36,203 nt of DNA. Source: Anaerolineales bacterium (GTDB lineage Bacteria; Chloroflexota; Anaerolineae; Anaerolineales; Villigracilaceae). The notes under the pieces were generated by a model. The model was not told where the DNA came from. It made no database searches and saw only the letters and a list, made by a program, of their open reading frames with translations. Shown here in pieces: positions 1 through 36,203 of the stretch. The stretch lies in contig JAFGCG010000117.1 of NCBI GenBank assembly GCA_016932715.1, forward strand, positions 1 through 36,203, read 5' to 3'. The number at the start of each line of letters is the position of its first letter. Position 1 is the first letter of the stretch. Both the position numbers and the translations under genes were made by a program.

Positions 1-111
1 GCAACCGGCGTCCTACCACTTTCTACCACTTTTTCCCACATTATACGACTTTCGACCAAAAAAGCAAGTAGATTGGTCTAATTTGCCCACTCCCTCTTCC
101 GTACTAATTCT
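1..111. other. Leading intergenic stretch
   Basis: This is AT-rich DNA before the first gene. It contains two near copies of taccacttt (about 14-32) followed by pyrimidine-rich sequence. I see no clear Shine-Dalgarno sequence and no convincing promoter; the upstream gene lies outside the window. Confidence 0.4.
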
Positions 112-1056
112 ATGACTAATCCTATCCTTTTTAACTTTCTTGAATCAACGCGCTGGCAGGACTACGCTTTGCTCGACAGCGGCGATGGGTTGAAGCTCGA
201 ACGCTTTGGCAAATATGTCTTTGTGCGGCCCGAGTCACAAGCTATGTGGAAGCCGTCGCTCACCCAGGAATGGAAGCAGGCACACGCGGTCTTTCAGCCA
301 ACGGGGGAAGAGAGCGGCGGACATTGGGATGTAAAAAAGAAGATAGAAGAAAGATGGGAGATGAAATACACCCTCACCCCCCGCTTCGACTACGCCTTCG
401 GCTCCGCTCAGCGCGAAGATACGCTAAAGTTTTGGGTGATGACGACTCCCGGGCGTCATCTGGGCGTATTCCCCGAAGTTGCCGCGCATTGGGATTGGCT
501 GAGTGAGTTAACTCACTACAGAGTGCACAGAGAACACAGAGGGACAAACGTTTTGAATTTGTTTGGATATACCGGGCTCGCAACGCTCGCGGCTGCCGCA
601 GCCGGAGCCAAAGTGACTCACGTCGACGCTTCCAAAAAGTCCGTGAGCTGGGCGCGTGACAACCAGGCATTATCCAATCTGACAGAGGCTCCCATCCGCT
701 GGATCGTGGACGACGCGCCGAAGTTCGTCCAGCGCGAGGCCCGCCGCGGGGTCAAGTACGATGGCATCATTCTCGACCCTCCCAAGTTCGGGCGCGGACC
801 CAAAGGCGAGGTCTGGGAAGTGTATAAGTCTTTACCTGATTTATTGTCTGCCTGCCGCGCCTGCCTGAGCAAAGATCCCCTGTTCGTGGTGACCACGGTC
901 TACGCGGTGCGCGCCTCCGCCATCCATGTGGCGCAGGCGCTGGAAGATATGATGGAGGGGATGGGTGGAAAAGTGGAAAGTGGAGAGTTGGTAACCCGCG
1001 AGCAAAGCGCGGGAAGGTTGCTTTCACAGGCAGTCTATGCAAGATGGGAAAAATAG
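112..1056 (+). CDS. Class I SAM-dependent methyltransferase (RlmI-like, Methyltrans_SAM family)
   Basis: Product of 314 aa. The SAM-binding motif I is VLNLFGYTGLATLAAAAAGA (about residues 146-165), followed by an acidic strand end in HVDASKKSV. The motif IV region reads DPPKFGRGPKGEVW, which is typical of the RlmI/RlmL-like methyltransferases that modify 23S rRNA. The N-terminal part (about residues 15-130) is a beta-rich region with FGKYVFVRPE. The protein is shorter than E. coli RlmI and I see no PUA domain, so the substrate is not established. Just before motif I the residues THYRVHREHRG are encoded by DNA resembling a dispersed repeat (516-545), which looks like an in-frame repeat insertion. 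The start is the first ATG of the frame; no good ribosome binding site is visible. Family is confident, substrate is not. Confidence 0.85.
   Translation: MTNPILFNFLESTRWQDYALLDSGDGLKLERFGKYVFVRPESQAMWKPSLTQEWKQAHAVFQPTGEESGGHWDVKKKIEERWEMKYTLTPRFDYAFGSAQREDTLKFWVMTTPGRHLGVFPEVAAHWDWLSELTHYRVHREHRGTNVLNLFGYTGLATLAAAAAGAKVTHVDASKKSVSWARDNQALSNLTEAPIRWIVDDAPKFVQREARRGVKYDGIILDPPKFGRGPKGEVWEVYKSLPDLLSACRACLSKDPLFVVTTVYAVRASAIHVAQALEDMMEGMGGKVESGELVTREQSAGRLLSQAVYARWEK
516..545. repeat. Small dispersed repeat inside the methyltransferase gene
   Basis: The string cacagagaacacagaggga is a purine-rich tandem unit of the same style as the cacaaaggacacgaagg repeats at 6829-6857, 7371-7432 and 36131-36198. 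It lies in frame between the N-terminal domain and the SAM-binding motif of the methyltransferase. Confidence 0.45.
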
Positions 1057-1141
1057 ACTACATTTTCGGCGCTCACATTTTTAACGAAAAAGCGCAGGTC
1101 CATAACACTCAGATTCATGAGGTTATTTTCAGATCAAAGAT

Positions 1142-2161
1142 TTACTTCAGCCATTGTACAACAAACCCTGACACATTAACTTTAAGTCGTTGCACAACTT
1201 CTCCATTTAAATCAAAGATAATAACTTGACTTGGTAGATTTCCTTTTGAATTGTACAGAAGGGCAGAAAACAAAGTGCCATTAGGATTCCAGACGGGATT
1301 CGTCACGTCATAACCGTCTTGATCAGTAATCTGCCGAAGGCCGCTGCCATCCATGTTAATTTGAAATATCTGAAAATTTCCATTCACTTTTCCATGAAAG
1401 AGCAATGCTTTATTATCAGGCGCGACCGATACCCATCCTACATTTAGGATATTGGATTGAGTTTGAGAATTGAAAACCAATCTTGTTTTTCTAGTTATGA
1501 GGTCAAGAATATAAACGTCATTTTTCTCATCGCCTCCATAGGAAGGGGTACGATTTAGGGTAAACGCGGCAGCTGAACCTTCATTATTCCAAGATTCAAA
1601 ACCCACGAAATCATACGGATTTAATATTCCTAATTCTTTTGAATTGGTTACAGCTCTAATGCTGCCATCCACTGTATTAACTAAGCAAATCTCACTGGTT
1701 GGGTGAGATGGTGTGGCACAGGTTAAAGCAATCATACTTCCATCCGGCGACCAAGCCATTCTCCCTCCTATGCTTCCAATCTGATTTTCGACTAATTCAT
1801 TTGTGCCGTTAGTATTGGTATCCACTATAGTCAACGAATTGTTGAGCAAATAGGCTAGTTTGTTTCCATCGGGGGAAAAAGCGATTAAAACCAAGGGTTC
1901 TTGGAAAGTCTCTATTCTAGAGATAGTATTCCTGATCGGATCGACAAAATACACTTCTTTCAGATCAGAGACAACAAACCGGCCATTTACGTTTTCAGAT
2001 GGCGTAAACTCCCTAGTAGCAGCAAGAGGGGAAACAGAGGTCGAAGAAATCGAAGTTGGATGTGATGTTGAAGATAAGGATTGAGTATTGTGAATTTTAC
2101 ATGAAGAAACAAACAGAATCCCAAGTGATAAGAGTAATATATTTTTCTTAGCAAAGATCAT
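1142..2161 (-). CDS. Beta-propeller lipoprotein with TolB/PD40-type repeats
   Basis: Product of 339 aa from the ATG at 2161. A lipoprotein signal is seen: charged start, hydrophobic LLLSLGILFVSSC, with the lipobox cysteine about residue 21, so it is probably anchored outside the cytoplasmic membrane. It is followed by a Ser/Thr-rich linker. The body carries repeats of the PD40/WD40-like type: FSPDGNKLAYL, WSPDGSMIALT, VAPDNKALLFHG, NMDGSGLRQITDQDG, WNPNGTLFSALL. These resemble the C-terminal propeller of TolB, but there is no Tol system here, so the partner is unknown. An in-frame ATG at 2188 exists, but it lies inside a perfect hairpin and upstream of the TATAAT box, so 2161 is preferred and the mRNA is probably leaderless. 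Base composition is more AT-rich than in the genes beyond 4500. Confidence 0.75.
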   Translation of the reverse strand: MIFAKKNILLLSLGILFVSSCKIHNTQSLSSTSHPTSISSTSVSPLAATREFTPSENVNGRFVVSDLKEVYFVDPIRNTISRIETFQEPLVLIAFSPDGNKLAYLLNNSLTIVDTNTNGTNELVENQIGSIGGRMAWSPDGSMIALTCATPSHPTSEICLVNTVDGSIRAVTNSKELGILNPYDFVGFESWNNEGSAAAFTLNRTPSYGGDEKNDVYILDLITRKTRLVFNSQTQSNILNVGWVSVAPDNKALLFHGKVNGNFQIFQINMDGSGLRQITDQDGYDVTNPVWNPNGTLFSALLYNSKGNLPSQVIIFDLNGEVVQRLKVNVSGFVVQWLK

Positions 2162-2167
2162 ACTTTT

Positions 2168-2173
2168 ATTATA
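2168..2173 (-). promoter_or_regulatory. -10 box (TATAAT) 6 nt before the lipoprotein start
   Basis: A perfect TATAAT on the minus strand ends 6 nt before the ATG at 2161, so transcription would start at or within a base or two of the start codon (leaderless mRNA). Confidence 0.6.
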
Positions 2174-2177
2174 AAGG

Positions 2178-2201
2178 ACATCCCTCATAATTGAGGGATG
2201 T
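2178..2201. promoter_or_regulatory. Perfect 10-bp inverted repeat upstream of the lipoprotein gene
   Basis: ACATCCCTCA and TGAGGGATGT are separated by TAAT. The element lies immediately upstream of the -10 box, across the spacer to the -35 region, where an operator would be expected. It could also be a terminator stem for the gene upstream at 2296-2805, but no U-run follows. Confidence 0.4.
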
Positions 2202-2295
2202 CTACTGGCATTCCAACAAGATCAGGTTGGGTGGCACCACAGGCGTTACATCGAACAATTTATCCTACGGCTTTAGGTGATTCGAACACCAGTAA

Positions 2296-2805
2296 TCAAG
2301 GACTTGTATCGTACTTCATATCGTCCCAGATTACTTTCAATCCTCCGCACCAATAGCCTGATACGCATTGATTGCTTAATCGTAATTCGCCGTAATCATT
2401 CGGCAAATAGTCGGAATAGCCAAGGTATGCCCATGTACCTTTATTGGTTGACTGGTTTACCGTTACATACCAATTATCTTTCACTCCACTACGGTAGGTA
2501 CGCCACCAGTACCTTGCAGCAGCCTCGCCATTATATGGTCGGTAAACATACCAATTGTAAATGTTCGCACGGGTATATGCCCAACGCCATGTCGCCGGAT
2601 TCACTGTATCTTGATACATGTACCTGCAAGCACTGCCACGGCAATCTGAAGTGGAAATAGTTGTTGGAGTTCCGGAACCCGAAAGCCAAGTCAGAGGGTT
2701 TTCAGTAATATAGTAGGGCCCAGCCGCACGGCCAATCAATGTAGTCAAAAGAGCCACCCCACAAGCAACCAAGAAAGAGATTATCATCTTCGAGAGCGAT
2801 TTCAT
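2296..2805 (-). CDS. Small secreted protein with a golvesin C-terminal-like domain
   Basis: Product of 169 aa from the ATG at 2805, chosen because AGGAG is well placed upstream and the first residues form a signal peptide (MKSLSKMIISFLVACGVALL). The mature part is rich in Trp and Tyr. Segments such as VTVNQSTNKGTWAYLG, followed by GELRLSNQC and IWDDMKYD, follow the pattern of golvesin C-terminal-like domains (V-x-V-N-Q ... W-x-x-LG ... V-x-L-s-n ... A-D-A-v-r). I know these domains from secreted bacterial enzymes and surface proteins. Three cysteines in the mature part (SDCRGSACRY and the pair around SNQCVSGYWC) could form disulfides. It lies 19 nt after the LolA-like gene, so the two are probably one transcript. 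Function is unknown and the domain call is from memory of the pattern. Confidence 0.6.
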   Translation of the reverse strand: MKSLSKMIISFLVACGVALLTTLIGRAAGPYYITENPLTWLSGSGTPTTISTSDCRGSACRYMYQDTVNPATWRWAYTRANIYNWYVYRPYNGEAAARYWWRTYRSGVKDNWYVTVNQSTNKGTWAYLGYSDYLPNDYGELRLSNQCVSGYWCGGLKVIWDDMKYDTSP

Positions 2806-2824
2806 GAGAGTTTCTCCTATTTTG

Positions 2825-3598
2825 TCATGGTTTGGTGAGGGTATAACCAGCAGGCACCATGAAAGTATTAGCATTAATCGAACTATCTACTTCCAATGAT
2901 GTAAACGCCATCTTCTCGGAAAGCTGTCCATTTTCCTTCTGCTCATATCTCAAAATCATTCCTGTGGCCTGATCGATCCATGCTGTTGTCTCTCCCGTTT
3001 TAGTTTTCAGCAAAACGACCCATGTATCTCTACCCAATACTTGCTCTTGTCCCGTCACCTGGTATGAGAGAGTAGAATTACCTTGAACGAACCATTCAGG
3101 ATAAATATACTCTTTTACAGGGGCAGGAATCAGTAACGAGAATGGATGATTGTATACGACATCTGTGCTGACCTCTGAAAGGTTTTTGGGCATAAGCACA
3201 AATTTCTTTGCAAAATCGGGAATGTTATTTTCAGTGTAACTTTTCTTTGTTTTATCAAGCTCGTAAATTTTCTGCCCATCACTAATCCAAAGGCCTTCGT
3301 TAAAACCCGGTTGATCTTTATTTATGATATTAATGTATGCAGAATAAGGCTGAGAAATCTGGAATTGGTTTATATAAGTTTGTGTACCTCCATTGGGCCC
3401 ATACCAAGTAACTTCAGCCTCGCCCTTGATTGTGCTCCAATGGGTATGGCTATTTAGGATTAAGGTGAGAACATTGTCTATCGAACCCGCAGCTCGGCCA
3501 GGTTGGATCGCCAGTTTCCCTGGTAAGCCAAGGACTGTAGCGACTACGCCAAGTAGAATCCCCGCAATAATTGATACTAGCCAATCTTGTTTCCTCAT
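2825..3598 (-). CDS. Exported LolA/RseB-like beta-sheet protein
   Basis: Product of 257 aa from the ATG at 3598, which has a strong Shine-Dalgarno sequence (GAAGGAGA) just upstream. The N-terminus has a signal anchor or signal peptide (WLVSIIAGILLGVVATVLGL). The rest looks like the LolA/RseB/MucB half-barrel family: LWISDGQKIYELDKTKKSY in the middle, and a C-terminal part with WVVLLKTKTGETTAWIDQATGMILRYE, which is the usual turn-rich end of these folds. In Gram-positive-like and Chloroflexota genomes such proteins often act as extracytoplasmic sensors or carriers, but no sigma factor or anti-sigma factor lies next to it. It is first in a two-gene unit with the golvesin-like protein, behind a good promoter at 3696-3724. 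Fold moderately sure, role unknown. Confidence 0.6.
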   Translation of the reverse strand: MRKQDWLVSIIAGILLGVVATVLGLPGKLAIQPGRAAGSIDNVLTLILNSHTHWSTIKGEAEVTWYGPNGGTQTYINQFQISQPYSAYINIINKDQPGFNEGLWISDGQKIYELDKTKKSYTENNIPDFAKKFVLMPKNLSEVSTDVVYNHPFSLLIPAPVKEYIYPEWFVQGNSTLSYQVTGQEQVLGRDTWVVLLKTKTGETTAWIDQATGMILRYEQKENGQLSEKMAFTSLEVDSSINANTFMVPAGYTLTKP

Positions 3599-3639
3599 TT
3601 TGTCTCCTTCTCTGTGTTTCATCATCTTCTAACTAAAAA

Positions 3640-3677
3640 ACTGGATTCAATGGGTTTGCCAATCATCACCTCCTTGT
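3640..3677 (-). promoter_or_regulatory. Near-perfect Shine-Dalgarno and possible leader peptide
   Basis: The leader of the 3598 gene contains AAGGAGGTGAT (complement at 3665-3675), the full complement of the usual 16S rRNA 3' end. It is followed at good spacing by TTG and a 9-codon frame (reading MANPLNPVF, then TAG). An ATG one base after the Shine-Dalgarno sequence opens a 14-codon frame instead. Such a strong ribosome site so far from the main start suggests a short leader peptide, but this may be chance. Confidence 0.25.
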
Positions 3678-3695
3678 AAAATATTTCACGAAGTG

Positions 3696-3724
3696 ATTAT
3701 GACACTTTCGATGTTATATTTCAA
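3696..3724 (-). promoter_or_regulatory. Sigma70-type promoter for the LolA-like/golvesin-like pair
   Basis: On the minus strand TTGAAA (3719-3724) is separated by exactly 17 nt from CATAAT (3696-3701). Each differs by one base from consensus. It overlaps the stop codon of the response-regulator gene and points to the gene starting at 3598. Confidence 0.6.
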
Positions 3725-4368
3725 TTACGGAAATCCGTACCTTTTTTCGCCCACCAGTGAACAGCCTCAGTTCGTGAACTTACCCCCAGTCTCTTATAAA
3801 TATTCTTTAAATGCTTTTCCACGGTATTGACTGAAATACCCAAAGTTGTAGCAATTGTACAATTGTCACACCCTCCAGCTAAAAGTATTAAGACCTCTCG
3901 TTCGCGGTCCGATAAGCTTTCCCACTTTATGGCCACCTCTTCTCTCCAACGCTGTGCCTCTTCAATTTGTTCTTTCTCATAAAGAATCTCTCCGCGGGCC
4001 GCGCGGCGAATAGCGTCGAGTAAATTACCCTTTTCCAGTGTTTTATCCAGATATCCTGCCGCGCCTGCATCCATCATATCTGCCAGGTAGGCAGCGCGGT
4101 GATGAGCGGTAAATACCAGGGTGATCGTTTCAGGGTAATTTTCTCGTACCCATTTTTCAAGTTCCACAGGAGACAAATTGGGCATTCTCAAATCTAACAG
4201 CAAAATCCGTGGACGCAGTTTTGCAACCAATGGTTTAATTTCATTTCCATCCTGCGCTTTGCCGACAATCTTAATATCTGGCGCCCTACTGAGAATGGAA
4301 CGAACTCCTTCAAGCGCCAAGGGATGGTCATCTGCTACAAAGACTGTGATGACTTTTGAGGGCTTCAT
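3721..4368 (-). CDS. NarL/FixJ-type response regulator (orphan)
   Basis: Product of 215 aa. The receiver domain covers about residues 7-125, with the acidic pair D13/D14, phospho-acceptor D59 (LLLDLRMP), T87 and K109. The LuxR-type helix-turn-helix is at about residues 150-210, with LSDREREVLILLAGG, then IATTLGISVNTVEKHLKNIYKRLGV. The family binds DNA as a dimer once phosphorylated. The ATG at 4368 is preferred because AGGAGG stands 8 nt upstream; an ATG two codons earlier and a 38-residue longer frame to 4488 are possible but less likely. No histidine kinase lies nearby. Its stop codon overlaps the promoter of the secreted-protein pair, so control of that pair is a natural guess, not shown. 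Confidence 0.85.
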   Translation of the reverse strand: MKPSKVITVFVADDHPLALEGVRSILSRAPDIKIVGKAQDGNEIKPLVAKLRPRILLLDLRMPNLSPVELEKWVRENYPETITLVFTAHHRAAYLADMMDAGAAGYLDKTLEKGNLLDAIRRAARGEILYEKEQIEEAQRWREEVAIKWESLSDREREVLILLAGGCDNCTIATTLGISVNTVEKHLKNIYKRLGVSSRTEAVHWWAKKGTDFRN

Positions 4369-4504
4369 AGACATTACCTCCTCTTTGCCGCAGGTCTCAC
4401 TATTTGCAAGACGTAGCCATTTTATTTTTCGTTCCACTTTCCTGTCAATCGACGCTTTGATTACGATTCCCCGCCGGGCAGCATTCAAGTAGGGGAAAGA
4501 CGAA

Positions 4505-6079
4505 TCAGGTCTTCTTCTTGTTTTTCGACATCAAAATATTCTCCAACTCCTTCAACCATTCCAGCGACTTTTCCCAGCGTTTGCGCGGGTAGACGGCAAA
4601 CAGCTTGTCGGGCCGATCCCACTTCGGGCCGGGCGGACCCGATTCGTCCTTCAGCAAACTTTTCACTCCCCACAAACCTTTATAGTGCACCCAGTCCGGC
4701 TCCGGAGACAAAAGGACCTGTTTCCACTCGCGTGACCGTGGATGGACTACCTTCCGGTCCGACATGACGCGTTTGAGATAGCTGCTTGACCTGCCTATCT
4801 TTTCGCTCCTGGGATTCCCTTTATATCCGATACGAAAGCCGTCACCTGTCGCAATTTCCATTGGCAGGCTTACCATGTAATGATCCCGTTCATCACGCAG
4901 TTTTTCAAAGCTCTCTTCCGTGAGTGCGGTCGCGGGGTGTGTGGTCAGTTCATGGAGCGCGATCTGGCGTTCCTTTTCGCTTGGGTTGAAGAGCATGAAC
5001 AGGAAGTGGATCAAGCCGTCCACCCAGTAAATGAAGCGCTGGAAAAGCCCCTCCTGGAACAGGCTGGCGGAACGGATCACCTCCGGGCGGCTGTAATTGG
5101 CGTGTGAACCGAGGGCTACATAAATCAGCGGATGCGTAGTCTCCTTCCCATCCTTGTCTTTCACACACTGCACATCCTGCCACAATTCCATCGCGCCGGT
5201 GCCGTGTTGGGAGAGCAGCAGCGAATAAGGTTCATGATTCTTCAAATAGACGGCCACCATCTCCCAGTCGCCTTCATGATGGTTGATCCCATTGGCGGCG
5301 AGTCGCCAGTCATTGAACGCATAAAAGAAGTGGTATTGCAGGCTTTTCCAGTCATTGCCTTCCACATCCTGCCAGCGCGCGACGCGTCCGTAGTAAACGG
5401 GTTGTGGCTCGTTCTCAAGGATCTCCGCATATTGGTAAAAGGCCTTGCGCGCCACCGTTTCGGTGGCGCGCGACAACATATCCATCACAACGCCCGGCGC
5501 CTCAGGGATGATATTGTCGAAAATGAACTTCATCGCCCGCACGGAAAGATAGAAGAGCGCGAACAAATAAATGGGCAGCAGGACCAGATATTCGATCTGC
5601 GCGCTGACAAAGGCGTGAGGCCTGAGGAAAAACAGGATCGGAGCAGCTTGCAGCAGAAAGAAGAAAAGCGCAGCCAAGGCCGCGGGAAAGAACCGCAAAC
5701 GGATGGGGGAAGCCTGGATAAAGATAATGAACGCCGCGATCAATGCCAGGAGGGCTGCCAGCTCCACTCCCCGCCAGCCAGAGATGAACCAGCCCGCGCC
5801 GCTCAGCAATGCCGATGAGATCCCCCACCATACCCAGACGTCGGAATCGATCAACGGCTCATTGACGAAACGCAGAAAGTACTCCCCGCTTTCCAGCTTG
5901 CCGAGGCGCGCCGCCAGCGGCTCATTGGGATGCGACAGCAAACCCACCACACCCTGGGGACCACTGGGGAAGATCGTGCACTTTTCCAGGTATGGCTCCA
6001 CAGCCATTGGGAAGAACCGTTCGCTCTTTGCAAAACGCAAAACAGGCTCGTATTTTTTCAGCAGTTCAGAATCATCCAT
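4505..6079 (-). CDS. Membrane protein with a Vps62-like domain
   Basis: Product of 524 aa. After a cytoplasmic N-terminus come about four hydrophobic segments (WWGISSALLSGAGWF, LAALLALIAAFIIFI, FPAALAALFFFLLQAAPILFF, YLVLLPIYLFALFYLSV; roughly residues 85-190). A soluble part follows with LQYHFFYAFNDW, NHHEGDWEMVAVYL and YVALGSHANYSRPE. The HEGDWE and GSHANY signatures are those I associate with the Vps62/DUF946 family, known in fungi and plants and scattered in bacteria. Biochemical role is not known to me. The ATG at 6079 is chosen because a TATAAT box ends 7 nt upstream; the frame itself is open to 6121. Confidence 0.6.
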   Translation of the reverse strand: MDDSELLKKYEPVLRFAKSERFFPMAVEPYLEKCTIFPSGPQGVVGLLSHPNEPLAARLGKLESGEYFLRFVNEPLIDSDVWVWWGISSALLSGAGWFISGWRGVELAALLALIAAFIIFIQASPIRLRFFPAALAALFFFLLQAAPILFFLRPHAFVSAQIEYLVLLPIYLFALFYLSVRAMKFIFDNIIPEAPGVVMDMLSRATETVARKAFYQYAEILENEPQPVYYGRVARWQDVEGNDWKSLQYHFFYAFNDWRLAANGINHHEGDWEMVAVYLKNHEPYSLLLSQHGTGAMELWQDVQCVKDKDGKETTHPLIYVALGSHANYSRPEVIRSASLFQEGLFQRFIYWVDGLIHFLFMLFNPSEKERQIALHELTTHPATALTEESFEKLRDERDHYMVSLPMEIATGDGFRIGYKGNPRSEKIGRSSSYLKRVMSDRKVVHPRSREWKQVLLSPEPDWVHYKGLWGVKSLLKDESGPPGPKWDRPDKLFAVYPRKRWEKSLEWLKELENILMSKNKKKT

Positions 6080-6086
6080 TAAATAA

Positions 6087-6092
6087 ATTATA
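6087..6092 (-). promoter_or_regulatory. -10 box (TATAAT) 7 nt before the Vps62-like gene
   Basis: TATAAT on the minus strand, followed by TTATTTA and then the ATG at 6079. Transcription would begin at the start codon. Confidence 0.55.
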
Positions 6093-6156
6093 AAACGAAT
6101 GGGCGGATGCTCTCCGCCCATTCTATCTATGTCGGAATAAACACGTTGAAGTCTCT

Positions 6157-6196
6157 TGCCGCGAATTACGCGAAGATTTCCGGGAAATTCGCGGCA
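6157..6196. repeat. Inverted repeat of the cgcgaatt family
   Basis: TGCCGCGAATT and AATTCGCGGCA form a perfect 11-bp stem around 18 nt. A third partial copy (gattcgcggc) follows to 6214. It lies downstream of ruvA and upstream of the Vps62-like gene. It could act as a terminator-like stem, but it looks more like a small dispersed repeat. Confidence 0.5.
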
Positions 6197-6239
6197 ATTC
6201 GAGAGATTCGCGGCTGAAAATCATGGCCGAAGAAGACAA

Positions 6240-6815
6240 CTATTGGAAGTATTGTAACGCCATTCTCAGGCGTTCTTCCGTATCTTCGGGAGCGTCCTTG
6301 GGCAGGGACTGGATGGCCGATTGCGCTTCGACGACCGAGTAGCCCAGCGCGGTCAAAGCCGCCAGGACTTCGCTGTCCCGATCCGTCATCGCAGCCACCG
6401 TTGCCAGCGTGTCCAGGGGCCTGAGTTTATCCTTCAGGTGCAGCGCCATTTTTTGGGCAGTCTTCTTCCCCACGCCTGGTACGCGGCTCAACACCTCCGC
6501 CTCATCGGCAAAGACCGCCCGCTGGACCGCGTCCAGGGTCATGGTGGAGAGTACAGACAAGGCCACCTTCGGTCCCACGCCGTCCACACCTAAGAGGACA
6601 TGGAACAGTTCACGCTCGGCTTGCGATTCGAAGCCATAGAGGGTCAGCGCGTCTTCCCGGACCACGAGATGGGTGTACAGCAAAATGACCTCGCCCGCCT
6701 TCATCCGTCCGCGCAGCGGCGCCGGGACAAAGACCCGCAATCCCACGCCACCGACTTCGAGAATGATGGCGTTTTCTTCGACCTGTGCAATTTCACCACG
6801 GAGAGTTGCTATCAT
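6240..6815 (-). CDS. ruvA: Holliday junction branch migration protein RuvA
   Basis: Product of 191 aa from the ATG at 6815 (MIATLRGEIAQVEENAIILE), the normal RuvA start and length; an upstream in-frame start at 6851 would add 12 unusual residues. Domain I is the OB fold (about 1-62, with EVGGVGLRVFVP and YTHLVVREDALTLYGF). Domain II has the two helix-hairpin-helix motifs (LLGVDGVGPKVALSVLS and LSRVPGVGKKTAQKMALHL). Domain III, which contacts RuvB, is the C-terminal helix bundle ending at MALQYF. RuvA tetramers bind four-way junctions and load the RuvB motor. It follows ruvC with 64 nt between; ruvB is not in this window. Confidence 0.95.
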   Translation of the reverse strand: MIATLRGEIAQVEENAIILEVGGVGLRVFVPAPLRGRMKAGEVILLYTHLVVREDALTLYGFESQAERELFHVLLGVDGVGPKVALSVLSTMTLDAVQRAVFADEAEVLSRVPGVGKKTAQKMALHLKDKLRPLDTLATVAAMTDRDSEVLAALTALGYSVVEAQSAIQSLPKDAPEDTEERLRMALQYFQ

Positions 6816-6828
6816 AAATTCATTTTTA

Positions 6829-6857
6829 CCACAAAGGACCCAAAGGTTCACAAAGGT
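6829..6857. repeat. Dispersed repeat of the cacaaagg family between ruvC and ruvA
   Basis: accacaaaggacccaaaggt followed by tcacaaagg: three near copies of cacaaagg, the same family as the copies at 7371-7432 and 36131-36198. Confidence 0.5.
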
Positions 6858-6879
6858 TTAAGACTTCAACGCTTTGTAG

Positions 6880-7362
6880 TTAATCATACCTCTTCGTATG
6901 CAAATGCGTGATCGCAATTGCCAGTGCATCGGCCGCGTCGTCGGGCTTGGGAATGGCATCGAGCTGCAGCAGCGCCCGCACCATTTCCTGGACCTGTTTT
7001 TTTTGCGCGCCCCCGTAACCGGCGACCGCCTGTTTGATTTCATTGGGAGTGTATTCGAATGCTTCGATCCCCGCTTGCTGCAAACACAACATGACCACGC
7101 CGCGCGCCTGTCCGACCGCGAGGGCGGTCGTCACATTTCGCGAGAAGAATAATTTTTCGACCGCGGCGATTTCAGGGTGATATTCATCGAGGAGGTCATG
7201 CAACTGGTCGTAAAGCATCACCAGTCGTGCCGGGGCGGTGACATCCCTGGGGGTCAGGATCACGCCATATTTAACGGCGACCAGGCTTCCGTCCGGCGCG
7301 AGGCGCACGAGTCCGTAGCCTGTCGTTGCAGTACCCGGATCGATCCCTAAGGCAAGTGTCAT
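6880..7362 (-). CDS. ruvC: Holliday junction endodeoxyribonuclease RuvC
   Basis: Product of 160 aa. It starts with the typical LALGIDPGTATTGYGLV. The four acidic residues of the active site are visible: D8, E69 (AAVEKLFFSRN), D142 and D145 (KPDDAADALAIA). The stretch QARGVVMLCLQQAG and the segment TPNEIKQAVAGYGGAQKKQV are also characteristic. RuvC resolves Holliday junctions by paired cuts in the RuvAB complex. It is slightly shorter than the E. coli protein but appears complete. It lies between yebC and ruvA, an order seen in many bacteria, and is probably cotranscribed with them. Confidence 0.95.
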   Translation of the reverse strand: MTLALGIDPGTATTGYGLVRLAPDGSLVAVKYGVILTPRDVTAPARLVMLYDQLHDLLDEYHPEIAAVEKLFFSRNVTTALAVGQARGVVMLCLQQAGIEAFEYTPNEIKQAVAGYGGAQKKQVQEMVRALLQLDAIPKPDDAADALAIAITHLHTKRYD

Positions 7363-7370
7363 GTTTTTAA

Positions 7371-7432
7371 CACAAAGGACACGAAGGGCACAAAGAAAAA
7401 ACCTTGGTGACCTTTGTGTCCTTCGTGTTTAA
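7371..7432. repeat. Long imperfect inverted repeat of the cacaaaggacacgaagg family
   Basis: The left arm aacacaaaggacacgaagg and the right arm ctttgtgtccttcgtgttt face each other around a 20-odd-nt centre. It fills the whole gap between yebC and ruvC and could form a stem in the yebC-ruvC transcript. Confidence 0.6.
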
Positions 7433-8188
7433 TCACGCCCCTTCGATAGCCGCAATGGCTTCGTCGGAAACCTTCAGGTTGGAATAGACGTTCTGCACGT
7501 CATCCAGATCCTCTATGGTCTCGAGCGCCTTGAGCACCTGGACCGTGTCTTCCGTGCTGAGCTCCACCTCCTGCCTGGGGGTCATGCGCAAGCCCGCTTC
7601 CTCCGGCTGGACTTTGGCTTTGTGCAGAAGAGTGGCAATCTCCTTGAACGATTCGACCGGACCTGTGATCTCGATATTTCCATCCTCTTCCACCACATCG
7701 TTCGCGCCCGCCTCGATGCCGAGCTCAAAGGCTTTGTCGAAGTTCAGCGCACTGGCCGGGAAGGAAAAGTAAGCAATGCGGTCGAACTGCCAGCCCACCG
7801 CGCCCGGCTCCGCCATATTGCCGCCGGCCTTTGTGAACGCATGCCGGAGGTCGGAAACGGTGCGATTGCGGTTATCCGTGACGGTTTCGACCATCACTGC
7901 CACCCCATGGGGAGCGTAGCCTTCGTATGTGATCTGCTCGAACACGACGCCGTCTTTATCTTCCCCGGAGCCGCGCTTGATGGCGCGCTCGATATTATCT
8001 TTCGGCATATTTTCCGAGCGGGCTTTATCCACCGCAAGGCGCAGGCGGAAATTGCTGTCGGGATCGCCGCCGCCCTCGCGCGCAGCCATCACAAGTTCAC
8101 GGGTAAGCCGCGTAAAGATGGCGCCGCGCTTGGCATCCGCCGCGCCTTTTTTACGCTTGATCGTTGACCATTTTGAATGACCGGACAT
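7433..8188 (-). CDS. yebC: YebC/PmpR/TACO1-family protein
   Basis: Product of 251 aa from the ATG at 8188, where the family signature MSGHSKWSTIKRKKGAADAK begins and GGAG stands upstream; the frame runs open for 47 further codons with no family resemblance. Domain 1 contains KRGAIFTRLTRELVMAAREGG, followed by NMPKDNIERAIKRGSGE and the strand-rich YEGYAPHGVAVMVETVTDNRNRT. This family was named for transcription regulation, and more recent work points to a role in translation of difficult sequences such as proline runs. The conserved neighbourhood with ruvC and ruvA fits. A promoter -10 box is at 8243-8248. Confidence 0.95.
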   Translation of the reverse strand: MSGHSKWSTIKRKKGAADAKRGAIFTRLTRELVMAAREGGGDPDSNFRLRLAVDKARSENMPKDNIERAIKRGSGEDKDGVVFEQITYEGYAPHGVAVMVETVTDNRNRTVSDLRHAFTKAGGNMAEPGAVGWQFDRIAYFSFPASALNFDKAFELGIEAGANDVVEEDGNIEITGPVESFKEIATLLHKAKVQPEEAGLRMTPRQEVELSTEDTVQVLKALETIEDLDDVQNVYSNLKVSDEAIAAIEGA

Positions 8189-8242
8189 GTCGTTCTCCTT
8201 CGATAAAACCACTGGGTGGGAATTTATGTAATAAGCGAAAAA

Positions 8243-8248
8243 ATTATA
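8243..8248 (-). promoter_or_regulatory. -10 box for the yebC-ruvC-ruvA unit
   Basis: A perfect TATAAT on the minus strand about 55 nt upstream of the yebC ATG, between the stop of the degV-type gene and yebC. The -35 region is weak. Confidence 0.45.
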
Positions 8249-8258
8249 CCATTCGATA

Positions 8259-9098
8259 TTATTCGAGGAAAAAGCCCGCACCCATCGCTCTGGGACCGGC
8301 ATGAACGACAATGGCAGGAGGCAGTTCATAAATGGGGATGTCAGACACGGGCACTTTGGATTTGAGTTCTTCGACGAGCGCCTGCGCTTCGCTCTCCGCC
8401 TCCACCTGGAGCACGCACAAATGAGTCTCCTCCCCGCCCGGGCAGGATTCCGTTACCACCTCAACGAGGCGCGCCAGTGCCCGCTTTCTGGTCCTCTGCT
8501 GCTCGAACGGTTCGACCTGTCCATTTTTGACCTGCAGGATCGGCTTGATCTCCAGCAGTTCCGCCAGCAGCTTCTTCGCGCCGCCAATGCGACCGCCTTT
8601 GGCGAGATACTCCAGGGTGTCGACCAGGAAGTAGAGCCGGCCGCGCGGGATCATGTAAGTTAACTTCGCGACAATCTCATCGGCAGACTTCCCGGCCTTC
8701 GCCATATCGTCCGCCACCAGAACCAGCGACCCGAGGTTGCAGGAAACCGTTTGCGTGTCCACGACACGGACATCCACACCCGGGAACTCCTGTGCGGCGG
8801 TTTCCGCCGAACGGACCGTTCCGCTGGCTTTGCTCATGGGCGCGACGACAACCACGCTTTCGCCTCGTTTCCCGGCTGCCTCAAAGATGGGGAAGTATAA
8901 GGAAGGCTCCGGCGCGGCAGTCTTCGGAAGCGCTGCCGACGCCTTGAGCTTGCTCAGGAATGCGGCAGTGTCCAATTCCTTGTCATCGTGATAGGACTCT
9001 TCCCCGAACATGACAATTTGCGGGATCAGGGGAATACCGCGTTCTGCAACTAATTTGCGGGGTAATCCGCAGGTGGTATCGGCGACAATGATGGTCAT
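8259..9098 (-). CDS. DegV-family fatty-acid-binding protein (FakB-like)
   Basis: Product of 279 aa. Family landmarks in order: VADTTCGLPRKL at the N-terminus, FLSKLKASAALPKTAAPEPSLY, PMSKASGTVRSA, DTQTVSCNLG, the strongly conserved LEYLAKGGRIGGAKKLLAELL, and a C-terminal VVHAGPRAMGAGFF. DegV/FakB proteins bind one fatty acid and present it to the kinase FakA for phosphorylation and entry into phospholipid synthesis. No fakA is in this window. CCGGAG precedes the ATG at 9098. The gene lies upstream of yebC with its own -10 box for yebC between, so cotranscription is optional. Confidence 0.9.
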   Translation of the reverse strand: MTIIVADTTCGLPRKLVAERGIPLIPQIVMFGEESYHDDKELDTAAFLSKLKASAALPKTAAPEPSLYFPIFEAAGKRGESVVVVAPMSKASGTVRSAETAAQEFPGVDVRVVDTQTVSCNLGSLVLVADDMAKAGKSADEIVAKLTYMIPRGRLYFLVDTLEYLAKGGRIGGAKKLLAELLEIKPILQVKNGQVEPFEQQRTRKRALARLVEVVTESCPGGEETHLCVLQVEAESEAQALVEELKSKVPVSDIPIYELPPAIVVHAGPRAMGAGFFLE

Positions 9099-9204
9099 AA
9101 AGAACTCCGGAAAAAGGCTTTTGTCCTATTATTATGACTGCACAAGTCACAAAAGCTATGTGTTTTTTATCCCGTCTTTGCTTGACGTATGTATTGAATA
9201 AGAA

Positions 9205-9750
9205 CTAGATCCCCAATGAGCGCTTTCCCTCCGCCAGGCAGTCGTCGTAGCAGCGTTCCAGTTTTTCATGAACTCCGCGCAAACCCGCGACAACTTCTTC
9301 AGTCCACAGCAGGTATTCCTGCCTGCGTGCCAGCGACCAGCGGCGCGGCGGCGAATGAATGAGATCCCGCAGATTACAAATCTTGTCTGCCAGTGCGAGA
9401 AGTTTGGCATTGTGCGTTTTGTGCGGCGCGGTTTCCACCTGCAATCGTTTGCGAGTTTGCCTGGGCAAACTCTTATCATCGCTCACTTCGAGCACCAGGC
9501 CGAGGACCTCCTCTCCAAATTCAGCCCTGATTTCCTCAGGTTGCGTCCCGGTATCTTCGATCGTATCGTGCAAAACAGAAGCGACCAGCAGGGTAGTGTC
9601 GCGCACCTCTCCGATCGTCCACAGGGTTTCCGCGACCTGAATGGGATGATTGATGTAGGGGGAAGACTTTGAGTCCTTGCGCCTTTGGTCGCTGTGCTTT
9701 TCCGCAGAGAAACGAAGAGCTTTCAACAGCAGCCCTATCGATTCGTTCAT
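9205..9750 (-). CDS. MESH1-like HD hydrolase (RelA/SpoT hydrolase type)
   Basis: Product of 181 aa. The HD-type metal site is complete: H35 (PYINHP), H61/D62 with E65/D66 (VLHDTIEDT), and D122 (LADKICNLRD). These match both the motifs and the residue numbers I recall for human MESH1. Other family marks are AEKHSDQRRKDSKSSPYI, IRAEFGEEVLGLVLEVSDDKSL and TRKRLQVE. MESH1-type enzymes hydrolyse (p)ppGpp or NADPH; the synthetase domain of RelA/SpoT is absent. AAGGA precedes the start. The start codon overlaps the stop of the broken acetyltransferase gene upstream (ATGA). Confidence 0.85.
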   Translation of the reverse strand: MNESIGLLLKALRFSAEKHSDQRRKDSKSSPYINHPIQVAETLWTIGEVRDTTLLVASVLHDTIEDTGTQPEEIRAEFGEEVLGLVLEVSDDKSLPRQTRKRLQVETAPHKTHNAKLLALADKICNLRDLIHSPPRRWSLARRQEYLLWTEEVVAGLRGVHEKLERCYDDCLAEGKRSLGI

Positions 9751-10002
9751 CCCAGCAGTTCCTTTTGATAAGTTCTATGCATCTTGTAGAAATCGATCCC
9801 AAAATTTTCCATGTCACGCTGCATGTTTTCATTCTCCACGCCGACCTGCACTATCTCCGCATGCCGGTAGCGCGGATTTTCTGTCACCGATTTGAACATC
9901 TCGCGGCACCCATTGCGGGATATCCCTGTAGATGGAAAAAGGCAGGCGCAGGAAATCGTTTCCCTGCTTTTTATTGTCGAGGTCGAGTTGGAGAATGTGC
10001 AT
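9747..10002 (-). pseudogene. Remnant of an acetyltransferase-like gene (frameshift and large internal deletion)
   Basis: In one frame from the ATG at 10002 the DNA reads MHILQLDLDNKKQ, then DFLRLPFSIYRDIPQWVP. This is the typical N-terminus of a GNAT-related family whose members run to about 380 residues (usually F-x-R-x-P-x-x-L-Y-x-D-D-P-x-W-V-P). The neighbouring frame then carries AEIVQVGVENENMQRDMENF and GIDFYKMHRTYQKEL, which resembles the C-terminus of the same family. Both lie within 256 nt, so about 300 codons are missing and the two ends are out of frame. The last bases overlap the HD hydrolase start. Assignment rests on pattern memory, so treat the family name with care. Confidence 0.5.
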
Positions 10003-10011
10003 GGGTCGTAA

Positions 10012-10030
10012 CGCAAATTGGCAATTTGCG
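10012..10030. repeat. Perfect inverted repeat upstream of the acetyltransferase remnant
   Basis: CGCAAATTG and CAATTTGCG flank a single G. It lies between the MFS gene end and the remnant and could be a small operator or a chance palindrome. Confidence 0.35.
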
Positions 10031-10038
10031 CACACACG

Positions 10039-11322
10039 CTACATGGATTTTGCGCGTTCCGCCATTTGCGCCCGCAAATGATGCGTGTCGTGGTCAATGG
10101 TGAAGAGGGCGCCGAGGTAAAAGAGGACGCATAAACCCCATGCCAGGCTGCAGATCACAAGGATGGCGGTTTGCAGGCTGTATTGATCAGCCATGATGCC
10201 GGTGAGAATGGGAGCAAATGCCGCGCCCGCGTTCTCGACGAAGTATTCGGTAGCCTGTGCCGTCGAGCGGACCTCGGGTACCGTCACATCGTACACCGTT
10301 GCAATGACGTTTGCAGACGAAAGCGGCATGAACAAGGCCGTGAGGCACATGAAAATGAAGAATTGATTCCTGGCTGCAACTGGTGTGGTGATCGCAAAAT
10401 AAAGGAAGATCGCGCCGAGCAGAACGCCAATGATCGAGACAATGATCCGGCCTTTGTTCGAACGCTTGAAAAGAATGTCGCCGGACCAGCCCCCAAGGAA
10501 ATAACCGCCTGCCAGGATCAGGATGACGGGCGCCATCGTAAAGAGGATACTGTTCGCGTCGTAGCCACGTTCCTTTTCAAGGTAAGCGAAGAAGAAGAAC
10601 GTGATGACATTCCATGGGAAGACACCTGCGAAGCCCTGCAGGAAGACGAACCACATGGTTCTCTTCTTGAAGATATCCCTGGCTTCCGCCCATGAGAATT
10701 TGAATGTCTGCATTTCAGGTATGTTTTCGAACTCCGGTTCGGCTTTGCCGCGCGGCATCTCCTTCACACCGAAGAAAATAAATGCGGCGAGCACAATGCC
10801 CAGCCCGCCGGTAATGTAAAACACCGAGCGCCAGCCGCCGATCATCGGTGCCACCATCAGCGCCAGGATCATGCCGATCAGATATCCAAGCGGCTGCGCG
10901 ACCTGCACAAGACCGTACACTTTGCCGCGCAGGTTCGGACCGAAGTAATCGGCGATCAGGGTATACAAGCCGGGATACGAGGAATCGTCGATGCCGGTGG
11001 AAGCGCGCGTCACCAGGAAGCCGCCGAACGTTCGCATGATCGCGTTCAGCCAGGTCGTCGCGCCCCAGAGGAAGGATGCCAGGGAGAGCAACTTCGCGCG
11101 CGCGTAATGGTCGTACAAATATCCCCAGATCGGATACAGGATGGTCGCAACGATCAGCGCGCCGGAATTCACCAGTCCCCATTGCTGATTGTTGATCCCA
11201 AACGTTTCACTGATGGGAACCTGCAGGGAGCCGATCATCAACTTGTCGGTTTGATGGAGGAGCATGAAGAAGAAAAACACCCCGACAACGAACCAGCGGT
11301 AACGCGGATTTTGTGGCGACAT
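10039..11322 (-). CDS. Major facilitator superfamily transporter
   Basis: Product of 427 aa with about twelve hydrophobic segments in two halves. The loop between helices 2 and 3 has the MFS signature in the form GYLYDHYARAKLLS. Helix 4 carries TRASTGIDDSSYPGLYTLIADYF, similar to spinster-like and sugar-phosphate-type permeases (R-x-x-x-G-x-x-x-A-x-x-P). The second half has GGWSGDILFKRSNKGRIIVS. The central cytoplasmic loop is at about residues 190-220. The substrate cannot be told. AGAGGT lies before the ATG. It ends 36 nt before the acetyltransferase remnant and may head the transcript to the HD hydrolase. Confidence 0.85.
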   Translation of the reverse strand: MSPQNPRYRWFVVGVFFFFMLLHQTDKLMIGSLQVPISETFGINNQQWGLVNSGALIVATILYPIWGYLYDHYARAKLLSLASFLWGATTWLNAIMRTFGGFLVTRASTGIDDSSYPGLYTLIADYFGPNLRGKVYGLVQVAQPLGYLIGMILALMVAPMIGGWRSVFYITGGLGIVLAAFIFFGVKEMPRGKAEPEFENIPEMQTFKFSWAEARDIFKKRTMWFVFLQGFAGVFPWNVITFFFFAYLEKERGYDANSILFTMAPVILILAGGYFLGGWSGDILFKRSNKGRIIVSIIGVLLGAIFLYFAITTPVAARNQFFIFMCLTALFMPLSSANVIATVYDVTVPEVRSTAQATEYFVENAGAAFAPILTGIMADQYSLQTAILVICSLAWGLCVLFYLGALFTIDHDTHHLRAQMAERAKSM

Positions 11323-11336
11323 GGAGACCTCTGTTA

Positions 11337-11366
11337 TGGTGTCAAGTTTCAGGTGTCAGGTGTCAA
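11337..11366. repeat. Tandem gtgtcaag-type repeat
   Basis: tggtgtcaagtttcaggtgt followed by caggtgtcaag contains three near copies of the unit gtgtcaagt/gtgtcaggt. It sits between sbcD and the MFS gene and overlaps the last codons of sbcD. It resembles the tandem tgaaacctgacac-type repeats seen in many genomes. Confidence 0.4.
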
Positions 11367-12589
11367 GCATCGGGCTCATCTTCGTAAATGATTTGTTTCG
11401 CTAATTCACGCAATTCCTCCGCCTCATTTACCTTCGCCGAATCGAAATATTGCGTGAGCAGATCCAGCGGGCTCAAGCTGCTGATCGCCTGCCCTTGCGG
11501 AATGCGAACACGCGCTTCGATTTTTGGCTTCTTGACGAGATGGAACTCGAAGGCGCACTCCGCATATTTTCGCAAGGCACTTTCATCGATCAGCACATCC
11601 AGTTCGCGGGGATATTCCACCGTCAGCTTGACGATCGCGTCCGCCATTTCCTTCTGCTTGGGCAAATTGAACGTCAGGAACTCGGTCACGTTCTCGCTGG
11701 ACTGGAGGATGGCCCGCCGTTCGAGGAAGGGCCGCGTCCCGTCGATTTTTCGCCACTCCACTTTTGTTTCCCCGCAGGCTACCTCTGCAATGACAAAAAA
11801 CTTGTCATCCATGGCTTCGCCGAAATCGATGCGTTCGATCGAACCCGGATAGATCACAGGCGGATGGTAGCCCTCGTTCAAATTCTGCGGCTTGTGGATA
11901 TGTCCCAGCGCGACATAATCGAGGCGCCTGTCTTTGACCAGCGAGGTCGGCAGCACCAGGTCGGAACCCAGCATCACCATCCGTTCCGCGCCGAAGACCG
12001 CCCCTTCCACGGAAGCATGCGCAGTGAAAATGAGCGGCAGGCTTTTATCCGCTTCGTTGATCCAATCCTCCACCAGCTCGGAGATGCGCGTTTCGATCCT
12101 GGAGAACAACTCCTGCGTATCGCTGCCACTCACCTCGATGGATGCCATCAGACCCGAGCGCGAGACCCAGGGCATGGCAATGACCTGGACAGGCAGGTCC
12201 CACAAGTCAGCCGGTTTATAGAATTGAGGCTTTTGCAGGACACGCACATAAGGCACTTCCAGCGTATCGAACTCCTGGATGGCATGGGCGCGTCCCGTGG
12301 CGGGTGACAGGTCATGATTTCCGACAAGTAAGAGCGTTGGGATTTTGGCTCGCGATAAGCGGATAATGCGTCTGCCCCACTCGCGCTGGAAGGTCGGTGC
12401 GGGCGAACGATCCTTGTAGGCGTCTCCCGCGAAGATGACCATGTCCACTTTCTCGTCGATCGCCGCGTCCACGATCGTATCCAGCGCCCTGAGGAAATCG
12501 AGCACGCGCAGCGGCAGCCCAGTCTCAGGATCATGCCTGCCGTAGTTTGCCATGTCGATGTGGGCGTCCGCGAAGTGAAGTAGTCTCAT
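11363..12589 (-). CDS. sbcD: DNA repair exonuclease SbcD (Mre11-like)
   Basis: Product of 408 aa. All metallophosphoesterase motifs of the Mre11/SbcD family are seen: HFADAHID (residues 5-12), IFAGDAYKDRSP, LLVGNHDLSPATGRAHA, FTAHASVEGA, and YVALGHIHKPQ. A capping domain follows (about residues 270-400). SbcD is the nuclease subunit of the SbcCD complex, which opens DNA hairpins and processes double-strand ends; the ATPase partner sbcC is not in this window. The final residues overlap the tandem repeat at 11337-11366, so the C-terminal end may have been changed by repeat insertion. No strong Shine-Dalgarno sequence is visible before the ATG at 12589. Confidence 0.88.
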   Translation of the reverse strand: MRLLHFADAHIDMANYGRHDPETGLPLRVLDFLRALDTIVDAAIDEKVDMVIFAGDAYKDRSPAPTFQREWGRRIIRLSRAKIPTLLLVGNHDLSPATGRAHAIQEFDTLEVPYVRVLQKPQFYKPADLWDLPVQVIAMPWVSRSGLMASIEVSGSDTQELFSRIETRISELVEDWINEADKSLPLIFTAHASVEGAVFGAERMVMLGSDLVLPTSLVKDRRLDYVALGHIHKPQNLNEGYHPPVIYPGSIERIDFGEAMDDKFFVIAEVACGETKVEWRKIDGTRPFLERRAILQSSENVTEFLTFNLPKQKEMADAIVKLTVEYPRELDVLIDESALRKYAECAFEFHLVKKPKIEARVRIPQGQAISSLSPLDLLTQYFDSAKVNEAEELRELAKQIIYEDEPDA

Positions 12590-12603
12590 AGTCTTATAGT
12601 CGC

Positions 12604-12660
12604 TTGTCTGCTAGTCAGGTAGTTTACCAGATTGTCCCGAACTAGCCGACCAGCAGACAA
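12604..12660. repeat. Imperfect palindrome between the C39 gene and sbcD
   Basis: TTGTCTGCT and AGCAGACAA are exact arms; the inner parts (gtcaggtagtt and aactagccgac) also pair with a few mismatches. It fills the gap between the stop of the C39-like gene and the start of sbcD. Lack of a U-run argues against a simple terminator. Confidence 0.45.
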
Positions 12661-12677
12661 CCTGTCGAGAAGACTAA

Positions 12678-14003
12678 CTACGGCTGAATCCCAAGATCCT
12701 GCAGCGCCTGGGTCGCGGGGATCCACTTGGGATGGATTTTCAATGCCTCGCGATAGTCTTTGACAGCCAGGTCCGTCTTGCCAGCCATGTAGTAGGCACG
12801 GCCACGCCAGTACAGGGATTCTTCGAGGACCGGCTCGGCGATCGTGTCGTTCAGGGTGGTGTCTGCCAGATTGATCACATCCGCGAAACGGTTGGTATAG
12901 TAATAGGCTTTATAGGGTCCGGTCTGATACCACATCATGCGATAAGGGCGGACGGAATCATTGACGTTCAAATCTGCATAAATGCCAAAGGCGTAATCGT
13001 AGGCAATCGCGGCATCCACATATTGGAACAGACCAACATGACTGGTTCCCACGTTGAACCAGGCGAAGAAGCGGTCGATATCCGTCAGAGACCGCGCTTC
13101 GGTTTGTGCGACACTGAGGGCGTGCTGGCTCGCCCACTGTTCGTCCGCGTACGGACCGAGCAGGGTCAGCACCTGATTTTCCTTTTCAACCGGGTAAACA
13201 ACGATAAAGACATAATTGAACGCGCGCCAGCCTTCGAGGAACATCGAATATTTGATCCGGCGGTCGGGTCCGGGGTTCCTGGCGGCATCCGGCTGGTAGG
13301 TATCCTGATAAATGATCTCCCGCTGGGTTTCATCATAACCCGTGACAAAGGCGTAATGTCCCATCCAGCTGTATTTGCCGTTGACATCCGTTTCGTAGAT
13401 GCCTTTCTCCGCAACGACAGGAAAGCCTGCCGCGACCAGCCGCTTGAGCATCTCGATGTCGCCGCCATAGCGGACAATGGAGGATGTACCCGGAACGTTA
13501 TCGATGATGTAATCCTGTAACTCGTACGGCATTACATTCTTATCTTTATCGGTGGGCTTGACCGCCTTGCCGATCACATCGCGGTTTCCATTCCAGCCCC
13601 AGTAGGTCAGCGCCATCGAGAAATTCGCGGGTCCGCAATAATTGAGCCGTCCGTGCTGATGCTCGTACTTGACTCCTGCCAACATAACGGTGGCAGGCAG
13701 AGGCGTGGTGGTCTGCGCAGCGGTTGGTTGCAGCGTGGGACCCGGCTGGGGTGTGGAGGTCACTTCAGGCGTCAACGTTGTCTGCAGAGTCTGGATCATT
13801 TTTGTAACCGCCAGATCCACCTGCGCCTGTTGCGTCGGCTGGAATACCGCCGCGTCAGGCGGCTTGACAAAGTATCGAATCTGCGTGCGTAAAGATTCAA
13901 GCCGCCAGGCAAGGCGGCTGTGAATCGGAGGGACATAGTAGAGACCAACGATAATTAAAATGGAAATGGGGATTGCCCAAACACGATTAAAGCGGTTTTG
14001 CAT
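12678..14003 (-). CDS. Membrane-anchored C39-like peptidase with a tetratricopeptide-like tail
   Basis: Product of 441 aa. An N-terminal membrane anchor (AIPISILIIVGLYYV, about residues 10-24) is followed by a Thr/Pro-rich linker (about 80-105). The peptidase C39-like domain (about 110-270) has the cysteine motif GRLNYCGPANFSMALTYWGW and the histidine motif WMGHYAFVTGYD, with YQDTY downstream; the Cys/His pair is intact. The tail (about 330-441) has helical repeats, with ESLYWRGRAYYMAGKTDLAVKDYREALKIHPKW a clear tetratricopeptide unit. The catalytic part probably faces outward. It is unlinked to any bacteriocin transporter, so it is more likely a cell-surface protease than a leader peptidase. 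A TATAAT box 7 nt upstream suggests a leaderless mRNA. Confidence 0.8.
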   Translation of the reverse strand: MQNRFNRVWAIPISILIIVGLYYVPPIHSRLAWRLESLRTQIRYFVKPPDAAVFQPTQQAQVDLAVTKMIQTLQTTLTPEVTSTPQPGPTLQPTAAQTTTPLPATVMLAGVKYEHQHGRLNYCGPANFSMALTYWGWNGNRDVIGKAVKPTDKDKNVMPYELQDYIIDNVPGTSSIVRYGGDIEMLKRLVAAGFPVVAEKGIYETDVNGKYSWMGHYAFVTGYDETQREIIYQDTYQPDAARNPGPDRRIKYSMFLEGWRAFNYVFIVVYPVEKENQVLTLLGPYADEQWASQHALSVAQTEARSLTDIDRFFAWFNVGTSHVGLFQYVDAAIAYDYAFGIYADLNVNDSVRPYRMMWYQTGPYKAYYYTNRFADVINLADTTLNDTIAEPVLEESLYWRGRAYYMAGKTDLAVKDYREALKIHPKWIPATQALQDLGIQP

Positions 14004-14010
14004 GACAAAG

Positions 14011-14016
14011 ATTATA
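14011..14016 (-). promoter_or_regulatory. -10 box (TATAAT) 7 nt before the C39-like gene
   Basis: TATAAT on the minus strand, then CTTTGTC and the ATG at 14003. It sits just after the dnaK terminator, as expected for a separate transcription unit with a leaderless start. Confidence 0.6.
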
Positions 14017-14026
14017 TAACAGAAAA

Positions 14027-14054
14027 GACCCTGAGAATTTTGATTCTCAGGGTC
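14027..14054 (-). terminator. Rho-independent terminator of dnaK
   Basis: A perfect 12-bp stem, GACCCTGAGAAT with ATTCTCAGGGTC, with a 4-nt loop. On the minus strand it is followed by TTTTCTG. It starts 12 nt after the dnaK stop codon. Confidence 0.85.
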
Positions 14055-14065
14055 TAATGCTTTTC

Positions 14066-15964
<1,899 letters not shown>

Positions 15965-16096
15965 AGAGCTACTCCTTATACGGATTCATCTGCATAGTTG
16001 GCTTTGAAGAACATCAACTACACAATTATTTTTCAACGGTTACATCTTACCCAGCAAATGCAAGAATAGTGTTAACTTAATGTAGAAATTGAATTG
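15965..16096. other. dnaK leader and upstream region
   Basis: AT-rich DNA with the dnaK Shine-Dalgarno sequence (AAGGAG, about 15973-15978). No CIRCE repeat and no clear sigma70 promoter; TTAACA (about 16070-16075) is a possible -35 element without a good -10 at 17 nt. Confidence 0.3.
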
Positions 16097-16219
16097 GAGC
16101 CCCCACCGTCACTTCGTGACACCTCCCCCAAATACGACGATCTAACGATTGAATACGCATCTCAAACGTTTATCGTCGTATTTGGGGGAGGGTGCCCGCG
16201 AAGCGGGCGGGTGGGGGTC
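16097..16219. mobile_element. MITE-like inverted-repeat element
   Basis: Arms at 16097-16141 and 16172-16219 are near-complementary over about 45 nt. The outer parts are gagcccccacc and its partner ggtgggggtc, the inner parts acctcccccaaatacgacga and its complement. Each arm also carries its own small hairpin (gtcacttcgtgac; gcccgcgaagcgggc). There is no open frame. The right end lies in the stop codon of the lipoprotein gene. The structure fits a non-autonomous mobile element or a large REP/BIME-like unit. Confidence 0.65.
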
Positions 16220-16958
16220 ATGGCTCACTCACCTTGACCCAATCGAATGCAGCCACGACGGGAGCATTTTCAAAGGAGGCCGCCGCGACGCCGATTTTGC
16301 CTTCGGCAAGTTCATAGCGGCTGACATCGATTCTGCGAATGATATTTTGATCGATCAACAGGGAAAGGGTCGTACCCGCGCAGATCAATCCGATCTGCTG
16401 CGAGGCGCCGCTGGGCTGAAGCGCGCCGGAGGAGGCGGTTACGATCGGGCGATAATCAGCAATGCCGTTCGCCAGCCAGCGACCGTAAAGTACATTGTAG
16501 GTGCCATCGGTCGAAACGTTGTACTCGAACCAGCCATCTGACTCGCTGTAGCGGCAAAGCAATCCAATGGAGGCTGGGGTGCCGGCCTGATTGACAAATT
16601 GTGCGTCGATGCGGATATCCTCATAATCCTGTGCGCCGTAGAGAGCATAGACCCATGTATAGGGAGAGTCCATTTGGAGCAGGAGATTGCTGTTTTCCGT
16701 TTTGATGTTGGGGGCGGCATCATTTCCCGCCTGGAGAATGACCCAACCTGCCAGGGAGGCATCGAATTCATCGGTGAAGAGGCGCGGGAAGGGCGTGGGG
16801 GTAAACTCCAGAGTGGGAGTGGGCACAGGGGTACCGGTAGCAGGGATCGGCGTCGGCGCGAACGTCGCGCTGGGGAAGAGCGAAGCTACAGGCGTGGGAG
16901 AGGCGGGCTGGCAGGCAGCGATCAGGAGAAGACATCCAAGGAGAAGAAGTTTTTTCAT
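16218..16958 (-). CDS. Lipoprotein with a jelly-roll (concanavalin-like) domain
   Basis: Product of 246 aa from the ATG at 16958, which gives a clean lipoprotein signal (MKKLLLLGCLLLIAAC, lipobox cysteine at 16). Earlier in-frame starts at 16982 and 17003 exist. A long Pro/Thr-rich linker (about residues 18-55) leads to a domain of about 190 residues beginning FTDEFDASLAGWVI, with ENSNLLLQMDSP, IGLLCRYSESDGWFEYNVSTDG and a C-terminal FDWVKVSE. This is the layout of LamG/DUF1080-like sugar-binding jelly rolls. It is probably surface-exposed; ligand unknown. It lies downstream of ssrA on the same strand, but a terminator stem separates them. Confidence 0.65.
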   Translation of the reverse strand: MKKLLLLGCLLLIAACQPASPTPVASLFPSATFAPTPIPATGTPVPTPTLEFTPTPFPRLFTDEFDASLAGWVILQAGNDAAPNIKTENSNLLLQMDSPYTWVYALYGAQDYEDIRIDAQFVNQAGTPASIGLLCRYSESDGWFEYNVSTDGTYNVLYGRWLANGIADYRPIVTASSGALQPSGASQQIGLICAGTTLSLLIDQNIIRRIDVSRYELAEGKIGVAAASFENAPVVAAFDWVKVSEP

Positions 16959-17003
16959 GGCGCTTATTGCCGCGTGTTTCATAAAAAAGTTAAACCTTTC
17001 CAC

Positions 17004-17130
17004 TTGTTTTGTCCACAGGACAGCTTCGCTTGTAAGCTGAATTCATACTCCAAGTTTACCTAATCATGCGGCACTATGTAAAACACAATTGCCTGGAGCT
17101 TTGTTCCAGACAACCTGTCCCATTAAAACG
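17004..17130. other. Intergenic region downstream of ssrA
   Basis: Contains a small stem (CTGGA...TCCAG, 17092-17108) and AT-rich DNA upstream of the lipoprotein gene. No clear promoter was found. Confidence 0.3.
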
Positions 17131-17164
17131 CTTCGACCAGCATTATAATAAATGCCGGTCGAAG
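17131..17164 (-). terminator. Terminator stem just after ssrA
   Basis: CTTCGACCGGCATT and AATGCTGGTCGAAG pair over about 14 positions with one G.T, loop TATTAT, followed on the minus strand by CGTTTTAAT. It begins 6 nt beyond the tmRNA 3' end. Confidence 0.75.
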
Positions 17165-17188
17165 TTTTGTGGAGATGGCGGGAATTGA

Positions 17189-17851
17189 CACTTGTTTCCG
17201 GGCTTTCGCCCCGGCGCTGACTATCTCTTGAAGTGATCTCTGTCACTCCTCCGGCGTGTTGTAGGGAGATTAGATTATGGTTGACACTGAACTTGCTTAT
17301 GCTGCTGGGCTTTTTGATGGTGAAGGCTCCATTTCATTGGTTCGTCAAAAGACTAACCGTTCGCATTCACCTCAAGTGGCTGTAGCATCCAACGACTGCG
17401 AAGTTCTTGTCTGGTTTCAGAAGCGCTTTGGTGGAAGCATTGTCACCAAACAACCTCGCAAGTCAACTCATTCGGTCTCATATGACTGGCGATTAACCGA
17501 CCGCCGCGCTCTGACCTTTCTGAGGCTCATTCGTCCATATCTTGTCATTGAGCGCAAGATTCGGCGAATTGATTTGCTGCTCAACGATTACATCGCGTGC
17601 ACTCCAAGGAATGGACGGTACACGGAAGAAATGGTTGAGCGCAAGCAGGCGTTAATCGAGACCTTTTTCTCCTTACCCTAGTACTCCATATTACAGAATG
17701 TAACGTAGGAGCCTATAAGTCGATGCAGGGCTTTTCTCTTTCGAGTTCACCCCTCAGGGTCGGCAGCGGCGTGAGCCGGTGAGCTTTCCCTGATTAAGCC
17801 GGATTTGCTCGGCACGTCACCATGCCGAGGGGCTCATTCAGTTGTTAAAGA
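17189..17851 (-). mobile_element. Group I intron in the tmRNA T-loop, 663 nt
   Basis: The 5' exon ends in GCGGGT (17852) and the intron begins TCTTTAACAAC. P1: exon GGGU pairs with intron GCCC (about 17833-17830), a U.G pair falling exactly at the splice site; UC/GA and UU/AA extend the stem. P2: CTCGGCA/TGCCGAG (about 17809-17830). P4: TCAGGG (17793-17788) with CCCTGA (17759-17754). P6/P6a: a GGG/CCC stem capped by CTC-GAAA-GAG. P7: GACTTAT (R region, within 17712-17725) with ATAGTC in AAGAGATAGTC (S region, 17219-17229). P9: CCGGG/CCCGG (17198-17214). The intron ends in G at 17189, as group I introns require. P3 was not resolved. An endonuclease gene fills the P8 region on the opposite strand. 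Confidence 0.9.
17277..17681 (+). CDS. LAGLIDADG homing endonuclease, encoded antisense to the intron
   Basis: Product of 134 aa. It has one LAGLIDADG motif, LAYAAGLFDGEGSISLV (residues 6-22), with E16 at the metal-binding acidic position. One motif and this length mean it should act as a homodimer. Further family features are VASNDCEVLVWFQKRFGGSI, WRLTDRRALTFLRLIRPYLV and a basic, helical C-terminus. Such enzymes cut intron-less alleles and spread their host intron. A good Shine-Dalgarno sequence (gtaggga, 17261-17267) stands about 9 nt before the ATG, so translation from a plus-strand mRNA is likely; no clear promoter was found inside the intron. The gene lies between the two P7 strands (P8 position) but on the strand opposite to ssrA. 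The frame is intact, suggesting recent activity. Confidence 0.9.
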   Translation: MVDTELAYAAGLFDGEGSISLVRQKTNRSHSPQVAVASNDCEVLVWFQKRFGGSIVTKQPRKSTHSVSYDWRLTDRRALTFLRLIRPYLVIERKIRRIDLLLNDYIACTPRNGRYTEEMVERKQALIETFFSLP

Positions 17852-18082
17852 ACCCGCGTCCGAAAGATTCGACCCTCGGAAATCTACGAGCGTAGTCAGT
17901 CGAGGTTTGTCATCCCAGAGGTCTCATCTGACAGGAACTCTCTGGGACCAGCCGCTGGTCTTTCGCGCAGGTAGCGGCGTCATGCGCGGCACTCCGCCAT
18001 TGTCTCGCCCGGTCCGTCACCCGACGGAGAAGGGTGCCGGCGGACGCGTGGCGCCAAGGCGCCACGGCTGTTATGTCAGCGC

Positions 18083-18124
18083 TTATGCAGCGAGGGGCAT
18101 AGCAGCGTAGGAAGTGCGGTTGGC
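18083..18124 (-). other. tmRNA tag-peptide reading frame
   Basis: From the resume codon GCC (18124-18122) the frame reads ANRTSYAAMPLAA and stops at TAA (18085-18083). The Ala-Asn start and the Leu-Ala-Ala end are the usual features of ssrA tags recognised by ClpXP-type proteases. The other frames give no tag with such an end close to a stop. Confidence 0.85.
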
Positions 18125-18262
18125 ACTTGATTGTTTGCGCTGAGTTTACGAGTTCGGCGCCGCTCGGCTCGCATTCCGGGACCAGCCTCTCCCGTCGAAG
18201 CCTGTCATCCCCAGGGATTGTGGACGCTTCTACAGAGAAATTTGTTCCACGAATACATTTTT

Positions 18263-18268
18263 ATTATA
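18263..18268 (-). promoter_or_regulatory. -10 box of the ssrA promoter
   Basis: A perfect TATAAT on the minus strand, 50 nt before the tmRNA 5' end. This leaves a leader of about 43 nt for RNase P to remove. The -35 region (about 18286-18291) matches poorly. Confidence 0.6.
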
Positions 18269-18316
18269 GCATATTTACAAAGTGGTAATGATTCCGCCTC
18301 AAAAGAGCGGATTATC

Positions 18317-18345
18317 TTGCCCAAGAGACAGCTTTATGCTAGACT
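18317..18345 (+). promoter_or_regulatory. Promoter of the receiver-sirtuin-kinase operon
   Basis: TTGCCC (18317-18322), a 17-nt spacer and TAGACT (18340-18345). It points to the gene starting at 18391 and is divergent from ssrA. Confidence 0.45.
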
Positions 18346-18390
18346 GTTATCATATTGTTACGTCAAAGTGACAAGGAATGAGACCCCCTC

Positions 18391-19557
18391 ATGAGCGAAA
18401 AAATCCTCATCATAGACGACGATCTGGACACATTGCGGCTGGTGGGTTTGATGCTCCAGCGCCAGGGATACCAGATCAGCGCATCCACCAACGGACAACA
18501 GGGATTGGAGAAGGCGTTCGAGGAGGATCCAGACCTGATTTTGCTGGACATTATGATGCCCGATATGGATGGATATGAAGTGGCACGCCGTTTGCGGCAG
18601 AATCCTGCCACAGCGGAAACACCCATTCTGATGTTTACCGCCAAGACCCAGCTTGACGACAAAGTGATCGGTTTTGAAGTCGGGGCAAACGACTACCTGA
18701 CCAAGCCAACCCACCCCTCTGAATTACAGGCGCGTATAAAAACATTGCTGGCGCGTGTCAACGAGAAAAAGGCGATCGCCGATTTAGACAAGGATGAAAA
18801 TCGAGGCTATGTGGTCGGCGTGCTCGGGGCGCGTGGCGGGCTTGGCACTACCACGGTGGCGGTAAACCTGGGAGCCGGTCTGCGCTCACGCACTAAAGCC
18901 GAAGTGATTGTGGCAGAGATGCTGCCGGGGCAGGGCAGCCTGGCAATGGATGTGGGCGTAACAAGTTTCAATGGGCTGGTCGATCTCCTGAGCATCAACA
19001 AATTGAGTGAGACCACCCGCGAGAGAGTGCGCGAAACACTCGTCCAGCACAAATCGGGCCTGAAATTCCTGCTGGCTTCAGACCGCCCGCGTGATATGCA
19101 ATTGATCAATCAAATTGCCAACTACGAGGTCATCGTTCGCAGACTTTCGGCTCTCGCCCGTTTCCTTGTCCTTGATCTTGGCGTGGGGATACAACCTTTT
19201 GCCGAAAAGATCCTGCCGTTCTGCAACGAAGTCCTGGTTGTCGTAGAGGGCGTCCCCAATACCATTCTCCATGCCAGGGCGCTGATAGACGACATTGCTG
19301 CATTTGGTATGGGCAGGAAAAACATCAAGGTGATACTGAACAATCGCATTCGTTCGGACACCCAGTTGCCTTCCAGCCAGGTACAGGCAAAACTGGAGCA
19401 CGAGATCCTGAGTACTCTCACGCCTGCTCCTGAGGTGTTCGCGCAAGCCAGCAGTGTCCAGACGCCTGCAATCCTGTGTCAGCCCGAAAGCCTCACCGCA
19501 CGGCAGATCACAAAAGTCGTGGAGCATGTCACGGAACAAGAGGCGCTGCCGCGATGA
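18391..19557 (+). CDS. Receiver domain fused to a CpaE-like ATPase domain
   Basis: Product of 388 aa. The receiver domain covers residues 1-122 with acidic residues 9-11 (LIIDDDLD), phospho-acceptor D53 (LLDIMMP), T83 and K105. A short linker leads to a MinD/ParA-like domain (about 138-388). Its P-loop reads GARGGLGTTTVAVNLG (146-161), where the deviant Walker A lysines of the family are replaced, as is common in CpaE/TadZ proteins. These localise pili machinery or, in other contexts, act as signalling outputs. No tad pilus genes are in the window. The first gene of a three-gene operon; its TGA overlaps the ATG of the sirtuin gene. The kinase encoded third is its probable partner. AAGGA lies rather far (14 nt) before the start. 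Confidence 0.8.
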   Translation: MSEKILIIDDDLDTLRLVGLMLQRQGYQISASTNGQQGLEKAFEEDPDLILLDIMMPDMDGYEVARRLRQNPATAETPILMFTAKTQLDDKVIGFEVGANDYLTKPTHPSELQARIKTLLARVNEKKAIADLDKDENRGYVVGVLGARGGLGTTTVAVNLGAGLRSRTKAEVIVAEMLPGQGSLAMDVGVTSFNGLVDLLSINKLSETTRERVRETLVQHKSGLKFLLASDRPRDMQLINQIANYEVIVRRLSALARFLVLDLGVGIQPFAEKILPFCNEVLVVVEGVPNTILHARALIDDIAAFGMGRKNIKVILNNRIRSDTQLPSSQVQAKLEHEILSTLTPAPEVFAQASSVQTPAILCQPESLTARQITKVVEHVTEQEALPR

Positions 19558-20339
19558 CCGCATCCGCCAGTCCGGCACTCGCCTCCCACGCGGCGATTGA
19601 GGACGCGGCGGTGTTAATCCGCAAAGCAGAGCGCGCTGTGGTGTTGACCGGAGCCGGCATTTCGACACCGTCCGGGATCCCGGACTTCCGCTCTGAGGGG
19701 TCGGGTTTGTGGGCCCATGATGAGCCGATGGAAGTTGCTTCCTTACATACATTTCGCACGTTCCCCGAACGATTCTTCAACTGGTTCCAGCCGCTTGCCG
19801 GTCAGATTTTCAATGCCCAGCCGAACGCGGCGCATGTCGCCCTGACTGAATTTGAACGTGCGGGCCATGTGCGCACGGTCATCACGCAAAATATCGATGG
19901 CTTGCATCAGAAGGCCGGCTCGCAAAACGTCGTGGAAGTCCATGGCACCCTGCGAACGCTTTCCTGCACCAACTGCTTCAAGCAATATGAAGCTGCCCAC
20001 TTCCTTGCGCCCTACATCGCGACCGGAAAAATCCCACAGTGTTTAAATTGCAATGGTATCCTTAAGCCAGATGTGATATTGTTTGGGGAACAACTGCCCC
20101 AATCTGCCTGGTATGAGGCTGAGCGCGCCGCGCGTCAGTGTGACCTGATGGTGGTCGCCGGTTCCTCTCTCGAAGTGCTCCCCGTCGCCAGGCTGCCAAT
20201 GCTGGCACTCGACCGGGGCGCCCATCTGATCATCATCAACAATACCCCGACCTACTTGAATGTACGCGCAGATGTTATTATCATGGATGACGTAGCCACG
20301 ACCTTACCCAAAATCGCGAAACGAGTGTTCCATGGCTGA
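19554..20339 (+). CDS. NAD-dependent protein deacylase, sirtuin (SIR2/CobB family)
   Basis: Product of 261 aa from the ATG at 19554, which overlaps the previous stop codon as ATGA; the frame is open further upstream but only inside the previous gene. NAD-binding motif LTGAGISTPSGIPDFRSEGS (31-50), TQNIDGLHQKAG (111-122), catalytic H130 (VEVHG), a zinc site of C138, C141, C163 and C166 (SCTNC and QCLNC), and GSSLEVLP (203-210). The enzyme removes acyl groups from lysine using NAD. No extra domain is seen. Placement between a receiver protein and a histidine kinase, with overlaps on both sides, is unusual and suggests a functional link between acylation state or NAD level and that signalling pair. 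Confidence 0.93.
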   Translation: MTASASPALASHAAIEDAAVLIRKAERAVVLTGAGISTPSGIPDFRSEGSGLWAHDEPMEVASLHTFRTFPERFFNWFQPLAGQIFNAQPNAAHVALTEFERAGHVRTVITQNIDGLHQKAGSQNVVEVHGTLRTLSCTNCFKQYEAAHFLAPYIATGKIPQCLNCNGILKPDVILFGEQLPQSAWYEAERAARQCDLMVVAGSSLEVLPVARLPMLALDRGAHLIIINNTPTYLNVRADVIIMDDVATTLPKIAKRVFHG

Positions 20340-21546
20340 AATCAAAACCCAAACCCTGGATAGTTACCTGCGAGTGATCGAAATCTCACGCGACCTGGCA
20401 TCCACGCTGGATCTCGACATCCTGCTGGATGACATCGTGCGCGCCGCCGCGGATATTACCCGCGCCGAAGCTGCCTCTATTTTGCTCTACGACGACACCG
20501 CCCGCCAGCTCTACTTTCAGGTCGCCACCAACATCGACGAACCGACCATGCGCGGGCTCATCGTCCCGCTCGACAAGAGCATCGCCGGCTGGATCGTGAC
20601 TAACCGCAGGTCGGCGCGGATCGACGAAGCTCACAAGGATGAGCGCCATTTTGGCGAGGTGGAACAGACCATTGGCTACTCCACCAAATCCCTGCTGGGC
20701 ATTCCATTGATCACGAAGAACAAAGTCGTGGGCGTGCTGGAAGTGATCAACAAAAAGAGAGGCAAGTTCACCGATCCGGACGAATCCATGCTCTCTGTGC
20801 TGGGAGCGCAGGCGGCCGTCGCGATCGAGAACGCGCGCCTGTTCCAGCAATCCGACCTGATCGCAGAGTTCGTCCATGAACTGCGGACCCCGCTTGCCTC
20901 GCTGAGCACAGCCACGTACCTGCTGCTGCGCCCGGAGATGTCGCGTGAGCAGCGCGACCAGATCGTCAACAACATCCACAATGAGACCCTGCGCCTGAAC
21001 TCACTGGCATCGTCCTTCCTCGATCTGGCTCGCCTGGAATCGGGCCGGGTGCAGTTTCGCAAGACGCGCTTCAGTGTGGCCGACCTGCTCTACGAGTGCC
21101 GCGATGTGATGATGTCCAAGGCGCAGGAGACCAACATTCAAATCCGCGTGGATGTCCCGAACGACATGCCGCTGATGGAAGCCGACCGCGACAAGATCAA
21201 ACAGGTCCTCCTTAACCTGCTAAGCAACGCCATTAAATACAACCGGCCCAATGGCTATGTGGTCATCAGCGGCAATTTTGACCCGACGAATATCTCCATT
21301 GCTGTCCAGGATACCGGGATGGGTATTCCGGAAGAGTCCATTCCACACCTCTTCGAAAAATTCTATCGTGTACGCGAACATGAAGGTGCAACCGGCACAG
21401 GTCTGGGACTTTCCATCAGCAAGCAGATCATCCAGGGACACAACGGGCGCATCGAAGTCAAGAGCAAGCTGGGTGTGGGGACGTCGTTCACCATTCAGAT
21501 TCCCCGCCAGACGAGGATTCCCCCTCGCCATAACGAATCATTTTAG
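20332..21546 (+). CDS. GAF-domain sensor histidine kinase
   Basis: Product of 404 aa. GAF domain at about residues 15-170 (IVRAAADITRAEAASILLYDD, LDKSIAGWIVTNRRSARI, LLGIPLITKNKVVGVLEVINKK). The HisKA dimer helix has the H-box FVHELRTPLASLS with H182. The ATPase domain carries N-box LNLLSNAIKYNRPNG, G1 VQDTGMGIPEE and G2 GTGLGLSISKQII. There are no membrane segments, so it senses a cytoplasmic signal. The start overlaps the end of the sirtuin gene by 8 nt, so the two are translationally linked. The probable receiver is encoded first in the operon. Confidence 0.95.
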   Translation: MAEIKTQTLDSYLRVIEISRDLASTLDLDILLDDIVRAAADITRAEAASILLYDDTARQLYFQVATNIDEPTMRGLIVPLDKSIAGWIVTNRRSARIDEAHKDERHFGEVEQTIGYSTKSLLGIPLITKNKVVGVLEVINKKRGKFTDPDESMLSVLGAQAAVAIENARLFQQSDLIAEFVHELRTPLASLSTATYLLLRPEMSREQRDQIVNNIHNETLRLNSLASSFLDLARLESGRVQFRKTRFSVADLLYECRDVMMSKAQETNIQIRVDVPNDMPLMEADRDKIKQVLLNLLSNAIKYNRPNGYVVISGNFDPTNISIAVQDTGMGIPEESIPHLFEKFYRVREHEGATGTGLGLSISKQIIQGHNGRIEVKSKLGVGTSFTIQIPRQTRIPPRHNESF

Positions 21547-21555
21547 GATTTGGAA

Positions 21556-21598
21556 TGCAGGAGTAAGCTCCTGCAACATCCGATGGCAAGCCATCGGA
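21556..21598. terminator. Two tandem hairpins between convergent genes
   Basis: TGCAGGAG-TAAG-CTCCTGCA (21556-21575) and TCCGATGGC-AA-GCCATCGGA (21579-21598) are both perfect. Lying between a plus-strand kinase gene and a minus-strand dehydrogenase gene, they could stop transcription from both sides, but there is no U-run. The pair also looks like a REP-type dispersed repeat. Confidence 0.5.
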
Positions 21599-21606
21599 CT
21601 CCATAT

Positions 21607-22554
21607 TCAGGGTTCGATCAACACTTTGAGCACGCCTGCTTTGGCAGCGTGCTCGAATGCTTTTAAGCCATCTTCCAGTTTGAATTCGTCCGCGATCAAA
21701 ACGGTTGGATCCACCCGGCGCGCCTCCATCAAACGCAGCGCCGGTCCGAACGGCCCGCAGCGTGAACCAATGATGTTGACCTCATCCACAACGACCGAGG
21801 AGAAGTTGACGTTCAGCTCGCCTTTGTAGGTGGACTTCAGGACCAGCGTTCCGCGCGGACGAATGGCCTGCCGCGCTAACGAAAAGCCGCCCGGCGACCC
21901 GGTCGCTTCCACCACGATATCCCAGCGCCAGGGTTCGATCTCCTCCTCGGCGATGATCCGGATCCCGCGCCCCTGCAACAGGCTCTGCTGGTGCGCGTGC
22001 CGCGCGACGACGTGCAGGTCGCAGCCGGTCAGTGCCAGCGTCTGGGCGATGAGCTGCCCGAGCCGCCCCGCGCCGACCAGCAGGACGCGATCTGTGGGCC
22101 TCACCTGGATCTGCTGCTGGATCTCCAGGGCCGCGGCGAGGGGTTCGGTGAAGACTGCCATTTCGTCGGGGATGGAATCGGGAACGATATGGAGATTGAC
22201 AGTTGGTAAACTGGTAAATCGGGCGAAGACCCCGTCGCGATTGACGATCCCCAGGACCGTGCGATTCTCGCAATGGGTGGGGCGTCCATGCAAACATTGT
22301 TCGCACTGCCGGCAGACGACGTTGATCTCCCCCACCACGCGCCGGCCGATCCACGCGGCATCCTCCGCCTCCACCACGTCACCGACGAATTCATGTCCGG
22401 GCACACCCGTATAGGGATAGTAACCTTTGACCAGTTCGAGATCGGTGCTGCAAATCCCGGCTTTGCGGATTTTGATCAGTGCCTCGTTTGGTTTACGCGC
22501 TTCGGGGACAGCCCGCAGGGAAATTTCGTTGTTCTCGAGCCAGAGAGCGTTCAT
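21607..22554 (-). CDS. Zinc-dependent alcohol dehydrogenase-like protein (MDR superfamily)
   Basis: Product of 315 aa. Catalytic zinc residues C35 (GICSTDLEL) and H54/E55 (GVPGHEFVGDV) are in place; the structural zinc cysteines are C81, C84, C87 and C95 (VCRQCEQCLHGRPTHC). The Rossmann motif is GAGRLGQLIAQ (161-171). It is about 25-30 residues shorter than usual, mostly by shorter loops, with all key residues kept. The likely reaction is NAD(P)-dependent oxidation of an alcohol or polyol; the substrate cannot be told. It begins 2 nt after the stop of the GGDEF gene, whose last codons supply its Shine-Dalgarno sequence (GAGGA), so it is the last gene of mutL-GGDEF-dehydrogenase. Confidence 0.88.
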   Translation of the reverse strand: MNALWLENNEISLRAVPEARKPNEALIKIRKAGICSTDLELVKGYYPYTGVPGHEFVGDVVEAEDAAWIGRRVVGEINVVCRQCEQCLHGRPTHCENRTVLGIVNRDGVFARFTSLPTVNLHIVPDSIPDEMAVFTEPLAAALEIQQQIQVRPTDRVLLVGAGRLGQLIAQTLALTGCDLHVVARHAHQQSLLQGRGIRIIAEEEIEPWRWDIVVEATGSPGGFSLARQAIRPRGTLVLKSTYKGELNVNFSSVVVDEVNIIGSRCGPFGPALRLMEARRVDPTVLIADEFKLEDGLKAFEHAAKAGVLKVLIEP

Positions 22555-22556
22555 CC

Positions 22557-23519
22557 CTATTCCTCAGAAGCCACCCACTGATCACGCCCATTATTCTTCG
22601 CCCAATAGAGAGCGGTGTCGGCACGGCTCAGCAGAGTCTGCCAGTCTTCCCGGTGTACTTTGTATTGAGCAATACCCATACTGATCGTTAATCCGATCTC
22701 CCGCTCACCCAATTTGATGAGCAAGGACCGGACATGCGTGCATAAGCGTTCCGCCTGCTGCACCGCAGCATTCAGCATGCTGTGTGGCAGGACGATCAGA
22801 AATTCATCCCCGCCATAGCGGCCGATCGTGTCCGGATAGCGGATGTGATCGCGCAGTTCACCCGCCAGGCTCCGCAGGACATCGTCGCCGACGGGATGAC
22901 CATAGGTATCGTTGATCTTTTTAAAATAGTCGACATCCAGCATGGAAATGGTAAGCGGGGTGCCGTACCGGTCCGAGAAAATGACCTCGCGCTGTAAATC
23001 CCCGATGATCTGCCGGCGATTGGGCACGAAGGTCAACGCGTCGGTGTGGGAGACTTCATCCGCCTGCGCGAGCACGGCTTTTAATTCCGTCTCCTTGATG
23101 GCGAGAATACGCTTTGTACTTTGCAGTTCTGCTGTCACCTCTTCAAGCGTGGCCGCCCGGGCGACCGGTTCTCCAATGAATAGAACACATTCGCCCGGCA
23201 TAGGGATGAAGAGACATACGAAATTATCGCTGCCTGTCTCGCCGGCGAACTCCAACTCTCCCTTTGTCCGGATGCGCTGGTCGAGGGCAGTCGCAAGTAG
23301 TTGCTCGCACACGCTTGCTCTGGCCGGGGAAAGCAGATCCTTCAAACAGATTTTGTCATGAGCAGGCGGTTTGCGCGCAGCGAAGGCCGGATTCCAGGAA
23401 AGCAGTCTGCCTTCTTTATCCAGTAAAGCCACCAGCGAGCTTGTGGCTTCGAGGAATGGTTCGACCCCATATTGGGCGAATAATGCCGCCAGTTCACTCG
23501 ACCCGTCTTTAGCGTGCAC
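22557..23519 (-). CDS. Diguanylate cyclase (PAS-like plus GGDEF)
   Basis: Product of about 320 aa. An N-terminal PAS-like sensor (about residues 15-125, with SSLVALLDKEGRLLSWNPAF) is joined by a coiled-coil helix (about 125-160) to a GGDEF domain with LTFVPNRRQIIGDLQRE, DVDYFKKINDTYGHPVGD and the active site RYGGDEFLIV. The inhibitory site RxxD (RYPD) stands five residues before GGDEF, so product inhibition is expected. It makes cyclic di-GMP. The GTG at 23519 is preferred because GGGAGG lies just upstream; a TTG at 23531 is the alternative. Either way it overlaps the end of mutL, suggesting coupled translation. Confidence 0.9.
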   Translation of the reverse strand: MHAKDGSSELAALFAQYGVEPFLEATSSLVALLDKEGRLLSWNPAFAARKPPAHDKICLKDLLSPARASVCEQLLATALDQRIRTKGELEFAGETGSDNFVCLFIPMPGECVLFIGEPVARAATLEEVTAELQSTKRILAIKETELKAVLAQADEVSHTDALTFVPNRRQIIGDLQREVIFSDRYGTPLTISMLDVDYFKKINDTYGHPVGDDVLRSLAGELRDHIRYPDTIGRYGGDEFLIVLPHSMLNAAVQQAERLCTHVRSLLIKLGEREIGLTISMGIAQYKVHREDWQTLLSRADTALYWAKNNGRDQWVASEE

Positions 23520-25323
23520 CGCGCCTCCCAAATTGACGCTCGAGCATATCCACAGAAAGGTGGATCATCGTTGGCCTGCCATGCGGACAGGTACGCGGCG
23601 AATCACAGGCTTCCAGATCGTGCAGCAGGGCGCGCTGTTCCTCATTGGATAGCGCCTGCCCGGCCTTGACAGCCATCCGCTTGCAGACGCGCGCCGCCAG
23701 CTTCGCTTCGATCTCATTCTGCAAAGGCGATTCATCCTCTTCGAAATCCTCGACCAGCGCCCGCAGCGCCGCGGCGGGATCGCTGCCCATGAATAGCGCC
23801 GGCATCGCACGCACCTGAAAAGTGTTCGGACCGAACTCTTCCACGTCGAAGCCGAGGTGCTGGAGGGTTGATAGATTGGCAGTTAGTAGATTGGCAGATT
23901 GAGGCGGGATGGTTACAACCGCGGGAGTCAGCAAAGCCTGCGATGGAATGTTCTTCAGCGCATGTTGTGTCATCAGTTTCTCGAACAGGATGCGCTCGTG
24001 CGCGGCATGCTGGTCGATCAGGTACAGACCATCGGGACCCTCGGCAACGAGATAGGTCGCGCCGATCTGGCCGACCAGCCGCAGAAGCGGAATACTGGCA
24101 GCGGACGATGGACCATGGACGATGGACGATTCACCGGCTACTGACAACTGCTCACTGTTTACTGGTAACTGATCACTGCCCACTGACAACTGACTACTGT
24201 CTACTGACGACTGTTCACTGCTCACTGATAACTGCTCATCGTGAGCAATCGCCCAATCCAATCCCGCGTTCCTGGGCTGCTCCACAGGGACCGTGCGCGT
24301 CGTGCCCCACAACGACGGCGCGACATTCGGGACCGGCGAATATGCCAGCAAAGCCCTGCGCACCGAGCGCTGGACAAAGCTAAAGACTTTATCCGGGTTT
24401 CGAAAGCGGACCTCCGCCTTGGCTGGATGGACATTGACGTCGACTTCTTGGGGTGGGATTTCCAGGAAAAGCGCGGTCAGCGGAAAACGCCCCACCATGA
24501 GCAAGGTATGGTAAGCCTGCAAAAGCGCAGTATTGAGGGAAACATCGTGCACCCAGCGACCGTTGATAAAGAAAGTAAGCTCTCTGCGATTGGAACGCGT
24601 CAGGGAGGTTGGGCTGATGAACCCGGTGAGCCGGAAGCCCTCCTCGTCAGACTGGATCTCGAGCAGCTGCCTGGCGACATCCACGCCGTAGAGCGCGGCA
24701 AGGACGAGGCGCCGGTCGCCGTCACCTGAAGTCTGCAGGATGACATTCTTTCCGTCCGACAGCTTGAAGCGCTTCTCAGGATATGCCAGCGCGTAGCGCG
24801 TGACCAGGGAATCGATTGCGCGGCGTTCGGTGACATCGCTCTTCAAAAATTTCAAACGCGCCGGGACGTTGTAGAACAGATCCTCCACACGTACGGTGGT
24901 GCCGACCGTTGTGCCAACTTTCGTGAGTTGACCGGCCGTGCCGCCCTCCACACGCAGGCAGGCGCCTTCCGTCTGACTCTCTACCCGGGAGGTGATCGTC
25001 ATGCGCGCAACGGACCCGATGGAAGCCAGGGCTTCACCGCGGAATCCAAGCGTGGAGATGGAAAAAAGATCATCGGAGCGGACCAGCTTCGAGGTCGCGT
25101 GGCGCGAGACCGCAAGTTCCAGCTCATCCGAGGGGATACCCGATCCATCATCGGCAACTTCGATCAGTTTCTTCCCAGCCTCTGCAACGGCAATGGTGAC
25201 GGAACGCGCCCCGGCATCCAGGGAATTTTCCAGCAACTCCTTGACAACGGAAGCCGGTCGCTCGATCACCTCCCCGGCTGCGATCTGCGATGCAACCTCA
25301 GGAGAAAGTAAACGAATAGGCAT
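23509..25323 (-). CDS. mutL: DNA mismatch repair protein MutL
   Basis: Product of 604 aa. The N-terminal GHKL ATPase shows IAAGEVIERPASVVKELLEN, DDGSGIPSDEL and TLGFRGEALASIGSVARM. The C-terminal part has the endonuclease motif DQHAAHERILFE (the DQHA-x2-E-x4-E pattern) and CPHGRP near the end, so this MutL should nick DNA itself, as in bacteria without MutH. The linker (about residues 360-407) is a low-complexity stretch of repeated EQLSV-like units (EQLSVSSEQSSV, SSQLSVGSDQLPV, NSEQLSVAGE) made by tandem actgacaactg-type DNA repeats (24105-24240). mutS is not in the window. A TATAAT box 6 nt before the ATG suggests a leaderless mRNA. The GGDEF gene overlaps its end. Confidence 0.97.
   Translation of the reverse strand: MPIRLLSPEVASQIAAGEVIERPASVVKELLENSLDAGARSVTIAVAEAGKKLIEVADDGSGIPSDELELAVSRHATSKLVRSDDLFSISTLGFRGEALASIGSVARMTITSRVESQTEGACLRVEGGTAGQLTKVGTTVGTTVRVEDLFYNVPARLKFLKSDVTERRAIDSLVTRYALAYPEKRFKLSDGKNVILQTSGDGDRRLVLAALYGVDVARQLLEIQSDEEGFRLTGFISPTSLTRSNRRELTFFINGRWVHDVSLNTALLQAYHTLLMVGRFPLTALFLEIPPQEVDVNVHPAKAEVRFRNPDKVFSFVQRSVRRALLAYSPVPNVAPSLWGTTRTVPVEQPRNAGLDWAIAHDEQLSVSSEQSSVDSSQLSVGSDQLPVNSEQLSVAGESSIVHGPSSAASIPLLRLVGQIGATYLVAEGPDGLYLIDQHAAHERILFEKLMTQHALKNIPSQALLTPAVVTIPPQSANLLTANLSTLQHLGFDVEEFGPNTFQVRAMPALFMGSDPAAALRALVEDFEEDESPLQNEIEAKLAARVCKRMAVKAGQALSNEEQRALLHDLEACDSPRTCPHGRPTMIHLSVDMLERQFGRRGAR
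24105..24240. repeat. Tandem actgacaactg-type repeats inside mutL
   Basis: Many near copies of the unit actgataactg/actgctcactg in a row (for example tgacaactgctcactgttta and tgacgactgttcactgctca). On the minus strand they encode the EQLSV-like linker of MutL. A related set is in the helicase gene at 31226-31316. Confidence 0.8.
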
Positions 25324-25329
25324 GCGGCG

Positions 25330-25335
25330 ATTATA
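25330..25335 (-). promoter_or_regulatory. -10 box (TATAAT) 6 nt before mutL
   Basis: TATAAT on the minus strand, then CGCCGC and the ATG at 25323. It lies only 5 bp from the -10 box of the divergent hydrolase gene. Confidence 0.6.
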
Positions 25336-25340
25336 ACCGC

Positions 25341-25346
25341 TATAAT
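25341..25346 (+). promoter_or_regulatory. -10 box of the hydrolase gene, within a palindrome
   Basis: TATAAT on the plus strand, 20 nt before the ATG at 25367, leaving a short leader that contains AGGAG. It sits in the palindrome CCGCTA-TAAT-TAGCGG (25338-25353), which is also in the -35 area of the mutL promoter. Confidence 0.55.
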
Positions 25347-25366
25347 TAGCGGCTCAGGAGTCCTGG

Positions 25367-26455
25367 ATGAAACGATTGATCCTATTCTTTGCGCTTTTGT
25401 GTTCGGCTTGTCAGAGCGAATCCTCGCCCACCGCCCCCCCAAAGCCGCCTCGCCCCACATATTTTCCAACCGTCGTTGGATTCACAACCCAATCACCAGC
25501 CTCGCGAACACCCAAAGCGACCCCGTCCCCAACACGCACGCCGACTCCGGCCCCTCCAACGTCGACATTCACACCCTACCCAACGCCTGCATCGTATGAA
25601 CCGTATACCATCGACTTCTTAAGAAGCCGGACATATGGCGCAGGAAATATCGAAGTGATCGAAACCATGCAGGAGGCCGATTTGTTCACCCGTTATCTCA
25701 TCCGCTACCCCAGCGATGAGCTGGACATCTACGGCTTTGCCAATGTGCCCAAAGGGGAGGGACCCTTTCCCGTCATTGTCGCGATCCATGGCTTCGTGGA
25801 CCCGGCAGTCTACGAAACACTCGATTACACCACGTCCGCCCTCGACGTCATTACGCAGACAGGCTACATCGTCTTTCATCCGGACCTGCGCGGCTACCCG
25901 CCCTCCGACTCGGGTGACAACCTGTTCAGGGTGGGGATGGCTGTGGACGTGCTCCACCTCCTTGCGCTGATCAAATCCGAGTCGGGACCCCCGGAACTGT
26001 TTGCCGCGGCTGCCTCGGAGAATCTCGGTCTGTGGGGGCACAGCATGGGCGGCAATATCGCCCTGCGTGTCCTGACCGTATCTTCAGATGTAAAAGCGGC
26101 TGTGCTGTTCGCCTCCATGGGCGGTGACGAGCGAAAAAATGCCGAGCTGTTCTCCAGGGATTCTTTGGACCCAATCTTCCAGGCAGAGCTGGCTGCTTCG
26201 CCCGCTGTCCTCAAAGGCATCTCTCCCAAATATTATTACAGGTACATCACGGCGTCGGTACAACTGCAGCATGGCGAAGTCGATCAAACGATCCCGGTTG
26301 CGTGGGCAGAGGAGACCTGCAGGGCTCTCACAGCCGCAGGCGTCCAGGTGGAGTGCATCTATCATCCAACCGAAGATCATACCTTCCGCAGCCGCGTGGC
26401 CGACCAGGTCTTTGGTGCGATGTCCGGCTTTTATGAACTGTATCTTTCTCCCTGA
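25367..26455 (+). CDS. Alpha/beta hydrolase lipoprotein (prolyl-oligopeptidase-like)
   Basis: Product of 362 aa. Lipoprotein signal MKRLILFFALLCSAC (lipobox cysteine at 15), then a Pro/Thr-rich spacer to about residue 75. The alpha/beta hydrolase fold has the oxyanion segment VIVAIHGFVDP, the nucleophile elbow LGLWGHSMGGNIALRVL, the acid in LQHGEVDQTIPVAWAEE and the histidine in PTEDHTFRS. The layout matches S9-type peptidases or acyl esterases without the propeller. The protein would be active on the outer face of the membrane; substrate unknown. AGGAG precedes the ATG. Confidence 0.85.
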   Translation: MKRLILFFALLCSACQSESSPTAPPKPPRPTYFPTVVGFTTQSPASRTPKATPSPTRTPTPAPPTSTFTPYPTPASYEPYTIDFLRSRTYGAGNIEVIETMQEADLFTRYLIRYPSDELDIYGFANVPKGEGPFPVIVAIHGFVDPAVYETLDYTTSALDVITQTGYIVFHPDLRGYPPSDSGDNLFRVGMAVDVLHLLALIKSESGPPELFAAAASENLGLWGHSMGGNIALRVLTVSSDVKAAVLFASMGGDERKNAELFSRDSLDPIFQAELAASPAVLKGISPKYYYRYITASVQLQHGEVDQTIPVAWAEETCRALTAAGVQVECIYHPTEDHTFRSRVADQVFGAMSGFYELYLSP

Positions 26456-26484
26456 CTCTTGCGAAGGCTTTCCAGCTCAAAAGG

Positions 26485-26490
26485 TATAAT
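26485..26490 (+). promoter_or_regulatory. -10 box (TATAAT) 6 nt before the HAD gene
   Basis: TATAAT, then CACGTC and the ATG at 26497. A transcription start 6-7 nt after the box would be at the start codon. Confidence 0.6.
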
Positions 26491-26496
26491 CACGTC

Positions 26497-27132
26497 ATGC
26501 GCTTTACGACTTTGTTTTTTGATCTCGACGACACACTCTACCCCTCCTCAGCAGGCTTATGGGATGCCATCAGGGAGCGCATGAATTTATACATGCGCGA
26601 GCGGCTTGGTATCCCTGAAAACGATATCCCGATTTTGCGCGAGCAATATTTCAAGATGTATGGGACAACCCTGCGCGGTTTGCAGGCCAGGCATCATGTG
26701 GATAAGGAGGAATACCTGGCTTTTGTGCATGACCTGCCGCTCAAGGAGTACCTGACCCCAAACCCGGTCGTGCGGGAGGTGATCGCTGCGCTGCCGACCC
26801 GCAACCTGATCTTCACCAACGCGGATGTTCCCCACGCCCAGCGCGTCCTTGCCGCGCTCCAGCTCGATGACCTCTTCGAGACGGTCGTGGATGTCAACGC
26901 GGTCGAGCCGTACTGCAAGCCCATGCCCGAATCCTTTGCCATCGCCATGGAGCTTGCCGACGAACCCGATCCACGCAAGTGTGTGATGATCGATGACCTG
27001 CCGCGCACCACGCGCGCCGCCCTCCAGGTGGGGATGGCAAGCCTTTTATATGGATGTGAGCAAGCCACACAGGATGCAAGCGGAGTCTTTACCGATTGGA
27101 CGCATCTGCCGTTCCTGCTGGGAGACAGGTAG
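26497..27132 (+). CDS. HAD-superfamily phosphatase, pyrimidine 5'-nucleotidase-like
   Basis: Product of 211 aa. Motif I is FFDLDDTLYP with the nucleophile D9 and D11; motif II is the Thr in LIFTNADV; motif III the Lys in YCKPMPESF; motif IV CVMIDDLPRTTRAALQVGM. The DDTLYP form and the cap sequence (IREQYFKMYGTTLRGL-like) resemble the yeast SDT1/PHM8 pyrimidine 5'-nucleotidase group. It probably dephosphorylates a nucleotide or a related small phosphate in the cytoplasm. Its stop codon overlaps the left arm of an inverted repeat. Confidence 0.85.
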   Translation: MRFTTLFFDLDDTLYPSSAGLWDAIRERMNLYMRERLGIPENDIPILREQYFKMYGTTLRGLQARHHVDKEEYLAFVHDLPLKEYLTPNPVVREVIAALPTRNLIFTNADVPHAQRVLAALQLDDLFETVVDVNAVEPYCKPMPESFAIAMELADEPDPRKCVMIDDLPRTTRAALQVGMASLLYGCEQATQDASGVFTDWTHLPFLLGDR

Positions 27133-27172
27133 ACAAGTACACAGGTACATGTATACGTTTGTACTTGTCTAC
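27129..27172. repeat. Perfect 12-bp inverted repeat after the HAD gene
   Basis: GTAGACAAGTAC and GTACTTGTCTAC around a 20-nt centre that itself has gtacatgtatac. The HAD stop codon lies in the left arm. No U-run follows, so this is a repeat or weak terminator. Confidence 0.5.
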
Positions 27173-27184
27173 AGAATACTACTT

Positions 27185-27430
27185 ATGGAATCAAGCCAGG
27201 CTGCCATTGGATTATTGATGATTATCCTGCTGATCGTGGGTGCCAACTTCGTGATGTACGCGGTTGCACGCGGCGCGGCACGCGGGCAGCGTCAGCAGGG
27301 CCGCAATTCCCACTGGCTCTCCTCCCTGAAGGATTCATTGAGCAAGCCGATGGATACCCCGGCGAACAAATCCATGGATGAGCTGCGGAAACGGCTGGAA
27401 GAGCTCGAAAAGAAGAAAAACAACGACTGA
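27185..27430 (+). CDS. Small single-pass membrane protein with a charged coiled coil
   Basis: Product of 81 aa. One transmembrane helix (AAIGLLMIILLIVGANFVMYAV, about residues 6-27), a short basic segment (RGAARGQRQQGR), then a helical C-terminus with DELRKRLEELEKKKNND, which should form a coiled coil. The frame is open further upstream, but only the part from 27185 has protein-like character. No Shine-Dalgarno sequence is obvious. I do not recognise the family and know of no function. Confidence 0.55.
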   Translation: MESSQAAIGLLMIILLIVGANFVMYAVARGAARGQRQQGRNSHWLSSLKDSLSKPMDTPANKSMDELRKRLEELEKKKNND

Positions 27431-27600
27431 TTTCGCCGTCGAAGACGGACTTTAAGCTGGTTTCAAGCGGTTTTATGGTTTGGCAGGCGTCTTACAATTT
27501 ATATACATCGTTCATATGCAGGCACAACTATTCATTCATCGTGTATTAATCACGGCATAGTATCTTTACCCTGTTTTCGTTAATTCTTATGGAGGCATTT
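27431..27600. other. Leader region of the S41 protease gene
   Basis: About 170 nt without a gene. A possible promoter is TTGGCA (27480-27485), a 16-nt spacer and TATACA (27502-27507), leaving a leader of about 90 nt. The ribosome site GGAGG is at 27591-27595. I see no riboswitch-like fold. Confidence 0.35.
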
Positions 27601-28920
27601 GTGGACAAAAATATCAGGATATTACTAGGCTTACTTGTCGGGAGCATTCTACTGGCCGGGACTTTCTCCGGTGGATTCATTGTGGGACATCTTTTGCCAT
27701 CCAGCGGTCCACTGCCTCTGATCAGCAACTTTGTTCCCACCGCGCCAGATGTACAACCCGAGCAGCAATCCGCCACACCGGATGACATGGAAACGTTGTT
27801 CAAGCCATTTTGGGAAGCATGGAACATTGTTCATCAACAATATGTGGATCAGCCGGTGGATGACCTGAAACTGATGCAGGGCGCGATCCGCGGCATGATG
27901 GACGCCCTGGGAGATGAGCAAACCTTCTATATGGAGCCGCAGCTCTATGAAAATGAAAACTCTTCCCTGCAAGGCGAGTATGAAGGGATCGGCGCGTATG
28001 TGGACACGGATGGCGACTACCTGACGATTGTGAGCCCGATCGAGGGCTCTCCAGCCGACCTGGCTGGTTTGCAGCCCGGCGACAGGGTGATCGCGATCGA
28101 CGGTCAAGATATGACCGGCGTCGCCCCGGAACAGGCTCGTCAAAAGGTGCTGGGACCGGAGGGGACCAAGGTCACTTTAACGATCGCCCGCGCAGGTGAG
28201 CGTGAACCGTTCGAGGTCACGATCACGCGCGCCAAGATCACCATCCACAGCGCGGATGGCGAAATGCTCGAGAACGGCATTGCCTATATCGACATCAATA
28301 CCTTTGGCGAACGAACCACCCAGGAACTGCGCGCCGCGCTGGACGATTTGCTGAAGCAAAACCCGCGCGGCATTATCATCGACTTGCGCAACAACCCCGG
28401 CGGATATTTGTCGACTGCCGTGGAGGTATCGTCGGAGTTTATCGATAAGGGTGTGATTCTATACGAACAATATGGTGACGGCCGCCGCGATGAACACAGG
28501 GCGCTCGGGAACGGCCGGGCAACCGACATCCCGATCGTCGTGCTGATCAATGAAGGTTCAGCCTCGGCCTCCGAAATTCTCGCGGGTGCCCTGCAGGACT
28601 ACGGGCGCGCCAGGCTCGTCGGCATGCAGTCCTATGGAAAAGGTTCGGTCCAAAACTGGGTGCCGCTCTCGAACGATCAGGGCGCGGCGCGTGTGACGAT
28701 TGCCAAATGGCTCACGCCGAACGAGCGCGCCATCGATCACGTTGGTTTGACGCCCGATGTCGTCGTTGTCATGACGGTCGAGGATTTCGAAGCGGAGCGC
28801 GATCCGCAATTGGACGCAGCCATCGAAACGCTGCTGGCAATGTTGAACGGAGACCCCATCCCGACCTCCCAGCCAACCTCCATCCCCGCTCCAGCCGCTA
28901 TGCAGACTCCCGTTCCTTAA
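27601..28920 (+). CDS. S41-family carboxy-terminal processing protease
   Basis: Product of about 439 aa from the GTG at 27601, chosen because GGAGG stands 5 nt before it; the ATG at 27589 overlaps that ribosome site. An N-terminal signal anchor (LLGLLVGSILLAGTFSGGFIVG) is followed by a helical pre-domain, a PDZ domain (about residues 120-210: EGIGAYVDTDGDYLTIVSPI, SPADLAGLQPGDRVIAIDGQ) and the catalytic core with NPGGYLSTAVEV, the serine in NEGSASASEILAGALQDY and the lysine in SYGKGSVQNWVPL. CtpA-type proteases process or degrade proteins outside the membrane from the C-terminus. The C-terminal tail is rich in Pro/Thr. A YugP-like protease gene follows 24 nt later. Confidence 0.93.
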   Translation: MDKNIRILLGLLVGSILLAGTFSGGFIVGHLLPSSGPLPLISNFVPTAPDVQPEQQSATPDDMETLFKPFWEAWNIVHQQYVDQPVDDLKLMQGAIRGMMDALGDEQTFYMEPQLYENENSSLQGEYEGIGAYVDTDGDYLTIVSPIEGSPADLAGLQPGDRVIAIDGQDMTGVAPEQARQKVLGPEGTKVTLTIARAGEREPFEVTITRAKITIHSADGEMLENGIAYIDINTFGERTTQELRAALDDLLKQNPRGIIIDLRNNPGGYLSTAVEVSSEFIDKGVILYEQYGDGRRDEHRALGNGRATDIPIVVLINEGSASASEILAGALQDYGRARLVGMQSYGKGSVQNWVPLSNDQGAARVTIAKWLTPNERAIDHVGLTPDVVVVMTVEDFEAERDPQLDAAIETLLAMLNGDPIPTSQPTSIPAPAAMQTPVP

Positions 28921-28944
28921 TATTGCTTCGAAAGGAAGTGAAAC

Positions 28945-29643
28945 ATGTTCTTCTTCAATCCTTATTATCTTATCTTTATGATCCCGGCCTTCCTCCTGAT
29001 GGCCATCACCTCCTGGTATGTGCGGCATGCCTACAACAAGTGGAGCAAGATCCGCGCCACCAGCGGCTTGACCGGCCATCAGGCTGCCCAGCGCCTGATC
29101 TCCACCGGCAGCCTGTATGGTGTCCAGGTTCAGGGCACTGCCGGGAAGCTTACGGATCACTATGATCCGCGCAACAAGACGCTTTATCTTTCCCAGGGCG
29201 TCGCGAACAGCCCATCGGTGGCAGCCGTCGCGATTTCGGCGCATGAACTCGGTCACGCCCTGCAGGATGCCGAAAATTACTTCCCGATGACGATCCGCTC
29301 TGCGCTGGTGCCGGCCGTCAACATCGGTTCGAACCTGGGGTGGATCCTGATCATGATCGGGCTTGTCCTGCAGCAGATCAACATTGCCTGGCTGGGTGTA
29401 CTCGTCTTTTCAGGTGGAGCGTTATTTGCCCTGGCAACTTTGCCGGTGGAATTTAACGCCTCGAGGCGGGCGAAAGAGCTGCTCTACGCAACAGGCATCA
29501 TCCAAACGGAAGAGGAGCGCCGCGGCGTCAGCCAGGTGCTCAACGCAGCCGCATTGACGTATGTCGCCGGGCTGATCACTGCCATCATGCAATTACTCTA
29601 TTATGTTTTCCTGATCGGCGGTTTGGGCCGGCGCAGAAATTAA
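28945..29643 (+). CDS. Membrane zinc metallopeptidase (YugP-like, Zn_peptidase_2)
   Basis: Product of 232 aa. The N-terminal helix (YYLIFMIPAFLLMAITSWYV) is followed by a soluble part with LTGHQAAQRLI, HYDPRNKTLYLSQGV and the zinc motif AISAHELGHALQDAE, then two transmembrane helices (LGWILIMIGLVLQQINIAWLGVLVF), a second metal-ligand region LPVEFNASRRA, and a C-terminal helix. This order is that of the YugP family. Substrates are not known to me; a role in membrane protein quality control fits its place after the S41 protease. AAAGGAAG precedes the ATG. Confidence 0.9.
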   Translation: MFFFNPYYLIFMIPAFLLMAITSWYVRHAYNKWSKIRATSGLTGHQAAQRLISTGSLYGVQVQGTAGKLTDHYDPRNKTLYLSQGVANSPSVAAVAISAHELGHALQDAENYFPMTIRSALVPAVNIGSNLGWILIMIGLVLQQINIAWLGVLVFSGGALFALATLPVEFNASRRAKELLYATGIIQTEEERRGVSQVLNAAALTYVAGLITAIMQLLYYVFLIGGLGRRRN

Positions 29644-29670
29644 CAACAGGGATGACTAATCCTAAGAATA

Positions 29671-29816
29671 TGTCACCCTGAGCGTAGCGAAGGGTCTCCT
29701 GTAAATTTGAGCTTGTTGGCTCAAATTTGCAGGGATTCTCACCTACACTTGCACCTGAACGTGAAGCGTTCAGCTTCAAGTGTCGTTCGCCGCAAAGCGG
29801 CTCACTCAGAATGACA
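29671..29816. mobile_element. MITE-like repeat with TGTCAnnCTGAG ends
   Basis: Ends TGTCACCCTGAG and CTCAGAATGACA form terminal inverted repeats (2 mismatches). Inside are a stem AAATTTGAGC/GCTCAAATTT (about 29703-29730), the hairpin tgaacgtgaagcgttca, and a small gccgcaaagcggc stem. There is no open frame. The gagcgtagcgaagggtctc part is of a widespread dispersed repeat type found in many bacteria. Confidence 0.6.
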
Positions 29817-29832
29817 CGATATTTTCCTGTTG

Positions 29833-29861
29833 AAACACCCGCGAAGGCTGCGCGGGTGTTT
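29833..29861. terminator. Strong hairpin before the UPF0104 gene
   Basis: AAACACCCGCG and CGCGGGTGTTT pair perfectly over 11 bp with a 7-nt loop. It would end transcription coming from the YugP-like gene. It also reaches into the -35 area of the promoter whose -10 box is at 29865-29870. Confidence 0.65.
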
Positions 29862-29864
29862 GTG

Positions 29865-29870
29865 TATAAT
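29865..29870 (+). promoter_or_regulatory. -10 box (TATAAT) 9 nt before the UPF0104 gene
   Basis: TATAAT, then CTTCCGCAT and the ATG at 29880, giving at most a leader of two or three bases. Confidence 0.55.
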
Positions 29871-29871
29871 C

Positions 29872-29887
29872 TTCCGCATATGCGGAA
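29872..29887. promoter_or_regulatory. Perfect 16-bp palindrome across the start codon
   Basis: TTCCGCAT directly followed by ATGCGGAA; the ATG at 29880 begins the second half. Lying just after a -10 box it is well placed for a repressor, but could be chance. Confidence 0.35.
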
Positions 29888-30875
29888 ATTCATATTCATC
29901 CTGGTCGTCTTCCTTGGCGCCGCTTTTGTATATCTCAGTTTTGGTGAACTGGAAAGCATTGCCGAAACCCTTCAGCACGGGAGTATCTGGTTTCTGCTTC
30001 TCGCCATATTGATTCAATTTGCCTGGTTCCTGATGACAGGCATGATATTTCAATCCCTCTATCATGTACTCGACATGCACGATACCCTTTACAGGCTTGC
30101 GCTGCTCGCGGCTTCCGCAAATTTCATCAACATTGTCGCGCCGAGCATTGGCATGAGCGGCATGGCATTCTTCATCAGCCAGGCCGGGCGTAACGGACAA
30201 TCTGCCGGCAAGGTAACTGTTGCCAATATGTTGTTCCTGTTCCTGGATTACATGGCATTCCTGGTCGTACTGACACTTGGGTTGATCGTCCTGTTCCGCC
30301 GGAACGACCTCGATCCAACCGAGATCGTCGCCTCCGGTGTCATCTTCACCGTCGCGGCCGGCTTTGGCTTTTTATTGTATCTCGGCGCGCGTTCCGCCGA
30401 GGCGCTGGGCAACGCCCTCGCCAGGATGGCGCGCCTGGTCAATCGCGTCGCGTATCCGTTTATTCAGCGAGCCTATTTGAGCGAGGCGCGCGCCCATGAA
30501 TTTGCGCACGAAATGGCCAGCGACTTAAAGTCTTTACCTGAAAAGTTTCACAGTCTTTTCCTGCCTTTCCTGTATGCGTTTGCAAGTAAAGCTTTGTTGA
30601 TATGCGTACTGGCATCCGTCTTTCTGGCGTTTCGAGTCCCGTTTTCGGCCGGGACGATCATTGGCGGGTTCGCGATCGCCTATCTTTTCCTGATCGTGTC
30701 CCCCACGCCGGCGGGCGTCGGTATCATCGAAGGTGTCATGCCATTGGCGCTCTCGTCCCTGCGCGTGCCCTGGAGCGCGGCTGTAGTGGTCACGCTTGCT
30801 TATCGCGGCGTCACGTTTTGGCTTCCCCTGGGGGTTGGCGCCATTGCGCTCCGCGTCCTGGAAAGGGAAAAGTAA
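29880..30875 (+). CDS. Integral membrane protein, UPF0104/LPG_synthase_TM family
   Basis: Product of 331 aa from the ATG at 29880; the frame is open back to 29727, but that stretch crosses the repeat element and a terminator. About eight hydrophobic segments. Family marks are LLAILIQFAWFLMTGMIFQSLY, LALLAASANFINIVAPSIGMSGMAFF, LGARSAEALGNAL and, near the end, YLFLIVSPTPAGVGIIEGVMPLALSSL, the glycine/proline-rich loop of the lysylphosphatidylglycerol-synthase membrane domain. There is no aminoacyl-transfer domain, so flippase- or lipid-related transport is the usual assumption. The helicase gene starts 5 nt after its stop, so the two share a transcript. Confidence 0.85.
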   Translation: MRKFIFILVVFLGAAFVYLSFGELESIAETLQHGSIWFLLLAILIQFAWFLMTGMIFQSLYHVLDMHDTLYRLALLAASANFINIVAPSIGMSGMAFFISQAGRNGQSAGKVTVANMLFLFLDYMAFLVVLTLGLIVLFRRNDLDPTEIVASGVIFTVAAGFGFLLYLGARSAEALGNALARMARLVNRVAYPFIQRAYLSEARAHEFAHEMASDLKSLPEKFHSLFLPFLYAFASKALLICVLASVFLAFRVPFSAGTIIGGFAIAYLFLIVSPTPAGVGIIEGVMPLALSSLRVPWSAAVVVTLAYRGVTFWLPLGVGAIALRVLEREK

Positions 30876-30880
30876 AATCC

Positions 30881-33448
30881 ATGCCGCTCGCCTCTCTTTT
30901 GGATTTCTGGAAACGTGACCCGGAGACCGCGCCGAATCTGGTCGCCTGGCAGACACTGCCTGCGCGCCCCGCCCAAACGCGTCCCTTCCCCGACGACCTG
31001 CCTGCTCCCGTCAAACAGACTCTGATCGCCTCCGGGATCCACACCCTGTACTCCCACCAGCTCGAAGCCTGGACTCACGCCCGCGCCGGCGAGAACATTA
31101 TCCTTTCGACAGGCACAGCCAGCGGCAAGACCCTCGCCTACAACATGCCTGTCTTCGCCTCACTATTACAGGACCCCAGCGCCCGCGCCCTTTACCTCTT
31201 CCCCACCAAAGCCCTTGCTCAAGATCAGCTATCAGCGATTAGCAATCAGCTATCAGTCTTGCGCCCACTGGTTACTGATCAACTGAATACTGACCACTGG
31301 TCACTGAACACTGCCATCTACGACGGCGACACCCCTCAAAAAGACCGTCCCGCCCTCCGCAGGAACGCGCGCATTGTGTTGAGCAATCCCGACATGCTGC
31401 ACACGGGCATCCTGCCGCATCACACCAGCTGGAGTGACTTCTTCACGCACCTGCGTTTCGTGGTCATCGACGAGACGCATACCTATCGCGGTGTGTTTGG
31501 TTCGCATGTCGCCAACGTGATCCGCAGGCTGAAACGTGTGGCGAATTTTTACGGCGCCAAGCCGCAGTTCATCCTCGCTTCCGCAACGATCGGCAACCCA
31601 AAGGAACTTGCCGAACATCTTATCGAAGAGCCTGTTCATTTGATAGAGGACGATGGTTCCGCCCGCGGACCGCGCCACTTCCTCATCTATAATCCGCCGA
31701 TCACCGATCCATCGCTCGGCTTGCGCAAATCGTCGCTGCTGGAAGGCGTGCGCCTGGCACAGGATTTGTTGAATCAGGATGTGCAAAGTGTGGTGTTTGC
31801 GCGCTCGCGGAGAAGCGTGGAGATTATCCTGACTTATTTACAGGGAGGCGAAAGAGGCGAGACGAAAAAAGATGTCCTCTTTCCTCTTTCATCTTTGATA
31901 AGAGGCTATCGTTCTGGTTATCTTCCCACCCAACGCCGCGCGATCGAAAAGGGACTGCGCGAGGGTACGGTAAAAACCGTCGTGGCGACGAACGCCCTCG
32001 AACTGGGGATCGACATCGGCGGGCTGGGCGCGGCGATCCTCGTCGGCTACCCGGGAACCGTCGCTTCCGCGCGGCAGCAGGCGGGGCGCGCGGGCCGCGG
32101 TCTCGAATCGGCTGCGGCCGTGCTGGTCGCCTCCGCCAGTCCGCTCGACCAGTTCCTCGCTCACCATCCCGAATATTTCTTCGAGCGCTCGCCGGAACAG
32201 GCGCTGGTCAACCCCGACCATTTGCTCATCCTGCTCGAGCACTTGCGCTGCGCCATGTTCGAATTGCCGTTCCAAAAAGGCGAAGGTTTCGGGGCGCTCT
32301 CCGGCGAGATCATCGAAGAATATCTCCACTTTCTACTTTCCAACAATGAGGCTCATCTCTCGAACGAAAAATATTACTGGATGGCAGACCAATATCCCGC
32401 CGCGAATATTTCGCTGCGTTCCGCTTCGCCGCAGGGCGTGGTGCTGCAGGTAACGACCGAGGACAGTAGACCGTTGACCGTGGGGACAGTGGATGGCGAA
32501 AGCGCGTTGTGGATGGTGCATCCCGGCGCGGTCTATTTGCACGAGGCGCAATCGTTTTTCGTGAAGGATTTGAACCTCGAGGAACATGTCGCTTACCTGA
32601 AGCCCATCGAGAGCGACTACTACACCGAGCCCTTGCGCAGCACGGAAGTTGCCATCCTCTCCGAAGCTGCTCGAGCCGCCGTTCCCGGCGCCGAAAAGAA
32701 ATGGGGCGAACTACAAGTCACTACCCAGGTGACCGCCTTCCTCAAACGCCGCTGGTACACGCACGAAAATCTGGGACAGGAACCTCTGGACCTGCCCCCC
32801 ACCGATCTGCAGACGACCGGCTATTGGATTTCGCTCTCCGAGGAGACGGTTGCGCGTCTGCGCGCAGCCGGAGCCTGGTCCAGCGACCCGAACGACTACG
32901 GCCCCGGCTGGTCGAAGGTCCGCGATCGTGCCCGGGCGCGCGACAAATATACCTGCCAGGTTTGCGGCGCGGTCGAGACAACCCGCCAGCATGATGTGCA
33001 TCACAAGACTCCTTTTCGCGCCTTCACTTCATTCATCGAAGCAAACCGGCTGGAGAATCTGATCACACTTTGTCACTCCTGCCACCGCAAAGTGGAAGAG
33101 AACGTCCGCATCCGCAGCGGCCTCTCCGGGCTGGCGTATGTACTTGGGGACCTCGCGCCGTTATCCCTGATGTGCGATACCGGCGACCTGGGCACACATG
33201 TGGAACCCGTCGAAAATCAAATCTTTGGACAACCCTCCATCGTCCTTTACGACGCCATCCCGGCGGGAATCGGCTTCAGCCAAAAGCTATTCGAGATACA
33301 TGCTGAATTGATGAGGCGTGCGCTCGAACTCGTCGAGGCGTGCGCCTGCGCGGACGGCTGTCCCTCCTGCGTGGGACCAGGAGGGGAGAATGGCTATGGC
33401 GGCAAGCAGGAAACCCGGGAGATTTTGAAACACTTATCTGAGGGATAA
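30881..33448 (+). CDS. MrfA/YprA-like DEAD/DEAH helicase with an inserted HNH domain
   Basis: Product of 855 aa. Walker A is GTASGKT (78-84), followed by FPTKALAQDQ; Walker B is DETH (197-200), then SATIGNPKELAEHL; the second RecA domain has VVFARSRRSVEIIL, TNALELGIDIGGL and QQAGRAGR. A beta-rich region follows. At about 685-745 an HNH unit is inserted: KYTCQVCG, HDVHHKTPFR, LITLCHSCHRKV. The C-terminal MZB/DUF1998 zinc module resumes after it, with LMCDTGDLG, YDAIPAGIGF and CACADGCPSCV. MrfA-type helicases act in repair of DNA crosslinks. A repeat-derived segment (about residues 116-146, QLSAISNQLSV) lies within the first RecA domain. The start at 30881 is the first ATG after the UPF0104 stop. 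Confidence 0.92.
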   Translation: MPLASLLDFWKRDPETAPNLVAWQTLPARPAQTRPFPDDLPAPVKQTLIASGIHTLYSHQLEAWTHARAGENIILSTGTASGKTLAYNMPVFASLLQDPSARALYLFPTKALAQDQLSAISNQLSVLRPLVTDQLNTDHWSLNTAIYDGDTPQKDRPALRRNARIVLSNPDMLHTGILPHHTSWSDFFTHLRFVVIDETHTYRGVFGSHVANVIRRLKRVANFYGAKPQFILASATIGNPKELAEHLIEEPVHLIEDDGSARGPRHFLIYNPPITDPSLGLRKSSLLEGVRLAQDLLNQDVQSVVFARSRRSVEIILTYLQGGERGETKKDVLFPLSSLIRGYRSGYLPTQRRAIEKGLREGTVKTVVATNALELGIDIGGLGAAILVGYPGTVASARQQAGRAGRGLESAAAVLVASASPLDQFLAHHPEYFFERSPEQALVNPDHLLILLEHLRCAMFELPFQKGEGFGALSGEIIEEYLHFLLSNNEAHLSNEKYYWMADQYPAANISLRSASPQGVVLQVTTEDSRPLTVGTVDGESALWMVHPGAVYLHEAQSFFVKDLNLEEHVAYLKPIESDYYTEPLRSTEVAILSEAARAAVPGAEKKWGELQVTTQVTAFLKRRWYTHENLGQEPLDLPPTDLQTTGYWISLSEETVARLRAAGAWSSDPNDYGPGWSKVRDRARARDKYTCQVCGAVETTRQHDVHHKTPFRAFTSFIEANRLENLITLCHSCHRKVEENVRIRSGLSGLAYVLGDLAPLSLMCDTGDLGTHVEPVENQIFGQPSIVLYDAIPAGIGFSQKLFEIHAELMRRALELVEACACADGCPSCVGPGGENGYGGKQETREILKHLSEG
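31226..31316. repeat. Tandem actgatcaactg-type repeats inside the helicase gene
   Basis: Units such as atcagctatcagcgattagc and ttactgatcaactgaatact continue for about 90 nt, in frame, encoding QLSAISNQLSV and TDQLNTDHWSLNT. This is the same family as the copies in mutL (24105-24240), here read on the other strand relative to the window. Confidence 0.75.
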
Positions 33449-33504
33449 GGGTAAAATCCATTGGTGCCGGTTGCGTGCGGCTCTCACTGCAGCCAGGAGG
33501 AAGC

Positions 33505-34848
33505 ATGGCAAGGATTTTTATTTCGTATCGCAGGCAGGACAGCCCGTCCATGACAGGGCGGATCTACGATAAGCTGGAAGCTGTCTTTGGGAGAGACATG
33601 GTCTTTCGCGATATCGATGATATCGGCGCAGGCCAGGATTTCCGCGCAAAGATCGCACAGGAAGTTGATAAGAGCGACATTCTGCTTGTGATCATCGGTC
33701 CCAAGTGGGAAAACATTACCGATAACCAGGGCAACAAACGCCTGGAAGACCCGAATGATTTTGTCCGGCTTGAAGTGGAAGAGGGGTTAAAGAACTCGAC
33801 AAAGATCGTGATCCCTGTCCTGGTGGAAAATGTAACCATGCCGAATCCGGCAGCTCTCCCGAAAAGCATGCGGGAGCTATGTTATCGCAATGCCATCAGT
33901 GTGCGCCACGATCCTGACTTCCGCAACGACATGCAGAAGCTCATCGGCGAGATTCGGAAAATCGACAAAACTGAGAGAGCGATATTCAAAAAGAAACCCG
34001 TCCTGATCGGCGCGGGATTGCTGGGAGTGGGACTCCTCGCAATTTTAGCAGTCAGCCTGTTGCCGCCAGGAGGCACTTCAACCCCGGCTCCCGGCGGGGT
34101 AAGCCCGATCGTTCCCGACCCAAGCCATACACCCACCAGCACAAGCAGTCCTACGGCAACCCTGACATCTACGGCGACCGACATCCCTCCCATCGCGACC
34201 ACGGAAGCCGCGACGGACACCGGCACACCAACGCCTGCTTCCCATCCCATACGGATTGGCGTCATTCAAATCCCGGACTATCTCTTCATGGATATCAAGG
34301 ATCGCCTCAACAAGTTGGGCTTCGAGGCAGAGTGGATCGGCGCCTCCTCCGACTACAAACTTTTCATTGAATATGACATTGTGTATTTGCCGATCGGCTG
34401 GTCTTTCCAAAACGATTTGATCGAAAGCCGCTCCAGTCACTACCAGCGCTTTGTAAAGGAAGGCGGCGGGCTCGTGATCGAGCAGCCGAACTCCAAAGGC
34501 AATTTGGTCCCCGTATTATCGCCCTATAAAATCCTCTTCAGCTCCATGCGCTATGACGCCAACGAGTGGCCCCCCGATGTCCTGATGAAACATGAGATCG
34601 TGGCAAATCTGCGCGCCTCGGAACTGCCGGGACCGGGCAACAAAATCACACCGAAAGATGATCATTGGAAGGTCCTGACCACTTCGGCGAAGTCACATAC
34701 TCCTACGTTGGTCGTGGCAGAGTACGGCGAGGGAAGGATTGTGGTCCTGGGAACCAGCGTCAGCACGAACAAAGAAGTGAGATATCAGCTCGGGGACCAG
34801 TTTATAAAGAGGTTCATCGAGTGGGTCGGCAACATAAAAGGCCCATGA
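33505..34848 (+). CDS. Membrane-anchored TIR-domain protein with an outer GATase/ThuA-like domain
   Basis: Product of 447 aa from the ATG at 33505, which has AGGAGG 5 nt upstream. TIR domain at about residues 2-150: RIFISYRRQDSPSMTGRIYD, MVFRDIDDIGAGQDF, ILLVIIGPKW, and FVRLEVEEGL, where E90 is at the position of the catalytic glutamate of NAD-cleaving TIR domains. One transmembrane helix (VLIGAGLLGVGLLAILAVSLL, about 166-186) and a Thr/Ser/Pro linker (about 187-250) lead to an outer domain of about 195 residues beginning IRIGVIQIPDYLF, with LGFEAEW, YDIVYLPIGW, FVKEGGGLVIE and YGEGRIVVLG, the pattern of ThuA/class I amidotransferase-like folds. It may sense an outside ligand and signal inward; whether defence or signalling is open. 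Confidence 0.75.
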   Translation: MARIFISYRRQDSPSMTGRIYDKLEAVFGRDMVFRDIDDIGAGQDFRAKIAQEVDKSDILLVIIGPKWENITDNQGNKRLEDPNDFVRLEVEEGLKNSTKIVIPVLVENVTMPNPAALPKSMRELCYRNAISVRHDPDFRNDMQKLIGEIRKIDKTERAIFKKKPVLIGAGLLGVGLLAILAVSLLPPGGTSTPAPGGVSPIVPDPSHTPTSTSSPTATLTSTATDIPPIATTEAATDTGTPTPASHPIRIGVIQIPDYLFMDIKDRLNKLGFEAEWIGASSDYKLFIEYDIVYLPIGWSFQNDLIESRSSHYQRFVKEGGGLVIEQPNSKGNLVPVLSPYKILFSSMRYDANEWPPDVLMKHEIVANLRASELPGPGNKITPKDDHWKVLTTSAKSHTPTLVVAEYGEGRIVVLGTSVSTNKEVRYQLGDQFIKRFIEWVGNIKGP

Positions 34849-34955
34849 ACATCCGGCTTCTGCAACGCGAGGAAATCCCGCTGATCTGGCAGATCGATCT
34901 GGAATCGTTCGCGCTGGAGCAGGAAGATATCCATCTGGAGTATGTGATCTCGTAA
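34845..34955 (+). pseudogene. Truncated N-terminus of a GNAT acetyltransferase-like gene
   Basis: A 36-codon frame whose ATG overlaps the TIR stop codon (ATGA). It reads MNIRLLQREEIPLIWQIDLE and ends after HLEYVIS. The first 20 residues resemble the beginning of GNAT proteins, but the rest of the domain is missing. It is best seen as a remnant; a real small protein cannot be excluded. Confidence 0.35.
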
Positions 34956-35009
34956 TCAAAAATGGCGCGGGTCATGAGACCTGCGCCAGCGAGTTGCAGG
35001 GGCGAAAAA

Positions 35010-36002
35010 TCAACAGGCCGCGAACACCTCTTCCAGCTTCGCTTTTGCGAGCACCTTCGGCTTGGGACGATCTTCATCATCGGGCCAGCGGACCAGCCGG
35101 ATCTCGCCATCGCTGAACTCCAGCCCGGTGATGTCTCCATTCAGGTAGGCGCAGCAGCCTGTGTTGAAATAGCTGGGCTTTTTGAATTCGATGGCCAGCA
35201 TCGTTGGGGACACTGGTTTCGCTTCAGCCTCCGCAGGCGATGCGCGCATGAATTCTTCTTTGGATTCCGATTTGAAGACCGGGTGATGGGTATGTCCCGC
35301 GATCAGCACCACTTTTCGCTGCTGCTCCGACCAGGCATACAGCGCGCTTTCGAGCGCGTAGCGCAGCTCGAAATCTTTGGCGGGAGTATTCAAAGAGATC
35401 TTGAAGAGCCGTTGGATGGGACGCCAGATGTATCGCAGTACAAACTTGGCTAGCGATGCAATGTACTCGCCGTCGAATGTGCCCTGGTGCCCATGCAGCA
35501 GGAAGAGCCGTCCCAATTCCTCCTGTCCATCCCGCACATGCAGAATCAGGCTTTCGCGCACCCTGAGGTCTCCTCCGAGGGCAGGCTCGAGCCAGCGATC
35601 GACCAGATCTTTGTGACTCCAGGCATCGTCATGATTGCCCCAAACGCGGAGGTAGCGCCCATCTTTGTGGAATTTGCCTTCCAGGTTCAGTGTCTGAGAG
35701 TATGCCTTTAAGACGGTTGGGGCCGTCTCCTCCCACAATTCCTCTACATCTCCCAGGACAGCGAGCGTGTATCCCTGCTGGTCGTAGTATGTGAGCGCCG
35801 CATTATAAGTCCGCTCGCAGACCATGAAATCGTCCGCGCCATCACGGGCGCCCTTATGCTGGTCGGAAAAAACGATGAAGCGCTGATCATTGATGTTCAG
35901 GACAAGCTCACCCTCCGCCTGTTCCTGCTCGAGGGCGCGGTGGAAGGCCGCATCCAGTGCTGTAGAAATGACTTTTTTGACTTTGGTTATATCTTTCGAC
36001 AT
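35010..36002 (-). CDS. Metallophosphoesterase
   Basis: Product of about 330 aa from the ATG at 36002, which follows AGAGGAG; a GTG five codons earlier lies in that ribosome site. All calcineurin-type metal motifs are seen: IVFSDQHKG, LAVLGDVEELW, RVWGNHDDAW, LFLLHGHQG and LIAGHTHHPVF. The N-terminal 40 residues are helical. The C-terminal part has YFNTGCCAYLNGDITGLEFSDGEI, a pattern I associate with this bacterial subgroup. The middle inserts (AKFVLRYIWRPIQRLFKIS) suggest membrane contact. The substrate is unknown; a UDP-diacylglucosamine hydrolase-like activity is possible but not supported by sequence here. Confidence 0.85.
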   Translation of the reverse strand: MSKDITKVKKVISTALDAAFHRALEQEQAEGELVLNINDQRFIVFSDQHKGARDGADDFMVCERTYNAALTYYDQQGYTLAVLGDVEELWEETAPTVLKAYSQTLNLEGKFHKDGRYLRVWGNHDDAWSHKDLVDRWLEPALGGDLRVRESLILHVRDGQEELGRLFLLHGHQGTFDGEYIASLAKFVLRYIWRPIQRLFKISLNTPAKDFELRYALESALYAWSEQQRKVVLIAGHTHHPVFKSESKEEFMRASPAEAEAKPVSPTMLAIEFKKPSYFNTGCCAYLNGDITGLEFSDGEIRLVRWPDDEDRPKPKVLAKAKLEEVFAAC

Positions 36003-36130
36003 AGTCTCCTCTTTCACCGGGCATAGCTGCCCGGCGCCTAAACCCCAAATTCACAGAGGGATTGGGCTTGCGACCAGTATAGGACAAATCCTCCTTCAAT
36101 TCAATAGACATTATCCGAAATAAGAGAATC

Positions 36131-36198
36131 TTCCACGAAGGACACGAATTTTCACGAAAAACCAAAAGAAATTCGAGTTTCTTCGTGAACTTCGTGGA
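36131..36198. repeat. Inverted repeat of the ccacgaaggacacgaa family
   Basis: tccacgaaggacacgaattt on the left faces ttcttcgtgaacttcgtgga on the right. It belongs with the copies at 6829-6857 and 7371-7432. It may continue past the window end. Confidence 0.6.
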
Positions 36199-36203
36199 TA
36201 AAA

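Follow-up and report, generated by a model that had tools for sequence, protein, structure and literature searches.

A group I intron with an antisense LAGLIDADG endonuclease gene in the ssrA T-loop of an Anaerolineales bacterium, and a candidate endonuclease promoter in the ssrA terminator loop

The only ssrA gene found in the genome of an Anaerolineales bacterium of the family Villigracilaceae is interrupted in its T-loop by a 663-nt insert, and this insert is a group I intron. The gene lies in contig JAFGCG010000117.1, of which positions 1 to 36,203 are called the window here. Within the intron, on the strand opposite ssrA, is a gene for a LAGLIDADG homing endonuclease (HEG). We consider it quite probable that the intron is mobile and that it is inherited together with the 3′ exon and terminator of ssrA; that the HEG has its promoter in the loop of that terminator has an even chance or slightly less. 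The initial annotation had described a group I intron with an antisense endonuclease gene in the ssrA T-loop of a Chloroflexota-like genome, and this description is borne out by a compensated core, by matches of the RF00028 model to HEG-less relatives, and by the conservation of the HEG. It had not been seen that the whole lineage has the antisense arrangement, or that there is a link to the terminator. The features are collected in Table 1.

Table 1. Features of the interrupted ssrA gene, its intron, and its 3′ flank, in window coordinates
Feature	Position	Strand	Basis
ssrA 5′ exon, 361 nt, acceptor 5′ strand to first T-loop nucleotide	17852..18212	-	RF00023 match, 5′ end and length
Tag reading frame ANRTSYAAMPLAA, including stop	18083..18124 (starts at 18124)	-	Translation of ssrA
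P1: exon GGGU and intron UC with GAGCCC	17830..17855	-	132/132 cells paired; zero double changes
Group I intron, 663 nt, in ssrA T-loop	17189..17851	-	Comparative structure; U(-1) and omega-G rules
P2 hairpin, GUGA loop	17808..17829	-	Double changes in 8/9 pairs
P3 5′ strand (17803-17798), P4, P5, P5a, P6, P6a	17728..17803	-	P3, 4/6 pairs doubly changed; P6 invariant
P7 5′ strand, partner 17224-17219 in S element AAGAGATAGTC	17715..17721	-	Invariant, hence no covariation of its own
P7.1/P7.1a hairpin and P7.2 5′ strand (17676-17669)	17669..17712	-	Comparative structure
LAGLIDADG homing endonuclease ORF, 134 aa, antisense to ssrA	17277..17681	+	PF00961, dN/dS, predicted fold
HEG Shine-Dalgarno GTAGGGAG, complement of P7.2 3′ strand	17261..17268	+	Structure and HEG alignment
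P7.2 3′ strand (17268-17261), P3′, P8, J8/7, P7′, P9	17198..17268	-	Comparative structure
ssrA 3′ exon, remaining T-arm and acceptor stem, CCA not encoded	17169..17188	-	Comparison with intronless relatives
ssrA intrinsic terminator hairpin, type common to intron carriers	17131..17164	-	Flank comparison
TATAAT in terminator loop, proposed -10 of candidate antisense HEG promoter	17144..17149	+	10/10 carriers vs 0/70 intronless
Second hairpin, after the first; possibly the displaced resident terminator	17087..17115	-	By eye, inference

The ssrA gene runs on the minus strand from its 5′ end at 18212 (GGGGATGAC) to about 17169. The RF00023 model matches positions 17826-18205 of this strand at 112-113 bits and breaks at the T-arm; the 3′ half of the gene is found beyond the 663 nt. 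The interruption follows the first base of the T-loop: the 5′ exon ends in GGACGCGGGT at 17852, and the 3′ exon starts with TCAATTCCCGCCATCTCC at 17188. When 17852 is joined to 17188, the T-arm reads GCGGG-TTCAATT-CCCGC, and the predicted ligated junction is GCGGGUUCAAUUCCCGC. The arm is uninterrupted in all 15 intronless loci of the same genus that were compared, with TTCAATT as the loop in 13 and TTCGATT in two. Thus, the two halves of ssrA first recognized by eye are real, with the RF00023 score behind the 5′ part and the 3′ exon starting at 17188, and removal of the insert restores the T-arm as had been claimed.

In the source genome (4.94 Mb, 94.67% complete), RF00023 gives a single match above its cut-off; the six further matches score below 30 bits and, at 76-90 nt, are the size of tRNAs. 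A second intact copy, which the initial annotation had named as the thing that would make this gene a pseudogene, is therefore not found by RF00023 in this assembly, of which about 5% may be missing. The gene has a tRNA-like domain and a tag frame, and the genome has one SmpB, as a functional tmRNA requires; ribosome rescue would depend on splicing. The ARAGORN program finds no tmRNA in the window ssrA, whether spliced or unspliced, a result that is uninformative since the program also misses the gene in all three intronless relatives tried (L119, L123, L128). ssrA may accordingly be absent from ARAGORN-only annotation of these genomes.

At the 5′ splice site, U(-1) at 17852 faces G 17833 in P1, and the last nucleotide of the intron is G 17189. 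Both the intron and the 3′ exon start with TC, which leaves an uncertainty of up to 2 nt in the register; sequence alone does not resolve it, and the register was set by the rules for U(-1)·G and omega-G. A DNA pattern drawn from the intron core detects 22 loci in one genome collection (L071 and G367 being one and the same place), of which the 21 complete ones were analyzed; L067, incomplete at its sequence end and identical in sequence to L140, was not used. All 21 have the intron at the identical site, GGGT/T...G/T, where slashes mark the junctions. Together with the window and L140, and after removal of duplicates, these loci provide 23 distinct complete introns.

The structure was counted in 22 of the 23 introns, with the ORF removed before alignment; L140 is the one left out, and L066 was placed by hand. 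The 73 pairs of helices P1-P9 are formed in 1484 of 1564 cells, compared with a mean of 1322 and a maximum of 1345 in 500 shuffles, a control that ignores relatedness among the introns. Double changes affect 40 of the 73 pairs (shuffle maximum, 30) and 187 cells (maximum, 77), and pairing falls to 34-48% when partners are slid by 1-3 positions. The weakest helices are P5a (60 of 88 cells paired) and P9 (106 of 129), and the invariant P6 and P7 contribute pairing and no covariation. The pair counts describe a P3/P4/P6/P7/P8 catalytic core. To the helices named initially (P1, P2, P4, P6/P6a, P7, and P9), all of which are present, they add P3, P5, P7.1, P7.2, and P8.

The Rfam group I model, RF00028, has no match in the window or in the source genome, as might be expected from the insert of about 400 nt in the core. 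Of three HEG-less ssrA introns scanned, it matches that of L062 at 54.6 bits (cut-off 50) over all but the last 9 nt and that of L079 at 41.9 bits, below the cut-off; no match is listed for L064 at E 0.05. The covariance search proposed at the outset therefore succeeds for the tmRNA, and for the intron it succeeds on a relative and not in the window itself. The compensated core in 22 introns, taken with the matches of RF00028 to HEG-less relatives, settles the group I identity. The L062 contig has a second group I intron besides that of ssrA, at 3181-3419 on the minus strand (RF00028, 57.6 bits). Such introns are frequent in the class, with RF00028 matching at E ≤ 0.001 in 79 of 396 genomes and up to five times per genome.

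The 134-residue ORF matches PF00961 at 23.2 bits (cut-off 23.1) and PF14528 at 21.6 bits (cut-off 22.5). Residues 9-17, AAGLFDGEG, are a LAGLIDADG motif with its acidic residue, and the fold predicted for the protein (pLDDT 92.9) has I-MsoI as its best match; profiles also match I-MsoI and I-CreI. The motif and the fold are thus those of the LAGLIDADG endonucleases. With I-MsoI and I-CreI, the protein shares the predicted fold and the single motif, at about 20% identity to I-MsoI, and a putative homodimer cutting the palindrome of the T-arm fits the geometry.

A HEG is found in 19 of the 23 distinct introns, always antisense to ssrA; the introns without one are L062, L064, L079, and L140. Two of the 19 frames look frameshifted (L070, L072), and the 17 intact ones align without gaps across 134 residues, counted from one common point, with start codons that vary among the HEGs. 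The intact frames differ by 0.28, 0.22, and 0.61 at the three codon positions, and dN/dS is 0.096 for the window against L009; among the pairs for which dS is finite (81 of 136), the median is 0.136. Such low ratios show purifying selection on the antisense frame. For comparison, 30 further group I loci from the class include five with a motif-bearing ORF near the intron match, and all five are sense. One sense LAGLIDADG gene of the class is within a 23S rRNA locus (L021, G105:C218), probably in an rRNA intron. The one HEG homologue that breaks the antisense pattern is at L019 (G180:C705, about 776-2500), where a group I-like intron lacking a HEG interrupts ssrA at a different T-loop subsite, after nt 6; the HEG there is sense, is 37% identical to that of the window, and lies behind ssrA, flanked, as judged by eye, by two copies of the 3′ end of this gene. 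A phage origin was considered and set aside: viral contigs contain no match to the core pattern, and phage relatives of the HEG are at most 38% identical among the matches listed.

The ORF fills the terminal loop of P7.2; in the HEG-less introns, the loop on this stem is about 13-17 nt long. In antisense orientation, the 3′ strand of P7.2 reads GTAGGGAG or GTAAGGAG in most introns, and the 5′ strand with its neighbor encodes the last HEG residues, SLP, followed by the stop TAG. Since both strands double as HEG signals, an ORF that enters this loop in antisense orientation finds translation signals in the stem.

Much of this arrangement has precedents. A 2025 survey (PMC11915505) reports 883 intron-form tmRNAs with four T-loop subsites, of which position 2 is confined to Anaerolineae, save for one Myxococcota sequence. 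The window junction, after T-loop nt 1 in a member of this class, corresponds to position 2 by counting, and the introns described there are like that of the window in gene, loop, subsite, class, size range, U(-1), and omega-G, and some carry a LAGLIDADG gene. The survey lists 36 HEG-bearing introns, with the P7.1 region as the site of 19 of the first 23 HEGs, and no intron exceeds 700 bp. Group I introns at T-loop position 7 (Williams 2002, as cited in PMC11915505) share the loop and differ in subsite; L019 looks like one of these. The initial annotation is thus correct that tmRNA group I introns were known. As for its suggestion that this copy may be undescribed, the kind, subsite, class, and HEG site are already in print (PMC11915505); on the orientation of the HEG, as on a promoter or terminator linkage, the main text of the survey is silent.

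Antisense HEGs are known in nuclear rDNA group I introns of Didymium (PMC9548176, PMC3073962), and there, too, the HEG lies opposite a structural-RNA gene and needs its own promoter. The Didymium system is eukaryotic, with a His-Cys enzyme (the L2066 case) encoded in P9.2 and a proposed RNA polymerase II promoter, whereas the window HEG is bacterial, of the LAGLIDADG type, and in P7.2. Even for eukaryotic rDNA, the expression of antisense HEGs has been called unsolved (PMC9548176). No antisense HEG in a bacterial group I intron appears in the titles or abstract openings of the open-access papers among the matches listed.

The intron is distributed sporadically. Among 152 genomes of the family, the intron core is found in 10, an intact T-arm in 122, and neither in 20. 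Of the 17 other members of the genus, 16 have an intact T-arm and one, 80% complete, has none; the intron is found only in the source genome. In a tree of 78 ssrA 5′ exons (80 loci were chosen, and L124 and L130 were excluded for want of a 5′ end), the window pairs with the intronless G401 (99/88, from a bootstrap that had not settled), and G510, G499, and G451 pair with the intronless G491, G498, and G377, respectively. Such pairing of carriers with intronless genes requires several gains, or gains and losses. The 10 family carriers are not independent, representing about seven lineages in five genera; their HEG is intact in six, frameshifted in two, and absent in two. Intact, frameshifted, and absent states make up the cycle expected of homing genes. 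Loci L054 and L055, suspected from low RF00023 scores of carrying an intron, proved intronless on inspection; L056 does carry one.

The 3′ flank associates with the intron. On the HEG strand, the loop of the ssrA terminator contains TATAAT in all 10 family carriers and in none of 70 intronless family members (30 + 40 loci, out of the 122 genomes with an intact T-arm). Over the 48 nt behind ssrA, carriers of different genera have an identity of 0.775 (37 pairs), compared with 0.397 for intronless members of different genera (1595 pairs) and 0.561 for intronless members of one genus (683 pairs). Within a genus, carriers and intronless members share 0.622 of these positions (154 pairs), which means that intronless genes can have this type of terminator as well. 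Over the next 50 nt, the cross-genus identity of carriers is only 0.277. The observed carrier identity was never reached in 20,000 draws with labels reassigned within genera, a procedure in which one genus leaves no choice and two leave little. The 48 nt of the window are 71-79% identical to those of the nine other carriers and 21-62% to those of 15 intronless genus members, and its 5′ exon is 77-89% identical to those of 14 intronless genus members. The T-stem was kept out of these comparisons as biased, the carriers having been found via a GCGGG pattern. By eye, the second hairpin behind the window ssrA resembles the terminators of intronless genus members, and the incoming 3′ flank looks as if it had been set ahead of the resident terminator. 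Extra ssrA 3′ ends (around ATTCCCGCCATCTCCA) occur 50-90 nt apart behind the gene in L112, L132, L135, L009, and L140, with three extra ones in L132.

It is tempting to propose that TATAAT is the -10 element of a HEG promoter. A competing account accepts the co-inheritance of intron and terminator, by co-conversion of flanks or from a common source, and regards TATAAT as a passenger; HEG transcription would then start at a different antisense promoter or come from read-through that begins beyond the terminator. We find this account credible, if rather less than an even bet. Consistent with it, TATAAT is retained in carriers whose HEG is absent (L140, L143) or frameshifted (L146, L147), the candidate promoter has no convincing -35 and is absent from the matches of a consensus promoter scan, and the 13 introns outside the family do without TATAAT behind ssrA, which rules it out as a general feature of these introns. 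Furthermore, TATAAC, one base off, is found on the same strand within 100 nt of 15 of the 70 intronless genes, inside the hairpin in four (L157, L167, L168, L183). Against the passenger account, the loop can vary freely and has varied around TATAAT, yet the motif itself is retained in 10 of 10 carriers from five genera at a constant distance from the stem end, and the intronless G512, with nearly the same hairpin as two carriers, has TACAGT in place of TATAAT. The lack of a good -35, the promoter scan, the introns outside the family, the carriers with a dead or absent HEG, and the frequency of TATAAC lower the odds of the promoter reading, and we judge the chance that the HEG is transcribed from the terminator loop to be even or slightly less.

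Two further readings would dispense with homing or with splicing. The segment may have been moved by a tyrosine integrase, as a mini-island at the ssrA 3′ end; such ends are common island sites (PMC11915505), and in L009 and L140 the 3′ flank contains a second ssrA 3′ end at about 87 nt. No second copy is found, however, in the 21 other intron loci with a 3′ flank, and the insert is an apparently spliceable intron placed exactly at a group I junction. Since tandem 3′ ends occur in the intronless L112, L132, and L135 as well, we regard this reading as very improbable. It is also conceivable that the intron splices not at all, or too little, and that the window ssrA is a pseudogene, and the failure of RF00028 on the window intron would agree with this. 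Against it, every core pair is intact in the window, including those of P7 and P3, as are the exons, the tag, and SmpB, and no other ssrA was found in the source genome, of which about 5% may be missing; we consider a pseudogene extremely improbable.

The mobile intron with its antisense HEG would then work as follows. The intron RNA would remove itself, allowing the T-arm, and hence a charged tmRNA, to form. Mobility would come from a single-motif LAGLIDADG endonuclease, acting as a homodimer of the I-MsoI/I-CreI kind and encoded antisense in the terminal loop of P7.2. This enzyme would cleave ssrA genes that lack the intron at their near-palindromic T-arm, after which repair would copy the intron in. 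The HEG would be transcribed against ssrA from within the ssrA terminator loop, and the proposed transcription from there would account for the inheritance of the intron with its 3′ flank: the mobile unit inherited in the family would be the intron, the 3′ exon, and the terminator, not the intron alone. For the promoter proposal in its full form, we would allow a chance a little short of even. In that form, a HEG promoter would be hidden on the opposite strand of the host terminator loop and inherited in this unit, a single hairpin would both end the tmRNA transcript and start that of the HEG, and the antisense message would be able to pair with pre-tmRNA.

The finding describes a bacterial lineage in which every intron-internal HEG found is antisense, with a testable promoter candidate that tracks the intron across five genera. 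It would also widen the picture of homing, in that sequence beyond the intron seems to be passed on along with it. The bacterium, for its part, would rely for its single-copy rescue RNA on a ribozyme that harbors a gene transcribed in the opposite direction.
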